From: Collinsella intestinalis DSM 13280 | Lineage (GTDB): Bacteria; Actinomycetota; Coriobacteriia; Coriobacteriales; Coriobacteriaceae | Direction: 5' to 3' | DNA length: 64,000 bases | Assembly (NCBI RefSeq): GCF_000156175.1 | Contig: NZ_GG692710.1 | Span: 856,778-920,777, forward strand | In this document: in pieces, positions 1-64,000 of the stretch | Numbering within the stretch: the first letter of the stretch is position 1 | Layout: each line of letters begins with the position of its first letter | Notes under the pieces: model-generated | What the model saw: the letters and a program-made list of their open reading frames with translations, nothing else | The model's database searches: none | What the model was told of the DNA's origin: nothing | Program-made: the position numbers and the translations under genes

Positions 1-158
1 GGTCCGACGGCCTTGTATGCATAGAGCCATTTTTCCACAGTGCCTACGGGAATGCCGAGCGAAGATGAGACGGAGCGCTTGCCGAACCCCGCCTCGAAGA
101 GCTCCAAAGCCCTTTCCCTGACCTCAATACCGTGCCTTAACCTTTTAGCGTTTTGCAT
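1..158 (-). CDS. IS3-type transposase OrfA, N-terminal fragment cut by window edge
   Basis: Read on the minus strand from an ATG at 158, the first 52 codons give a helix-turn-helix segment (MQNAKRLRHGIEVRERAL, then ELFEAGFGKRSVSSSLGIP, then VGTVEKWLYAYKAVG). This has the spacing of the N-terminal recognition helices of IS3-family OrfA or related transposases, which bind the element's terminal repeats. The gene continues past position 1, so completeness cannot be judged. Upstream, at 169-197, lies a 10-bp stem (TCCCATTTCT / AGAAATGGGA) that may be near the element end. A resident HTH regulator is a less likely alternative. Confidence 0.6.
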   Translation of the reverse strand, partial: MQNAKRLRHGIEVRERALELFEAGFGKRSVSSSLGIPVGTVEKWLYAYKAVG

Positions 159-266
159 GAAGAAAGTTTCCCATTTCTCGTTGTCCAAGAAATGGGAGGC
201 AGTTCACCGCGGGGCCGGCGCCTCTTTCATATCGATAGCTATCTATGCGATAAATCGATGCGCTTG

Positions 267-770
267 TTAGACCGGGATCGGCGCATCATCTCGAATGACC
301 GAACGTGCGATAAGGGCGAGTAGGACCATTTCAATCACATGGTCTTCGTCAAGCACCTCGATATCGTACGCATCTCCTCGCAGAGCCGGGACCTGCTTGG
401 CACGGACGAGCACCTTGCCGTCCTCGGAATGCACCTCGAACCGGCTGCTCCACGCACGCTGCGTGAGAACCGTCCAACCCGTCTGGCCCGCCTTGATGAT
501 CGCCTCGCACGTACTGCTGGAGACGCGGAACGAGCGCTTGGTCGTGAAGGAGACGCCGCCGTCGATCGAAACCGAATAGGCGCGGTCCTTCTCGTCCGTG
601 CGCGTGGTCACGTAATGCGCAAGCTCGGCGCCTTCGGCATCGTAGAGACGCGTGCACCGAGGCGCCGAAAGCGGGTCGGTCTTGGTGGTGAACACCGTCT
701 TTTCCTCGAGATCGGTCACATTCACCTCGCTGTGCACGCTGGCAAGCTTGGCTGATATGCGGAGCTTCAT
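267..770 (-). CDS. LURP-one-related (YxjI-like) protein
   Basis: 167-residue soluble protein with no signal peptide or membrane segment. It is a succession of short beta-type stretches, with elements such as RLYDAEGAELAHY and FEVHSEDGKVLVRAKQ that suggest the LURP-one/YxjI beta-barrel fold (DUF567). Members resemble Tubby and phospholipid scramblase domains but have no settled bacterial function. The ATG at 770 is preferred over an upstream in-frame start because GGGAGGGG lies just before it. It is followed by the MFS gene's 3' end on the same strand, so it may be the promoter-distal member of that unit. The family call rests on general pattern only. Confidence 0.5.
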   Translation of the reverse strand: MKLRISAKLASVHSEVNVTDLEEKTVFTTKTDPLSAPRCTRLYDAEGAELAHYVTTRTDEKDRAYSVSIDGGVSFTTKRSFRVSSSTCEAIIKAGQTGWTVLTQRAWSSRFEVHSEDGKVLVRAKQVPALRGDAYDIEVLDEDHVIEMVLLALIARSVIRDDAPIPV

Positions 771-840
771 GGCCCCTCCCCTAGTCGTACCCCTTAGATA
801 CAACGCTGTATACCCATTTTCAGCGATGGCAGGGCGAACA

Positions 841-2106
841 TCACTCGGTCGGCGCGGGCGCGTCGAGATCGCGCAGCGCGCGGGCGACGAGCGCGCACAG
901 GGTCACGGCAATCCAGACTCCCGTCATGACCAGGCAGGCCGACCCGATATCCATGAGAGAGACGAGCACGGAGCCAAAGAACGCGCCGGCAGGGGCGACG
1001 ACGAGGAACAGAGCGTTCAGAGCGCCCATTGCCGCTCCGCGGCGAGACTCAGGCACGCGATCGTAGGCAAAGAAGCCGAGGAGCGCCGAAGCCGGGCCGG
1101 CGAAGAGCCCCACGATGCCCGCCGCGAGCATGAGCACGGGAACAGAGGGCAGCGTGCCCATGACGACCATGCCGAGCGCCATGCCCGACAAAGAGATGAC
1201 GAACCACGTGCGACGAGGCATGCGCGGAGAGAATGCGGTATAGAGCAAGGAGCCGCACAGCAGGCCGGCGCCCATGGAGGACACGACGTAACCCACCAGC
1301 TCGGGCGCACCCATGGCGGTGAAGTGAGCGGGCAGCACGATGCCCTGCCAGCTTCCCATCACCATGGAGATGCCGAAGGACAGCAGCGTCGAGGCGCGCA
1401 GCAGCGAGTCGGTGCCAAACAGAGCATGCAGGCCGTCGACGAGGACCGAACGGGAGGCACGGGCCATGCGCTTGATCGCGCTCTCGTGGGGGGCGGCCAT
1501 CTCGGTGGACTCGGCAGCGGAAACGGCAATGACGCCGACCTCGCGCGGCAGGCTCGCAGTCACGAGCGCGGCGGCGCATGAGCACGCGCCGGTGACCCAG
1601 AGCGCATCGACATCGCCCATAAAGCCCATGAGCAGGGCGGCGGCGGCCGGTCCGATGATGTTCACCATAGCCTTGAGCGACTGATTGGCGCCCACGAACT
1701 GCTGGAGGTTCGCTCCGTCGCGCCCGCAGACCTCGGGCAGCAGCGCGTCTCGGGCGGTCATGCCGGGGACATCGCCCACGGCGCCGAGCAGACCGAGCAC
1801 CACGAACCAGCCAAAGCTCAGACCCCAGATCTCGTCCACGATGGGCAGCAGAGCGACGCTCAGGGCGGAGACGAGGTCCGAGACCATGCACACGCGGCGG
1901 CGGTTGAGCTTGTCGAGCGCGGCGCCACCCACAAGGCCGCAGATGAACTGCGGCACCGCGCAGATGATGGCAAGCGAACCCGCCGCAAGCGCGTCACCGG
2001 TACGCGCAAGCAACACGAGCGGCAGCACGACACCGGCGATGCTGTTGCCCAGCAATGACAGCGCGTCGCTGATCAAAAATCGAAGAACCGAACCCTTCAG
2101 CTTCAT
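841..2106 (-). CDS. MFS transporter (probable drug/metabolite exporter)
   Basis: 421-residue integral membrane protein with about 12 hydrophobic segments. It carries the MFS motif-A loop after the second helix (GGAALDKLNRRRV, about residues 59-71), typical of drug:H+ antiporter-like MFS_1/MFS_3 proteins. The ATG at 2106 has AAGGG seven bases upstream. Its promoter has an unusually long 19-bp spacer containing a dyad, and it shares a 15-base block with the promoter of the MerR regulator at 11323. That suggests MerR-type control of an efflux pump. The substrate cannot be deduced. Confidence 0.85.
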   Translation of the reverse strand: MKLKGSVLRFLISDALSLLGNSIAGVVLPLVLLARTGDALAAGSLAIICAVPQFICGLVGGAALDKLNRRRVCMVSDLVSALSVALLPIVDEIWGLSFGWFVVLGLLGAVGDVPGMTARDALLPEVCGRDGANLQQFVGANQSLKAMVNIIGPAAAALLMGFMGDVDALWVTGACSCAAALVTASLPREVGVIAVSAAESTEMAAPHESAIKRMARASRSVLVDGLHALFGTDSLLRASTLLSFGISMVMGSWQGIVLPAHFTAMGAPELVGYVVSSMGAGLLCGSLLYTAFSPRMPRRTWFVISLSGMALGMVVMGTLPSVPVLMLAAGIVGLFAGPASALLGFFAYDRVPESRRGAAMGALNALFLVVAPAGAFFGSVLVSLMDIGSACLVMTGVWIAVTLCALVARALRDLDAPAPTE

Positions 2107-2141
2107 ATATGCACCCTTCGTCGTGGTTATCAACGAGGTGC

Positions 2142-2172
2142 ATTACAGACTATGACGTTACGTCTGGGTCAA
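2142..2172 (-). promoter_or_regulatory. MFS promoter with 19-bp spacer and MerR-type dyad
   Basis: On the minus strand TTGACC (2167-2172) and TGTAAT (2142-2147) are separated by 19 bp, the stretched spacing characteristic of MerR-activated promoters. The spacer contains the perfect dyad GACGTAACGTC. The plus-strand string ACGTTACGTCTGGGT (2155-2169) recurs exactly at 11244-11258. A second, degenerate copy of the half-motif (CTATGGCGTTGCGCC) follows at about 2180-2194. Confidence 0.5.
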
Positions 2173-2218
2173 ATGCCAGCTATGGCGTTGCGCCCGCCTC
2201 CATTGTGGTTCCATAGAA

Positions 2219-2256
2219 CGAGGGGCGGCCGTGCCTGTCAACACGGTCGCCCCTCG
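2219..2256 (-). terminator. Hairpin ending the ABC importer operon
   Basis: 15-base arms (2219-2233 and 2242-2256) pair with one mismatch around an 8-base loop. On the minus strand the stem is followed by TTCTAT. It lies 38 bases after the ATP-binding gene's stop codon. Confidence 0.6.
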
Positions 2257-2294
2257 GCGTGCGTAGATATGAACTCCGGTGCGTATCGCCGGCG

Positions 2295-3089
2295 CTAACT
2301 CAGCAGCATGCGGTCGTTGGCGAGCTCGCCGCCGGAAACCTCCTCGAACTTCTGCAGCAGGTCGGGCACCGTGAGCGCGCGTTTCTCCTCCCCTGCCACG
2401 TCGTAGATCACGTGGCCCTCGTGCATCATGATCAGGCGGTTGCCAAGGCGGATCGCGTCGTTCATGTTGTGGGTCACCATAAGCGTGGTGAGCTGACGCT
2501 CGGCGACGATCTGCTCCGTGAGCTCGAGGACCTTCGAGGCCGTCTTGGGGTCCAGCGCGGCGGTGTGCTCATCGAGCAGCAGCACGCGCGGGTTGGTGAG
2601 CGTTGCCATGAGCAGGGTGAGCGCCTGGCGCTGACCGCCGGACAACAGGCCGACCTTTGCCTGCATGCGCGTCTCCAGGCCAAGATCGAGGCGCTTGAGC
2701 AACTCAGCGTATTCGGCGCGCTCGTCCTTGGTGATGCCCCAGCGCAGGCCACGGCGCTGCCCGCGGCGCTTGGCAAGGGCAAGGTTCTCCTCGATCTGCA
2801 TGTCAGCGGCGGTGCCACGCATGGGATCTTGGAACACGCGGCCCAGGTACTTTGCGCGCTTGGGCTCGGACAGACGCGAGATGTCCTCGCCGTCCAACTC
2901 GATAGTGCCAGAATCGAGCGGATACACGCCCGCGATCATATTGAGCAGGGTGGACTTGCCGGCGCCGTTGCCGCCGATGACAGTCACGAAATCGCCGTCG
3001 GCCAGGGTGAGATCAACACCGGTGAGGGCGCGCTTCTCGGTGACGGTACCGCGGTTGAACGTCTTCTTCACGTGGGACAGCTTAAGCAT
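2295..3089 (-). CDS. ABC transporter ATP-binding protein (ABC_sub_bind / TrpXYZ-type system)
   Basis: 264-residue cytoplasmic ATPase that would power the permease encoded just upstream. Visible are Walker A (GGNGAGKST), the signature LSGGQRQ, Walker B (VLLLDEHTAALD) and the switch histidine in VTHNM. The ATG at 3089 overlaps the permease stop by eight bases and has GTGAGG in front, so the two are translationally coupled. Family context (PF04392 binding proteins plus a BMP/Ltp-like permease) matches the streptococcal and clostridial Trp-type importers. The ligand here is inferred at best. Confidence 0.85.
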   Translation of the reverse strand: MLKLSHVKKTFNRGTVTEKRALTGVDLTLADGDFVTVIGGNGAGKSTLLNMIAGVYPLDSGTIELDGEDISRLSEPKRAKYLGRVFQDPMRGTAADMQIEENLALAKRRGQRRGLRWGITKDERAEYAELLKRLDLGLETRMQAKVGLLSGGQRQALTLLMATLTNPRVLLLDEHTAALDPKTASKVLELTEQIVAERQLTTLMVTHNMNDAIRLGNRLIMMHEGHVIYDVAGEEKRALTVPDLLQKFEEVSGGELANDRMLLS

Positions 3090-4002
3090 CTGCCTCACCG
3101 CCCTTCGAGTAGCTCGCACGCAGCTTGAACTTCTCCCACACCACCGGCACGCACAGAGCCAGGGCCACGATGACCGCGGACAGGAGCTTCATATCGTTGG
3201 CGTCCATGCCCATCTGCAGCACGATGGCGCGGATGAGGAAGTACACCACAGAGCCGGCGACGGCGGAAACCAGGCGGCTCTTGAATCCCGTGAGCTTGCC
3301 GGGGGTGAGGCGGCCGAGCACCTCGCCGATAACGATGGCAGCCAAACCGATGACGATGGCGCCGGTGCCCATGCCGATGTCGGCGTACTTCTGGCTCTGG
3401 CAGATGAGACCACCGGAAAGACCCACGAGGGCGTTCGACAGCATGAGGGCGATCATCTTGGTCTTGGCCGTGGAGACGCCGAGGGCGCGGATCATGTGCT
3501 CGTTGTTACCGGTTGCACGCAGGGCGCTGCCGATCTCGGTGCCGAAGAACCAGTACAGCGCGGCGATAATCGCAACGGCCACGATGACTCCCACGATGAT
3601 GGAAGCGGTGGCCGAAGACAGACCCGTCAACTCGGTCATGCGAGAGAAGATCGTATCGCTTTGCAGCAGGGGCGTGTTGGACTTGCCCATGATGCGCAGG
3701 TTGACCGACCACAGGGCGATCTGGGTGAGGATGCCCGCGAGAATCGCCGGAATCTCGAACACCGTATGCAAAAAGCCCGTGACGGCGCCGGCAAGCATGC
3801 CGGCGAGCATCGCCGCCGCGACCGCGATGAGCGGGTCGACGCCGGCAACCACGAGCACGGCGCACACGCTGCCACCGAGCGCGAAGCTGCCGTCGACGGT
3901 GAGGTCGGCGATATCGAGAAGTTTGTAGGTGATGTACACACCGAGGACCATGATGCCCCACAGGATGCCCTGGGAAACGGCGCCGAGAAGCGCTCCGCTC
4001 AT
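3082..4002 (-). CDS. ABC transporter permease (TrpY-like)
   Basis: 306-residue membrane protein with about eight or nine hydrophobic segments; the permease half of the importer formed with the downstream ATPase and the two upstream lipoproteins. The segment TVDGSFALGGSVCAVLV and the following glycine-rich helices are typical of the branched-chain/ribose-like permease superfamily. The ATG at 4002 has an AAAGGAGGG ribosome site; longer in-frame starts would run through the 13-bp hairpin at 4028-4061 and are rejected. Confidence 0.85.
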   Translation of the reverse strand: MSGALLGAVSQGILWGIMVLGVYITYKLLDIADLTVDGSFALGGSVCAVLVVAGVDPLIAVAAAMLAGMLAGAVTGFLHTVFEIPAILAGILTQIALWSVNLRIMGKSNTPLLQSDTIFSRMTELTGLSSATASIIVGVIVAVAIIAALYWFFGTEIGSALRATGNNEHMIRALGVSTAKTKMIALMLSNALVGLSGGLICQSQKYADIGMGTGAIVIGLAAIVIGEVLGRLTPGKLTGFKSRLVSAVAGSVVYFLIRAIVLQMGMDANDMKLLSAVIVALALCVPVVWEKFKLRASYSKGGEADA

Positions 4003-4027
4003 GTCGTCCCTCCTTTGTTCGAGCCAA

Positions 4028-4061
4028 ATGAACCCCGGCGGTATGATTCGCCGGGGTTCAT
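4028..4061 (-). other. 13-bp perfect intra-operon hairpin
   Basis: ATGAACCCCGGCG (4028-4040) and its exact reverse complement (4049-4061) enclose an 8-base loop between the second binding-protein gene and the permease gene. There is no U-tract on the minus strand. It is better read as an mRNA stabiliser or partial attenuator that lets binding protein exceed permease than as a full terminator. Confidence 0.6.
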
Positions 4062-4162
4062 CGCGATTGCGATAGATAGTGTGTCGGCCAGTGTACCACG
4101 CCGACAAGGGGGTCCGAGCGAACACCCCGGTCAAAATGCGCCTGAAACGCGCCGTGGGGCGG

Positions 4163-5197
4163 CTACTCGGCGGCACTCACGTCCGTGGCGCCATCCTCGA
4201 CCAGCGAGGTGACGTCAATGCCGAGCGCCTCGGCGGTCCGCCCGTTGTAGACCAGGTCGCACTCGGCGGCTCCCATGGACTCGATCGGCATTGCGGCGGG
4301 CTCGGCACCCTCGGTGAGGATGCGCACAGCCATCTCGCCCGCGCGGCGGCCGAGCTCCTCGTAATTGATGGACAGGCTCGCCAGGCCGCCGGCCTCGACG
4401 TGTGCGACCTCGCCGCACACCGTGGGCACCTTGTGCTCGTTGGCGATCGAGGCGATCACCGTCATAGCGGAGGCGATGGTGTTGTCCGTGGGAGTGTAGA
4501 TGGCGTCGACCTTGCCCATCATGGACTCGACCACCTGCTGGACCTCGTTGGAGCTGGAGGCGGTGTACTCGACGCCCTCTATACCGAGCTTTTTGAGCTC
4601 GGCGGCGGCCAGCTCAATCTGGATCTTTGAGTTGGACTCGGCGGTGCAGTAGAGCAGGCCGACCTTCTTGGCCTCGGGCGCGAGCTGGTGGAGCAGGTCG
4701 ATCTGATCGACGACGGGGTTCATGTCGGAGGTGCCGGTGACGTTGCCGCCGGGGGCGTCATTGTCCTTGACCAGGCCGGAGGCGGCGAAGTCGGTGATGG
4801 CGGTGCAGACGATGGGGATGTCGGAGGTGGCACCCGCCACGGCCTGGGCGGCGGGGGTGGCGATCGCGAGGATCAGGTCGCAGCCCTCGTTCACGAGCGT
4901 GCTCGCGATGGTCTGGCAGGCGGACTGGTCGTTCTGGGCGTTTTGCTGATTGATCTTCGCGCCGATACCGGCCTCTTCCACCGCGGCGACGAAGCCCTTG
5001 TTGGCGGCGTCGAGTGCGGGGTGCTCGGTGAGCTGCAGGACGCCGATCTTGAAGGCGGCGTCAGACGGGGCGGAACCATCGGCCTTGGCGGCGGGGTCGC
5101 CGCATCCGGCGAGGCCGAGACCGCCGACGATCGCGAATGCGGCGGCGCCGGCCATGCCCTTGACAAGAGAGCGACGAGAGCAGGTGGAGTTGTTCAT
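4163..5197 (-). CDS. ABC transporter substrate-binding lipoprotein (copy 2)
   Basis: 344-residue secreted binding protein of the PF04392 (ABC_sub_bind, TrpX-like) family. The N-terminus has twin arginines (CSRRSLVKG) followed by a hydrophobic stretch and lipobox LAGC with cysteine 32, so it is probably Tat-exported and lipid-anchored. It closely parallels the protein encoded at 5298-6302 (shared NQQNAQNDQSACQTIAS and TDNTIA blocks), so the pair is a tandem duplication sharing one permease and ATPase. The ATG at 5197 follows GGAGAATCTCC. Amino-acid-type ligands are known for some family members; the ligand here is unknown. Confidence 0.85.
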   Translation of the reverse strand: MNNSTCSRRSLVKGMAGAAAFAIVGGLGLAGCGDPAAKADGSAPSDAAFKIGVLQLTEHPALDAANKGFVAAVEEAGIGAKINQQNAQNDQSACQTIASTLVNEGCDLILAIATPAAQAVAGATSDIPIVCTAITDFAASGLVKDNDAPGGNVTGTSDMNPVVDQIDLLHQLAPEAKKVGLLYCTAESNSKIQIELAAAELKKLGIEGVEYTASSSNEVQQVVESMMGKVDAIYTPTDNTIASAMTVIASIANEHKVPTVCGEVAHVEAGGLASLSINYEELGRRAGEMAVRILTEGAEPAAMPIESMGAAECDLVYNGRTAEALGIDVTSLVEDGATDVSAAE

Positions 5198-5297
5198 GGA
5201 GATTCTCCTAACGTGCGCACAGGGCGCATGGGTGGCATATGGGACTGAGGGAGGTCGAATCGCGCATCGCGCGCGGCCTCACGCCCGACCGACCGCG

Positions 5298-6302
5298 TTA
5301 GACGATCTGGGCATCCTCGAGCATCGAGATGTCGACGCCGAGTGCATCGGCGGTCGCCTGGTTGACGATGAGCTGGCACTCATCGCTCGACAGGTACTCG
5401 ATGGGCATATCGGCGGGATTGGCGTCCTCGGTGAGGATCTTCACGGCCATCTCGCCTGCCTTATAACCCAAGTCGTAATAGCTGATGCTATACGACGCCA
5501 GCCCTCCATCCTCGACCATGGTGTCGCATCCTACGATGACGGGGAGTTTATTCTCATTGGCGACCATGGAGACGGTCGCCATACCCGCGGCGATGGTGTT
5601 GTCGGTGGGAGCGTAAATCGCGTCGACCTTGCCGACCATGGATTCGACCATCTGCTGGATCTCATTGGAAGAGGAGACCGCGTAGCGCTCGTGCGCGATG
5701 CCGGCGTCCTCGAGGACCTCCTCGGCGAGCTCGACCTGCACCGTCGAATTGGACTCGGCGGAGCAGTACAGGATGCCCACGCTCTTGGCCTCGGGCAGCA
5801 GCTGGCGAAGCAGCTCGATCTGATCCGCGACGGGCGTGAGGTCCGAGCTTCCGGTGACGTTGCCGCCGGGCTCCTCATTGGAGTCCACGAGCCCGCTCTC
5901 GGCGTAATCGGTGATGGCGGAGCCGACGACCGGGATGTCGGACGTGGCGCCCGCGACCGCCTGGGCAGCGGGAGTGGCAATGGCGAAGATCAGGTCGTCA
6001 CCGTCGTTCACGAGCTTGCTCGCGATGGTCTGGCAGGCCGACTGATCGTTCTGTGCGTTTTGCTGATCGATCGTGTAGGCGATACCCGACTCGTCGAGCG
6101 CGGCGACGAAGCCCTTGTTCGTTTGGTCGAGCGCACCGTGCTCGACCAGCTGCAGGACGCCGACCTTGTAGCCGGAACCCGTCTTCCCAGAAGCACCGGT
6201 GCTGCCGGGGGCAGCCTTGCCGTCGCCACAGCCGGCCAGCGCTCCGGCGGCAAAAAAGCTCGCTCCGAGGGCGATAAGGTTCCTGCGCGAAATGCTCAGC
6301 AT
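5298..6302 (-). CDS. ABC transporter substrate-binding lipoprotein (copy 1)
   Basis: 334-residue PF04392-type binding protein and probable first gene of the importer operon. Residues 5-10 contain SRRNLI and the lipobox LAGC ends at cysteine 25, giving a Tat-type lipoprotein signal. Like copy 2 it has the VGVLQL.EH opening strand, the NQQNAQNDQSACQTIAS segment and the VDAIYAPTDNTIA strand. The ATG at 6302 is chosen because GGAG lies nine bases upstream and an earlier start would add a non-signal leader. Divergence of the last third from copy 2 could mean different ligands. Confidence 0.85.
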   Translation of the reverse strand: MLSISRRNLIALGASFFAAGALAGCGDGKAAPGSTGASGKTGSGYKVGVLQLVEHGALDQTNKGFVAALDESGIAYTIDQQNAQNDQSACQTIASKLVNDGDDLIFAIATPAAQAVAGATSDIPVVGSAITDYAESGLVDSNEEPGGNVTGSSDLTPVADQIELLRQLLPEAKSVGILYCSAESNSTVQVELAEEVLEDAGIAHERYAVSSSNEIQQMVESMVGKVDAIYAPTDNTIAAGMATVSMVANENKLPVIVGCDTMVEDGGLASYSISYYDLGYKAGEMAVKILTEDANPADMPIEYLSSDECQLIVNQATADALGVDISMLEDAQIV

Positions 6303-6581
6303 GGCGATCAACTCCGTTTCCTCTGTACGGGTCCCGCCATCCATCAGCGGGACGCTTTATCGCGTGAAAGCAATGCAAGGGATATACTAGCCCGCCCGGA
6401 TCATGGGGGCCAGAGCGTTAATGCCGTGTTAACAAGCGGGCAATATAGCAGCCCAATAGAAACGTCGCAGACATCTCGATATCCCGCAACTTGACTCCCC
6501 CACCAACTCAAAACCTCGGAGAATCCAGCTCCAAGGCCTCGAAACAGCCGACTCAAAGGCTCAAAAGACCCGTGCGCAGCG

Positions 6582-6617
6582 AAAACCGGCCGCAACCGTA
6601 TCTGGTTGCGGCCGGTT
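6582..6617 (-). terminator. Rho-independent terminator of asnS
   Basis: 14-bp perfect stem AACCGGCCGCAACC (6584-6597) / GGTTGCGGCCGGTT (6604-6617) with a 6-base loop; TTTTC follows on the minus strand. It starts 31 bases after the asnS stop. Confidence 0.85.
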
Positions 6618-6648
6618 ATCAATCAAACCGAGTCAAACACGCCCGGCT

Positions 6649-8052
<1,404 letters not shown>

Positions 8053-8188
8053 GCCATTCCTTTCCCGCGTGCACCGCAAGACGGCGGCGCACGATGCGCT
8101 TTTCTCACAATCGTCCATTCTAGCAGGTGTGCCGCGTATGGCCCTCTGGCAGAATAATGGCAAGAAACCTCACGAGAAAGGTCACACG

Positions 8189-9001
8189 ATGGCTCAAAAC
8201 TATTGGGGCGATGAGCTCCCCTCTCGCGTCGACCTGCCCCCTGCAGCCGACCCGGCGCGCCCGGGATACGGCCGCATCGACTTCGACAAGCTCCCCAACA
8301 CCCGCGACCTGGGCGGTATGGTGGGCGCCGGCGGTCGCCGCGTGAAGCACGGCCTGCTGCTGCGCTCAGGCACGCTCGGTTTTGGCTCTCCCGCCGACAT
8401 CGACCGCCTGCGCGATGACTACGACCTGCGCCTCGTGATCGACTTTCGCAATCTCATCGAGCTCTCCGAGCTGCCCGATCCCATGGATCTCATCCCCGCC
8501 GCGCGCTACCTGCATGCCGAGATCTTTTCCGACCGCCAGGTGGGCGTCACGCAGGAGCACGAGAAGACCGCGTTCGAATACAAGCTCGAGTCCATGGCCC
8601 AGGGAGACCCCGTCGAGTTCATGACGCTGCTCTACCCGCACATGCTCATCGACGAGACGGGCATCAACGGTTACCGCTCCTTTGTGCGGGCGGTGCTCGA
8701 TGTCGAGGAAGGTGCCGCTCTCTGGCACTGCTACGTGGGGCGCGACCGCTGCGGAATGGGCTCGGCGCTTATCGAGACCATGCTCGGCGTGAGCCGCGAC
8801 GATATTCTCGCCGACTACCTCGCCACCAACCTCTACGCTCCCATCGACCTCACGCTGGATTCTCCCGCCTCCATCTGCTATTTCGAGGCCATCGAACGCG
8901 CGCTCGAGCTGCACGGCGGGTTCAAGGGCTACCTCACTGGCACGCTCGGCATCACCGAGGACGAAATCGCCGCCTTCCGCGAGCGCTGCCTCGAAGATTA
9001 G
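8189..9001 (+). CDS. Tyrosine-protein phosphatase (Y_phosphatase3 / PTP-DSP fold)
   Basis: 270-residue cytoplasmic protein with the CX5R phosphatase signature at residues 181-187 (HCYVGRDRCGMGS). Upstream is the NTRDLGG element and the LRSGTL strand that define the bacterial/fungal tyrosine phosphatase family PF13350, with IDFR as its core strand. The canonical loop is HC.AGKDRTG; here it reads HCYVGRDRCG, with valine for alanine and cysteine for threonine, so substrate preference could differ. The ATG at 8189 follows AGAAAGG. It is a single gene divergent from asnS. Confidence 0.85.
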   Translation: MAQNYWGDELPSRVDLPPAADPARPGYGRIDFDKLPNTRDLGGMVGAGGRRVKHGLLLRSGTLGFGSPADIDRLRDDYDLRLVIDFRNLIELSELPDPMDLIPAARYLHAEIFSDRQVGVTQEHEKTAFEYKLESMAQGDPVEFMTLLYPHMLIDETGINGYRSFVRAVLDVEEGAALWHCYVGRDRCGMGSALIETMLGVSRDDILADYLATNLYAPIDLTLDSPASICYFEAIERALELHGGFKGYLTGTLGITEDEIAAFRERCLED

Positions 9002-9229
9002 ATCGAGTGACCCATGCGGAGACGGGCGTTTTTCGTCCTTCCCCGCTCGTCGCCGCCTCGCATTTCACTGAAACATATCCAAAGTCACGAGCTTCGGGTC
9101 TTATTCGTGTCTTTCATGCCATCTCGATGCGATGCCCGCTCGGCGGGGTAGCGCGAAAACCCGCGGCGCCCCGCCTTCCCCGTATCCGCATCCCTGGGCC
9201 TTTCCAATACTCAGCCCATCGCATGCTCA

Positions 9230-10315
9230 TCACGCCTTTGAATCTCCGCGTTCGGGGTCGGCCACCAAATCGAGCAGCCTGCACGTGCGGTCGGCGAGCT
9301 CGTCGATATCTTCGCGCATGTTCTTCGTCCAGCGCTCCTGGCTCGCGACCGTCTCTGCACTATTCGCCACCAGGGCGTCAAGATTTGACGAGAGGGAAGC
9401 CATGGGCGTCTTGAGCTCATGAGATGCCTTGATGAGAAACTCTCGCTGGCGCGCCTGGGACTCTGCCACCGGAACGAGCGCGCGATCGATGATCCTACGG
9501 CACACCAAGACGAGCACGACGCAGCCAGCCACGCCGACCGCCGCGAGAAACATAGCCATCCGCCTCAGGTATATGACTGACGAGGTGATATCGACGAACG
9601 CATACACGCGAGCGGCCAAATACCCATCCTTTTCGTACCCCTCGAGGCGCCCGTCGCTGTACAGGGAAACCCCGCTGTCGCCCGTCGCGTCTTTCGAATA
9701 ACGCGGACTCGTCACTGCGATCTCCGTCGCGCACTTCCACGTCATCCCATGAACCTTAATGTACTGCGGCTTCGGGCGCTTGCCGGCATCCGCCCGATTG
9801 GACAGAGCAATGTTCGTCAATTCTTCGAGTGCGGATTCACACCAATTGAACGCCCCATACAAAGGATCGCCATCGCCACTTATCACATTATGAGGGGGCA
9901 CCAGGAACGCCATGGAGCCTCCTTCGAACACTGCGAGGGAGAACGGACTCTGCACGGGCCCAGAGAGCGAGTAGTAGGTGTCCGGCGCCGTTGCCGTCGG
10001 CTTCCAATCGCCCGCCTCCTCTTTCGATGATTCGATTAGGCCAGCGAACGCTTGAGGGACGTCGGGCTTCGCGCCCTCGTAGGCCTCCATCAGACTGCCC
10101 CGATTCAATGAGTCGGTCATCACGTTTTGCAGCGCCACGTTGTTGGCGTCTCGCGCCGAAAATGCACTGGCAACCCAAGCAGCCGCCAAAGCGAATACGA
10201 GGATGCTGCAAACAAGCATCGACGAGCGCAGCCACAGGCGCTTGCGCAGGGCCCTGAGATCACCGCCCCCCGCAGTCAAACCGTCTTTCTGCCCATTATT
10301 GAACACGGCGCTCAT
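9230..10315 (-). CDS. Sensor histidine kinase lacking the HATPase domain
   Basis: 361-residue membrane protein with a first membrane helix (about 31-52), a large extracytoplasmic region (53-250), a second helix (252-272) and a HisKA dimerisation/phosphoacceptor helix containing His299 (KASHELKTPMASLSS). The frame stops 62 residues after His299, at 9230. Only 228 bases separate it from the next gene, too few for the roughly 110-residue catalytic ATP-binding domain, and no N-, G- or F-box is visible there in any frame. It lies 23 bases downstream of an intact response regulator gene. It is either a decayed kinase or a partner-dependent phosphoacceptor/phosphatase protein. Confidence 0.8.
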   Translation of the reverse strand: MSAVFNNGQKDGLTAGGGDLRALRKRLWLRSSMLVCSILVFALAAAWVASAFSARDANNVALQNVMTDSLNRGSLMEAYEGAKPDVPQAFAGLIESSKEEAGDWKPTATAPDTYYSLSGPVQSPFSLAVFEGGSMAFLVPPHNVISGDGDPLYGAFNWCESALEELTNIALSNRADAGKRPKPQYIKVHGMTWKCATEIAVTSPRYSKDATGDSGVSLYSDGRLEGYEKDGYLAARVYAFVDITSSVIYLRRMAMFLAAVGVAGCVVLVLVCRRIIDRALVPVAESQARQREFLIKASHELKTPMASLSSNLDALVANSAETVASQERWTKNMREDIDELADRTCRLLDLVADPERGDSKA

Positions 10316-10338
10316 GAATCTTCTCCCCTCGTCGCATC

Positions 10339-11031
10339 TCAGCCTGCAAGCTGTCCGTTCATCAGGCGATATCCCACACCGCGCACGGTCTCGATCCGCG
10401 CCGGTGACTCCAGTTTTTCAAGCTTGCCACGCAGCGCGTGAACCAATACCTCGATACGATTGTCGACCAACGACACATGAGGTCCCCAAAGCCGAACGGC
10501 CAAATCGCTCTTGGAGACAGGGCTTCCCGAGCGCCCCATGAACGCCTCAAGGAGCAACGCTTCCTTCGGCGTCAGCTCAACGGCAACTGCGCCCCCACGG
10601 GCCTGCACAGACAACTTTTCCACATCAAGCACAAGTCCGCACGCCTCGATCGCATTGTTCGGCCGGTAGGTTGCCGGGCGGCGCGTGACCGCGCGAATGC
10701 GGGCGAGCAGTTCGCTTGCATGAAACGGCTTGGGAAGATAATCATCCGCACCGGCGTCGAGCCCCGCCACGCGGTCGCCAACGCCCTGTCGGGCGGTGAG
10801 CAGGATAACGGGAACCACGCTGCCCGCCTCGCGCAGCTTGCGCAGAACATCCATACCGCTCATGTCGGGCAGCATGATGTCGAGAAGAAGCACATCGTAT
10901 GCGCCCGTAAGCGCCATGGCGAGACCATCGGCGCCAATGTGCGCGACATCGGCACCGTAACCGCTTTTGCGCAATATCTCGGCCACCGCCTCTGCCAGAC
11001 GCGGTGTATCTTCAATCAGCAGCACGCGCAT
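10339..11031 (-). CDS. OmpR/PhoB-family response regulator
   Basis: 230-residue DNA-binding response regulator. The receiver domain (1-115) has the acidic pocket (IEDT), the phosphoacceptor Asp51 (LLLDIMLPD), the conserved threonine in LLTA and Lys101 (PKPF). A winged-helix output domain (about 130-225) ends in the typical ETVRGVGYRL. The ATG at 11031 has a GGGAGG ribosome site. It is the first gene of a two-gene unit with the truncated kinase, so it may now depend on another phosphodonor. Confidence 0.92.
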   Translation of the reverse strand: MRVLLIEDTPRLAEAVAEILRKSGYGADVAHIGADGLAMALTGAYDVLLLDIMLPDMSGMDVLRKLREAGSVVPVILLTARQGVGDRVAGLDAGADDYLPKPFHASELLARIRAVTRRPATYRPNNAIEACGLVLDVEKLSVQARGGAVAVELTPKEALLLEAFMGRSGSPVSKSDLAVRLWGPHVSLVDNRIEVLVHALRGKLEKLESPARIETVRGVGYRLMNGQLAG

Positions 11032-11141
11032 CGGAGCACCTCCCTTCGAGCGCAGCGCCTCTCGTATGAGGCGCATCCCACTCGTTGCCTAGAGAATACC
11101 CGAGCAAGCTGATAAGAACCTGAGAGACGCACAGGACAAAC

Positions 11142-11204
11142 GTCTCAATTCGTACCTGTCCCCAATCGAGACGGTCTCACATGGGGACAGGCACAAATTG
11201 AGAC
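11142..11204. repeat. Dispersed palindromic element, long form
   Basis: Two 22-base arms (about 11142-11163 and 11183-11204) pair with two mismatches and contain the family blocks GTCTCAATT and CCTGTCCCC. The loop holds a second dyad, GAGACGGTCTC. It lies between the response regulator gene and the MerR gene. It is the only copy here placed upstream of genes rather than beside a stop codon. Confidence 0.7.
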
Positions 11205-11234
11205 ATGTTTGGGCATGGAGCATTTGTGGGTGCT

Positions 11235-11265
11235 TTGACTCGTACGTTACGTCTGGGTTTTTACT
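11235..11265 (+). promoter_or_regulatory. merR-family gene promoter with long spacer
   Basis: TTGACT (11235-11240) is followed after 19 bp by TTTACT (11260-11265); TACTAT at 11262-11267 would give 21 bp. The spacer holds ACGTTACGTCTGGGT (11244-11258), identical to the MFS promoter block at 2155-2169. This is consistent with autoregulation. Confidence 0.5.
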
Positions 11266-11322
11266 ATCGGTGGGTACAACACGCGATGAGCCCAATCCAA
11301 CCGACCCCACGGAGGAGCGCAG

Positions 11323-12174
11323 ATGAAAAGCAGCGAGCTTGCACGCATGGCAGGCGTGAGCGTCCGCACCCTGAGGCACTATCACGCCATTGGCCTGCTG
11401 CCAGAACCACCGCGCGGCGATAACGGCTATCGTGACTACGAGCCCACGCACCTCTTGCGCCTCCTTCGCATCCGTCAGCTGGCCTCACTCGGTTTCTCCC
11501 TCGAGCAAATCGGTCCTATGCTTCAGGACCTCGATGCCGAGCGCGCTGAGGGCGACGAGTGCCGCGGCGAGTCCGATCGACTGCTCGACGACCTCGACAG
11601 ACAGCTTCAAGAGCAGATCACCCAGCTCGAGCAACAGCGCGAGCTCATCGTGCGCATCCGCTCCGGCCAGGGCGAGCCCGACTATCCCGCCCGTGCCGCC
11701 CGCGCACTCGAAGCGATCGAGGACTTCGAACGCACGAGCCATGGACAGGGCTTTTTGCTCTGCGCGCTCACGGGCAACGACAAGACCGCGATGGGCGTGG
11801 CGGCGCACCTGTACTCCGACGACGAACTCGCCGAAATCGAACGCATCTTCCACGCCATCCCCGAGCGCGGCCTCACGCAGGAGTACCTCCATGTGAGCCG
11901 GCTCATGGACACGCTGCCGGCTCACGCGAGCACCGAGCGCCGTGAGGCCGCCATCGAAGCCGGCCTGGCTTTCCTCGAAAAGATTGACGATTGCTTCGAC
12001 GTCCGCAACTGGCTCCGGCCCGACAAGGATTACGAGCTCGTACTCGAGAACATGGCCTCGGAACACTACAACGATGCGCAGATTGCCGCGTCCGACGAGC
12101 TGTTCACGCGGTTCACGCGACGCATGGCCGAGCGCGCGGAACACGGTGGGTGCATATCGTCGACCGAGGCCTGA
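11323..12174 (+). CDS. MerR-family transcriptional regulator
   Basis: 283-residue regulator. The N-terminal winged helix (1-70) has the family pattern SELARMAGVSVRTLRHYHAIGL and NGYRDY. A dimerising helix follows (about 85-115, a run rich in Gln and Leu), and then a roughly 165-residue helical C-terminal domain of unknown ligand. That length is like drug-sensing members (TipA/BmrR class), but no TipAS signature is clear. The ATG at 11323 has GGAGGAG upstream. The promoter shares a 15-base element with the MFS exporter promoter 9 kb away, so the exporter is a candidate target. Confidence 0.88.
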   Translation: MKSSELARMAGVSVRTLRHYHAIGLLPEPPRGDNGYRDYEPTHLLRLLRIRQLASLGFSLEQIGPMLQDLDAERAEGDECRGESDRLLDDLDRQLQEQITQLEQQRELIVRIRSGQGEPDYPARAARALEAIEDFERTSHGQGFLLCALTGNDKTAMGVAAHLYSDDELAEIERIFHAIPERGLTQEYLHVSRLMDTLPAHASTERREAAIEAGLAFLEKIDDCFDVRNWLRPDKDYELVLENMASEHYNDAQIAASDELFTRFTRRMAERAEHGGCISSTEA

Positions 12175-12332
12175 CGCATCCGACATGGCATCCGGGCGGC
12201 TGGGGCTTGTCGAGCCGGATTCTGGCCCGGCTCGGCACGCCCCGGCCGCCCGTCATAAAGCGCCCGTGATTGGGAACACTCAGTTGTGTGAGAATTCAAA
12301 TCGAACCCGTTGTACGCACCAGAGGAGTTCCC

Positions 12333-13103
12333 GTGGAAGGCCTGTTCTCCATCTTCAAAATCCCGCTCGTGCAAAGCTCGCTGTGGGCACTCGCCCTTGC
12401 ACTCGCAACCGCCATCGCTGCTCGCGTGGCAACGCGCATCCTCAAGCGCTACCTCAATCAGGAGAGCAATCCCCTGCCCTCTTCCAGCATCATCATCAAT
12501 ATCGCCCGCGGCGTGATCTGGGCGACGGGCATCAGCGTCATCTTGGATGCATGTTTTGGCGTCAACGCCAATGCGCTCGTAGCTGCTCTTGGCGTCGGCG
12601 GTATCGCCGTCTCGCTCGGCTTCCAAGACACGCTGTCCAACCTCATCGGCGGCTTGCAGGTGACCTTCATGGGGATCGTCAAGCCAGGCGACAATATCGA
12701 GGTCGGGGCGGAGGCCGGTGTCGTGCAAGACGTGACGTGGCGTCACACCACCATCCGCGACGCCATGGGGCAGACGGTGATCATCCCCAACTCGATCATT
12801 TCAAAGACCGCCCTCGTGCATCTGCTGCCGGCCAACCGCGTGGTTGTTCCGTTCGCCGTACCGCGCGTTGGCGAGGATGGCTGTGCCCATACTCAGCACA
12901 TGGACGATCTCGCCAAGCAGCTCGCCAGCCTGGCGCTCGAAGCCGGCGAGGGCGTCTCCCCCGTCATCGACGGCCCGCGCGTCCTGTTCTCCGAGATCTC
13001 GGAGCTCGGCATCAAGGGCAAGATCATCTTGCAGGTCGAGGACACGTCGAAGACCTCCGCCGCTGCAGACGCCATCGTACGCGCTATCGCAGCGCTCGTA
13101 TAG
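12333..13103 (+). CDS. Small-conductance mechanosensitive channel (MscS family)
   Basis: 256-residue inner-membrane channel. The pore-lining helix region reads ALGVGGIAVSLGFQDTLSNL, the glycine/alanine pattern of MscS TM3, and is followed by a beta domain (PGDNIEVGAEAGVVQDV...TVIIPNS) and a C-terminal alpha/beta domain. The length matches minimal MscS. The GTG at 12333 is chosen because GAGGAG precedes it by five bases; the earlier in-frame ATG at 12270 has no ribosome site. Role: release of solutes on osmotic downshock. Confidence 0.88.
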   Translation: MEGLFSIFKIPLVQSSLWALALALATAIAARVATRILKRYLNQESNPLPSSSIIINIARGVIWATGISVILDACFGVNANALVAALGVGGIAVSLGFQDTLSNLIGGLQVTFMGIVKPGDNIEVGAEAGVVQDVTWRHTTIRDAMGQTVIIPNSIISKTALVHLLPANRVVVPFAVPRVGEDGCAHTQHMDDLAKQLASLALEAGEGVSPVIDGPRVLFSEISELGIKGKIILQVEDTSKTSAAADAIVRAIAALV

Positions 13104-13230
13104 GTCCTTCTCGCAGTCGAGTCGCCTCCGCGATCCGTTCTCCGCGTTTCGAGCACCGCAATCGGAATGCCGCGATTCGCGTATCGTGGCCCGTTCGCCC
13201 CACTTCCCGCTCATATACCCCTTCAAACAA

Positions 13231-13264
13231 ATGGCGCTCGTGGATCGGCATCCACGGGCGCCAT
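13231..13264. terminator. Bidirectional terminator between convergent genes
   Basis: 15-base arms (13231-13245 and 13250-13264) with one mismatch and a CGGC loop. On the minus strand TTTGTTTG follows. It lies between mscS (+) and the HAAS-domain gene (-). Confidence 0.7.
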
Positions 13265-13301
13265 CTTCATCTTCCGTCAGCTCAACTGAGAAGGCTCTCC
13301 C

Positions 13302-14441
13302 CTACTTCCATTCCTTCTCAGCAACATCCACCATGTTCTCTACGAACTTGCGGCGATACAGGTTATCCTCCTTTATCTGGTGCCAACCCGCCTCGTTCAC
13401 CAGCAGATCATCCAGGCGCACGCCGTAGCGGCTTTGCACCTCGTCGCGCTTGAAGACATAGTAGCTCTCGTCGAGCGGCTCATCGCTTTCCGTCAGCGTA
13501 ATCTGGATCTCGTTGACGAGCGGCATGGCGCAGAACACAGCGGTCACATCGTATGCGAGAGCGGCATCGACCGAATCGCCCTCGAGGGTCTCGGGCAGCT
13601 CGCGATACGCGAGACTCAGCACATCGACGCCCTTCGTCACATCGACATCGCTCGCGTATTCTCCCATGGGCAGTGAGCGCAGAAGCGCCTCCACCTTGGC
13701 GGCGTCAGCGAGATCGGTGTCGACATATTCCGCGACGACACCATAGCCGGCATTCACAACCTCCTCGGCGAGCTCATCCCCGAGCTCGCCATCGACCCAG
13801 ACCTGGCCATTCTCATCGATGAAGATCTCAGAGTTCTTCTTAGTAGGGGTGGGGTTGGTATTGCCCGCAGCAGTCGACCCCGATCCGGAAGAACCCTCGC
13901 CCCGGGAGGCATCAACGTTCTCCACGTGCTCGGTCTGCTCGCCATCGTACTGATCGAATGCCTTGATGCCAAACATCAGGCTGCACCCGGCAAAGCCGAT
14001 ACCCATAACCAGAAGACCGATTAGAACGCATGCCAGCACGAAGGGCCATGTGCGCTTGCGTGGCGATGATTGCTCAGGTTGTTGATGAAGAACCGCGACA
14101 TTTTCCGTAATTGGCGTGGGGCCATCATGGGGCGTGCTCGCAACGGGATCCACTTGATCGGGGTCATGCGAATCCCCAGATTCATCGGCAACATCGCTTA
14201 TGTCGTCCCCATCGCACTCATCCGACGAGGAGTCCGTCGGATTCTCGATGATGACGTCATCGATACTCGTCATGCTTTCCTTTGTCTGAGCAATCGCCTC
14301 GGATTCATCCAAGCCACTGGCGATCAAATCCTCGTAGCGGGCAACGAGATTGCCGTAGATCTCTTCTTTTAGCTCGATGTTCTCAGGAGTAAGCACCTTG
14401 CCTTCGAACAGGTGCTCAACGTACATGCGAAGCTCATTCAT
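13302..14441 (-). CDS. HAAS-domain membrane protein regulated with PadR
   Basis: 379-residue protein. Residues 1-60 resemble the helical HAAS/permease-prefix domain that is normally encoded next to PadR regulators (LKEEIYGNLVARYEDLIASG...EAIAQTKESM). A poorly conserved acidic linker follows (65-125), then one membrane helix (about 131-155), and an extracytoplasmic C-terminal part with an Asp/Asn-rich tether (170-205). Its start ATG overlaps the PadR stop by four bases, the usual PadR-HAAS coupling. No enzymatic motif was seen; a signalling or surface role is inferred. Confidence 0.65.
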   Translation of the reverse strand: MNELRMYVEHLFEGKVLTPENIELKEEIYGNLVARYEDLIASGLDESEAIAQTKESMTSIDDVIIENPTDSSSDECDGDDISDVADESGDSHDPDQVDPVASTPHDGPTPITENVAVLHQQPEQSSPRKRTWPFVLACVLIGLLVMGIGFAGCSLMFGIKAFDQYDGEQTEHVENVDASRGEGSSGSGSTAAGNTNPTPTKKNSEIFIDENGQVWVDGELGDELAEEVVNAGYGVVAEYVDTDLADAAKVEALLRSLPMGEYASDVDVTKGVDVLSLAYRELPETLEGDSVDAALAYDVTAVFCAMPLVNEIQITLTESDEPLDESYYVFKRDEVQSRYGVRLDDLLVNEAGWHQIKEDNLYRRKFVENMVDVAEKEWK

Positions 14442-14788
14442 TGTTCGCTCCCATCCATGATCAACAGTCGGTCAATGATTCCACGGACGCGCTCCCAACG
14501 CTCAGTTGCCTCGACAAGCTCCTGAGCACCGGCATCCGTCAGCCGATAGTATTTTCGACGCGCGCCTTGCGTCTCGTTTCCCCAAAAGCTCTCAACGAAC
14601 TTTTGACCTTCGAGACGTTTGAGACTCGTGTAGAGAGAAGGCTCCTTCATCTCATACTCGCCCAAACTCGCGGTGCCAATCGATTTGAGAATCTCATACC
14701 CATAGCTGTCACCCTTCGACAGCGTTTTGAGAATGATGGCATCGATATTGCCTCGAATGAGATCGCTCACGGCATCACGGCTCGCCAT
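14438..14788 (-). CDS. PadR-family transcriptional regulator
   Basis: 116-residue winged-helix repressor. The core reads ILKTLSKGDSYGYEILKSI with the YGYEI signature, then EPSLYTSLKRLEGQKFVESFW and RRKYYRLTDAG, followed by a C-terminal dimer helix. The ATG at 14788 has GGAGG eight bases upstream and is preferred to the GTG three codons earlier. It is the first gene of a two-gene operon. A perfect 7-bp dyad at 14832-14856 lies in the probable promoter and could be its own operator. Confidence 0.9.
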   Translation of the reverse strand: MASRDAVSDLIRGNIDAIILKTLSKGDSYGYEILKSIGTASLGEYEMKEPSLYTSLKRLEGQKFVESFWGNETQGARRKYYRLTDAGAQELVEATERWERVRGIIDRLLIMDGSEQ

Positions 14789-14831
14789 ATCGGTCACCTC
14801 CCCATGGTTTGACGTTGAGGTAACTGTATCA

Positions 14832-14856
14832 CAGAGTACTATGTGTGTCGATGTAC
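14832..14856. promoter_or_regulatory. Candidate PadR operator
   Basis: AGAGTAC (14832-14838) and GTACTCT (14850-14856) form an exact dyad with an 11-base centre containing ATGTGTCGATGT. It sits 44-68 bases upstream of the padR start. Confidence 0.4.
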
Positions 14857-14949
14857 TCTTTCAGATATATATTTACGAACACTCAGAGAAGGTTGCTCTT
14901 CCTGTTACGTCGCACAGGGCACTCCAGGTATTCAGCCCGATCCTTGAAG

Positions 14950-14991
14950 AGCTAAAAGAAAAACCCGGCTCGCACAAGGCGAACCGGGTTT
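14950..14991 (-). terminator. Terminator after rplA
   Basis: Stem AAACCCGG (14961-14968) / CCGGGTTT (14984-14991), with a further inner TCGC/GCGA pairing. On the minus strand TTTCTTTT follows. It ends the secE-nusG-rplK-rplA run; rplJ and rplL are not next. Confidence 0.88.
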
Positions 14992-15021
14992 CCGAGTCAA
15001 ATGAGTTAAGCGAAATATCGC

Positions 15022-15732
15022 TTAGGCCTCCATGAAGTTGCGCTGGACGGCGGAGTCGATCTTGACGCCAGGGCCCATCGTGGAGGACACGGAGATGCTC
15101 TTGACGTACTTGCCCTTGGCGGAAGCGGGCTTGACGCGCAGGATCTCGGTGTAGAGGGCAGCATAGTTCTCAACGAGCTTCTGCTCATCGAAGGAGACGC
15201 GACCCAGCGGAACGTGGCAGATGCCGTAACGGTCGGCACGATACTCAACGCGGCCAGCCTTGAGCTCGGAGACCATCTTGGCGACGTCCATGGTCACGGT
15301 GCCGAGCTTGGGGTTCGGCATGAGGCCACGGGGACCGAGGATCTTACCGATGCGACCAACCTTGGCCATCATCATCGGGGTGGCGATGGCAGCGTCGAAA
15401 TTGATCTCGCCCTTCTGGATCTGGGCGATGAGCTCGTCGGAACCGATGACGTCGGCGCCGGCCTCAGCGGCCTGCTCGGCCTGAGCGCCCTCGGCGAAGA
15501 CGGCGACACGGACGGTCTTGCCGGTGCCGTGGGGCAGGGAGATGGAGCCACGGATGTTCTGATCGGCCTTACGGGTGTCGATGCCGAGGCGGAAGTGAGC
15601 CTCAACGGTCTCGTCGAACTTGGCGTTAGCAAGCTCCTTCACGAGCTTGACGGCCTCGAGCGGCGTGTAAACGGCAGCGCGGTCAACCTTAGCGGCGGCC
15701 TCACGGAACTTCTTGCCATGCTTGGTAGCCAT
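15022..15732 (-). CDS. rplA: 50S ribosomal protein L1
   Basis: 236-residue large-subunit protein that binds 23S rRNA at the L1 stalk and is usually also a translational repressor of its own operon. The signature region [22 protein letters not shown] is intact and the length is normal. The ATG at 15732 follows AGGAGG; the longer frame begins inside the leader. It is the last gene of the unit. Confidence 0.97.
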
Positions 15733-15826
15733 GTCATTACCTCCTGTGGTACAAGCGGGAAAACCCTCCCACATCGTTCACGTGCCCTTGTGGCACGAGA
15801 GTTACTGAAATGCGATGAGATGCGCG

Positions 15827-16255
15827 TTACTCGGCAATGGTGACGCCCATGGAACGGGCGGTGCCGGCAACGATCTTCTTGGCGGCATCAATGTCGTTGG
15901 CATTGAGATCGGGCATCTTGATCTCGGCGATCTTGGTGAGCTGCTCGTCGGTGAGCTGGCCGACCTTGTCGCGCTGAGGAACGGCGGAGCCGCCCTTAAG
16001 ACCGAGCTCCTTCTTGATCAGGTGAGCCGCAGGCGGGGTCTTGCACACGAAATCGAAGCTACGATCCTCGAAGACGGTGATGACGACCGGGATAATGTCA
16101 CCCATCTTGTCCTGCGTGGCGGCGTTGAAGGCCTGGCAGAACTGCATGATGTTGACCTGGGCGGCACCGAGGGCGGGGCCCACGGGAGGAGCCGGGTTGG
16201 CCTTGCCGGCCGGAATCTGAAGCTTGATGACGGTGGCAATCTTCTTCTCTGCCAT
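15827..16255 (-). CDS. rplK: 50S ribosomal protein L11
   Basis: 142-residue protein of the GTPase-associated centre. It has the N-terminal proline-rich linker ([14 protein letters not shown]) and the C-terminal rRNA-binding domain ending in GTARSMGV. It starts with a strong AAGGAAGG site. It sits 95 bases before rplA, as in most bacteria. Confidence 0.98.
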
Positions 16256-16378
16256 GTCACACCTTCCTTAACAACGAATGAACGTAAAAAGCTATATATC
16301 GTCAGCGCATTCGCGTTAGAAGCACGAGTTCCGATGAGCGGTCGGACTCGAAGCGCGGCACGCGGACAAACACGGAAA

Positions 16379-16918
16379 CTAGGCGATGACCTCGATCTGC
16401 TCGAACCCAAGCTCGACCGGCGTCTCGCGGCCGAAGATGAGGAGCGTGACCTTGACCTTGCCCTGCTCGGGCATAACCTCGGAGACCTTGCCGTCGAAGT
16501 CGGCGAGCGGACCGTTGGTGACGCGAATCGAAGTACCGACCTCAATATCCACGACAGCACGCTTGGGAGCGGAAGAACCCTTATCGGTCTTGCGCATCAT
16601 CTTGTTGTACTCATCGCGGGAAAGCGGAGCGGGCTTGCCGCTGCCGCCGAGGAAACCGGTGACACCAGGGGTGTTGCGGACGCACGTCCAGGCATCATCA
16701 TCCATCTCCATACGGACGAGGACATAGCCGGGGAAAATCTTGACGTCCTTCTCGTCGCGCTTGCCACCCTCTTTGAGCTCGGTGACATGTTCGGTCGGGA
16801 TCTGGATATCGAAGATACGATCCTGCATGCCCATGGTCTCGATGCGGTGCTCGAGATCGGACTTGACGCGGTTCTCGTATCCGGAATAAGTGTGAACGAC
16901 GTACCAACGCTTGGACAT
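16379..16918 (-). CDS. nusG: Transcription antitermination factor NusG
   Basis: 179-residue RNA polymerase-associated factor. The NGN domain (YVVHTYSGYENRVK at the start) carries the FPGYVLVRM strand and GVTGFLGG, and a C-terminal KOW domain has the VEVGTSIRVTNGPLADF-type turn that contacts NusE or Rho. It starts four bases after the secE stop with GGGGG as ribosome site. Confidence 0.97.
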   Translation of the reverse strand: MSKRWYVVHTYSGYENRVKSDLEHRIETMGMQDRIFDIQIPTEHVTELKEGGKRDEKDVKIFPGYVLVRMEMDDDAWTCVRNTPGVTGFLGGSGKPAPLSRDEYNKMMRKTDKGSSAPKRAVVDIEVGTSIRVTNGPLADFDGKVSEVMPEQGKVKVTLLIFGRETPVELGFEQIEVIA

Positions 16919-16922
16919 CTGC

Positions 16923-17177
16923 TTACCCCCTCAGGCTTGCGAAGAGCACGAGGCCCTGACCGATGACAAGGTCGAGGAGCGCGATGGCCACACCGACGAC
17001 GAAGAGCGAAGCGCACACCGCGACCGTGTAGTTGACGAGCTCGTTCTTAGTAGGCCACACGACGCGCTTCATCTCGGAGCGCACAGAAGCCAGATACGCC
17101 TTGCCGCGAGCGAACAGACCGGTCTTTTTCTCGGTCTTCTTCTGAGCGGACTTCTTGGTGCTCTTGTTATTGGCCAT
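16923..17177 (-). CDS. secE: Preprotein translocase subunit SecE
   Basis: 84-residue single-span SecE. A lysine-rich N-terminal tail (1-30) is followed by the conserved amphipathic segment VRSEMKRVVWPTKNEL and one membrane helix (about 50-72). It forms SecYEG with SecY (not in this window). It starts with a GGAGG site and is nearly contiguous with nusG. Confidence 0.96.
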   Translation of the reverse strand: MANNKSTKKSAQKKTEKKTGLFARGKAYLASVRSEMKRVVWPTKNELVNYTVAVCASLFVVGVAIALLDLVIGQGLVLFASLRG

Positions 17178-17214
17178 TGTGGCTTACCTCCGCGCGTTTG
17201 CGCCTAGACTTTAG

Positions 17215-17242
17215 AAAACGTAAGCCTCACAAGGAGGCTTAC
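17215..17242 (-). terminator. Weak terminator or processing hairpin after tRNA-Trp
   Basis: 9-bp perfect stem GTAAGCCTC (17220-17228) / GAGGCTTAC (17234-17242) with a 5-base loop, then GTTTTC on the minus strand. It lies between tRNA-Trp and secE, so it probably attenuates rather than fully stops. Confidence 0.6.
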
Positions 17243-17252
17243 GATTACAGAC

Positions 17253-17328
<76 letters not shown>

Positions 17329-17341
17329 GTATGCTTAGAGA

Positions 17342-17491
17342 CTAGCGAGTCTCTTTGTGCAGCGTGTGCTTCTTGCACCAAGGGCAGTACTTCTTGATCT
17401 CCATGCGATCAGGCATGTTGGCCTTGTTCTTGGTGGTCGTGTAATTACGACGCTTGCAATCAGTGCAAGCCAGGGTAACCATAGTGCGCAT
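17342..17491 (-). CDS. rpmG: 50S ribosomal protein L33 (zinc-ribbon form)
   Basis: 49-residue ribosomal protein retaining both CxxC pairs (C9/C12 and C36/C39: ACTDC and CPWC), so it is the zinc-binding C+ paralogue. The ATG at 17491 has GGAGG nine bases upstream; the longer frame is not a plausible start. It is followed 13 bases later by tRNA-Trp. Confidence 0.95.
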
Positions 17492-17701
17492 GTATCTAAA
17501 CCTCCATTTACCGCCCCTACGGGCACGGTCGCTAACATTACCATCGACCATCATGTGATGTCAATGCCAACGGTATTACCGTATCTATTCTGCAAAGGAG
17601 ATTCACAACTTGAACGCAACTCGGAAGAGGAAGAGCGATCAAGGGCAGCGCAGATACGGGAATGCCGCCTTGCCAAGCCAATCACGGCGTAAAGGCTGGC
17701 A

Positions 17702-17738
17702 GAAAAAGGACCCGGCACCAATTGTGGCGCCGGGTCCT
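17702..17738 (-). terminator. Terminator of tuf
   Basis: 10-bp stem AGGACCCGGC (17707-17716) / GCCGGGTCCT (17729-17738) followed on the minus strand by TTTTTC. It lies 33 bases after the tuf stop. Confidence 0.9.
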
Positions 17739-17770
17739 ACAAGTACGCCTAGATCAGCGGGTAACCGAAG

Positions 17771-18961
17771 TTACTCGATGATGGTGGAGACGATACCGGA
17801 ACCCACGGTGTGGCCACCCTCGCGGATAGCGAAGCGCAGGCCCTCCTCCATGGCGATCGGGTGGATGAGCTCGCCGGTGATGGTGATGTGGTCACCAGGC
17901 ATGGCCATCTCGGTGCCCTCGGGCAGACGGACGGAACCGGTCACGTCAGTGGTACGGAAGTAGAACTGAGGACGGTAACCATCGAAGAACGGGGTGTGAC
18001 GGCCACCCTCGTCCTTGGTCAGGACGTAGATCTCACCGGTGAACTTGGTGTGAGGGGTAACGGAACCCGGCTTGCACAGAACCTGGCCGCGCTCGATCTC
18101 CTCGCGCTTGATGCCGCGGAGCAGCAGGCCGACGTTGTCGCCAGCCTCGCAGAAGTCCATGGACTTACGGAACATCTCGATGCCGGTGCAGACCGTGGAC
18201 TTGGTCTCCTTGATGCCGACGATCTCGACGTTGTCGTTGAGCTTGAGCTCGCCGCGCTCGACACGACCGGTGGCGACGGTACCACGACCGGAAATGGTCA
18301 TGACGTCCTCGACGGCCATGAGGAAGGGCTTCTCGTTGTCGCGCTCAGGCGTGGGGATGTACTCGTCAACGGCATTCATGAGCTCGCGGATGGAGTCCAT
18401 CCACTTCTCCTCGCCGTTGAGGGCGCCGAGGGCGGAGCCGCGGACGATCGGCAGATCGTCGCCCGGGAACTCGTACTCGGAGAGCAGGTCGCGGGTCTCC
18501 ATCTCGACGAGGTCGATGAGCTCGTCGTCGTCGACCATGTCGCACTTGTTCAGGAAAACGACGATGTAAGGAACGCCGACCTGACGGGCGAGCAGGATGT
18601 GCTCGCGGGTCTGGGCCATCGGGCCGTCGGTGGCGGCGATAACCAGGATAGCGCCGTCCATCTGAGCAGCACCGGAGATCATGTTCTTGACGTAGTCGGC
18701 GTGGCCGGGGCAGTCAACGTGAGCGTAGTGGCGGCTGGCAGTCTCGTACTCGACGTGGGAGACGGAGATCGTGATGCCGCGCTCGCGCTCCTCGGGAGCC
18801 TTGTCGATGTTCTCGAAGGCGGTGAAGTCGGCCTTGCAGCCCTCAGTCTCAGACAGAGTCTTGGTGATGGCGGCGGTCAGGGTCGTCTTACCGTGGTCAA
18901 CGTGACCGATGGTGCCGATGTTAACATGCGGCTTAGTGCGCTCAAACTTTTCCTTGGCCAT
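17771..18961 (-). CDS. tuf: Elongation factor Tu
   Basis: 396-residue translational GTPase that delivers aminoacyl-tRNA. G1 is [10 protein letters not shown]3 is DCPGH and G4 is NKCD, followed by the two beta-barrel domains. The length is typical. The ATG at 18961 follows AGAAGGAGGG. It lies downstream of tRNA-Tyr, tRNA-Thr and tRNA-Met on the same strand with no terminator seen between, and apart from any rpsL-rpsG-fusA genes, which are not in the window. Confidence 0.98.
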
Positions 18962-19057
18962 GAAGCCCTCCTTCTGGAAAAGGTTGCTCCCTTTTGGAGC
19001 AAGTCCCTACTTAACTTAAGCGGCCTCCTCGTTTCCTCGGAAGCCGCCATAGTTACC

Positions 19058-19134
19058 TGGTAGCGGTGACTGGATTCGAACCAGTGACAACACGGGTATG
19101 AACCGTGCGCTCTGACCAACTGAGCTACACCGCC
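19058..19134 (-). tRNA. tRNA-Met (anticodon CAT, elongator-type)
   Basis: 77-base tRNA with encoded CCA and anticodon loop TTCATAC. Position 1 is G pairing with T72, not the unpaired C1:A72 of initiators, so it is called an elongator. Confidence 0.9.
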
Positions 19135-19137
19135 AGA

Positions 19138-19213
19138 TGGAGCCTGCAACCAGACTTGAACTGGTGACCTCTTCGTTACCAACGAAGTGCTCTACCGACT
19201 GAGCTATACAGGC
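19138..19213 (-). tRNA. tRNA-Thr (anticodon GGT)
   Basis: 76-base tRNA with encoded CCA; acceptor GCCTGTA / TGCAGGC and anticodon loop TTGGTAA. It is separated from tRNA-Met by three bases. Confidence 0.95.
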
Positions 19214-19218
19214 CTGAC

Positions 19219-19302
19219 TGGTGGGGATGATAGGACTCGAACCTATGAACCCAGAGGGAGCGGATTTACAGTCCGCCGCAGTTGCCGCTGTGCCACATCC
19301 CC
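19219..19302 (-). tRNA. tRNA-Tyr (anticodon GTA)
   Basis: 84-base class II tRNA with a long variable arm, acceptor GGGGATG / CATCCCC, anticodon loop CTGTAAA and encoded CCA. It is the first gene of the tRNA-tuf run. Confidence 0.95.
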
Positions 19303-19583
19303 AGTCATTGTCAAACTCTCGCACGAAGCTGCATTTCTGCGGTGCTCTGTGCTCGAGCGAAGTGAATAATAGAACGTGGCGAGTAAGCGTGTCAACAAAA
19401 GGTTTTATATACACGTGCCCGGGCGTATCGCAGTGCAGGTAGACGGCTTAATCTGCTTATGTTCGACATATGGTGACATGACCTTTTCTCTTTCAAGTCT
19501 CAAATCGCCAGGTTCTACTTTTGCGTGATGCAGCACCGTTTAATCGCCTGTCCGCAATCGAATGCGATTCTGATCCGCTTGTT

Positions 19584-19617
19584 GAAAAAAGCCCGGTTCC
19601 GCTTGGAAACCGGGCTT
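19584..19617 (-). terminator. Terminator after tRNA-Thr(TGT)
   Basis: 10-bp stem AAGCCCGGTT (19589-19598) / AACCGGGCTT (19608-19617) followed on the minus strand by a run of Ts. It separates this tRNA from the tRNA-tuf unit. Confidence 0.88.
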
Positions 19618-19627
19618 CTTGATTCTA

Positions 19628-19702
19628 TGGAGCCAGCGACAGGAATCGAACCCGCAACCAACGGATTACAAATCCGTTGCTCTACCGTTGAGCCACGCTG
19701 GC
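19628..19702 (-). tRNA. tRNA-Thr (anticodon TGT)
   Basis: 75-base tRNA with encoded CCA; acceptor GCCAGCG / CGCTGGC and anticodon loop TTTGTAA. It lies just downstream of rae1. Confidence 0.95.
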
Positions 19703-19749
19703 ACTTCGGGCGCCGCAGGCGCGCAAAGCTTGTTTAGGATAGCGGAGCT

Positions 19750-20439
19750 CTAACGGCCGCGCAAGGATTGCAGCTTGGCGAGGGATTCGGGGCTCAATCG
19801 GCTCCCGAGCGTCAACTTGATGTCCACGTTCTCCTCGCGGGCGCGCTCGAAATCGCGATTCATATCCTCGATCTCCTCCACGAGCATGCGGGCCGAGACG
19901 CGCGTCACGCCATGGCCCATGACGGTCGCCTGGATCATCGCGTCACTTGTCACCACCGAGCAGGCCCTCCCCTCCTCGCGCGCACGGGTGCACAGATCCT
20001 GGATCACCGTATCTGCCGTCACGCCCGTGGGTGAGAACTCGATGCGCACGCCGCCCTGCGGAAGGTTCGGGCGATCGGGCGACACGTTGCCCGCGGCGTC
20101 GAACACCACGACCGCCTCGTACTGTCGGCCCGCAAACGCGGCCACGTCGCCGACCAGGGCCGTTCTGGCGCGCTCATACACATCGCTGGAATAGGGGTGG
20201 TCGCCGCGGTCGAACATGAGCCGCTCGTACTTCGGCGTGGCGTGGATGACGTTGTAGCCGTCGACCACGAGCAGCTCCTTCTTGCCCGAGCGGGCGCCGC
20301 GAGGCGGCACGGGCGTGCTCGAGGCGCCGAGACCTGCGAACGCGTTGCCAACACCATAGGTGCTTGCATCGACGATCGGCTTGGCCGAACCCTCGCCAAA
20401 ACGCTTGGCCTTTGACTTCTGTCGATTCTTCTTCGTCAC
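19750..20439 (-). CDS. rae1: Rae1/YacP-like NYN-domain ribonuclease
   Basis: 229-residue protein. After a basic tail (1-50) comes the PIN-like NYN domain: LLVVDGYNVIH with its catalytic Asp, VVVFDAAGN, EFSPTGVTADTVIQDL and VVTSDAMIQ, the acidic residues of a metal-dependent nuclease. In Bacillus, Rae1 cleaves mRNA in the ribosomal A site. The start is a GTG at 20439 preceded by GAGG. It follows rlmB by 72 bases, as yacP does in Bacillus. Confidence 0.85.
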   Translation of the reverse strand: MTKKNRQKSKAKRFGEGSAKPIVDASTYGVGNAFAGLGASSTPVPPRGARSGKKELLVVDGYNVIHATPKYERLMFDRGDHPYSSDVYERARTALVGDVAAFAGRQYEAVVVFDAAGNVSPDRPNLPQGGVRIEFSPTGVTADTVIQDLCTRAREEGRACSVVTSDAMIQATVMGHGVTRVSARMLVEEIEDMNRDFERAREENVDIKLTLGSRLSPESLAKLQSLRGR

Positions 20440-20511
20440 GACCCGTTTCCTCTACTTCCGTTCGGAGATCTCCGGTGTCTGCAAATTTTACGCCCGCGAT
20501 ATGGGGCGCTC

Positions 20512-21438
20512 CTAGGCTAGTGAGTCGCGGTTGCGGCGCATCCACTCGAAGCACAGGGCCGTGGCGGCCTGCGCGACATTGAGGCTCTCGGTCTCCCCGC
20601 GCTGCGGCAACTTGGTGGTGAAGTCACAGGTATCGAGCACCAGTCGGGAGATACCGTCGCCCTCCGACCCCATGACGAGCGCCACGCGGCCCTCAAACGG
20701 GGCATCCCAGCACACATCCTCCGCGTGCTCGGTGGCGCCGCCGACCCAAAAGCCAGCGGACTTGAGGTCCTCGAGGGCACGGGCGATGTTGGGAACTTGT
20801 GCGATGGGCAGGTGCATGACGGCTCCTGCGGAGGTCTTGTACGTTGCGACGGTGACCTCGGCCGACCGCTTGTTGGGAATCACGACGCCAGCTGCGCCCA
20901 CAACCTCGGCAGAACGCACGATGGCGCCGAAGTTGCCGGCGTCGGTGACATGGTCGAGCACCACCACGAGTGCGGGCGAGCCGGCCGGTGCGGCGGCGAT
21001 GATGTCGGAGAGGTCGGCATAGGGGAACTTGCCAACCTCGAGAACGATGCCTTGATGTGCGCCGTGGCTCGAGATCGCATCGAGCTGAGTGCGGGGCACA
21101 CTCTTGACGCTCACGCCCGCCTCGCCAAGGCCGCCGAGCAAGTCGCGAATGGCTGGCTCGTTCTCCACGCCCTGCGCGATCAGAGCGCGCTTGATGGGGA
21201 AGCCGGTTCGCAGCGCCTCAAACGCGGCACGGCGCCCCTCGATGTAATTGCCCTCGGCGGCGTGGACGTCGCGGCGCTGGGGCGCTGCGGTCTGCTGGGT
21301 CCGAGACGCCTGAGGCATGCGCTGCTGGGCCGTGAACCTAGCCCCACGTCCCTGTGCGCCCTTCGTGCGGCCTTCGGTCCCGCGCTTCGGCTTTCCCTGA
21401 TAATCGCCGCCCCTTTGCGGGCGCTTCTTCTGTGCCAT
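20512..21438 (-). CDS. rlmB: 23S rRNA (guanosine-2'-O-)-methyltransferase RlmB
   Basis: 308-residue SPOUT methyltransferase. A long basic, disordered N-terminal tail (about 1-63, Arg/Gln/Gly-rich) precedes the substrate-binding domain (YIEGRRAAFEAL) and the trefoil-knot catalytic domain (LDHVTDAGNFGAIVRSAE, MGSEGDGIS, ESLNVAQAA). It would methylate G2251 (E. coli numbering) in the P loop. The ATG at 21438 follows AAAGGGG. It sits between cysS and rae1 as in Bacillus, but without mrnC. Confidence 0.92.
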   Translation of the reverse strand: MAQKKRPQRGGDYQGKPKRGTEGRTKGAQGRGARFTAQQRMPQASRTQQTAAPQRRDVHAAEGNYIEGRRAAFEALRTGFPIKRALIAQGVENEPAIRDLLGGLGEAGVSVKSVPRTQLDAISSHGAHQGIVLEVGKFPYADLSDIIAAAPAGSPALVVVLDHVTDAGNFGAIVRSAEVVGAAGVVIPNKRSAEVTVATYKTSAGAVMHLPIAQVPNIARALEDLKSAGFWVGGATEHAEDVCWDAPFEGRVALVMGSEGDGISRLVLDTCDFTTKLPQRGETESLNVAQAATALCFEWMRRNRDSLA

Positions 21439-21587
21439 CTCGGCCCCTTTCAAAGCGATTCACTCGCTGACATTGTCACATCTCGGTGCGAAAAATGCAC
21501 CCGTCCCCCACGCCCGTGCGCGCTCATAACGCGCGCACGCCGCACCCGGGCACTCCGGATGCGGCGCGACATTTCTGACGTACGCCA

Positions 21588-21652
21588 ACCTCAATTTAGG
21601 GACTGTCCCCAAATTGAGGTGATTTAGCGCCTGCCCCCAAATTGAGACGGGG
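21588..21652. repeat. Dispersed palindromic element, double copy after cysS
   Basis: A 33-base dyad (21588-21620; arms of 16 with one mismatch, ACCTCAATTT / AAATTGAGGT) is followed by a second module containing GCCCCCAAATTGAGAC (about 21633-21648), ending directly at the cysS stop. A degenerate relative with CACCCGTCCCC lies at 21486-21508. Confidence 0.75.
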
Positions 21653-21653
21653 G

Positions 21654-23120
21654 CTAAGCGTGCTTGATGCGGGAGCCGGCGGCGGTGTCCTCGATGGCGA
21701 GGCCGAGCTCCTTCAGGCGATCGCGGATGGCGTCGGCGGTGCCCCAGTCCTTGGCGGCGCGGGCCTCCGCGCGAGCAGAGAGGATGGCCTCGGCGGCCGC
21801 GTCAACGTCATCGCCCTCAAAGCCCACGAGCTCGGCGGCCACACCTGCGAGCTCGGCGGGCAGCGGTTCCTCGATCACGGGAAGCTTGACGCCCAGCTGC
21901 GCGAGCGCACCGCTGATCACGGCGGCGCAGACGCGCGCGGCGCCCTCGTCCACCGCGCCGGCGGCCTGCTCGAGGTACTTGTTGGCCTCGGTCACGAGCT
22001 GGAAGTAAGCGGCCACGGCACCGGCAGTATTGAAGTCGTCATCCATGCAGGCCTCGTAGTCGGCGGCGGCCTTTTCCATGGCGGCGGTCAGTGCATCGGC
22101 GAGTTCGGCGTTCGGCTCCCCTTCCGCGTGGTCGGCCGCCCACTTGAGGTTGCGGCAGGTGCCGGCGATACGCGCGAGCGAGTTCTCGGCGCCCTCGAGG
22201 CGCTCCCAGGAGAAGTCGAGCGGGCTGCGGTAGTGGGTCTGCAGCATGAGCAGGCGCAAGGCGGCGGCGGAGTGCTTCTCGAGCACCTCGGCCAAGGTGA
22301 AGAAGTTGCCCAGACTCTTGCTCATCTTCTCGCCGTCAACGAGCAACATGCCCGTGTGCATCCAGGTGTTGGCAAAACCCTCGTGCCAGGCGCAGGTGGC
22401 CTGGGCGCACTCGTTCTCGTGATGCGGGAAGGCAAGGTCGGAGCCACCGCCGTGGATGTCGATGGGCGTGCCCAGATAACGGTGCACCATGGCGGCGCAC
22501 TCGGTGTGCCAACCGGGACGGCCCTCGCCCCACGGGCTCTTCCAGCTGGGCTCGCCGGGCTTGGCGGCCTTCCACAGGGCAAAGTCCAGCGGGTCGCGCT
22601 TGTCCTCGTTCTCCTCGATGCGGGCACCCACCATGAGGTCATCGATGTTGCGGCCGGAGACCTCGCCATAAGAGGGGTCGCTGCGCACGGAGAAGTACAC
22701 GTCGCCGTTGTCGGCCGCATAGGCGTGACCGCCCTCGATCAGCGTCTTGATCATGCCGATCATGGCGCCGATCTCCTTGGTGGCACGGGGGCGCACATCC
22801 GGGTCGAGCACGTTGGCGGCGCGCATGACGCCGATAAACTTATCGGAGAACTCGGTGGCGACCTCCTCGGCGGTGCGACCCTGCTCGTTGGCGCGGTTGA
22901 TGATCTTGTCATCCACGTCGGTGAGGTTCTGAGCGAACGTGACCTCGTAGCCGCTCGCGATGAGCCAGCGGCGGATCACGTCGAAGCTGATGAAGGTGCG
23001 GGCGTTGCCGATGTGGATGTTGTCGTAGACGGTGGGGCCGCACACGTACATGCGGACCTTGCCCTCCTCGATGGGACGGAAGTCCTCTTTTTGGTGAGTG
23101 GCGCTGTTGTAGATCTTCAT
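21654..23120 (-). CDS. cysS: Cysteinyl-tRNA synthetase
   Basis: 488-residue class Ia synthetase. The first zinc ligand lies in MYVCGPTVYDNIHIGNART, which includes the HIGH-type HIGN; KMSKS-type motif is KMSKSLGN and the zinc histidines are in the WHTECAAM and FPHHENE region. A helical C-terminal domain completes it. Length is normal. The ATG at 23120 has GGAGGAG. Its leader is structured (see 23139-23244). Downstream lies a double palindromic element. Confidence 0.96.
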   Translation of the reverse strand: MKIYNSATHQKEDFRPIEEGKVRMYVCGPTVYDNIHIGNARTFISFDVIRRWLIASGYEVTFAQNLTDVDDKIINRANEQGRTAEEVATEFSDKFIGVMRAANVLDPDVRPRATKEIGAMIGMIKTLIEGGHAYAADNGDVYFSVRSDPSYGEVSGRNIDDLMVGARIEENEDKRDPLDFALWKAAKPGEPSWKSPWGEGRPGWHTECAAMVHRYLGTPIDIHGGGSDLAFPHHENECAQATCAWHEGFANTWMHTGMLLVDGEKMSKSLGNFFTLAEVLEKHSAAALRLLMLQTHYRSPLDFSWERLEGAENSLARIAGTCRNLKWAADHAEGEPNAELADALTAAMEKAAADYEACMDDDFNTAGAVAAYFQLVTEANKYLEQAAGAVDEGAARVCAAVISGALAQLGVKLPVIEEPLPAELAGVAAELVGFEGDDVDAAAEAILSARAEARAAKDWGTADAIRDRLKELGLAIEDTAAGSRIKHA

Positions 23121-23138
23121 GGGTATCTCCTCCGGGGC

Positions 23139-23244
23139 GGGGCGAGGCATATCATCCGTGCTCAAACAGTCCTGGCTCGCACGAAGCGTCCACAGGACGC
23201 TTCGGCTCATGCGGAAACTGTGCGCGAACGATATGCCCCGCCTC
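23139..23244 (-). other. Structured cysS leader RNA (not a T-box)
   Basis: Outer arms 23229-23244 and 23139-23154 can pair over 13 of 16 positions. Between them is a 10-bp perfect hairpin (CGAAGCGTCC / GGACGCTTCG, 23182-23204). The outer 3' arm ends only a few bases before the ribosome site. No T-box antiterminator sequence is present. Confidence 0.4.
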
Positions 23245-23377
23245 GACCACATCGTTGTCTTCCTTGCATAGTCTATACGAGCGGGCTACCTTGCAGAAGC
23301 TCGGACTTCCTCCTCGTCGGACAAGGAGATCCGCTCCAAAGAAAAAGAGGGATAGCGAACCGCCGCGGACGGTTCTT

Positions 23378-23866
23378 TCAGCTACATCGCTCCAGCAGGC
23401 AGACGGACCAGGCGCCTATGCCCTCGCCTTCGCCCTCCCAACCGAGCTTTTCGGTGGTCGTGGCCTTGACGCCGATGTTTTCGACCGGGCAGCCGATGGC
23501 GCGGGCCAGATTCTCGCGCATGGCCTCGCGGTGTGGACCGATCTTGGGCTCCTGGCAGGCGATAGTGCAATCGGCATCGACGAACTCGTAGCCCAAGCTG
23601 CGCGCGTGCTCCATCACCGCGGCGAGAAGCTTAAGCGAATCGGCTCCAGCGTAGGCCGGGTCTGTATCGGGGAAGAGCTTGCCAATGTCGCCACCACGGC
23701 AAGCGCCCAAGATGGCATCGGCTAGGGCGTGCGCGAGCACGTCGGCGTCGCTATGGCCGAGCAGGCCCTTGCTATGCGGGATATCCACGCCACCGATGAT
23801 GCAGCGGCGCCCCTCCACCAGGCGGTGTACGTCGTATCCATGGCCAATGCGCAGATTCGATGCCAT
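23378..23866 (-). CDS. ispF: 2-C-methyl-D-erythritol 2,4-cyclodiphosphate synthase
   Basis: 162-residue MEP-pathway enzyme that cyclises CDP-ME 2-phosphate. The metal ligands lie in GHGYDVHR, with LLGHSDADVLAHA, the IGKLFPDTDP loop and VENIGVKATTTEKLGWEGEGEGIGA all present. Length is normal. It is separated from ispD by 314 bases carrying an inverted repeat, whereas in many genomes ispD and ispF abut or are fused. Confidence 0.96.
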   Translation of the reverse strand: MASNLRIGHGYDVHRLVEGRRCIIGGVDIPHSKGLLGHSDADVLAHALADAILGACRGGDIGKLFPDTDPAYAGADSLKLLAAVMEHARSLGYEFVDADCTIACQEPKIGPHREAMRENLARAIGCPVENIGVKATTTEKLGWEGEGEGIGAWSVCLLERCS

Positions 23867-23966
23867 GCTGCCCCCTTATCTCACAAAATGCACGGGCTAA
23901 GGATATACCCTGCGGCGCTTTTTCGCTTCACATCCGGGCTTGACGATCGCTCGCATCTTGCTTGAT

Positions 23967-24092
23967 GAGGTTTTTCGTATCGTTTTTGAGGAACCCCGGA
24001 TAGACCTCCTTTTCGAGCAATCACGACCTGCGCTTTTGCTCTGAAAATCGGAGGCCTGCTTCGAGAAATCGAAATACGATACGAAAAACCTC
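23967..24092. repeat. Inverted repeat between ispD and ispF
   Basis: GAGGTTTTTCGTATCGT (23967-23983) recurs as its exact reverse complement at 24076-24092, extending imperfectly by several bases. The arms flank 92 bases that hold CTTTTCGAGCAATC and further pairing. This fills most of the 314-base gap; no reading frame of interest lies in it. Confidence 0.75.
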
Positions 24093-24180
24093 AAGAAGGA
24101 CTCTCCGGCGCGGCGCCGGACGCTGTGGAAGAGGCCCACATCGGAGGAACCGTCTGCCAAAACCGGACGCATCGCCATGG

Positions 24181-25005
24181 TCACCCACGAAGTCGGGCAC
24201 GCAGGGCCGCCTCGACCGGCGCCAGATCCTCGGGCAACGTAACCTTGAGGTTATCGCGCGGGGCCTCGAACCCGCACACGCGGCCGCCCACCCCCTCGAT
24301 CAGAGACGCGTCATCGGTGCCCACAAAACCCGTGCGATCGACCCATTCATATGCTTTGATCAGGGACTTAGTCCAAAAGACCTGCGGAGTCTGCACTGTC
24401 CAGAACCGAGCGCGCGGCGGGGTCTCCACAAAGCAGCCGGCCCCATCGATGACCTTGAGCGTGTCGACCGCGGGCTGACCGCACACCACACCGTCAAGAG
24501 CATGCCCCCGACGAACACCGCCCGCCGTCGAACAGGCGCTCTCCCCCGCGGGACTACCAGCCGCCTCGGCGCCGCCCGCATCCACAAGGGCATCCGGCCC
24601 CGCATCATCTCCGGCAATGAGCGCCTCGATGGCGGCGTCGATGGTCTCGGGCAAGATCAGCGGACGGGCGGCATCGTGCACGAGCGCGATCTCGCAGTCG
24701 GCCGGAACTGCAGACAAGCCGTTGCGGGTTGAATCCTGCCGCTCGGCGCCGGAGGGCGCGAACGCGATGGGTGTCGAGAACGAATACGGTTCGACGGCGC
24801 TGCGATTCATCTCATCGGACTTATCGGGCGGGCACACCACGACGATGCGCGACACGCGTTCGGCCGCGTCAAACGCCTCGAGCGTCCAGGTAATGAGCGG
24901 CTTACCGGCAACTTCGATCAACAGCTTTCCGCCCGGATTGCCAAAACGCGTACCCGAACCGCCCGCCACGATGATCGCGCAGGCGCGCTCCATGCCCTCG
25001 GCCAT
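24181..25005 (-). CDS. ispD: 2-C-methyl-D-erythritol 4-phosphate cytidylyltransferase
   Basis: 274-residue MEP-pathway nucleotidyltransferase. The nucleotide-binding loop is AIIVAGGSGTRFG (canonical AAG..GTRMG), followed by VHDAARP and TPQVF. An Ala/Gly-rich stretch of about 35-40 residues (around 146-185) is inserted after the VHDAARP region, making the protein longer than the usual 230. The ATG at 25005 follows GGGGAGGG. It lies 125 bases downstream of disA. Confidence 0.92.
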   Translation of the reverse strand: MAEGMERACAIIVAGGSGTRFGNPGGKLLIEVAGKPLITWTLEAFDAAERVSRIVVVCPPDKSDEMNRSAVEPYSFSTPIAFAPSGAERQDSTRNGLSAVPADCEIALVHDAARPLILPETIDAAIEALIAGDDAGPDALVDAGGAEAAGSPAGESACSTAGGVRRGHALDGVVCGQPAVDTLKVIDGAGCFVETPPRARFWTVQTPQVFWTKSLIKAYEWVDRTGFVGTDDASLIEGVGGRVCGFEAPRDNLKVTLPEDLAPVEAALRARLRG

Positions 25006-25130
25006 GCTTCCCTCCCCTTCAACGCGAAAGAGGCGCACCCGCGCCCCTCTCGCACTCTTCATCGATCAAAATCCGTGCGCCCCGGCCCCATGCGAGGCCA
25101 ACGAAGCGCACAGCCCGGCACCCGAGGGCC

Positions 25131-26195
25131 TTAAGCCTCGCGCTTGCTGCCGTGCATCCGCGCGAGCGAATCCGCGAGAATCGCAGGGTTGTTGACGCCG
25201 AAATTGCCCAAGCGGTCGGGATCGTTCTTGATGTCGTCCATAAGATCTTGCAGCGAACCGTACTCATCCACGATGCGCTCTGCCACGCCGTCGCGCACGA
25301 CGGATACGCGCGACAGGGTGCGCAGACCAAGCGGGGACATGACGGAGTCCTCGTCGAGGTCCTCAAAGCCAAGGGCCTTGGCGACCTTGCTGGGACTCGT
25401 GAGGTCCTGGGCCGACATCGACGAGAACACCTGTCGCACGCGCTCGGCATTCTCCTCGGAGGCATCGGCCGCATAGTCGCGAATCATAAGGCTGTATTCG
25501 GTCTCCATACCGGCGCCGGCGAGCTGCTCGAGCTGCATCTGCACGAGCTTCCCCTGGTTGCCCAGCTTGGCGATGCAGTTCTGAAGCTCCACCTTGGCCT
25601 GCTCCATGATCTCGAAGCTCGAGAAGATGCTCGTGATATCGGCAAGCGTGACGTAATCGTCCAGCTCGAGCGCCGTAAGGCGCAAGAGCGAGCGGTCGAG
25701 TGAGGAGCGCGTGGTCTGAAGCGTGGAAACGAGCTGGTTCACCGAGCTCATGATCTCGGTCACCGGCTGAATCTGATAGGACTTGCCATCCACATAGACG
25801 TTCACCACGCCACGGCGCTCGGACACCGAGATAATCGTGGCGTCGGTGAGCACGCTCATGCGGGCCGCGGTGCGATGGCGCATGCCCGTCTCGCTCGTGG
25901 AGAGCGAGGGATCCGGATTGAGGTGGAAGTTGGCGCGCAGGATCTTGTTGAGCCCGCCGTCGATGACGATCGCGCCATCCATCTTGGAGAGCTCGAAAAG
26001 TCGGTTGCTCGTGAAGGAAATGTTCAGCGGAAAGCCATCGTTGCCTGCGGCAAGTACGGCCTCGGTATCGCCCACGCAGATGAGCGCGCCGATGTGGCCC
26101 GCGATGATCATATCGAGGGCGGTCCTCAGCGGTTGCCCCGGGGCGGTGAGGCGAACGGCCTCTTTCATGCGCTCGTCGGTGCTTTTCTGTTCCAC
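25131..26195 (-). CDS. disA: DNA integrity scanning protein / diadenylate cyclase DisA
   Basis: 354-residue cyclic-di-AMP synthase. The DAC domain has the DGA motif (Asp73, MDGAIVIDG) and the RHR motif (106-108, GMRHRTAARMS). A helical linker and a C-terminal helix-hairpin-helix DNA-binding domain follow (about 285-345). Length is normal. The start is a GTG at 26195 with GGGAGG upstream. It follows clpC, as in the Bacillus clpC-radA-disA region, but radA is absent. Confidence 0.95.
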   Translation of the reverse strand: MEQKSTDERMKEAVRLTAPGQPLRTALDMIIAGHIGALICVGDTEAVLAAGNDGFPLNISFTSNRLFELSKMDGAIVIDGGLNKILRANFHLNPDPSLSTSETGMRHRTAARMSVLTDATIISVSERRGVVNVYVDGKSYQIQPVTEIMSSVNQLVSTLQTTRSSLDRSLLRLTALELDDYVTLADITSIFSSFEIMEQAKVELQNCIAKLGNQGKLVQMQLEQLAGAGMETEYSLMIRDYAADASEENAERVRQVFSSMSAQDLTSPSKVAKALGFEDLDEDSVMSPLGLRTLSRVSVVRDGVAERIVDEYGSLQDLMDDIKNDPDRLGNFGVNNPAILADSLARMHGSKREA

Positions 26196-26347
26196 GGCGG
26201 ACCTCCCTTGTTTCTCGCTCGTTTTATTGTCGCACGAATCGCAGGGCCCTCTTCAGATTTGCAGAAAAGTTACGATGCCGCCACGCCTGCGGAACGGAGG
26301 GGTCAAACAGACGCGGTTGACGGCCGGGTCAGACGAGCCGACTGCAA

Positions 26348-26381
26348 AGCGGCCAGCCGGAAATCTATCCGACTGGCCGCT
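26348..26381 (-). terminator. Terminator of clpC
   Basis: Stem AGCGGCCAG...CGG (26348-26360) / CCG...CTGGCCGCT (26369-26381) with one internal mismatch; TTTGC follows on the minus strand, 42 bases after the clpC stop. Confidence 0.65.
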
Positions 26382-26422
26382 CAAGGCTCGCAATTTCACA
26401 TGACTCAGTGCGCGCCGATGAC

Positions 26423-29053
<2,631 letters not shown>

Positions 29054-29241
29054 GCGTCTACCTCGTTTATGCTCGTGGCGTGTTATCGAAAAACGTGTAC
29101 CCAATGGCGCACCATGATAACCGATTGAGGTCAAAACGCGACAGCTGACGCAAGGGACAGCACCGCTGCTCGTGCCCATATCCAATAAGGCCCGCAGCGA
29201 ACTTCATCGCTACGGGCCTTTCGCATCCCTAGGGAAGACGG

Positions 29242-29270
29242 CTCAATTTGTACCTGTCCCCAATTGAGAC
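29242..29270. repeat. Dispersed palindromic element after pepD
   Basis: CTCAATT and AATTGAG flank a core with TACCTGTCCCC; the element ends one base from the pepD stop codon. It belongs to the family at 11142, 21588, 31025 and 38035. Confidence 0.7.
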
Positions 29271-29271
29271 G

Positions 29272-30729
29272 TTAGGCGGCGAGGCGCTTGAGCACGTCGA
29301 CGAGCAGGGTATAGAAGCGCTCGGAGGAGGCGAGCTCCATGGACTCATCGGGCGTGTGAACATCCTTCAGGGTCGGACCGACGGCGATGGCGTCCAGGCC
29401 GTCGAGGGCCTCGGCGAACAGGCCGCACTCAAGGCCGGCGTGGATGGACTCGATGCGGAGCTCGGTGTCGAACAGCTCGCGGTAGCTCTCGAGGAAGACG
29501 TCACGCACCGGGGAGTGCTCGGCGTAGCTCCAGCCCGGGTACTCGTACTCGAACTTGGCGTCGAAGCCCAGCACGTCGGCGAGCGTCTGCAGGCGGTCCT
29601 TGAACTCCTCCTGCAGGGAGGTGATGGAGGAACGCGGAGACAGCAGGATCTTGGCCTCGTCGTCGGACGTGGCGACAACGCCGATGTTGGAGGAGACGTC
29701 AACGGCACCGTCGGCCGCCAGGTTGCGACGCATCACGCCGTTGGGGGCGAGGCGGATGGCACGCACGAAAGCCAGCGCGGTGTCCTCGTTGATGGCCTCG
29801 ACCTCGGCATCGTCGGCGATCGCGAGGGTGCAGGTGAAGCCGGGGTCGTAGGTCTCGAGCTCCGCGGCGACCTTCGCGGCGATCTCGCGGGCGAGCTCGG
29901 CGCCCGCCTCGGCGGCGGCGTGATCGGCGTAGACGAGCTCGGCCTTGCACTCGCGGTTGATGGCGTTGTCCTTGGTGCCGCCGTTGAAGCTCACGAGGGC
30001 GGGCTCGCCGGCGATCATGAGGCGCTCGACGATGCGGGCCATGATCAGGTTGCCGTTGCCGCGCTCGAGGTGAATGTCGGCGCCGGAGTGACCGCCGAGC
30101 AGGCCGGAGATCTCAAGCGTGAGCACGCTGCCGGACTTGTGCTCGCGAGTGATGGGGCGGGTGTAGGTGACAACGACGCCGCCGGCGCAGCTCACGGTGG
30201 CCACGCCCTCCTCCTCGGAGTCCAGGTTAATCATGGTACGGGCGTCGATCTGGGACTTGTCGAGGGTCTCAGCGCCCACGAGGCCGGACTCCTCGTCGGT
30301 GGTGAAGACGCACTCGATGGCCGGATGGGCCAGGGAGTCGTCATCGAGCACGGTGAGCATGAGCGCGACCGCGATGCCATTGTCGGCGCCCAGGGTGGTG
30401 CCGTTGGCGGTGAGGACCCCGTCGGTCACCACGAGGTCGATGCCGTCCTTCTCGAAGTCGTGCTCGACAGTGCCGAGCTTGTCGCACACCATGTCGATGT
30501 GACCCTGCAGCATGACGGCGGGCTTGCCCTCGGCGCCGGCGGAAGCGGCCTTCTTGATGATCACGTTGTAGACCTCGTCCTGGTAGACCCACAGGCCGCG
30601 GTCCTTGGCGAACGCCACCAGGTAATCGCTGATGCCCTTCTCGTTACCGGAGCCGCGCGGGATGGCGCTGATCTCCTCGAAGTAATGGAACAGCTTGGCG
30701 GGCTCATAGCCGGTGATCTTGTAGTCCAT
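29272..30729 (-). CDS. pepD: Aminoacyl-histidine dipeptidase (PepD, M20 family)
   Basis: 485-residue cytosolic metallopeptidase. The zinc-ligand strands are visible as MLQGHIDMV (His-Ile-Asp), LGADNGIAVA, FTTDEESGLVGA and the late IHAGLECG. The GGHSGADIHLERGNGN segment is the dimerisation-lid signature of PepD. It would hydrolyse Xaa-His dipeptides. The ATG at 30729 has AAGGAGG. Length is normal for the family. It is a single gene, and the stop codon abuts a palindromic element. Confidence 0.92.
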   Translation of the reverse strand: MDYKITGYEPAKLFHYFEEISAIPRGSGNEKGISDYLVAFAKDRGLWVYQDEVYNVIIKKAASAGAEGKPAVMLQGHIDMVCDKLGTVEHDFEKDGIDLVVTDGVLTANGTTLGADNGIAVALMLTVLDDDSLAHPAIECVFTTDEESGLVGAETLDKSQIDARTMINLDSEEEGVATVSCAGGVVVTYTRPITREHKSGSVLTLEISGLLGGHSGADIHLERGNGNLIMARIVERLMIAGEPALVSFNGGTKDNAINRECKAELVYADHAAAEAGAELAREIAAKVAAELETYDPGFTCTLAIADDAEVEAINEDTALAFVRAIRLAPNGVMRRNLAADGAVDVSSNIGVVATSDDEAKILLSPRSSITSLQEEFKDRLQTLADVLGFDAKFEYEYPGWSYAEHSPVRDVFLESYRELFDTELRIESIHAGLECGLFAEALDGLDAIAVGPTLKDVHTPDESMELASSERFYTLLVDVLKRLAA

Positions 30730-30920
30730 GGGTGCCTCCTTGGCGCATCTGGTACGGACATTAGGCATACGACTTATATATTCCCAAAGTTCAGTTGAGG
30801 AAACCAGCCCGCACTCGACGAGAGGCCCCTCGCTCACGTCCGACGGGCGAAATCGGCCCTAGACCGACCGCACCCTGCGCAGAGGGCGTCTGCAGCCGAC
30901 CCCATCCCCCACCGAGACAT

Positions 30921-30958
30921 AGCAAAAGTCACGTTTCCAAGGGCGGAAACGTGACTTT
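30921..30958 (-). terminator. Terminator of lysS
   Basis: 14-bp perfect stem AAAGTCACGTTTCC (30925-30938) / GGAAACGTGACTTT (30945-30958), then TTTTG on the minus strand. In the rest of the 331-base lysS-pepD gap only the palindrome at 31025-31057 stands out. Confidence 0.8.
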
Positions 30959-31024
30959 CATTTGACTTCGATCAGCGCTCGGAGGCCATTCGGCACCCAG
31001 GCCAACCTCAAGCATCCGGTGGTG

Positions 31025-31057
31025 ACCTCAATTTAGGGACTGTCCCTAAATTGAGGT
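31025..31057. repeat. Dispersed palindromic element after lysS (perfect copy)
   Basis: ACCTCAATTTAGGGAC (31025-31040) and its exact reverse complement (31042-31057) around a single T. It ends three bases from the lysS stop. Nearly identical to 21588-21620. Confidence 0.85.
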
Positions 31058-31060
31058 GAT

Positions 31061-33046
31061 CTAGTAGAGCTTGGCGCCGGCGGGGATGGCATCGTCCACG
31101 ATCAGAACGTTGAGGCGCTCGGGAGTCTCGTCGCCCTCGGCCTCGGCATGCACGGCGGAGATGATCATGCCGCAGCTGGGGATACCCATCATCTTGCGCG
31201 GAGGCAGGTTGGTGATGGCGATGAGCGTCTTGCCGATCAGGTCCTCCGGCTCGTAGTAGTCGTGAATACCGGAAAGGATGGTACGGTCGGTGCCGGTGCC
31301 GTCGTCCAGGGTGAAGTTCAGCAGCTTCTTGGACTTGGGAACGGCCACGCAGTCCTTGACCTTCACGGCGCGGAAGTCGCTCTTGGCAAAGGTGTCGAAG
31401 TCGACGAAATCCTCGAACAGCGGCTCGACGACCACCTTGGAGTAGTCGTTCGTGGGCTTCATGGACGTAAGGAACGGGCTCGCGGCACCCGCGGCCTCGG
31501 CCATCTGGGCGGCCTTGGCAGCAGCGGCACCGGACTTGGAACCCTTCTCGGGCTTCATGTGCGGGAACAGCAGGACGTCGCGGATGGACGTGGAGTTGGT
31601 GAGCAGCATGACCACGCGGTCGATGCCGATGCCGATGCCACCCGCGGGAGGCATGCCGTACTCGAGCGCGCGCACGTAGTCCTCGTCGTACTCCATGGCC
31701 TCGTCGTCGCCGCCGGCCTTCTCCTCCATCTGCGCGGCGAAGCGCTCGGCCTGATCGACCGGGTCATTGAGCTCGGAGAACGCGTTGGCGTACTCGTGCG
31801 CGGCGATGAAGAGCTCGAAGCGGTGCGTGAGGCGCGGGTCGTCCTCGTGGCGCTTGGCCAGCGGGGAGACCTCGACGGGGTAGTCCACGACGAAGGTCGG
31901 GTTGATGAGGATGGCCTCGCCAAGCTCGTCGAACAGCTCGGCGATGAGCTTGCCGGCGGTCCACTCGGGCTTGTACTCGATGTCATGCTCGTCGCAGGCG
32001 GCGCGAAGCTCCTCGACGGGCGTATCGATGGTGATGGTGCGGCCCAGAACCTCGGAGACGACGTCGGTCATGGGGCGAGACGGCCACGGGGAGAACAGGT
32101 CGATGGCCTGACCCTGGTAATCGATCATGCCCTCCAGCCCGATGGCACGCGCGGCGGCCTTGATGACGCCCTCGGCGAGCTCCTTCATGCCCTCGAGGTC
32201 GGAGTAGGCGCGATAGGCCTCCATGGTGGTGAACTCGGGGTTGTGGGTGAGGTCCATGCCCTCGTTGCGGAAGATACGGCCGATCTCGAACACGCGCTCA
32301 TAGCCGCCCACGAGCAGGCGCTTGAGGTGCAGCTCGGTGGCGATGCGCAGGTAGTTCTCCTGGTTGAGCGCGTTGAAGTGCGTGATGAACGGCTTGGCCG
32401 TGGCGCCACCCTGAATGGACTGTAGGATGGGGGTCTCGACCTCCATGTAGCCGTTGTCCTCCATGTAGCGGCGGAAGGCAGAGACGATAGCGGAGCGCTT
32501 GCGGAAGGTCTCACGCACGTCCTCGTTCACGATGAGGTCGACGTAACGCTGGCGATAGCGGGTCTCCTTATCGGAGAGGCCGTGGAACTTCTCGGGCAGC
32601 GGGCGGACCGCCTTGGAGAGCAGCTGGGCAGTTCGCGGAGCGATGGAGAGCTCGCCGCGCTTGGTGCGCGTCATCTGGCCGGTCGCCTGGACGATATCGC
32701 CGAGGTCGAGCTCCTTCAGAACCTCCCAGGACTCCTCCTCCACATCGTTCACGCGGCAGAAGAGCTGGATGTCGGCGGACGGATCGCGCACGACGATGAA
32801 CATGATCTTGCCCTGACCACGCTTGGCCACGACGCGACCGCCGATGGTGACGGTCTCGGGGGCGACCTCCTCGTTGGCGAGATGCTCATAACGATCGAGC
32901 AGGTCGGCGGCGTGATCGGTCACGGAAGAACGCTCCGGGTAGGGATTCTTGCCGGCGGCGTACAGGGCGGCGCGGTCGGCGAGGCGACGGGCGCGCTCGT
33001 CGTTCAGGATGTTGGCGGGCTCGGCGGCTTCGAGGTTCTCGGCCAT
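31061..33046 (-). CDS. lysS: Lysyl-tRNA synthetase with C-terminal tRNA-binding domain
   Basis: 661-residue class II LysRS. The N-terminal OB anticodon domain (about 50-160) is followed by the catalytic core with motif 2 (RNEGMDLTHNPEFTTMEAY) and motif 3 (GIGIGIDRVVMLL). Residues 556-661 add a separate domain, SDFRAVKVKDC...LNFTLDDGT...GIPSCGMIISA, which matches the EMAP/Trbp111 tRNA-binding fold usually found at the C-terminus of MetRS. An Ala/Lys-rich linker joins them. Ordinary bacterial LysRS is about 500 residues. The ATG at 33046 follows GAGGAG. Confidence 0.93.
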   Translation of the reverse strand: MAENLEAAEPANILNDERARRLADRAALYAAGKNPYPERSSVTDHAADLLDRYEHLANEEVAPETVTIGGRVVAKRGQGKIMFIVVRDPSADIQLFCRVNDVEEESWEVLKELDLGDIVQATGQMTRTKRGELSIAPRTAQLLSKAVRPLPEKFHGLSDKETRYRQRYVDLIVNEDVRETFRKRSAIVSAFRRYMEDNGYMEVETPILQSIQGGATAKPFITHFNALNQENYLRIATELHLKRLLVGGYERVFEIGRIFRNEGMDLTHNPEFTTMEAYRAYSDLEGMKELAEGVIKAAARAIGLEGMIDYQGQAIDLFSPWPSRPMTDVVSEVLGRTITIDTPVEELRAACDEHDIEYKPEWTAGKLIAELFDELGEAILINPTFVVDYPVEVSPLAKRHEDDPRLTHRFELFIAAHEYANAFSELNDPVDQAERFAAQMEEKAGGDDEAMEYDEDYVRALEYGMPPAGGIGIGIDRVVMLLTNSTSIRDVLLFPHMKPEKGSKSGAAAAKAAQMAEAAGAASPFLTSMKPTNDYSKVVVEPLFEDFVDFDTFAKSDFRAVKVKDCVAVPKSKKLLNFTLDDGTGTDRTILSGIHDYYEPEDLIGKTLIAITNLPPRKMMGIPSCGMIISAVHAEAEGDETPERLNVLIVDDAIPAGAKLY

Positions 33047-33204
33047 CTCGGTGACTCCTCTCGTGGTGCCGGACCGTGGCCCGGCTGTTCTTCGACACGG
33101 CAATCGCTCATCAAGCGTACCGCGAAGGGGCTTCAAACGAAAACCGCCCCCTGGCGCCATGCGGCGTCAAGGAGCGGAGTTGCGCGCTAGGATTCGAACG
33201 AACC

Positions 33205-33675
33205 CTAGCGCGAGATCTTGGCAATGGTGTAGACGCGCGTCTTGCCGTTTGCAAGCACAACCTCGACGCTCTCGCCCTCACCGTGACCGATGATGGCACG
33301 ACCGACCGGGGACTCGTTGGAGATCTTGTGCTCGAGAACGTTGGTCTCGGTGGTACCGACGATGGTGAAATCGGAGGCCTCGCCCTCGCCGTCGATCAGC
33401 GTGACGACGCTGCCGATGGAGACGATCATGCTGGAGCCGGCAACGGCATCCTGAGCGTTGGCCAGGGTGGCGCGGATCTCGGCGATGCGGGCGGCATTGC
33501 GAGCCTGATCCTCCTTGGCGGCATCGTACTCGGCGTTCTCGGAAAGGTCGCCGAATGCACGGGCCTCTTTGATGTGCTCGACAATCTCACGGCTCTTCTC
33601 GCCCTCGAGATACGCGAGCTCCTCCTCGAGCTTCTTGCGGCCCTCGGCAGTCAGTACGATCTGGCTTACGTCCAT
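33205..33675 (-). CDS. greA: Transcription elongation factor GreA
   Basis: 156-residue RNA polymerase cleavage factor. The N-terminal coiled coil has the acidic tip GDLSENAEYDAAKE, which enters the secondary channel, and the C-terminal FKBP-like domain has ISNESPVGRAIIG. Length is typical. It lies 158 bases upstream of lysS on the same strand, a pairing seen in many genomes. Confidence 0.96.
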   Translation of the reverse strand: MDVSQIVLTAEGRKKLEEELAYLEGEKSREIVEHIKEARAFGDLSENAEYDAAKEDQARNAARIAEIRATLANAQDAVAGSSMIVSIGSVVTLIDGEGEASDFTIVGTTETNVLEHKISNESPVGRAIIGHGEGESVEVVLANGKTRVYTIAKISR

Positions 33676-33716
33676 GCGACGATCCCCTCTTAGCGTGTGC
33701 GTGCAGAAATAACAGC

Positions 33717-33753
33717 AAAGCGACCGGCGAACCCTGGCGGGTCAACCGGCCGC
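33717..33753 (-). terminator. Terminator of tatA
   Basis: GCGACCGG (33720-33727) pairs with CCGGCCGC (33746-33753), with one mismatch and a further inner stem; TTTGCTGTT follows on the minus strand. Confidence 0.6.
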
Positions 33754-33775
33754 GATCAACCCTTGTGTACGCGGG

Positions 33776-34033
33776 TTACTCGGCGTCCTTGGCGGCCGCG
33801 GCTTCCTTCTTGGCCTTGGCCTCGGCAAGCTGAGCCTCGAGCTGGGCGACCTCGTCGTCCTCCTCGACGACCTCGGCCTCCTCGGCCTGCTGCTCGCCGT
33901 CACCGGACATGCCCTCACGGATGTTCTTGACCGTCTTGCCCAGAGACTTGCCGAGCTTCGGCAGGTTCTTGGGGCCGAAGATCAGCAGGGCGACGATGAG
34001 GATGACAACCCACTCAAAACCTTTAGGGAACAT
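33776..34033 (-). CDS. tatA: Sec-independent translocase subunit TatA/E
   Basis: 85-residue pore-forming subunit. One membrane helix (about 5-22) is followed by the hinge FGPKNLPKLGKSLG, an amphipathic helix, and an acidic Ala/Glu-rich tail. The ATG at 34033 follows GGAGG. tatC is not seen in the window. Likely clients nearby include the two twin-arginine binding lipoproteins. Confidence 0.92.
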   Translation of the reverse strand: MFPKGFEWVVILIVALLIFGPKNLPKLGKSLGKTVKNIREGMSGDGEQQAEEAEVVEEDDEVAQLEAQLAEAKAKKEAAAAKDAE

Positions 34034-34233
34034 ACCATTTCCTCCAGAAACTTTCCGTTTGGCGTGACATGCGCGATATGCGCCGCGCGCTAGCTCGAAA
34101 GAGTATAACCCGCCATCACGGCTCTGCACAACATTTGACAATTCTACACGGGCAACGGGCCCGTTCGGTTAAGAGTCGGTAAGCGGTTTAAACGCAAAAA
34201 AGGGCCGCCCGAAGACGACCCTTTGCAATGCAA

Positions 34234-34310
34234 TGGTCGGGTTGACTGGATTTGAACCAGCGACCCCCGCGTCCCGAACGCGGTGCTCTACCAAGCTGAG
34301 CCACAACCCG
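34234..34310 (-). tRNA. tRNA-Pro (anticodon CGG)
   Basis: 77-base tRNA with encoded CCA; acceptor CGGGTTG / CAACCCG and anticodon loop TTCGGGA. It fills most of the gap between ispE and tatA. Confidence 0.95.
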
Positions 34311-34346
34311 AAGCTCGGTTATAGTATCAGAAGATTTCTTCCAATG

Positions 34347-35300
34347 CTAGCCCACAGCGATAAAAGGTCCACTTTTTTCCATCTTCGCAGCTTGGGCCCA
34401 CCATCCATGCTCCTTCATGGCGGCAATGCCGATCTTTTCGGCCGCCATCTGCGTTTTGCAAACGGCAAAAACAGTGGCACCGGATCCGCAGACATCGACG
34501 GCGCGGACGTCTGGCTGCTCGCGCAGCCAATCGAGAATCTCGCCGATTTCGGGGCACAGCTCGCGCGCCACCGGGGCGAGATTGTTCGAGACGTGTGAGA
34601 AAACGGCATCCTCGTCGTGGGCGCGCATGGCGTCGAGCATGGGCTCGAGCTCGCCCGCGGGCTGTGGGCTCTCGTCGAAACGGCGATAGGCCTCGACGGT
34701 GGAGACACCGCCCGTCATGGGCTTGACCAGCGCGACCGGGGTGCCGGTGAGAGGTCGGAACATCTCGCGCATCGTATCGCCGCGACCATCGAGGTGCGCT
34801 GGCGGGCCGTAAAGGAAGAACGGAACGTCTGCGCCGATCGAGCGCGCCACCGCGTCGATGCGCTCATCGCGCGGATCGACGCCCCAGTACCGGCAGATGC
34901 CCATGATGGTTGCGGCGGCATCGGTGGACGGGCCGCCCAGGCCGGCGCGGATGGGGATGTGCTTATCGATGAGGATCGCGAAATTCGGCTCGCGGCCAAA
35001 GGCCTCCCCCATCGCGACGGCGGCCTTATAGGCGCTGTTGCTCTCCTGCGGGAAATCGGCCTCCGGGACCGTCTTGACCATGAGGCGATCGGACGGCGCG
35101 ATGGCGAGGGTATCGGCGATGTCCAACGTCGTCATGACCGTGTCGACACCGTGGTAGCCCTCCTCATCCGTCTGCTCATGAACGCCCAGATAGAGGTTGA
35201 TCTTCGCCGGGGCGGTGATGAGCATGAAACGGCCCTGGGGAGCCTCGGCGCGGACGCCCGCCGCGCGAAGCGGGTCGAACGCGGGGTTCGGCGCCGGCAT
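34347..35300 (-). CDS. ispE: 4-diphosphocytidyl-2-C-methyl-D-erythritol kinase
   Basis: 317-residue GHMP-family kinase of the MEP pathway. It has APAKINLYLGV near the start, the ATP loop IRAGLGGPSTDAA (canonically GLGGGSSDAA, so proline replaces one loop glycine) and CGSGATVFA near the end. The ATG at 35300 follows the veg stop immediately, with its GGAG inside veg. veg-ispE adjacency is conserved in Bacillus. Together with ispD and ispF this gives three MEP genes in the window. Confidence 0.93.
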   Translation of the reverse strand: MPAPNPAFDPLRAAGVRAEAPQGRFMLITAPAKINLYLGVHEQTDEEGYHGVDTVMTTLDIADTLAIAPSDRLMVKTVPEADFPQESNSAYKAAVAMGEAFGREPNFAILIDKHIPIRAGLGGPSTDAAATIMGICRYWGVDPRDERIDAVARSIGADVPFFLYGPPAHLDGRGDTMREMFRPLTGTPVALVKPMTGGVSTVEAYRRFDESPQPAGELEPMLDAMRAHDEDAVFSHVSNNLAPVARELCPEIGEILDWLREQPDVRAVDVCGSGATVFAVCKTQMAAEKIGIAAMKEHGWWAQAAKMEKSGPFIAVG

Positions 35301-35597
35301 TTAGTGCTCCTCGAGCTGCGTGCCGAGCGGGGTGAAGATATGCTCGCCGGTCTCGGGGTCGAACAGCTCGACGGTGCCGGTCAGAACGTCGACGTACTGA
35401 TACGACTGACGGGACTTGCGGCCGCGACGCTCATCGACCTCGATGATGAAGACGGCAGGATGCACATTCTTGATGATGCCCATGCGCTCGATGACGCGGG
35501 TGCGGCCCATGTTGGCCTTGACCTTCACGCGGTCGCCCACCATCCCGGACAGCTTCTCCTGGATCTCCTCGACGTGATTGACTTCCATCTCTTCCAT
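35301..35597 (-). CDS. veg: Veg family protein
   Basis: 98-residue small beta-rich protein (HVEEIQEKLSGMVGDRVKVKANMGRTR, an SH3/KOW-like core) of the DUF1021/Veg family, which in Bacillus affects biofilm matrix expression. The ATG at 35597 follows GGAGG. It has a good promoter (35660-35689) and an unusual repeat array further upstream. Confidence 0.85.
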   Translation of the reverse strand: MEEMEVNHVEEIQEKLSGMVGDRVKVKANMGRTRVIERMGIIKNVHPAVFIIEVDERRGRKSRQSYQYVDVLTGTVELFDPETGEHIFTPLGTQLEEH

Positions 35598-35659
35598 GCT
35601 ATGGCCTCCAGCAGGGCGCCGTATAGACAGAATGCGCCCAAGATAGACAAACGCGTTGG

Positions 35660-35689
35660 AGTATAGCAGGGAGACGAGGTCTTTCTCAA
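35660..35689 (-). promoter_or_regulatory. veg-ispE promoter
   Basis: Minus-strand TTGAGA (35684-35689) and TATACT (35660-35665) with an 18-bp spacer; transcription would start near 35653, about 55 bases before the veg ATG. Confidence 0.7.
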
Positions 35690-35730
35690 GGCCGCATCGG
35701 ACATGGGCCCAGCGCATGGGCGTGCGCCCA

Positions 35731-35900
35731 GGATTGACTATGCCCGAGGATGGGGATTGCCTATGCCGAGGGCGGATTGCCCACAACCGGCAAAAGACTG
35801 CCTATGCCTCTTTGAGAATCGCCTATGGACTTCTTCCAATTGGGGACCGCGGACAGGAAAAATTCCATAGGCAATCTCGGAGGCAGCCACAGGCGATAGC
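35731..35900. repeat. Degenerate 20-23 nt repeat array upstream of veg
   Basis: Five direct copies of a GATTGCCTATGCC-like unit begin near 35731, 35754, 35774, 35795 and 35815 (steps of 23, 20, 21 and 20). Two inverted copies follow (about 35865-35877 and 35888-35900). The array starts about 40 bases upstream of the veg -35 box and runs up to the 3' end of dtd; no gene is seen in it. Confidence 0.7.
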
Positions 35901-35943
35901 GAGCAACCGCCACAGCGGCTCGGATGTCGGCTCGTTATTCGAG

Positions 35944-36390
35944 CTAGAGTTCGTCGGTGTCGAGGACGATGGTGAAAGGTCCGTCGTTCACAAGCTCGAC
36001 CTGCATATCGGCACCAAAACGGCCCGTCTGGACACGTCCCACGTCGGCACGGACGAGGTCGACGAAGTACTCATATAGCTCGGTGGCCTGCGCCGGTGGC
36101 GCGGCCTCGACAAAGGAGGGGCGGCGGCCCTTCCTGCAATTGGCGAACAGCGTGAACTGAGAGACCACCAGAACCTCGCCGTCCACATCGGGAAGCGAGA
36201 GGTTCGTCTTCCCCTCCTCGTCATCGTTGATGCGCAGGGCGAAGATCTTGCCCCAGAGCTTATCCGCCTCAGCCCGGGTATCGGCATGGCCGACGCCGAG
36301 CAAAATCAGATACCCGGCGCCGATCTTACCCACGACGTCCCCGGCGATTGTCACGCTCGCGCGCTCAACGCGCTGAATGACGGCGCGCAT
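35944..36390 (-). CDS. dtd: D-aminoacyl-tRNA deacylase
   Basis: 148-residue homodimeric proofreading enzyme that removes D-amino acids from tRNA. The two active-site signatures are present: SQFTLFA and NDGPFT. It starts three bases after the rdgB stop, with its GGAG within rdgB, so the two are translationally coupled. Last gene of murI-rph-rdgB-dtd. Confidence 0.95.
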
Positions 36391-36393
36391 GGG

Positions 36394-37056
36394 TTAGCAC
36401 TCCTGCGCCTGAGCGCCGCCCACAGTCGTGAGCTGAGCAGACAGGTCTTCGAGCGCATGGAAGCGATGGCTGATGGCGTTCTTCTCCTCGGGCGTGAGCT
36501 CGGCCATGGTCTTGCCGGGCGTATCGGTGGGCAGGAACAACGGGTCATAGCCAAAGCCGAAGCTCCCGCGCCCCTCGCGCGCGATCATGCCCTCGCAGGC
36601 CCCCGTGCCCGTGAGGACGCAGCCTGCGGCGTCGATGAGCGCCACGACGCTCATGAAGCGCGCCGTACGATCGGCGTCCGCTACCTCCTGCATCTTGTCG
36701 AGGAGCTTGGCGTTGTTGGCCTCGTCATCACCATGGGTGCCGGCGTAGCGCGCAGAGTAAACGCCGGGCTCACCGTTGAGCGCGTCCACCACCAGGCCGG
36801 AATCGTCGGCGATGGCCGCCAGGCCCGTCGCCGCGACGGCGGCCTCGGCCTTGATGATCGCGTTCTCGACAAACGTGGTGCCGTTCTCCTCGGGGTCTTC
36901 GAAATCTCCCAGCTGGCCGAGCGCCACAAACCGAACGTCGGGCAAGACCTGGCTCAAGATCGCCTCGATCTCGGTCAGCTTATGCGCGTTGCCCGTGGCG
37001 ACCACGATGGTGCGCTTGGGGTCCAGTGTCTCGATGTCGATCTTCTCAAGTGCCAT
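36394..37056 (-). CDS. rdgB: XTP/dITP diphosphatase (RdgB/HAM1)
   Basis: 220-residue nucleotide-pool sanitising pyrophosphatase. TGNAHKLTEIEAIL, FVENAIIKAEAA, ADDSGLVVDALNGEPGVYSARYAG and FGYDPLF are the family signatures. The ATG at 37056 follows GAGGAAGG. It is separated from rph by a 138-base gap that holds two palindromic elements. Confidence 0.95.
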   Translation of the reverse strand: MALEKIDIETLDPKRTIVVATGNAHKLTEIEAILSQVLPDVRFVALGQLGDFEDPEENGTTFVENAIIKAEAAVAATGLAAIADDSGLVVDALNGEPGVYSARYAGTHGDDEANNAKLLDKMQEVADADRTARFMSVVALIDAAGCVLTGTGACEGMIAREGRGSFGFGYDPLFLPTDTPGKTMAELTPEEKNAISHRFHALEDLSAQLTTVGGAQAQEC

Positions 37057-37072
37057 AAGGGGCCTTCCTCTC

Positions 37073-37184
37073 GATGTGTAATGGGGGACGGGCGCAAACT
37101 GCACACCCGCTGCGACCCACGCGGGCTGAAAGCGGGCCGCCTCGCCGATGTGTAAAACGTACCCGTCCCCAAATGCACATCGGC
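37073..37184. repeat. Two variant palindromic elements between rph and rdgB
   Basis: One hairpin has 9-bp arms GCCGATGTG (37144-37152) / CACATCGGC (37176-37184) around ACGTACCCGTCCCC. The other (37073-37105) carries GATGTGTAATGGGGGACGGG. The two are related in inverted orientation, with the GGGGACGGG block shared. The first lies ten bases after the rph stop. Confidence 0.6.
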
Positions 37185-37194
37185 AGAAAACCCG

Positions 37195-37929
37195 CTAATC
37201 GCGGAAAGCAGTAACCTCGTTTTGCAGGTCGATGAGCTGCTTGATGCCGAGCTCACCGAGGTCGAGCAAGCGGTTCAAGCGGGCGCGGTCGAACGGCGTC
37301 TGCTCACCGGTGCCCTGAATCTCGATGATCTCGCCAGCATCCGTGGCGACGAGGTTCATGTCCACCTCGGCGTGGCTGTCCTCTGAGTAGTCGAGGTCGA
37401 GCAGCTCGCAACCGTCCACCAGACCCATGGAGACGGCGGCGACCTGGCCGGTGAGCGGCAGGCGGGCGATCTTGCCGGCCTCAACCCAGGCCATGAGCGC
37501 GTCGTGCAGGGCAACCCATGCGCCGGTGATGCTCGCCGTACGGGTCCCGCCATCAGCCTGGATGACATCGCAATCCACGGTGACCGTGTGCTCACCCAGG
37601 GACTTCATGTTCACAACGGTGCGCAAGCTGCGACCGATCAGGCGCTCGATCTCCATGGAGCGGCCCTTGCGGTTGTTCGTCTCACGGCGCGTACGGCGAT
37701 TGGTCGAAGCGGGCAACATGGCATATTCCGCGGTGACCCAGCCCTGATGGCTCGCCTTGCGCCAGCCGGGCACACCCTCCTCGATGGTGGCGGCGCACAG
37801 CACCTTGGTGTCGCCGAACTCGACCAAGCAAGAGCCCAAGGCGTGCTTCATCACGTCGCGGGTGAGGTTGACCGTGCGCATCTGGTTTGCCGCGCGACCA
37901 TTGGCGCGGTCGATCATCATATGTTCCAT
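37195..37929 (-). CDS. rph: Ribonuclease PH
   Basis: 244-residue phosphorolytic 3'-5' exoribonuclease that trims tRNA 3' ends. [14 protein letters not shown], the phosphate-binding [13 protein letters not shown] region, [15 protein letters not shown] and [15 protein letters not shown] are all intact. The ATG at 37929 has AAAGGA upstream. It follows murI, as in many Gram-positive-type genomes. Confidence 0.96.
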
Positions 37930-38034
37930 GGAACGTGTTCCTTTCAGAAGTGGTATTGAACGCCGGGCGGCCCAGCTTCTCGTCCGCGGTCCCCACGGGC
38001 GATTGGGGCCTGCCCTCGAGATGAGAAAAACGAG

Positions 38035-38063
38035 CAATTGGGGGACAGGCACCAATTGAGACG
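38035..38063. repeat. Dispersed palindromic element after murI
   Basis: CAATTGG (38035-38041) and CCAATTG (38052-38058) flank GGGACAGGCA, with GAGACG at the end. It touches the murI stop codon. Compared with the copy after pepD the inner block is inverted. Confidence 0.7.
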
Positions 38064-38942
38064 TTACAGACCGCGAAGCTCGTCGAGTGAGATGTGCTCG
38101 ATGCTCTTGAGTGGCTGCCCGAAGATGAAGCTGCCCGCAGCAGCGAACTCGGCGATGTTATCCGAGGTCGTGGCAAAGCGGTGCTCCGGCTGCGCCGTCT
38201 GAGGGGCGAGAAGGTCACGACGGCTCAAAATGTCCTCGAGCTCACGCGTCGTCTCCTCCGCCGAGGACACCACACGCACATCGGGACCGAGTGCATGGCG
38301 AATCGGACCGGCCAGCAAGGGGAAATGCGTACAGCCGAGCACCACGGTGTCCACCTGCGCACCGCCGCTGATGATGGGCGCGAGCGTGCGCTCGACCTCT
38401 ACGCGATTCTCGAGCGTGTCGAAGATGTCCCCATTTTGCAGCCAGCGCTCCTGCAGGTGGGCGCCAGTAGCGAGCTCATGCTCGACGATCTCGACAAAAC
38501 TTGGGGCGGGACATCCGTACACATCCACACCCGCATCCAGATCCTGGATGGCGCGCGTGTAGGCGCCGGTTCGAACGGTGAGCGGCGTGGCGAGCACGCC
38601 GACCTTGCGCGTACGCGTGGAGTTGATGGCGGCGCGTGCGCCCGGCGCGATCACACCGATCACCGGCACGGGCAGCACCTGCTGAGCGATGCGCAGACCC
38701 GCCGCGGTGGCGGTGTTGCACGCAATCACCATGATCTTGACCTCGTGCTCGGCGAGCCACCTGCCCGCTTGCAGCACGAATGAGCGCACCTCCTCCTCGG
38801 GACGCACGCCATAGGGGCACCGCTTGGTATCTCCCACGTAGTAAATCGACTCATGCGGCAGCGAGGTGGCGATGCACCGCGCAACCGTGAGACCGCCCAA
38901 TCCGGAGTCGAACACGCCGATGGGGCGCTCGCAATCTCTCAT
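38064..38942 (-). CDS. murI: Glutamate racemase
   Basis: 292-residue enzyme that supplies D-glutamate for peptidoglycan. The catalytic cysteines are Cys75 (IACNTATA) and Cys204 (LGCTHFPLL), and the N-terminus has [12 protein letters not shown]. The ATG at 38942 follows GGGAGG. It is 27 bases downstream of the HAD phosphatase gene and leads into rph-rdgB-dtd. Confidence 0.95.
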
Positions 38943-38969
38943 GGTTCCTCCCGTCATGCGCTTTCGCAC

Positions 38970-39893
38970 CTATGCGCGGGCCGCCAGCAGGGCCTTCGCC
39001 ATATACACCCAGCCCTCGACGATCTTGCCGCGCGTGAGGTAGACGTTATCGTTCTCAGCGATGAGCGCAGGCGTGGCGGGATCCTTGAGGGCGTTCTCCA
39101 CGCACGCGAAGGTTCCCACATACGGGGCAGCCAGGAAATCGGACTCCGAGTCGCCGATGGCGAGCGTCTCGGCGCGATCGATACCGCGAAGCTCGCAAAA
39201 GCGCTCGATACCACGGCCCTTGTTGAGGCCGGCGGGCATGATATTGAACGCACGACCGGGGCCGTCCTCACCAAGCTCCAACGTGGTGGGCTTGGAGACA
39301 TGGGTCAGGTAGCCGTTGTTGCCCCACACCAGGCCGAGGCCGGCGACGTCGATCATCGCCTGGGCCTCCTCATCGGGCACCTCGCCGCGCATGCCGACCG
39401 TGACCTCTCGGTATTTGATGCCGTTTGCCATGTCGTTGTGATACTCGATACGGCCGGGCCAGCGGTCGATGATGCCCTGGCAGACGCCCGCTTGCTCAAT
39501 CACCTGATGCGGGGTGAGACCGCAATCGGGGTCGTAGGGCATGTCCCCGGTGAAGTACTCCCACTTGTTTGCCTTGAGGTCGAGCATGAGCAGGCCGCCC
39601 ATCTCGCCGATGTAGGAGTTGAAGCCCAGGATGCGCGAATCCTCGTGCATCATCACACGAGCGCGGCCGGAGCACGGAATGATCTCGATGCCGGCGCGCT
39701 TGAGAGCCACTATGGCCTCAACGAGTGCGGTGCTCGGGTTGCCCTCGTTATCCGAGAGGGCGCACGAGCCGGGCGCCAGCATGGTGGCGTCCAAGTCGGT
39801 GAAGACGTACTTCACACGGCCGAGTTGTTCGCGCAGCTCGCCTGTGGGCTCGGCGGGAAGGACGGGGTAGTTCGAGAGGTCGAAGTCGCTCAT
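38970..39893 (-). CDS. HAD-superfamily hydrolase (Cof-like)
   Basis: 307-residue cytoplasmic phosphatase-type protein. Motif I is FTDLDATML (the two Asp residues of DxDx[TV]), motif II is PCSGR, and motif IV is IGDSESDFLAA, with a large C2-type cap in between. This matches the Cof/sucrose-phosphatase-like subfamily, acting on sugar phosphates or similar compounds. The specific substrate is unknown. The ATG at 39893 follows AAAGG. Confidence 0.85.
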   Translation of the reverse strand: MSDFDLSNYPVLPAEPTGELREQLGRVKYVFTDLDATMLAPGSCALSDNEGNPSTALVEAIVALKRAGIEIIPCSGRARVMMHEDSRILGFNSYIGEMGGLLMLDLKANKWEYFTGDMPYDPDCGLTPHQVIEQAGVCQGIIDRWPGRIEYHNDMANGIKYREVTVGMRGEVPDEEAQAMIDVAGLGLVWGNNGYLTHVSKPTTLELGEDGPGRAFNIMPAGLNKGRGIERFCELRGIDRAETLAIGDSESDFLAAPYVGTFACVENALKDPATPALIAENDNVYLTRGKIVEGWVYMAKALLAARA

Positions 39894-39944
39894 AGCAGCC
39901 TTTCTCGCGATGCAGGTTCGTCCTCACCATCATAAACAAAACGA

Positions 39945-40628
39945 TCAGCGCGAGGTGAGCAAGCCGAGTTCCTCCGCACGGCCGCGATAAAACTCGAGGT
40001 TTATAGGCCCTCCCGCGAGCGCGGCACACGAATCGAGAGCAGCGATGGCAAGATCCGAGGACGATTCGAAATTGCCGTGCGTGGCGAGTTCACGAAGGGC
40101 GCAGTCGAAATACGTTACATCCCTGCTCGCAGGCATTCCGTCGACGACCACCCTCAAACTGGCATCGTCTGCAAGCATGCGACGCCATATCTCACGCATA
40201 CGAGAGGCGTCGAGTGGGCAGGCGCTCGCGAGAAGCTCCCGCATTGCAGCACCGGCTGCATCGATATCCTGTAATACCCCTTCCGCATCGACTTCGATAT
40301 GCGAAATCGGCACACCTTGCGGCGCCAACGACGCTACATAGTATTCCCCCAGCACATCAGACGGCTTTCCCGTGGACCACAGCCTCAGCTCGTCCGCAGC
40401 CTCAACGCGCAATGGGAATTCCCGAGAGCTGCGCTCGCAAAGAAATGACGGATCGACATGGAGCCTGCTCAGCTCCCTGCTGCGCACATCGAAGCTCATG
40501 TCGGCAAGGGACCCGAATGTCAAATCATCGCAAAGCAACTCTACATGAGGCAAATCGAGCCGAAACACGTTTTTAGCGAGCTTCAGCGCCGCATACGCAT
40601 TCCCATCAAAACAAACATCCACGCGCAT
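39945..40628 (-). CDS. DUF1835/DUF3658-like protein
   Basis: 227-residue protein with no signal peptide. The N-terminal half has CDDLTFGSLAD and LRLWSTGKPSDVLGEYYV, resembling DUF1835. The C-terminal half (LRVVVDGMPASRDVTYFDCAL and GRAEELGLL) resembles DUF3658. Function of these families is unknown. It starts six bases after the secreted-protein stop, so both are probably cotranscribed. The family call is by pattern only. Confidence 0.5.
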   Translation of the reverse strand: MRVDVCFDGNAYAALKLAKNVFRLDLPHVELLCDDLTFGSLADMSFDVRSRELSRLHVDPSFLCERSSREFPLRVEAADELRLWSTGKPSDVLGEYYVASLAPQGVPISHIEVDAEGVLQDIDAAGAAMRELLASACPLDASRMREIWRRMLADDASLRVVVDGMPASRDVTYFDCALRELATHGNFESSSDLAIAALDSCAALAGGPINLEFYRGRAEELGLLTSR

Positions 40629-40634
40629 ATCGAC

Positions 40635-41210
40635 TCACGCAAAAAAGGTCTTTGATCCACTGTAGTAAGAATCAATTCCGTTAAGCAGATAGGACTTAAA
40701 ATGCCAGCTCACATCATATGAATGTCCGGGGTTAATGGGTGTGTTCCCATCATAGTAATAATTTAACGTAGAGCCCGCCTGAGGCTGATAGTAGTTGATC
40801 GCCTCGCCAAAAGCTCCCCCTGTTGTCAGATCATCCACTCGAAGCTCTCCGTCAGTTACACCCTTTATGACCAAGCAAGAACCCAAAGGTCTACTTAATC
40901 CTATGAACAGATCGATATACTGGCGAGAATTACGGTGCACGCGATATGCCCTCACGTTCGCAAGTGCCTTGTCGGCACAGGCGTATGGAGTTCCGATATC
41001 CTCTTCCAGCGAAACGCCATACTGATAAACAGAAAAAAGCAGTTCCGCATCTTCGGGAATTACATCGGAAGCCTCTTGCCCAATCGTGACATCATTCGAA
41101 AGCGAAATAACTTCTTCTACCGGGCTGCCTGAGGCAAACATCGGAAATGGAAGTACGCCGAGTCCAATCAACAGAAAGGATAGCAAAACCAGCGAAAACC
41201 GCTTAAACAT
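40635..41210 (-). CDS. Low-GC secreted protein of unknown function
   Basis: 191-residue protein with a classical Sec signal (FKRFSLVLLSFLLIGLGV, probable cleavage near residue 27). The mature part is rich in Tyr, Asp and Ser (INYYQPQAGSTLNYYYDG) without a recognised domain. The base composition is visibly more AT-rich than the neighbours and codons such as ATA and TTA are frequent, which suggests recent acquisition. The ATG at 41210 follows AAGGGG. Predicted to be exported; no function is assigned. Confidence 0.7.
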   Translation of the reverse strand: MFKRFSLVLLSFLLIGLGVLPFPMFASGSPVEEVISLSNDVTIGQEASDVIPEDAELLFSVYQYGVSLEEDIGTPYACADKALANVRAYRVHRNSRQYIDLFIGLSRPLGSCLVIKGVTDGELRVDDLTTGGAFGEAINYYQPQAGSTLNYYYDGNTPINPGHSYDVSWHFKSYLLNGIDSYYSGSKTFFA

Positions 41211-41407
41211 AGCGACGCCCCTTTTTGTTAACGTGTACGTTACTTGCAGATTAGCAGCGATATTTGATTCTTTCGGCCCGAATCGTCGAATGGTAGATAT
41301 GTAACCGTGCACGGCGCGCTGCATTCATGGCGAGATCACATCGGCCCGATTATCCCGCCGCTTCCTCAGCTCCGCACCCCGGACGGGGCTCGAATCCGCA
41401 CACGATA

Positions 41408-41440
41408 AACAAAAACGCGAGGGCGACACGGCCCTCGCGT
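41408..41440 (-). terminator. Terminator of tRNA-Val
   Basis: 10-bp perfect stem ACGCGAGGGC (41415-41424) / GCCCTCGCGT (41431-41440) followed by TTTTTGTTT on the minus strand. Nothing else is seen in the rest of the gap 41211-41407. Confidence 0.9.
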
Positions 41441-41450
41441 TCACATTCCT

Positions 41451-41526
41451 TGGTGGGCGATGAGGGATTCGAACCCCCAGCCTTGTGCGTGTAAAGCACC
41501 TGCGCTAACCGTTGCGCCAATCGCCC
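41451..41526 (-). tRNA. tRNA-Val (anticodon TAC)
   Basis: 76-base tRNA with encoded CCA; acceptor GGGCGAT / ATCGCCC and anticodon loop TTTACAC. A TATACT -10 box (41537-41542) lies just upstream. Confidence 0.95.
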
Positions 41527-41678
41527 GCGGGAGCAAAGTATAGCGGAATTCCCGCGCCCGGCCCTCTCTCCCCAGCGAGATATAACCAAAAACACCAAAT
41601 CGATGCCCATGCCGTGACTTTGGTTATACCTCGAGGCCAGACGGCCCAGCCGGGGCTCCGCGGCGACCCAATACAAGA

Positions 41679-41712
41679 GAAGCCCGATGGCAACCGAGGG
41701 CCATCGGGCTTC
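41679..41712 (-). terminator. Hairpin downstream of the alcohol dehydrogenase gene
   Basis: 13-bp perfect stem GAAGCCCGATGGC (41679-41691) / GCCATCGGGCTTC (41700-41712); only a weak T stretch follows on the minus strand (TCTTGTATT). Confidence 0.6.
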
Positions 41713-41750
41713 CGAGTGACAAGCCGCTTCGAGCAATCGATGCAGCCCCA

Positions 41751-41842
41751 GAGCGTCACCGGGGCGGCAAGAGCGTCACCGGGGCGGCAAGAGCGTCACC
41801 GGGGGCGGCTAGAACGTCACCGGGTTATTAGAACGTGACCGG
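41751..41842. repeat. 20-bp tandem repeats made from the 3' end of the adh gene
   Basis: GAGCGTCACCGGGGCGGCAA occurs twice exactly (41751-41770, 41771-41790), then as 21- and 19-base variants (41791-41811, 41812-41830). The fifth copy is the last codons of the dehydrogenase gene (41831-41842, GAACGTGACCGG, coding for the terminal PVTF). Confidence 0.85.
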
Positions 41843-43042
41843 AGTATCCGTGTAGACGCACTCGAGCAGCTGCTCCATCTCCTCCTGCGTCGGGATACGC
41901 GGGTTGGAGCCGGTGCAGGCGTCGAGGATGGCGTTGGCGGCAACGTCGGCCTTCTTGGCCTCAAACTCCTCGTAGTCGATGATCGACTCGTCGGCCTTCA
42001 CGCCGGACTTGCCGTAGTTCTTGATACCCTGCGGAATGTCGAGGGCGTCGTTGAGGTCGCGAATCTTCTGGACCAGGGCCTCGACGAGCTCGTCTTCGGT
42101 CTCACCGGCGAGGTGCAAAACGTCCTTGGCGATAAAGGCGTAGCGGCTCTTGGCGCGCTCGTCACGGGCATTGAACTGAATGACCTTGCCGAGATACATG
42201 GCGTTGGCGCAGCCGTGGATGATGTGATCGCCGGTGAAGGCAGCGCCGGTCTTGTGGGCCATGGAGTGGACGATGCCGAGCAGGCCGCTCGAGAAGGCGA
42301 TGCCGGCGATGCACTGGGCGTCGTGCATGTGGGCGCGGGCCTCATGGTCGCCCTGATAGGACTTGGGCAGCCACTCGACGATCTCGCGGATGGCATGCAG
42401 CGCGTTGCCGTCGGTGTACATGGAGCCGGCGGTGGAGACGTAGGCCTCGATGGCGTGGGTCAGCGCGTCCATACCGGTGTGAGCGCAGAGCTTAGCGGGC
42501 ATGGTGTAGGTGAGCTCGGGGTCGACGATGGCGACGTCGGGCGTGATGTTGAAGTCGGCCAGCGGGTACTTGATGCCCTTCTCGTAGTCGGTGATGACGG
42601 AGAACGCGGTGACCTCGGTCGCAGTGCCGGAGGTAGAGGCGATGGCGCAGAAGTGGGCCTTGCGGCGGAGCTCCGGGAAGGAGAAGGGTACGACGGCCTG
42701 CTCGAAGGTCTCCTCGGGATACTCGTAGAACAGCCACATGGCCTTGGCGGCGTCGATGGGCGAGCCGCCGCCGATGCCGATGATCCAATCGGGCTGGAAG
42801 GCCTCCATGGCCTTGGCGCCCTTCATAACCGTCTCGACGGACGGGTCGGACTCAACGCCCTCAAAGATTTCAACCTCGAAACCAGCCTCCTTGAGGTCGG
42901 CCTCAACGTCCTGCAGGAAACCGCCGCGGCGCATCGAGCCGCCACCGGTCACGATCATGGCGCGCTCGCCCTTGAGGTTCTTGACCTCATGACGGGCACC
43001 CTCACCGAAGTACAGATCACGCGGATTGGTAAAACGTCCCAT
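41828..43042 (-). CDS. Iron-containing alcohol dehydrogenase
   Basis: 404-residue group III alcohol dehydrogenase. NAD(P) binding is indicated by IGIGGGSPIDAAKAMW and STSGTATEVTAFSVIT. The metal ligands lie in the AHTGMDALTHAIEAY, VHSMAHKTGAAF and HGCANA segments. It would interconvert alcohols and aldehydes during fermentation; butanol/propanediol-type members look similar. The ATG at 43042 follows GGGAGG. A 24-base dyad (43146-43169) lies upstream, and the 3' end has been tandemly copied beyond the stop. Confidence 0.93.
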   Translation of the reverse strand: MGRFTNPRDLYFGEGARHEVKNLKGERAMIVTGGGSMRRGGFLQDVEADLKEAGFEVEIFEGVESDPSVETVMKGAKAMEAFQPDWIIGIGGGSPIDAAKAMWLFYEYPEETFEQAVVPFSFPELRRKAHFCAIASTSGTATEVTAFSVITDYEKGIKYPLADFNITPDVAIVDPELTYTMPAKLCAHTGMDALTHAIEAYVSTAGSMYTDGNALHAIREIVEWLPKSYQGDHEARAHMHDAQCIAGIAFSSGLLGIVHSMAHKTGAAFTGDHIIHGCANAMYLGKVIQFNARDERAKSRYAFIAKDVLHLAGETEDELVEALVQKIRDLNDALDIPQGIKNYGKSGVKADESIIDYEEFEAKKADVAANAILDACTGSNPRIPTQEEMEQLLECVYTDTPVTF

Positions 43043-43145
43043 TGCGTACCTCCCAAGTCGCGGGTCACCCCGCATTCACGCGCGGAACCCCCTTTTTGGC
43101 TCCGCGTAAGGACCGTATTCGGGTGCGGGCGGATTGCTCGGCCTT

Positions 43146-43169
43146 CGATGATGTATCGTTTTATCATCG
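43146..43169. promoter_or_regulatory. Dyad in the adh / NusG-II divergent region
   Basis: CGATGAT (43146-43152) and ATCATCG (43163-43169) form a perfect 7-bp dyad around GTATCGTTTT, about 104-127 bases upstream of the dehydrogenase start. It is a candidate operator; the regulator is unknown. Confidence 0.4.
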
Positions 43170-43314
43170 GGTGGCAACGTACCCGCAGACGTGCATATTG
43201 TATCGCTCCGCGCCCCGGTCAACCGCACTCACCCGTGTGGGCCATCTCGGGCGCAGCCAATCAAAAGACCTGGTACCATGGGTGACTGGACTACGCGACC
43301 CGGAAGAAGAACAC

Positions 43315-43731
43315 GTGAAACACCGCCTCAAAACCGGCGATTTATGCCTGATAGCCGCGCTTTTGCTCGCTCTTGTGGGCGGGGGCGCATGGTGGCTCAT
43401 AAACTACGCGAACGGTAGGAATACGTCGGCGAACGGACTGGTCGTCGTCACCCAATCCAAAGACGGCTTCCGCCGCGTCGACGAGCTCGCGCGCGACGCT
43501 ACCTTCACCGTCGAGACGAACGGCGCCGGCAGCGGGCGAGATGCCGACGGCGGCGAGAACGTCATCTCGATCTCGGAGGGTCGCGCCGAGGTGAAAAGCG
43601 CCAACTGCGGCAACCAGGTCTGCGTCGAGCACGCGCCCATCTCACAGGCCGGCGAGCAGATCGTATGTCTTCCCCACGGGCTGGTCGTTGAAGTTGTTGC
43701 GGAAGAATCGGACGCCGCCGCCCTACGGTAG
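43315..43731 (+). CDS. NusG domain II-containing membrane-anchored protein
   Basis: 138-residue protein with one N-terminal membrane helix (about 9-30). The rest matches the extracytoplasmic NusG_II domain (PF07009): GGENVISISEGRAEVKSANCGNQVCVEH and QIVCLPHGLVVEVV, including two conserved cysteines. Such genes often precede a Gx/heptaprenyl-synthase-like gene; here none follows. The GTG at 43315 is preferred (GGAAGAAG upstream), with another GTG at 43282 possible. Confidence 0.75.
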   Translation: MKHRLKTGDLCLIAALLLALVGGGAWWLINYANGRNTSANGLVVVTQSKDGFRRVDELARDATFTVETNGAGSGRDADGGENVISISEGRAEVKSANCGNQVCVEHAPISQAGEQIVCLPHGLVVEVVAEESDAAALR

Positions 43732-43881
43732 TCTCCCCGCCCTTCAATCGGTAAACTAAAAGGTCATCGAGACGCGCCGCGCAACGATCGCGGCCGCCTC
43801 ATCACGCGGCGACACGCCGCCGAACCACCTGCATCGACGCGCCCTCGGGCGCGCATTCATACCGTATCGACTAGGAGCGAC

Positions 43882-44964
43882 ATGGCATTCGACCCCGTCC
43901 AAGAGGACTGCCTGCGGCTCATCCTCGCCGCCATGGAGCGCGAAGGCGCCGACCCCGCGAGCGACGCCGCTTTCATCGAGCGCGCCAGCGAGGCCTACCG
44001 CCTCGACCCGGCAACCCTCATCCATACCGATCGGGACCGATCGTTCCACCTCGTCGCCATGGCGACCGAGCTCGCAGATTACCGCGCACCCTTCGCCCCC
44101 TCCGAGGCAGAGGCCGAGCAGCTGTTCTCCCAAGCTGAGGATTACCTGCGCGAGGCCGTCGAGCTCGACCCTCGGAATTGGGACGCGCAGCGCATGCTCG
44201 CAACCATGCGCTCCATCTCCGACGATGCGCTCATCGACTATCTCATCGAAAACCTCCCCGCCGTTGAGGATGACCTGAAAACGCTCATCGAAAGTGCTGC
44301 TAACCCCTATGAGCAGGAATTCGCCCACGACCTCGGTCGCCGCGCGCATCAGCGCTGGCTCGCCGCGCTCGCCTCGCGCCTGCTCATCGCCGGCCGTTAT
44401 CGCATGGCGCTCTCCTATGCCGAACGCGCCCTCGAGGCCAATCCGCTCGACCTGGCTGGCGCGCGGCACACCGGTATGCTCGCACTGGGCAAGCTCGAGG
44501 TCGAGGCCGATGAGCTCAGGCGCTTTCGCTCACGCCACGCCGCAGCCTACCAAGACCGTGCATCCTCCCGCACGGGGCGCCTCGGCGGCCATCGGCCCGA
44601 CGCATGGTCCCTCATCACCGAGATGAGCCTCGCCTACCGCGCCTTCGACTTCGACCGTGCCACCGCGCTGCTTCAGGCCCTCATGCGCTCCTACCCCCAT
44701 CCCGCCCAAGCACTCTACCTCCAGGCCGAGTTCCCCGACGGTGTGTTTTCGCGCGTGCACGTGCAGCCCGGCAGCGACGACGAGCTGATACTTGCCCTCT
44801 CTGAAGCGACGCCCCTGCTCCAAGAAGGCATGGGCACGCCCGACGCCGCCAGCTTCGCCATCTGGGTCGCCGAGCATGAGCTGGTTCAGGCCGCACTCAC
44901 CGACCAAGATCGCGCCATGATCGCCCAGGCCGAGGGCGGCGGCCCAATCGGAGGTACACGCTGA
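43882..44964 (+). CDS. TPR-like helical protein A (tandem pair, function unknown)
   Basis: 360-residue soluble, almost entirely helical protein with no signal peptide. Tetratricopeptide-like units are visible: AEQLFSQAEDYLREAVELDPRNWDAQRML and RYRMALSYAERALEANPLDL. It is the first gene of a plus-strand cluster. Its TGA overlaps the ATG of the next gene by one base, so the two should be made together. It resembles its neighbour in the N-terminal LFSQA region and overall layout, suggesting an old duplication. No catalytic motif was seen. Confidence 0.75.
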   Translation: MAFDPVQEDCLRLILAAMEREGADPASDAAFIERASEAYRLDPATLIHTDRDRSFHLVAMATELADYRAPFAPSEAEAEQLFSQAEDYLREAVELDPRNWDAQRMLATMRSISDDALIDYLIENLPAVEDDLKTLIESAANPYEQEFAHDLGRRAHQRWLAALASRLLIAGRYRMALSYAERALEANPLDLAGARHTGMLALGKLEVEADELRRFRSRHAAAYQDRASSRTGRLGGHRPDAWSLITEMSLAYRAFDFDRATALLQALMRSYPHPAQALYLQAEFPDGVFSRVHVQPGSDDELILALSEATPLLQEGMGTPDAASFAIWVAEHELVQAALTDQDRAMIAQAEGGGPIGGTR

Positions 44965-45989
44965 TGGACCCGCGTATCTATGTTCCCGCATACCTGGAAC
45001 GACTCTATATCCAAGAACACCCCGGCTTGACGGAGGGCGCACGCGAGCTCGTGCGCGAGCAAATCGCCGCCGAACCCGAGCGCTACGCCGCAAACGTGCA
45101 TGCGCAGGCGCTGCTGTCCTACTCCCGCGTACACGGAGAACTCACCGACGGGCTCCTGCGCATGGAGGGCCTCCCCGACGACGAGTTCGAGCACGGCCGT
45201 GGCGAGCTGTTCTCCCAAGCGCGCGAGCAGCTCGCCAACATCATCGCCGAGGACCCCACCTGCCTGGACGCCCGACTCGTCTCCATCCAGCTCGCCGAAG
45301 TCCCCCTCGACGCCTGCCTCTCCGACATGCTCAAGCTCGAGCGCGAGGCACGCGAGATGATCATCTCAACGCATCCCGGCTTCGATCCGGACGTCGACGG
45401 TCTCTGGGCACCTGAGGCGCTGGCAGACGGAACGAGCGCGAGCGAGCTCACCGCCTCCGACCCCGACCTGATCGGCTGGCTCCACATCCTGGAGGCGCTC
45501 GCCCAGGGATCCATCTTCACCGCCCGCTACCGGTCGGCTGCCAATTATGCCCGAACCGTCATGCGCGCAAAGGGCTTTCCCAATTACGCCGTTGGCACGT
45601 TGCTGCTCGTCCTCGCACGCCTTGAGGACGAGGACGCGTTCTTCCAAGCCGTGCAGGAGGCGGGTCCGGACGTCGAAGATCTCCCCTGGTTCGGCCTCGG
45701 CCGCACGTTGCTGCTCTACAAGCTCGGTCAGACCCGCAGCGCTCGTCGCGCCCTCAGGGATTTCGCCACGCGCTGCGATGGCGGCGCCTTCTTCCTGCTG
45801 AACCCCACCTACCACGACCCGTACCTGCCCGTGCGACCGCCCGCGCGCGAGACGTGGGATCTTGCCCACCAGGCCGTGTGGGAGGCCGACGGCATCATCG
45901 CCGACACACCCGATTTCACCCTGTGGGCGGAAGGCGTCGACGGCGTGCGCGCCGCAGCCGACGACTTCGCCCGCCGCTATGGCTTTTAG
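44964..45989 (+). CDS. TPR-like helical protein B (tandem pair, function unknown)
   Basis: 341-residue soluble helical protein encoded with a TGATG overlap after protein A. It has the parallel segment ELFSQAREQLANIIAEDPTCLDARL, then YRSAANYARTVMRAKGFPNYAVGTLLLVLARL, both TPR-like. The C-terminal part has LPWFGLGRTLLLYKLGQTRSARRALRDF. No enzyme motif. The clustering with an FKBP, an iron-sulfur protein and MurT-GatD hints at scaffold or assembly work, but this is inference. Confidence 0.75.
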   Translation: MDPRIYVPAYLERLYIQEHPGLTEGARELVREQIAAEPERYAANVHAQALLSYSRVHGELTDGLLRMEGLPDDEFEHGRGELFSQAREQLANIIAEDPTCLDARLVSIQLAEVPLDACLSDMLKLEREAREMIISTHPGFDPDVDGLWAPEALADGTSASELTASDPDLIGWLHILEALAQGSIFTARYRSAANYARTVMRAKGFPNYAVGTLLLVLARLEDEDAFFQAVQEAGPDVEDLPWFGLGRTLLLYKLGQTRSARRALRDFATRCDGGAFFLLNPTYHDPYLPVRPPARETWDLAHQAVWEADGIIADTPDFTLWAEGVDGVRAAADDFARRYGF

Positions 45990-46043
45990 ATCGCAAGCGC
46001 ATGATAGGCTTGCCTCGTGACCATCGACCCTGAAAGGATCACC

Positions 46044-46496
46044 GTGACCGACTTCTCCCTCAAGCACCGCGTGACGGTGCACTACACCGGCTCCTTTGAG
46101 GACGGTGAGGTGTTTGACACCACCATCGGCCGCACCCCCCTCACCTACGTGGAGGGCAACCACGAGGTCGTGCCCGGATTCGAGATCGCCGTACTCGGCA
46201 TGGAGCCGGGCGAGAAGAAGACCGTGCGCCTCGAGCCCAAGGACGCCTACGGCGAGCACGACCCGCGTCTGCTCTATACGATGCCCACCATCGAGATCCC
46301 CAACTACGAGGACCTCATCCCGGGCCAGCTCATCTACCTCATGAACGACGAGGGCTACCAACAACTCGCCCGCGTGATCCGCGTGGCGGACGATGCCGAC
46401 ACACTGTTCGACTTCAACCACCCCATGGCCGGCCACACGCTCACCTTCGAGCTCGAGCTGCTGAGCCGCGAGCCCTACACCGGCGAGGAGGCATAG
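46044..46496 (+). CDS. FKBP-type peptidyl-prolyl isomerase, SlyD-like
   Basis: 150-residue protein with the SlyD/FKBP4 layout: KHRVTVHYTGSFEDGEVFDTT, then GMEPGEKKTVRLEPKDAYGEHD, an inserted flap (IPNYEDL...) and NHPMAGHTLTFELELLS. The histidine-rich nickel tail of E. coli SlyD is absent. A folding helper in the cytoplasm. The GTG at 46044 is preferred because AAAGGA precedes it; GTG at 46017 is the alternative. The next gene starts two bases after its stop. Confidence 0.9.
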   Translation: MTDFSLKHRVTVHYTGSFEDGEVFDTTIGRTPLTYVEGNHEVVPGFEIAVLGMEPGEKKTVRLEPKDAYGEHDPRLLYTMPTIEIPNYEDLIPGQLIYLMNDEGYQQLARVIRVADDADTLFDFNHPMAGHTLTFELELLSREPYTGEEA

Positions 46497-46497
46497 G

Positions 46498-47295
46498 ATG
46501 AGCACGGAGAACCAGACCCTGCACGGCGTGTCCTGCCCCGGCTGTCCGCACCGCGCCGCCTACGTCGCCTGCAAGGAGACCCTGGGTCGCGGTCGCGGGC
46601 GAGTCATCTGCGGCAACGCCGGCTGCGCAAACGTCGGCCCCATGCACCCCGCCGCCACCGCCTGTCCCGGCGGCGAGGAGGCGCTGCTCGACCGTTACAA
46701 GGTCGCGGTGCCGACAGGCGGGACGTCGGAGGAACCGGCGTGCGAGGCGGTCATCCATTTCATCCCCGATGTCGACCTTGCGGCGGAGAACGCCGCCGAA
46801 GCGCTTCACGCGCTGCCTGCCGAGGGACACGTCACCGTCCTCGCCGTGCTCGCCTCGAGCGCAGAGTTCCTCACGGTCGATGCGCTTGAAGCGCTCGCCG
46901 CACGCGCCCTCGAACTCGGATGCGACGACGCGGCGATCGTCGACCCCTTTGACAGCCAGAAGAGCTCGGACGTGCTCCATGGGGCCCTTGCGCGGCCCGG
47001 CGTCCATGCCGTCGTGTTCGCCTCCCCCTGTGCCCAGCTGCAGCGCGGCGAGTTCCAGGCCGAGCCCGTCGAGATCGACCAGTACGCATGCACGAGCTGC
47101 CATCGCTGTCAGCAAATCACCGGCTGCCCCGCCATCGCGTTCACGCCGCCGATCTTCCGCATCGACCGCGATGCCTGCGCCGGATGCGACCTGTGCGTCG
47201 AATACTGCCGCACCAACGTCATCTACTCCCCGCGCAGCCGCATGACGCCCGAGCAGCGCAGCCGCGCACGCTACGCCGCCGCCAACCAGCAATAG
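46498..47295 (+). CDS. Small IorA-like 2[4Fe-4S] protein
   Basis: 265-residue cytoplasmic protein. The C-terminus has two cluster motifs: Cys198, 201, 204, 210 (CTSCHRCQQITGCPA) and Cys227, 230, 233, 237 (CAGCDLCVEYC). This is the arrangement at the end of the indolepyruvate:ferredoxin oxidoreductase alpha subunit. The N-terminus has CPGCPHR (13-19), also an IorA TPP-domain motif, followed by further cysteines (38, 43, 56). The full TPP domains are missing, since IorA is about 600 residues. It starts with GGAGG and is nearly fused to the FKBP gene. The reaction is unknown; electron transfer is likely. Confidence 0.7.
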   Translation: MSTENQTLHGVSCPGCPHRAAYVACKETLGRGRGRVICGNAGCANVGPMHPAATACPGGEEALLDRYKVAVPTGGTSEEPACEAVIHFIPDVDLAAENAAEALHALPAEGHVTVLAVLASSAEFLTVDALEALAARALELGCDDAAIVDPFDSQKSSDVLHGALARPGVHAVVFASPCAQLQRGEFQAEPVEIDQYACTSCHRCQQITGCPAIAFTPPIFRIDRDACAGCDLCVEYCRTNVIYSPRSRMTPEQRSRARYAAANQQ

Positions 47296-47318
47296 GCACC
47301 ATCACGACAGGAGCTCCC

Positions 47319-49526
47319 ATGAGCATCACCTCCAACATCGCCACCACGGCCGCCGGCATCGCCCGCTGGGGCCTCCGCTCCGTCCTGCACCGCAGCGGCG
47401 GCGCCCTGCCCGGCAAAATCGGCCTGGCGATCGATCCGGAGCTCATCGCCCACCTCGCCGACCTGCTCGACGCGAGCGTCGTCGTCACCGGCACCAACGG
47501 AAAGACCACCACGACCAACCTCATCGCCGACACCGTTGCCGCAAGCGGCCTCACCTGCGTGTGCAACCGCGCGGGAAACAACATGGAGACCGGCATCACG
47601 GGCGCGCTGCTCGAGGCCAGCTCCGAGCGCCGTCGCACTGCGGGCACCGTGCGCGTAGGCGTGTTCGAATGCGACGAGCTCTACACGGTCCGCGTGCTCC
47701 CGCGCCTCAAGCCCACGCACTTCGTACTGCTCAACCTGTTCCGCGACCAGCTTGACCGCTACGGCGAGATCGACCACACGCAAGACGCGATCGCCAGCGC
47801 CCTGGCCTCCTCGCCCGAGACCATCCTCATCTTCAACGCCGACGATCCCCTGTGCACCGCCATCGCCGACCGCGTGCCCAACCCACGCGTGGCGTTCGGC
47901 ATCCAGGGAGCCACAGGAACTGAGACATCACGTATGGCCGAGTCGCGCTTTTGTGCCAAGTGCAATGCGGCGCTCGAATACGAATACCTGCAGTATGGCC
48001 AGCTCGGCGCCTACCGATGCCCCGCATGCGGCTGGGAGCGCCCCGAACTCGAGGCGTGGACGCACGACGTCACCCTCTCCGGAGACGGCTACTCGTTCTG
48101 CCTGCATCTGCCGGGCAACACGGCGGACCCCGCCCGTGAGCTCGCCCTTACCACCGCCTACAACGGCTTGTACATGGTGTACAACATCATGGCCGCCTGC
48201 ACCGCTGCCTGCGCCCTGGGCGCCGACCCCTCGCGCTTCCAGGACGTGCTCGATGCCTACGTCCCCACGGGCGGGCGCATGACGCGTTGGCGGGCCATGG
48301 GCCGCACGGCGGCGAGCGATCTCGCCAAGAACCCGGTCGGCTTCGACCGCCAAATTCAGCAGATCAAAGCCTCGAACGGCCGTCTCATGGCCTTTTTCCT
48401 GAACGATGCCGAAGCCGACGGTCGCGATGTCTCCTGGATTTGGGACGTCGACTTCGAGTGTCTCGCCGAAACTCCGGGGATTCGCGCCTTTGTGGGCGGC
48501 TCGCGTGCCAACGACCTACAGGTCCGCCTCAAATACGCCGACATTGACACCCAGATTGTGGAAAGCGTCGAACAGGCACTCGCATCCGTCACCGACGAAC
48601 CCGCCGGAGATGTTCTCTTCGCTGTCGCCAACTACACGGCGTTCCCGCCTGTTGTAGCCGACCTCAAACGCCTGAGCTCGGAAGATACGGGCATCACGGC
48701 GCCCCAGGCCGACCAGACCGCGCACGGCGAGCAGGCAGCGGTTGCCACAGGCGATGAGCTTCCCGCACCCGCCGTCCTCGACCGACCGCTTCGCATCGTC
48801 CACCTCTACCCAGATGCCCTGAACCTGTATGGAGATGGCGGCAATGCCATGGTCGTCGAACGGCGCTGCGCATGGCGCGGCATCCCCGCCAAAATCGACA
48901 ACGTTCACATGGGCGATGAGCTCGACCTCGCAACCGCCGACATCATCTTGATCGGCGGCGGCGCCGACCGCGACCAGCTCGCCGTCGCCCATGAGCTGCG
49001 TTCGCGGCGCGACGAGCTCAGCGCCTACGTCGAGGACGACGGCGTCATGCTCGCCATCTGCGGTAGCTACCAACTCCTCGGCCGCTCCTACTACATGGGT
49101 GATGACAAGATCGAAGGCCTGGGCATCATCGCAGCCGACACCGTCCGCGGCGACGGGCGCCTGACCGGCAACGTCGCGGTCAAAACCGAGCTTTCGAGCG
49201 ACCCATTCGTCGGCTTTGAAAACCACGGCGGCCGCACGTTCCTCGACGAGTGCGAGCACACGCTGGGCGTCTCGACGGTTCCCGGTACGGGCAACAACGG
49301 CAAGGACGGGCTCGAAGGCTGCCTGCATCGCAACCTGATCGGTACCTACCTGCACGGTCCCGCGCTCTCCAAGAACCCCGACCTCGCCGACTGGCTCATC
49401 GAACGAGCGCTCGAACGCCGCCACTCCGCCGGCGACGCACAGGCAGAAGCCCTGTTGCCGCTGTCCCCGCTCAATGACGATCGCGAGCTCTCGGCCCGCG
49501 CGGCCGCAATGAAGCTGCTGCCCTAA
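47319..49526 (+). CDS. murT-gatD: Lipid II isoglutaminyl synthase, single-chain MurT-GatD fusion
   Basis: 735-residue protein joining the two subunits that amidate the stem-peptide D-glutamate of lipid II. Residues 1-450 are MurT: Mur-ligase P-loop TGTNGKTTTT (57-66), a zinc ribbon with Cys212, 215, 234 and 237, and the DUF1727 C-domain (DLAKNPVGFDRQI, 334-346). A 40-residue Ala/Glu linker leads to GatD (491-690), a class I glutaminase with nucleophile Cys581 (AICGSYQLLG) and His679 (GTYLHG). In staphylococci and streptococci these are separate proteins. The ATG at 47319 follows CAGGAG. Confidence 0.9.
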   Translation: MSITSNIATTAAGIARWGLRSVLHRSGGALPGKIGLAIDPELIAHLADLLDASVVVTGTNGKTTTTNLIADTVAASGLTCVCNRAGNNMETGITGALLEASSERRRTAGTVRVGVFECDELYTVRVLPRLKPTHFVLLNLFRDQLDRYGEIDHTQDAIASALASSPETILIFNADDPLCTAIADRVPNPRVAFGIQGATGTETSRMAESRFCAKCNAALEYEYLQYGQLGAYRCPACGWERPELEAWTHDVTLSGDGYSFCLHLPGNTADPARELALTTAYNGLYMVYNIMAACTAACALGADPSRFQDVLDAYVPTGGRMTRWRAMGRTAASDLAKNPVGFDRQIQQIKASNGRLMAFFLNDAEADGRDVSWIWDVDFECLAETPGIRAFVGGSRANDLQVRLKYADIDTQIVESVEQALASVTDEPAGDVLFAVANYTAFPPVVADLKRLSSEDTGITAPQADQTAHGEQAAVATGDELPAPAVLDRPLRIVHLYPDALNLYGDGGNAMVVERRCAWRGIPAKIDNVHMGDELDLATADIILIGGGADRDQLAVAHELRSRRDELSAYVEDDGVMLAICGSYQLLGRSYYMGDDKIEGLGIIAADTVRGDGRLTGNVAVKTELSSDPFVGFENHGGRTFLDECEHTLGVSTVPGTGNNGKDGLEGCLHRNLIGTYLHGPALSKNPDLADWLIERALERRHSAGDAQAEALLPLSPLNDDRELSARAAAMKLLP

Positions 49527-49571
49527 GAGACGCTCGGCACCACCGCCCGCGCGATGCCTCGATATGAACGC

Positions 49572-49607
49572 AATCGGCCCCCATGCAACCATGGGGGCCG
49601 ATTTCAT
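49572..49607 (+). terminator. Terminator of the MurT-GatD cluster
   Basis: 14-bp perfect stem AATCGGCCCCCATG (49572-49585) / CATGGGGGCCGATT (49590-49603) with a CAAC loop, then TTTCATT on the plus strand. It separates the cluster from convergent bioY. Confidence 0.85.
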
Positions 49608-49633
49608 TCATATCGATCACGTGATGGGCGCTC

Positions 49634-50158
49634 TTATTTCACCACGCGCGCCACAGCGCAGCCCAAGCTCGCTCCGACTGCGACCTTAACCGCGTCGGGA
49701 ACCACAAAGGGGATCACCGCGATGGCGAGCGCCCCCGCAAGGTCGAGGTTCATGAGCGCCATGAGCTGGACAGTTCCGCACACATATGAAACGAGCACAA
49801 GCGCGGCCGCGCACACGAGCGCACGCGGATACGCCCCGATCCTGCCATCAAGCACTTTTGCCAACGCGCCCGCCAGCGCGCAGCCCAGGACAAAGCCCCA
49901 CAAAAACCCGCCCGTCGGACCGGCGAGCGCGCCGATGCCGCCGTTGAAGCCCGCGAAAACAGGCAGGCCCACCGCACCGAGCACGACATAGGCCAGCACC
50001 GTGAACACCGAGGTCGCCGGGTCGAGCACGGCCGGCACCATGGCGAGCACCAACGTCTGCAGCGTAAAGGGCACGGGACCGAGCGGCAGCATCACCTGAG
50101 CAGACACCGCCAGCAACGCCGTCATAACGCCCGCACGGGCAATGCGCTTCGTTTCCAT
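49634..50158 (-). CDS. bioY: Biotin transporter BioY (S component)
   Basis: 174-residue membrane protein with about six hydrophobic segments. The biotin-binding loops are recognisable: GPVPFTLQTL near residue 30 and GGIGALAGPTGGFLWGF near 75. It is an energy-coupling-factor substrate subunit that would use a shared EcfAA'T module (not in the window) or act alone. Single gene; the start follows an AGGAGGGG site. No BirA operator was seen. Confidence 0.93.
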   Translation of the reverse strand: METKRIARAGVMTALLAVSAQVMLPLGPVPFTLQTLVLAMVPAVLDPATSVFTVLAYVVLGAVGLPVFAGFNGGIGALAGPTGGFLWGFVLGCALAGALAKVLDGRIGAYPRALVCAAALVLVSYVCGTVQLMALMNLDLAGALAIAVIPFVVPDAVKVAVGASLGCAVARVVK

Positions 50159-50176
50159 CCCGGGACCCCTCCTATG

Positions 50177-50211
50177 AAAAGGACCCGCCCGGCGCGAAGC
50201 CGAGCGGGTCC
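50177..50211 (-). terminator. Terminator of tRNA-Glu
   Basis: GGACCCGC (50181-50188) / GCGGGTCC (50204-50211) with an inner stem, then TTTTC on the minus strand. Confidence 0.85.
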
Positions 50212-50222
50212 GGACACAGCAA

Positions 50223-50299
50223 TGGTGCCCCCAACGGGATTCGAACCCGTGATATCCACCTTGAAAGGGTGGCGTCCTAGGCCGCTAGACGATGGGGAC
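50223..50299 (-). tRNA. tRNA-Glu (anticodon TTC)
   Basis: 77-base tRNA with encoded CCA; acceptor GTCCCCA / TGGGGGC and anticodon loop CTTTCAA. Confidence 0.95.
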
Positions 50300-50309
50300 A
50301 GCGCGCTAG

Positions 50310-50339
50310 AGTATAGCAGAGACCTTAGACGTAGAACAA
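50310..50339 (-). promoter_or_regulatory. tRNA-Glu promoter
   Basis: Minus-strand TTGTTC (50334-50339) and TATACT (50310-50315) with 18 bp between. The -35 box lies in the last codons of glnN. Confidence 0.55.
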
Positions 50340-52415
50340 GATGTCATCGTAGGTCGGGACCGGCCAATAATCAGCCGCCACAATCTCCTCCATGGCGTCC
50401 ACCGCGGCGCGCAGGTCGGCCATGACGGGAGCGACCTCGTGCGCATAGCAATTTGCCTGCAACTGACCATCGGCGATGGCCTCGGCCTTGGCGTGAACCT
50501 CATCGAGGCGGGCGATGGACTCATTGATGGCGGTGATACCGTCGCACAGGTCGTTCAGCGTCGCCTGCTCATAAGCCATGGCGGCCTCGGCCCCCGCAGC
50601 GCGGATGGCCTCGAGGCCCTTGGCGACCTTGGTGGCGTACGCGGTGATGACCGGGCGGTACGTGCGGCGCGCCTCGCGGACCATGGTGGTCGCCTCGATG
50701 TTCATGAGCTTGTTGTACTTCTCGAGCTTCACCTCGTAGCGGCAGACAGCCTCGGCCTCGGTGAGCACACCCATCTCGCTGAAGAGCTTGATGTTCTTCT
50801 CGGCGACGAACGAGGGCAGCGCGTCGGCGGTTGTGCGGTAGTTGCACAGACCGCGGCGCTCGGCCTCCTGCTCCCATGCCTCGGAATACCCGTCGCCCGA
50901 GAACAGGATGCGGCGATGCGCGCGCAGGTGCTCGGCGCAGTAGGCCAGCGCGGCCTCCTGGAACTCATCGGCGGGCGTGCCCTCGAGCGCATCGGCGAAA
51001 TCGCGCAGAGATTCGGCAACCGCCGTATCGAGCACAGTGTTCGCATCGGAGACGTTGGCCTCCGATCCCACGGCGCGGAACTCGAACTTGTTGTTCGTGA
51101 AGGCGAAGGGGCTCGTACGGTTACGGTCGGTGTTGTCCTGCTCAAGGTTGGGCAGGATGACCGTGCCGAAAGTGAGCGTGTCGGTGGTGGCGTGAACGCT
51201 CGCCTCGCCGTCCATGATCATCTCGACGACCTCGGTGAGCTGGTCGCCCAGGAAGATGGACACGATCGCCGGCGGGGCCTCGTTGGCGCCCAGGCGATGA
51301 TCGTTGCCGCAGCTCGCGGTACTGGCGCGCAGGAGGTCCTGGTACTTGTCCACGGCCTCGATCACGGCGGTGAGGAAGACGATGAACTGCAGGTTCTCCA
51401 GCGGCGTGTCGCCGGGCTCGAGCAGGTTCTCGTCGGCGGTGCCGAGCGACCAGTTGTTGTGCTTGCCGCTTCCGTTGATGCCCTCGAACGGCTTCTCGTG
51501 CAGCAGGCACACGAGGTCGTGGCGGCTGGCGATGAGCTTCATCTTCTCCATCATGAGGAGGTTGTTATCCACCGAGGCGTTGAGCTCAGAGTATACGGGC
51601 GCGAGCTCATGCTGACAGGGCGCGACCTCGTTGTGCTTGGTCTTGGACGGAATGCCCAATGACCACAGTTCGTCGTCGAGGTCCTTCATGTAGGCCGAGA
51701 CGGTGGGGCGGATGGCGCCGAAGTAGTGTTCCTCGAGCTCCTGCCCCTTGGCGGGGGCGGCGCCGAACAACGTCCTGCCGCAAATGACCAGGTCGCGACG
51801 CTTCCGATATGCGTCCTTCTTGATGAGGAAGTACTCCTGCTCGTCACCCACATAAGGCACCACGCGCTTCGGATGCTTGCCGAAGAGGGCGAGCACGCGC
51901 TTGGCCTGCTCGTCCAGCGCCGTCATCGAGCGCAGCAGCGGGGTCTTCTTGTCGAGCGCCTCGCCCGTGTAGGAGCAAAACGCGGTGGGGATGCACAGGA
52001 CGTCGTCCTTGATGAACGCCGGGCTCGTGGCGTCCCAGGCGGTGTAGCCGCGGGCCTCGAACGTGGCGCGCAGGCCGCCGTTGGGGAAGCTCGACGCGTC
52101 GGACTCGCCCTTGATCAGGGCTTTGCCGGAAAACTTGGTAATGGCGGTGCCGTCGTGGTTGGGCTCGAGGAAGCTGTCGTGCTTCTCGCTCGTGATACCC
52201 GAAAGCGGCTGGAACCAGTGGGCGTAGTGGGTGGCGCCCTTGGAGATTGCCCACTCCTTCATGGCGTGGGCCACGGCGTTCGCCACGTCCAAATCAAGCG
52301 GCTCACCGCCTTCGATGGTGGCGGCGAGTTTTTTGTACACGTCCTTGGGGAGCCACTTCTTCATGACGTCTTCGGAGAAAACCATCGTGCCGAAGCGTTC
52401 GGTAAGGTCGGCCAT
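50325..52415 (-). CDS. glnN: Glutamine synthetase type III
   Basis: 696-residue GSIII enzyme that makes glutamine from glutamate, ammonia and ATP. Signatures include [12 protein letters not shown] near the start, GDEQEYFLI (metal-binding glutamates), [16 protein letters not shown] and [13 protein letters not shown], then a long C-terminal helical region. This form is typical of anaerobic Bacteroidetes and clostridia. The ATG at 52415 is chosen over one two codons earlier, which would sit on the ribosome site AAAGGA. No GlnR/TnrA-type operator was noticed. Confidence 0.95.
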
Positions 52416-52516
52416 GTGCATCCTTTCGCATACAAGGCGCGGTCGAGGCGCCGGGTCCTGGGGTCCGCCCGCAGGTCGCGCCGATTGTCGGACGCGACCA
52501 CGTGACGGTGAAAGCG

Positions 52517-53881
52517 CTAGTTCTTCAAAGAGTTCATGGGGGCGGGGAAACGACCGCCGCGGTGCGCGAACACCGTGCCGGCATGGCTGTTCACCGGCAT
52601 GACAGGCGCACGGCCGAACAGTCCGCCGTAATCGACGGACTCACCGACGCCCTTGCCGATCGCCGGAATGATACGCACGGCGGTGGTCTTGTTATTGATG
52701 ACACCGATGGCCATCTCGTCGGCGATGATGCCGGCGATGGTCTCCACGTCCGTGTCGCCGGGAACCGCGATCATGTCGAGGCCCACCGAGCAGACGCACG
52801 TCATCGCCTCGAGCTTTTCGAGGGAAAGGGCACCGGCCTCGGCGGCCTCGATCATGCCGGCGTCCTCGGACACCGGGATGAAGGCGCCGGACAGGCCGCC
52901 CACGCTGGAGCTCGCCATGACGCCGCCCTTCTTCACGCAGTCGTTCAGCAGGGCGAGGGCAGCGGTCGTACCGGGACCGCCGCACTGGCCCACGCCGATG
53001 ATCTCGAGAATGCGGGCCACGGAATCTCCCACAGCGGGCGTGGGGGCAAGTGACAGATCGACGATGCCCTTCTCGACACCCAGGCGACGCGAGGCCTCGC
53101 GGCTCATGAGTTCACCAGCACGGGTAATCTTGAAGGCGGTCTGCTTGATACGCTCCGCGACCTGCATCATATCGGCATCGGCCGGCAGCTCCTCAAGCGC
53201 GGCGGCCATAACGCCCGGTCCCGAAACACCGACGTTGATCACGGCGTCGGCCTCACCGGATCCGTGCACGGCGCCCGCCATGAACGGCGAGTCCTCGACC
53301 ATGTTCGCAAAGCAGACGAATTTGGAAGCGCCCACGCACTCGCGGTCGGCGGTGAGCTTAGCCGCGTCGACGATGGTCTGGGCGGCCATGAAGACCGCAT
53401 CCATATTGATGCCAGCACGCAGCGTCGCCACATTGACGCTCGAGCACACGCGGCTCGTCTCGGCGAGGGCGCGCGGGATGCACTTCATGAGACGACGATC
53501 CGCATCGCCGATGCCCTTGTGCACCAGCGCCGAGTAGCCCCCGAGATAATCGATGCCAAGCGTCTCCGCGGCTCGATCGAGAGCATGGGCAAGCGGGACG
53601 AGGTCCTCGTCAGAACAGGCGGATGCGATCTGGGCAACCGGAGTAACCGCCACGCGCTTGTTGACGATCGGAATACCGTATTCGCGCTCAAGCCCCTCTG
53701 CAGTCTCGACAAGGTGCTCGGCAGTACGCGTCACATGGTCGTACACCTTCGTGCACATGCGCTCCAAGTTATCATCCGCACAGCCCATGAGCGAGATGCC
53801 CATGGTGATCGTGCGGATGTCCAAATTGTGCTCTGAGACCATACCGCGCGTCTCGGCTATCTCCTGGGGCGTGATGGACAT
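52517..53881 (-). CDS. DUF711 / UPF0210 (PFL-like) protein
   Basis: 454-residue soluble protein. It matches the UPF0210 family with [16 protein letters not shown] at the start, [17 protein letters not shown], then [15 protein letters not shown] and [16 protein letters not shown]. The family is related to glycyl-radical (PFL) folds, but the function is unknown. It is usually encoded next to a small ACT-domain protein; none is present here. The ATG at 53881 follows AAAGGAG. It lies 101 bases upstream of glnN on the same strand. Confidence 0.9.
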
Positions 53882-54140
53882 GGCGGCTCCTTTGGCGAAT
53901 ATCATGCTTGCACGTGTTCAACCATTCTAGCGTTCCCGAACCCACCATGCCGCCCCCATACCTCACGAAACATAAGAAGTGACATGAGCCTTCATGCGGT
54001 CCTTGCCCCCTCCCCGGTCACCGGCGTGAGAGCCTCGTGGAGGCGTATCTCCCCGGTACCGTGCGCGCTTGCCGACGTGCCTCCACTGCGCTATCGTTTA
54101 CCTGCTGAAATCATTACCTCCGCAGAAAGCGAGCGAATAC

Positions 54141-54440
54141 ATGGCTCTCACCGGCAAGCAGGTCCGCCAGCTCCGCGCCCTCGCGCACCACCTCAACCCC
54201 GTCGTCCATATCGGCAAAGCCGACGTGACCGACGCCATCGCCAAGCAGGCCGAGGAAGCGCTCGACGCCCACGAGCTCATCAAGTGCTCCGTCCAGGACG
54301 GCAGCCTGCTCTCCTGCCGTGAGGCGGCCGACCAGCTCGCCGAGCTTGTGGGTGCCGAGGTCGTCCAGGTTATCGGCCACCGTTTCTCCCTGTATCGTGC
54401 GAGCAGCCGTAAGGACATCGAGCACATCAAGCTCGATTAA
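54141..54440 (+). CDS. yhbY: YhbY family RNA-binding protein
   Basis: 99-residue CRM-domain protein (LTGKQVRQLRALAHHLNPVVHIGK, then ALDAHELIKCSV and VVQVIGHRFSLYR) associated with 50S subunit assembly. The ATG at 54141 begins the conserved domain; only a weak GAAAG lies upstream. A single gene followed by a strong terminator. Confidence 0.92.
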   Translation: MALTGKQVRQLRALAHHLNPVVHIGKADVTDAIAKQAEEALDAHELIKCSVQDGSLLSCREAADQLAELVGAEVVQVIGHRFSLYRASSRKDIEHIKLD

Positions 54441-54496
54441 AGCGCTGCCGGTGGCGGGCCGCACAAACGCCCCGCCTTCGCCATCTCTCACTCACC

Positions 54497-54529
54497 AGGA
54501 GGCGCACCATCGGGTGCGCCTCCTTTTTT
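54497..54529 (+). terminator. Terminator of yhbY
   Basis: 12-bp perfect stem AGGAGGCGCACC (54497-54508) / GGTGCGCCTCCT (54513-54524) with a 4-base loop, then six Ts. It lies between convergent genes. Confidence 0.92.
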
Positions 54530-54539
54530 CCCATCGCAA

Positions 54540-57500
54540 TCAAAGCATGGTCTGCATCCCCGATCGACCGATGATCGACTCATAGGTCATCCTCGTCTCT
54601 TCCTCAGGTATCGATCCAAGCTCCTGCTCGAGCAGATGCAGATGGCTGTTGTAAAGCTCCACGATCTCCCTGCGCCTTCCCGTCTTGTCGTAAATCCTCA
54701 TGGCGCACCTGATAACGTCCTCGCGCAAGGGTGCCTGTCGCAGCGCCGCCTCCACGAGCCAGGATGCCGACGGCAGATCGTCCATCTCAAGGGCGGCCTC
54801 GATTCCGCGCACCATGCAATCCGCGAACTTCATCTGATAGACGCGACGAACTCGCAGGTAATACGATGTGTTTCCGCTCTCCGGCACATAAAGGGGGCCT
54901 TTATATATCTCTTCGATCTTCAGACATGTCTCGATAATCTCACGCGATGAGGTTCCCGTCCTCCTCAGAAGCACGTCGCGGGCGAGCGCGTCGAAGCACG
55001 CGGTATCCGACACAACGTATTCCATGTTCAACGCAACCCCCTCGCCCTGCGTGAGAACATATTGCGGCCCATCCGCATGCTGCCCAAACGCAGCGCGAAG
55101 CGAGCTCAGCGAGGAATACATGGACTCCCGCGCATGCTTGTAGTCCTTATCCGGCCACATCTCTTCCATGATCACCTGGCGACCCACGAAATTGCCCCCA
55201 GCAAGCGCGAGACGTGCTGCGATCACGCACGCCTTCTTCCTTCGCCATAGCGCATCGGTGAGCGTATGCCCGTTGCGCATCGCCTGAAATCCACCGAACA
55301 AGCTGATCGTTACCCGGCCCAACCGTTGGCCTGATTCGACCGACGCCACGTCGAACAGGGCCGGCGCCCCCGCATCTGAGCGCTTCCCTTCCGGCGCGGC
55401 CTCACTGAAACTCTCGGGCAGCATACGCGCCACGGGCATCGCACGCTCCCCGACCGCCCTGATGAGCTGACGTGCCCGCGCGCGAATCCCCTCATCAAGC
55501 AGAAGCGGACGACGCAGGGAGCACCATGCCGATAGCTCGGGAAGTCGAGAAGTCGCCGAGAGCAGCATTGCGACGGTCCAAGCATCCACGACCGTGCACT
55601 CGCCCTCCCCCGCATCGAGCTCGTCAGCCTCCTCGTTAAGCACGACATGCGAGGAATTGAGCAAATGTGCGGCGCACTCCAAGAAGCTCGCCCAGGCCAG
55701 GACAAAGCCTTGATCGGGGGACGCGAGCTTCTTCACCTGTTGGGCGCGGAACTGAGCACTCACGATCTGCCCGACCGCCAGATCTTGCCACCCCTCACCG
55801 ACCAGGCAATACAGCTGCATGGCGAAATCGGAGCATCGAACGGAAGCCGTGCCCCCGTCAACGAACGCGCGCTCGTCCACCACGGGCAAACCTGCCATCA
55901 GACGACAGGTCGAGCCAACCACGCGGACATATGACGCAATTGGGTCGAGATGCCGCCCCGTCAACAACCGGGCCACTTCCTGCAGATGGTTATCGAGCGC
56001 GCGAGCATCTCCCACATCGCCTTTGAATGCGTCGAGAAGAATTCGATCGCACGCGAGGAGGACTCCTGGTATCGAGATACCCTTCGCGCCGAGGGAAGCC
56101 TCATTGATTCCCATGCCCTCATCGATGCTCACCGCCCCGTCTCCGGCCATGATGCGCTTCTGCACACGGACATGGAGCTCCAGTTGTCGCGAGGCCACCG
56201 TCTCGCAATCATGCCCCTTCCCATGATTCAGGTCAGGAAGCGCCACTCCCGAGCAATCGCTCCAGACTGCGGCCATAGCCGTTGACTCACGCCAAGCACT
56301 CGGGCTCACCTCATCCAGAATCTCCGACGAGCGTCTGCGCAGCTCCGCCGCCATAATTCGGGCAGCCCGGTAATCCCCGCGCTCCAGCGCGCACAGGTAC
56401 AGGGCCAGAACAACGCCTATTTGAATCGAACAAACCGCAGCGCCGCCCATACGTTCCACCAACGCGGTCAGAAACGCCCCATTGCCGCTCAACGCACACG
56501 CTGTGGGATATTCGGCGATGAGCGCCGTCGCATCCCCCTCTCGCTCGAACATGCGCATCAACGCAACGGCTCCGTCGATATTGCCCACTTCCAACATCAT
56601 CTTCGCCGCGCGGACCGCATACAGCGGACGTGCGTGCACGAGCTCACATTTCAGCTCAGAAAACGGGACTCCGCGGTTTGACATGCATCGGTACGCGTCT
56701 CCCTTCGCATCGAACCCGAAAATCGGATACTCCCGAGCCAGGCGAAGCCAACTGTCCTTACGCACACGCATGCCTGCGCGATCGAAATCTCGAATGCTGC
56801 CAAAACCGCTCATGATGAGCAGGCACACGGTCCGATACAGGGAATCCCTGCTCCTCCTCAATTCGCATACGACGCCTCGATACAACTCGACTGTCGCGTT
56901 TTCAAAGGCAACCGACATCTCGTCGATCGACGTCGCATCTCCCAACATCGCCACAAGACGCGGGACCCCCTGAGTCAGCCCGTACACATCCAACCCGCTC
57001 GCAATCGAAAGCTTGCGTGCCCACGCCGGATATTCACGGGGTTTCACCAACAGCGACTGGGCCGTAATCTTGTACGAATCCCCCATGGCCGCCACAAACG
57101 CCCTGTTGCTCGGTCGGCAGGTCACCACTATTTCGAAGCCTTCACCCCTCATGGAGCGCAGCAGGCCGACCATCGCCTCGATGCCGTGTTCTTGCAGTGT
57201 CGTCAGGTTGTCGAGCGCGATAAGCGGCCTCATGCGGGGATCGAGATCCTCCGACAGTCGCTTGATCGACTCATACGCCTGCACCTCGTCGAGGCCCTCC
57301 AGGTCCAGCATGCGGGCTGACCCTCTCTCAATGCGCGACCGCACTTCTGCGACGCGCTGAACAAGTAATGTCGTCTTGCCAAAACCATCTGGCGCGACAA
57401 TAACCGTGATGCCGGCTTCCTCTCCCTGTGTCCTCAGATCTCGAAGCAAGCGCTCGCGGTGCACCAAGCGCTCTGCGGGCACGACCGGGCCGCCCTCGTG

Positions 57501-57551
57501 CGCCGATCCGTCCACATATACCTCTCGATCCCTTTCTTCTCGCTCAGCCAT
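54540..57551 (-). CDS. SARP/STAND-type transcriptional regulator (BTAD domain)
   Basis: 1003-residue cytoplasmic regulator. An N-terminal STAND-like NTPase has Walker A APDGFGKTT (53-61) and the Walker B-like PLIALDNLT. A long helical middle follows (about 300-720). An OmpR-type winged helix (ISLFGGFQAMRNG...WRRKKACVIAARLALAGG, then MWPDKDYKHARESMYSSLSSLR) leads to a C-terminal bacterial transcriptional activator (BTAD/TPR) domain. The ATG at 57551 follows AAGGGAAGG. It stands alone with no obvious target operon next to it. Confidence 0.8.
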   Translation of the reverse strand: MAEREERDREVYVDGSAHEGGPVVPAERLVHRERLLRDLRTQGEEAGITVIVAPDGFGKTTLLVQRVAEVRSRIERGSARMLDLEGLDEVQAYESIKRLSEDLDPRMRPLIALDNLTTLQEHGIEAMVGLLRSMRGEGFEIVVTCRPSNRAFVAAMGDSYKITAQSLLVKPREYPAWARKLSIASGLDVYGLTQGVPRLVAMLGDATSIDEMSVAFENATVELYRGVVCELRRSRDSLYRTVCLLIMSGFGSIRDFDRAGMRVRKDSWLRLAREYPIFGFDAKGDAYRCMSNRGVPFSELKCELVHARPLYAVRAAKMMLEVGNIDGAVALMRMFEREGDATALIAEYPTACALSGNGAFLTALVERMGGAAVCSIQIGVVLALYLCALERGDYRAARIMAAELRRRSSEILDEVSPSAWRESTAMAAVWSDCSGVALPDLNHGKGHDCETVASRQLELHVRVQKRIMAGDGAVSIDEGMGINEASLGAKGISIPGVLLACDRILLDAFKGDVGDARALDNHLQEVARLLTGRHLDPIASYVRVVGSTCRLMAGLPVVDERAFVDGGTASVRCSDFAMQLYCLVGEGWQDLAVGQIVSAQFRAQQVKKLASPDQGFVLAWASFLECAAHLLNSSHVVLNEEADELDAGEGECTVVDAWTVAMLLSATSRLPELSAWCSLRRPLLLDEGIRARARQLIRAVGERAMPVARMLPESFSEAAPEGKRSDAGAPALFDVASVESGQRLGRVTISLFGGFQAMRNGHTLTDALWRRKKACVIAARLALAGGNFVGRQVIMEEMWPDKDYKHARESMYSSLSSLRAAFGQHADGPQYVLTQGEGVALNMEYVVSDTACFDALARDVLLRRTGTSSREIIETCLKIEEIYKGPLYVPESGNTSYYLRVRRVYQMKFADCMVRGIEAALEMDDLPSASWLVEAALRQAPLREDVIRCAMRIYDKTGRRREIVELYNSHLHLLEQELGSIPEEETRMTYESIIGRSGMQTML

Positions 57552-57890
57552 CTTCCTTCCCTTCACCTGATTGCGAGCATTGCCCCCACGATAATGGCCG
57601 TCATTCGCCATCGATCGATAAATGCTCGCATTTTTACTGCCCCATCAGCTATGGGTCAGATAAATCGGGATTCGGGTCACAATATGCTCTCCTCCTCTCC
57701 TTCCCCCTCTCGATCACCTGCTGTCCATAGCTAATATTTAACCAGGTAGGATGTATCAGTGAGCATATGCCCGGCTGTTCTGAGAAAAATGTAAGTTCCG
57801 CCAGTGTTGATAATTATTCCGTCAGCGGATAAATCTGGTCAGATTGTTTCGAGTATTTTTCAGACCCCTATTCTCGGCTTGCAATTACAT
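57552..57890. other. AT-rich non-coding stretch upstream of the SARP gene
   Basis: About 340 bases noticeably richer in A+T than the neighbours, with no credible reading frame. It holds ATCGATCGAT at about 57610-57619. Probably the promoter region of the minus-strand regulator gene. Confidence 0.5.
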
Positions 57891-57920
57891 AAAAAAGCGA
57901 CCCCCAAAAACGGAGGTCGC
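57891..57920 (-). terminator. Terminator of nagB
   Basis: GCGACC (57897-57902) / GGTCGC (57915-57920) with extra inner pairing, followed on the minus strand by six Ts. Confidence 0.85.
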
Positions 57921-57946
57921 AATCTCGTCGATATGTCGGCGGGCGC

Positions 57947-58675
57947 TTACTTGCACAGGGAAAGAGCGGCCTCGTCGGCGATGACCACGCAGTTGGGGTG
58001 CAGCTGCAGGATGGAAGCGGGGCAGGAAGGCTGAATGGGCCCGAAGCACATGTCGTGCACGGCCTGGGCCTTCTTCTCACCGTTGGCGACGACGAGCACC
58101 ATGTAGGCGTTCATGATCGTCTGGATGCCCATGGTATAGGCCTGACGGGGCACATCCTCGATGTTGTCGAACAGGCGGCTGTTCGCCTCGATCGTGCTCT
58201 CGGTAAGATCGACGCAGTGCGTGCCCTTGGAGAAGCAGGTGTCGGGCTCATTGAAGCCGATGTGGCCGTTGTTGCCGATACCGAGAAGCTGCAGATCCGG
58301 GTAACCGGCCTCCTCGACAATACGGTCGTACTCGGAGCAGGCGGCCTCGGCATCGGGGTCGGAGCCATCCGGCACATGGGTGTTGGCCTGGTCGATGTTG
58401 ATGTGATCGAACAGGTTCTCCTTCATGAAGTAGTGGTAGCTCTGCGGGTCGTCGTGCGACAGGCCGCGGTACTCATCAAGGTTGTACGTGCTGACCTGGG
58501 AGAAATCTAGGTCGCCGGCCTCGTAGGCCTTGATGAGATTCTGATAGGTCCCAATGGGCGTGGAACCGGTGGCCAGGCCGAGAACGCAAGCGGGGTCCAT
58601 AACGACCTGAGCGGCGATGATGTTCGCCGCCTTACGGCTCATGTCCTCATAGTCGGTGGCGTGAATGATACGCAT
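57947..58675 (-). CDS. nagB: Glucosamine-6-phosphate deaminase
   Basis: 242-residue amino-sugar isomerase/deaminase that converts GlcN-6-P to Fru-6-P and ammonia. LGLATGSTPIGTYQNL is the phosphate loop, TYNLDEYRGL carries the catalytic Asp, and GIGNNGHIGFNEP carries the His/Glu relay. The length fits the short, non-allosteric form. It lies downstream of glmM and an EIIA gene, so aminosugar synthesis, uptake and breakdown genes sit together. Confidence 0.96.
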   Translation of the reverse strand: MRIIHATDYEDMSRKAANIIAAQVVMDPACVLGLATGSTPIGTYQNLIKAYEAGDLDFSQVSTYNLDEYRGLSHDDPQSYHYFMKENLFDHINIDQANTHVPDGSDPDAEAACSEYDRIVEEAGYPDLQLLGIGNNGHIGFNEPDTCFSKGTHCVDLTESTIEANSRLFDNIEDVPRQAYTMGIQTIMNAYMVLVVANGEKKAQAVHDMCFGPIQPSCPASILQLHPNCVVIADEAALSLCK

Positions 58676-58871
58676 GAAGCGCTCCTTTTCTCCGAGAGTT
58701 CATCTCGGTCCATGCGGGCCTCGTCGGCCGCAACCAACGTGAGAGCGCACCGTCCAGGGCGAGGGCGCGCACAGCTCGAAGACCCGCGGTGTCGAGGCCC
58801 CTGCCCGTCCACAGCGATTCGGGCGAGAATATGCCCGAACGTATTTATATTCGCCGCTCGCATTGAGAAAT

Positions 58872-58902
58872 GCAAGGCCCCCGGAAACACCGGGGGCCTT
58901 GC
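58872..58902 (-). terminator. Hairpin after the EIIA gene
   Basis: Stem CAAGGCCCCCGG (58873-58884) / CCGGGGGCCTTG (58890-58901), extended by one G-C pair; ATTTCTC follows on the minus strand. Confidence 0.75.
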
Positions 58903-58921
58903 GAGAAATCGTCTATTTGGA

Positions 58922-59419
58922 TTATCGGGAGCGTGCGACCAAGAGCTGACCGAGCTCTTCGACATCATCACCGACATTGCCCTTGATGCTGGCAAACTCG
59001 GCGGAATTGCAGATAAGGATCGGCACGGTCAAATCGTAGCCCTCTTTGGAGATGGCCTCGCGATCGAACTCGATGAGCACGTCACCGCGCTTCACGATAT
59101 CGCCGACAGCGGCGTTTACCTTGAAATGCCTGCCATCGAGTTTGACCGTCTCCAGGCCGACATGAATGAGCACGTCGAGCCCCTCCATCGTATGCACGGC
59201 GACGGCATGACCCGTGGGGAAGATTGCCTCGATCTTGCCATCGGACGGAGCGACCACGCGATCGCCCGTCGGCACCATGGCGACACCCTGGCCAAGCAGG
59301 CCCTTGGCAAACATCTGGTCCTCGACCTCGGAAAGCGGAATCACATGGCCGGCCATCGGGGCTGCGAGAGTCGTGGTGCGGGCGCCAACACCCAAAGTTT
59401 TGAAGAAGCTGGTGAACAT
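58922..59419 (-). CDS. crr: PTS glucose-type EIIA protein
   Basis: 165-residue single-domain EIIA of the Glc family. The phosphorylatable His is His86 (VLIHVGLETVKLDG), with the second active-site His71 in FPTGHAVAV. DGKIEAI and the FTSFFKTL start are typical. It would pass phosphate from HPr to an EIIBC partner (not in the window) or act in regulation. The ATG at 59419 follows GGGGG. It lies just after glmM on the same strand. Confidence 0.9.
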   Translation of the reverse strand: MFTSFFKTLGVGARTTTLAAPMAGHVIPLSEVEDQMFAKGLLGQGVAMVPTGDRVVAPSDGKIEAIFPTGHAVAVHTMEGLDVLIHVGLETVKLDGRHFKVNAAVGDIVKRGDVLIEFDREAISKEGYDLTVPILICNSAEFASIKGNVGDDVEELGQLLVARSR

Positions 59420-59487
59420 CAAACCCCCTGCAATAATCAGCACGCATTATTCTATCGCGAAGAGACGCGAACGAACAAACGGTCCGA

Positions 59488-60825
59488 CTAAGGCAGTTCG
59501 CGCTTCACAACTTCGACGATGGAATCAACGGCGTCTTGAGCTTCCTGCTGGGTCTCGGCCTCGGCCATAACGCGCACGAGCGGCTCGGTGCCGGAGGTGC
59601 GGACCAGGATGCGGCCGCGATCGCCCAGCTTTTCCTCGGCAGCTCGCACGGCCTCCCACACCGGCTGGCAGGAATCGAGCTCTGCCTTGCGCTCGCTGCG
59701 CACGTTCACGAGCACCTGCGGGAAGATCTTCACCGGGGCGCACAGCTGCGAGAGCGTCTCGCGCTCGGCGCGCAAGACCTCCATGATGCGCAGAGAGGTC
59801 ATGATGCCGTCGCCCGTGGTCTCGATATCGCCGAAGATGATATGACCGGACTGCTCGCCACCGAGGCTGTAGCCGTTCTCACGCATGCAGGCGGTGACGT
59901 ATTTGTCGCCGACGGCAGTCGTCTCGTAGCTCAGATTTGCACGATCGAAGGCCTTGAACAGACCGAGGTTGCTCATGACCGTGGGGACAACGGTGCCAGC
60001 GGCGAGGCGACCGTGCTTATGCAGGTAGGTGCCACACACATACAAGATCAGGTCACCGTCGACCAGGTTGCCGCGCTCATCCACGGCCAGGCAGCGGTCG
60101 GCGTCGCCATCGTAGGCAAAGCCGACATCCAAGCCCTGCTCCACAACATGGCGACGCAGGCGATCGATATGGGTGGAACCGCAATCCACGTTGATGTTGA
60201 AACCGTCAGGCGCATTGCTGATCACGCGGACATCGGCGCCGAGGGCGTCGAAGACGGGCTTGGCCACCGAGGACGCGGAGCCGTTGGCGCAGTCCAGGCC
60301 GATCTTCATACCCTGGAGGGAGAAGTTTGCGCTCGCGATGAGGTGAGCGATGTAGCGGTTGCGGCCCTGCATGTAGTCGACGGTACAGCCGATCTCGTCA
60401 CCGGTGGCGAAGGGAACCTCGCTCTTACCGTCGATGTAATCCTCGATGAGCCCGAGCACCTCCTCATCCATCTTGCAACCGTCGCCGTTCATGAGCTTGA
60501 TACCGTTGTCGGAATACGGGTTGTGGCTCGCCGAGATCATGATGCCGCAGTCGAAGCACCCGTCGATCGTCTCGTAGGCAACGCCGGGCGTGGGGATGAC
60601 GTGCAGCATGTACGCATCAGCGCCGGATGCAACCAGACCAGAGACCAAGCCGGACTCGAACATGTAGCTCGAACGGCGGGTGTCCTTGCCCACAACCACG
60701 CGGGCCTTGCGGCCCTGGCGCGCACCGTAATACCAGCCGACGAAACGGCCGATCTTGTAAGCATGCTCAACGGTGAGTACGACGCCCGCCTCTCCGCGGA
60801 AACCATCGGTGCCGAAATATTTCAT
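59488..60825 (-). CDS. glmM: Phosphoglucosamine mutase
   Basis: 445-residue enzyme that makes GlcN-1-P for peptidoglycan. YFGTDGFRG opens the protein, Ser100 in ISASHNPYSDNGIK is the phosphoserine, DGDADR binds metal, GGEQSGH is the sugar loop and RTSGTEPLVRVM the phosphate loop. The ATG at 60825 follows AAGGGA. It follows rplM-rpsI, an order seen in many Gram-positive-type genomes. Confidence 0.96.
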   Translation of the reverse strand: MKYFGTDGFRGEAGVVLTVEHAYKIGRFVGWYYGARQGRKARVVVGKDTRRSSYMFESGLVSGLVASGADAYMLHVIPTPGVAYETIDGCFDCGIMISASHNPYSDNGIKLMNGDGCKMDEEVLGLIEDYIDGKSEVPFATGDEIGCTVDYMQGRNRYIAHLIASANFSLQGMKIGLDCANGSASSVAKPVFDALGADVRVISNAPDGFNINVDCGSTHIDRLRRHVVEQGLDVGFAYDGDADRCLAVDERGNLVDGDLILYVCGTYLHKHGRLAAGTVVPTVMSNLGLFKAFDRANLSYETTAVGDKYVTACMRENGYSLGGEQSGHIIFGDIETTGDGIMTSLRIMEVLRAERETLSQLCAPVKIFPQVLVNVRSERKAELDSCQPVWEAVRAAEEKLGDRGRILVRTSGTEPLVRVMAEAETQQEAQDAVDSIVEVVKRELP

Positions 60826-60896
60826 AGCGTATCCCTTCGATATCACTCGCCCATCGCGTGGGCGGTTCACGTGTATGACGCAACTCACCATGGTAC

Positions 60897-60931
60897 AAAA
60901 AACGGGCCTGCCGAGAAACTCGACAGGCCCG
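60897..60931 (-). terminator. Terminator of rplM-rpsI
   Basis: CGGGCCTG (60903-60910) / CAGGCCCG (60924-60931) with an inner CGA/TCG pair, then six Ts on the minus strand. Confidence 0.9.
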
Positions 60932-60960
60932 AATCCATAGCGGAAACGTCTTGCGACAGA

Positions 60961-61356
60961 TTAGCGCTTGGAGAACTGAGGCGCGCGACGGGCCTTCTTG
61001 AGGCCGCACTTCTTGCGCTCGACGACGCGGGCGTCGCGGGTGAGGAAACCAGCGCGCTTGAGGTCGGCACGGTAGTCGCCAGCCTCGAGAAGAGCGCGGG
61101 CGATACCCAGACGCAGGGCGCCGGACTGACCGGTGATGCCGCCACCATCGCACAGGGCGATGACGTCGAAGGAACCGAGGGTGTCGGTCACCTTGAACGG
61201 GGCGAGGGCATCCTCAACGAGCTGATGACGGCCGAAGTACTCCTCGGCGTCACGCTTGTTGATGGTCACCTTACCGGTGCCGGGGACGATACGGACACGA
61301 GCAACGGCATTCTTGCGACGGCCGGTGCCGTAGTAAACAACGGTGTTCTCAGCCAT
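60961..61356 (-). CDS. rpsI: 30S ribosomal protein S9
   Basis: 131-residue small-subunit protein. [16 protein letters not shown] at the start, [19 protein letters not shown] in the middle and the basic tail ending [11 protein letters not shown] that reaches the P site. The ATG at 61356 uses the GGAGGG site overlapping the rplM stop. Confidence 0.98.
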
Positions 61357-61359
61357 CTT

Positions 61360-61803
61360 TTAGCCCTCCAGCTCGATCTTAACGGGGTTCTGAGCAGCGT
61401 GCGGATGCTCGGTGCCAGCGTAGACCTTGAGCTTGGTCAGCTGCTTGCGGCCGAGGGTCGTCTTGGGGAGCATGCCGCGAACAGCGCGCTCGATGACCTT
61501 CTCCGGGTGCTTCTCCATAGCCTGGCGGAAGGACTCCGCCTTGAGGCCGCCATTGTAGCCGGAGTGACGGTAGTAGGTCTTGTGGTCGGCCTTGTTACCG
61601 GTAAGCTGGACCTTATCGGCGTTGATGACAACCACGAAGTCACCACAGTCGGAGTTGGGCGTGAACTGGGGCTTGTTCTTGCCGCGCAGAATCTTGGCAA
61701 CCTGGGCAGCGAGACGGCCCAGCGTGGCGCCCTCGGCATCGATGAGGACCCAGTTGCGGGTAACCTCACCCTGCTTGGCGTAGTGAGTCGACTTAAGAAT
61801 CAC
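61360..61803 (-). CDS. rplM: 50S ribosomal protein L13
   Basis: 147-residue large-subunit protein. [19 protein letters not shown] and the [15 protein letters not shown] region are diagnostic. It starts with GTG at 61803 after a GGAGG site. Two-gene operon with rpsI. Confidence 0.97.
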
Positions 61804-61902
61804 TTTTCCTCCATGTACAGTACGTGTCTTAACAGAGTTTCACGGGGCTCTGGAAAGTAACCTGTCAATAATAACCCCTATATGCGGCAAGTCAAACGTT
61901 TT

Positions 61903-61937
61903 CCGCCGCCTGTGCAGAACTTCTGCACAGGCGGCGG
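61903..61937. repeat. 35-base perfect palindrome between the patatin gene and rplM
   Basis: CCGCCGCCTGTGCAGAA (61903-61919) is mirrored exactly at 61921-61937 around one C. There is no T-tract on the minus strand (AAAAC follows), so it is not a standard terminator of the lipase gene, which ends 49 bases upstream of it. Confidence 0.8.
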
Positions 61938-61985
61938 TCGGTTTGATCTGTTGTGAGGAAAAGGCCCTCATGCGGGCCGTGGCCC

Positions 61986-62858
61986 CTAACGTCCGACGAA
62001 CTCCCGTATCTCGCCCAAACGGTGCTTGGCCTCCTGACGACCCTGGATATAGAGATTCAGCAGCTTCTCGGTGTCGTGCTCGACATGGGCTACCTCGACT
62101 GGGACCGGCGGGGCAAGGACGAGGGCGCGGCCGGCGCGCTCATATTCCCAGATGTGCTCGCGCTGCTCGTTATACCGCTCGTGACGGTTCTCCATGGCTT
62201 CGAGCAAATAGGGGTACCCGGCGTACGCGGCGCGGGCAGCGCCCATCAGTCCGTACGGGCTCTTCTGGTAGGACCGATCCTGCGTGAGCACCACGATCGC
62301 ACGGTCGAAACCCGCATCCTCGAGCACCTGCTCGACTGGGACCGAATCCGCAGTGCCACCGTCGAGGTAGAGATGCCCATCGATCTCGACAGGCTTGGTC
62401 ACCAAGGGAAGCGAGGTCGAAGCACGCACGGCATCGATGTCCAAGGTCGCATCCCGAACGGGCAAGTACGCCGCAGTACCGAACACGATGTCCGTCGCGC
62501 AGGCGTACATCTCCATGGGGTTGGCAAAAAACGCCTCGTTGTCAAACGGATCGAGACGGTCTTGCACGTCGTTCAAGATGAAATCGTACCCGACCATCGA
62601 ACCCGTGGTCACGAGCGACTGGGCGCCCATGTAGCGAGGATCGTTGCAGAATGCGAGGTTGACGCGATTAACGCGCCCGATCTGCCGACTCTTATAGTTC
62701 AAGCCGTTAAGCGCTCCGGCAGACGTGCCGTAGCATGCCGCAACCTCGACGCCGTTTTCCATGAGAACGTCGAGCACACCCGCGGTGAACTCACCGCGGA
62801 AGCTACCGCCCTCCAAAACGATTGCAACCTTCCCAGCGTTTTTCGCCTTGTCCTGCAT
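61986..62858 (-). CDS. Patatin-like phospholipase
   Basis: 290-residue serine hydrolase. The oxyanion loop reads EGGSFRGEFTAGVLD (17-30, in place of the usual DGGG.RG), the nucleophile is Ser46 in GTSAGALNG, and Asp166 is in LDGGTADS, completing the Ser-Asp dyad. No signal peptide, so it is cytoplasmic or peripherally membrane-bound. It would hydrolyse phospholipids or lysophospholipids. The ATG at 62858 follows AAAGGAG. Single gene. Confidence 0.88.
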   Translation of the reverse strand: MQDKAKNAGKVAIVLEGGSFRGEFTAGVLDVLMENGVEVAACYGTSAGALNGLNYKSRQIGRVNRVNLAFCNDPRYMGAQSLVTTGSMVGYDFILNDVQDRLDPFDNEAFFANPMEMYACATDIVFGTAAYLPVRDATLDIDAVRASTSLPLVTKPVEIDGHLYLDGGTADSVPVEQVLEDAGFDRAIVVLTQDRSYQKSPYGLMGAARAAYAGYPYLLEAMENRHERYNEQREHIWEYERAGRALVLAPPVPVEVAHVEHDTEKLLNLYIQGRQEAKHRLGEIREFVGR

Positions 62859-62944
62859 CGGAGCTCCTTTCATTCTGAAGCCCTTGTACCCCATGGGCAC
62901 CGGAACATGAACGAATGTCCATCCAAATATGGAACGCCGATTTC

Positions 62945-63085
62945 AAAGTGTACGTTTTGGGGAAGGTTTTGCCTCTATTTCTGCGGCCTGCCACGTGTTC
63001 GTCCAACATAACCGCAGCTCACAATTCGCTCGATTTAGTTCGGAAGTGCTCGAGGCCTCAAAACCTTCCCCAAAACGTACACTTT
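62945..63085. repeat. 27-bp perfect inverted repeat upstream of ssrA
   Basis: Arms 62945-62971 and 63059-63085 are exact reverse complements and contain AAAGTGTACGTTTTGGGG. Between them are 87 bases with an inner pair CTGCGG / CCGCAG (about 62981 and 63012). Beyond the arms, CCTC and GAGG also pair after a small offset. The whole 453-base gap between the lipase gene and ssrA has no convincing reading frame. Confidence 0.85.
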
Positions 63086-63311
63086 ATCCCGATGTAGCGT
63101 GAATTTGACCCGCGCAGATCGCGGTTTCATGATTGGGCGCCTTCCGTGGTAGACTTTTCAACTACGGATTTGTGCCTCGGGCGCGATCCGCGTACTTTGA
63201 CAGGTCGTTGCCGCTTGCGGCACCAGAAAGAGGATTCGCCCTCGACCGGCATGGCGCGAATTGCGCTGATGAATGGTCTGGACTTGAGCGAATCCCAACG
63301 ACCACCCAAAA

Positions 63312-63678
63312 GGGGGCAACTGGTTTCGACACGATAGTTCTGAGAGAGGAAGCAGGCCGTGGTCTCCTCGCCACGTTAAACAGGGGTACTGTCAAAATGA
63401 ATTGACAAGAATTCTTCTTTTGAGCCCCAGCTGGCTCTCGCTGCTTAATATATAGCGGCGCGTCAACCCGGTGATTTCCCCGACACCGGCGCGACGTCAT
63501 TTTAGGGGAACGCTCCTTGGCACGTAATCGGTATGGCCAAGGCTAAGACTGAACCGGTTGGGACGCCGCGAGCGTGTCGCTCCGCGCAACGTGTCCGAGA
63601 CTAAATGAGTGACTGAGCCTGGAGATGCCGATCAGGGAACTTTCGTGGACCGGAGTTCGATTCTCCGTGCCTCCACCA
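63312..63678 (+). ncRNA. ssrA: tmRNA
   Basis: Transfer-messenger RNA for trans-translation rescue of stalled ribosomes. The 5' end GGGGGCA pairs with TGCCTCC at the 3' end before ACCA; the conserved GGTTTCGAC follows the 5' end and the T-arm is GGAGTTCGATTCTCC. The tag frame ends KNSSFEPQLALAA before TAA at about 63449; the exact resume codon is uncertain (GAC or AAG). Length is about 367 bases including encoded CCA. smpB is not in the window. Confidence 0.95.
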
Positions 63679-63688
63679 TAAGAGAATT

Positions 63689-63728
63689 GGGCGAACTGTT
63701 AACCATGATTGACGGTTCGCCCTTTGTT
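63689..63728 (+). terminator. Terminator of ssrA
   Basis: GGGCGAAC (63689-63696) / GTTCGCCC (63715-63722) with an 18-base loop, then TTTGTT. Confidence 0.85.
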
Positions 63729-64000
63729 ATCTGCATTCATCGCAGCAAACGTCGAGGCAGCGGCACGCCGTCTGCGATTTCTCGTTTCGCTTCACATGGG
63801 ACAATCAAAGCTCCGTGCACCGCGACAAAACTCGGTGCACCTCTCGACCATTTCCGTCAGGAAAAATAGTCGAAAAGTGCACCGAATTTCGAAAAGCGCT
63901 CCGAAGATTTGAGGACCGGCGGGCGGCGCGCTACGCAGTGCGACCTGTGGCTCGGGCGGCAAGGCAGCGCGACCTGCGGCGCGACGTTAGCTCAGGCTCG
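63729..64000. other. Non-coding end of window with short dyads
   Basis: No supported gene. GTGCACCG and CGGTGCAC pair around 63814-63840. A second imperfect dyad begins TCGACCATTT and ends ATAGTCGA (about 63845-63874). A GCGACCTG(T/C)GG block occurs twice near 63950-63980. Confidence 0.5.

Follow-up and report, generated by a model that had tools for sequence, protein, structure and literature searches.

The sensor gene of a two-component pair at positions 9230-11031 of the window (the whole stretch of DNA that was analyzed, 64,000 nucleotides) ends directly after its HisKA/DHp domain, and selection maintains this shortened sensor across several related species. The explanation that we rate highest, at roughly an even chance, is that the protein acts as a signal-gated phosphatase, or as a docking partner, of its own response regulator. 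The initial annotation had offered a kinase that is either decaying or working with a separate catalytic protein; phosphatase or docking function without any catalytic domain, an option absent from it, suits our data better.

Architecture of the sensor and its surroundings

The features of the locus, with the evidence for each, are as follows.

9230..10315, minus strand: sensor "kinase" of family F1, 361 aa, without a catalytic domain (open reading frame; Pfam HisKA only; truncated orthologues in G037, G015, and G038)
9266..9448, minus strand: HisKA/DHp domain, residues 290-350 (Pfam HisKA, 2.5e-6; predicted hairpin; superposition on 7ltq)
9407..9421, minus strand: H299-E300-L301-K302-T303, with the phosphoacceptor His, Glu at H+1 (kinase), and Thr at H+4 (phosphatase) (sequence; invariance in 7/7; PMC3510030)
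9500..10219, minus strand: both membrane helices and the extracytoplasmic alpha/beta sensor domain between them, which has no family assignment; approximate limits (sequence, AF2 model)
9002..9229, no strand: gap of 228 bases before the convergent next gene, without a HATPase_c remnant
10339..11031, minus strand: OmpR-type response regulator with acceptor Asp51 (10879-10881), Thr79, and Lys101 (Pfam Response_reg, 1e-27; Trans_reg_C, 1e-18)
11323..12174, plus strand: MerR-family regulator, a divergent neighbor that lies near the pair in G037 and G038 too (Pfam; gene calls)
841..2106, minus strand: MFS transporter (Pfam MFS_1; gene calls)

In the sensor, two membrane helices, the first of them N-terminal, flank an extracytoplasmic region and are followed by the HisKA/DHp domain. 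His299 of this domain sits in the motif ASHELKTP, and the open reading frame ends 62 residues past this histidine. HisKA is the only Pfam domain in the protein (over the cut-off), HATPase_c is absent from it, and a six-frame search of the whole genome placed no HATPase_c near the gene, either at E<=1e-3 or at E<=1. This organization had been read from the sequence alone in the initial annotation, together with the claim that the 228-base gap cannot hold a HATPase_c domain, and the reading frame, Pfam, the structural model, and the six-frame search bear out both points. The protein thus has the phosphoacceptor His and the HisKA/DHp domain of a HisKA-type histidine kinase but not the HATPase_c that should follow in the same polypeptide, and it shares the sensor, the HisKA domain with conserved His, and the missing HATPase of the histidine kinase-like proteins described as "HisKA, no HATPase."

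An AF2 model built from 13 aligned sequences (mean pLDDT, 77) contains a complete DHp hairpin with helices at 244-317 and 324-352, and residues 281-352 superpose on the histidine kinase DHp 7ltq (Z 8.4, 1.9 A over 72 residues). Since the modeled hairpin is complete and matches a solved DHp, the gene stops at a domain boundary, right behind DHp helix 2, rather than partway through a domain. A search of PDB sequences with the sensor as query gave no match, and the fold of the sensor domain found no reliable counterpart (Foldseek, E>=0.038; Z below 8.5 with no clear leader), the similarity to LuxQ/CzcS-type periplasmic sensor folds being weak and untrusted at Z 5-6; we therefore propose no ligand.

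The regulator gene lies upstream of the sensor, and its Response_reg and Trans_reg_C domains are both full-length, while the acceptor Asp and the Thr and Lys are invariant across nine related regulators, so that the earlier description of an intact adjacent regulator holds and the sensor has a partner with both a receiver Asp and a DNA-binding domain. The MerR gene adjoins the pair in the window, and the MFS transporter gene is about 7 kb off; in G037 a homologue of the latter is oriented divergently from the regulator, and in G038 it follows the sensor directly on the downstream side. Because of this adjacency in the two other genomes, the transporter is a candidate target of the system, as a guess from gene neighborhood.

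Several further observations concern the surrounding DNA. A codon-usage gene caller scored the sensor at 29 and the regulator at 36, well below most similar-sized neighbors, which may point to unusual codon usage or to a foreign source of positions 9230-11031. A REP-like intergenic repeat, TGGGGACAGGCACAAATTGAGAC, occurs with up to 2 mismatches at window positions 11142-11204, 29240-29262, and 38040-38062 (4 copies, against 0 expected by chance); immediately ahead of the response regulator gene it stands as an inverted pair. Positions 4163-6344 hold two similar tandem substrate-binding lipoprotein genes, followed by ABC permease and ATPase genes (2295-4002), probably a duplication within a transport operon.

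Conservation and origin of the shortened form

Orthologues of the F1 sensor were found in three other species among 43 genomes of the genus (G037, 387 aa, 51% identity; G015, 337 aa; G038, 388 aa), at 34-51% identity. All of them adjoin an orthologous OmpR-type regulator and stop at the same DHp boundary, HATPase_c being absent behind it. The comparison with orthologues that the initial annotation had called for thus shows a truncation common to these genomes, not the full-length orthologues and local deletion junction that it named as the opposing outcome. A second pair of the same architecture, family F2, is present in the same genome (G000 C3:150679-151581, also given as C3:151342), with intact relatives in two further species (G014 and G036), so that the conserved form comprises four F1 and three F2 intact genes. 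When HisKA and HATPase_c coordinates were compared in six genomes, 58/66 HisKA matches were followed by HATPase_c, and the remaining 8 were exactly the F1 and F2 proteins, including an F2 remnant in G037. The searches across the class drew on 396 genomes, a sample of a larger group, and the search for related loci among the named genomes gave a single distant match in Streptomyces.

The DHp is the best-kept part of the protein. Between G000 and G037 its identity is 88%, whereas the N-terminal and sensor portion reaches 42%, and with a pN of 0.089, far below its pS of 0.487, the domain is under purifying selection; F2 shows the same bias towards DHp conservation. It is accordingly highly improbable that the kinase gene is in decay, or that a frameshift or misassembly shortened it. 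Four species share the end point at 34-51% identity and without internal stops, for which reason sequencing or assembly error, ruled out by this recurrence in four genomes, and decay are both rejected; the selection on the DHp and the intact regulators likewise speak against decay. That such genes can decay is nevertheless seen in the F2 remnants of G037, G028, G239, and G062. Thus, of the two proposals in the initial annotation, decay gives way to the conserved truncation and DHp selection, while a separate catalytic partner is kept as a less likely alternative.

The F2 remnants themselves, which stop directly behind the DHp, are L027 (G037 C1:1407931), L090 (G028 C22), L088 (G239 C1:1502694), and L095 (G062 C2). 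Those in G037, G028, and G239 have no regulator and end in the same way, at MLMHMGGD or near it, and the remnant in G062 is headless. G239 belongs to another family, and the upstream neighbor of its remnant is the same as in G037; near-identical tails in two bacterial families, together with a common neighbor, suggest transfer on a mobile segment. The decay of F2 in four genomes shows that the system is dispensable in places.

An alignment of the DHp from the 7 proteins of truncated architecture and 26 full-length relatives (73 columns) separates what has been kept from what has been lost. HELKTP is invariant in all seven truncated proteins, and with it the Thr at H+4 (T303 in the sensor of the window), a position where a phosphatase of this kind is expected to have Thr or Asn. 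Two of the 73 columns are wholly changed: at H-3, 25/26 full-length proteins have Asp, for which the truncated ones have K, K, R, R, S, S, and A, and at H+44, 25/26 have Leu, replaced in the truncated ones by R, R, R, M, S, C, and K (Fisher, 1.9e-6 for each, values that ignore kinship and stand for at most two independent events). In alignments to solved kinases, H-3 corresponds to VicK Asn214, a residue in contact with the catalytic (CA) domain (PMC3582566), and H+44 to CpxA Met287, which belongs to the pocket where the CA domain is anchored (PMC3904827). CrdS has Arg at H-3 and is yet an active kinase. As a class, CA-contact columns were lost no more than other conserved columns (p 0.51), and we therefore cite only the two fully lost positions.

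In regulator trees and in a tree of regulator plus DHp, F2 forms one strongly supported group (100/99 to 100/100), whereas F1 clusters with two full-length kinases, those of G028 and G022 (97/93 to 98/97). These nearest full-length relatives (G028 C20 and G022 C2) likewise place a related sensor kinase beside an orthologous regulator but keep HATPase_c (8.7e-27 and 1.3e-26) as well as both Asp H-3 and Leu H+44. Because F1 joins these kinases while F2 stands as its own group, we favor two separate losses of the catalytic domain within the genus as the probable history. A single origin of F1 and F2, with one loss and later regain or replacement, is less likely: constraining the two to one group lowers the log-likelihood by about 15 units, and the p-AU values are 0.025 for the concatenated data, 0.063 without the H-3 and H+44 columns, and 0.070 for the regulator alone.

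Proposed phosphate chemistry at the shortened sensor

As the catalytic domain is absent, autophosphorylation of the sensor is most likely impossible. We propose that the membrane sensor would perceive an external signal and that the DHp helices would control removal of phosphate from the regulator, or its docking, with acetyl phosphate or a different kinase as the presumed phosphate donor. Acetate kinase was found in 6/6 genomes examined, and acetyl phosphate should therefore be available in principle. In this proposal, phosphatase activity, phosphate source, signal, and target genes are all inferred.

What counts in favor of a phosphatase or docking function is the conserved architecture, the selection on the DHp, the retention of HExxT, and the loss of two CA-contact positions, in seven proteins that represent at most two independent events. 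In CrdS, Thr or Asn at H+4 is essential for phosphatase activity, Glu at H+1 is needed for kinase activity only, and His merely enhances phosphatase activity (PMC3510030). The DHp of HK853 is active as a phosphatase on its own, and there the His matters (PMC5727384); the isolated DHp of EnvZ, contrary to the original report, had no phosphatase activity in mammalian cells (PMC8971529). Against a pure phosphatase stands the kinase-specific Glu300 (H+1), invariant in 7/7, which fits with a His that still receives phosphate.

Invariance of both His299 and Glu300 would also be expected of a split or hetero-oligomeric kinase, in which His299 receives its phosphate in trans, from a stand-alone ATPase or from the CA domain of a second kinase, and the DHp then hands it to the regulator. 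Such kinases exist, e.g., Hik36-Hik43 (PMC7656254), and G000 has full kinases that could act as donors as well as stand-alone HATPase proteins. Nevertheless, we consider this arrangement rather unlikely: no HATPase gene adjoins the sensor, Asp H-3 and Leu H+44, at positions that make CA contacts in solved kinases, are missing from 7/7 proteins, and the HisKA-less HATPases of G000 are gyrB/htpG-like, LytS-like, or broadly conserved, so that the co-occurring stand-alone HATPase suggested by the initial annotation was sought and none was found to track the F1/F2 genes.

Three loci of G000 were read and scanned as candidates for a dedicated ATPase, and none is specific to F1/F2 genomes. L076 is a STAS-HATPase. 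L080:602-2008, near gyrB, encodes a stand-alone HATPase_c protein of 468 aa, whose C terminus is winged-helix-like and whose linker is rich in Pro and Gln, and has likely counterparts in all six genomes examined. L077:1177-2265 (C3, beside an RNase Y-like gene) encodes a 362-aa stand-alone HATPase_c_3/HATPase_c protein with similar-sized matches in several of the other genomes examined.

A non-catalytic anchor, whose DHp would bind or release the regulator as the signal dictates but perform no phosphate chemistry, seems less probable still. A conserved and complete DHp hairpin would continue to offer a regulator-binding surface, but strict retention of the His, Glu, and Thr of HExxT in 7/7 is unexpected for pure binding. 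Returning to the preferred phosphatase or docking function, we speculate, tentatively and at somewhat less than even chance, that the kinase half was lost twice within the genus to leave a dedicated one-way sensory phosphatase, with the regulator charged metabolically or by other kinases.

Relation to known systems

Bifunctional HisKA kinases such as EnvZ, HK853, CrdS, and VicK have the same DHp with HExxT, but they carry their own CA domain and phosphorylate their regulators themselves. Division of a histidine kinase between proteins occurs in mycobacteria, where Rv0600c/Rv0601c with TcrA form a system of split domains. In the split kinase Hik36-Hik43, the phosphoacceptor domain likewise resides on an ATPase-less protein (PMC7656254), whose partner kinase is identified, whereas here none is adjacent and none co-occurs specifically.

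The closest parallel is found in archaea, where "HisKA, no HATPase" proteins have been listed and proposed, untested, as phosphatases (PMC5847659; PMC1183210), and where the P2CS label for such nonenzymatic histidine kinase-like proteins is "possible incomplete histidine kinase" (PMC5847659). Our literature search, most subscription papers lying outside it, found no bacterial case of this architecture with a paired regulator. Proteins with HisKA but no CA domain are usually dismissed as truncated or misannotated, and yet the truncated form described here is conserved, probably arose twice, adjoins its own regulator, and is altered at residues of the DHp that contact the CA domain. If our preferred explanation is true, removal of phosphate is by itself enough to drive a two-component system.

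The archaeal proteins share with ours a sensor and a HisKA domain with conserved His in the absence of HATPase, but they carry PAS/GAF sensors, while in this case bacterial membrane sensors are paired with an OmpR-type regulator. Unlike in the archaeal proteins, the loss of the catalytic domain is traceable here and is accompanied by loss of CA-contact residues, and the phosphatase role proposed for such proteins can be tested directly in a bacterium, against a defined partner.
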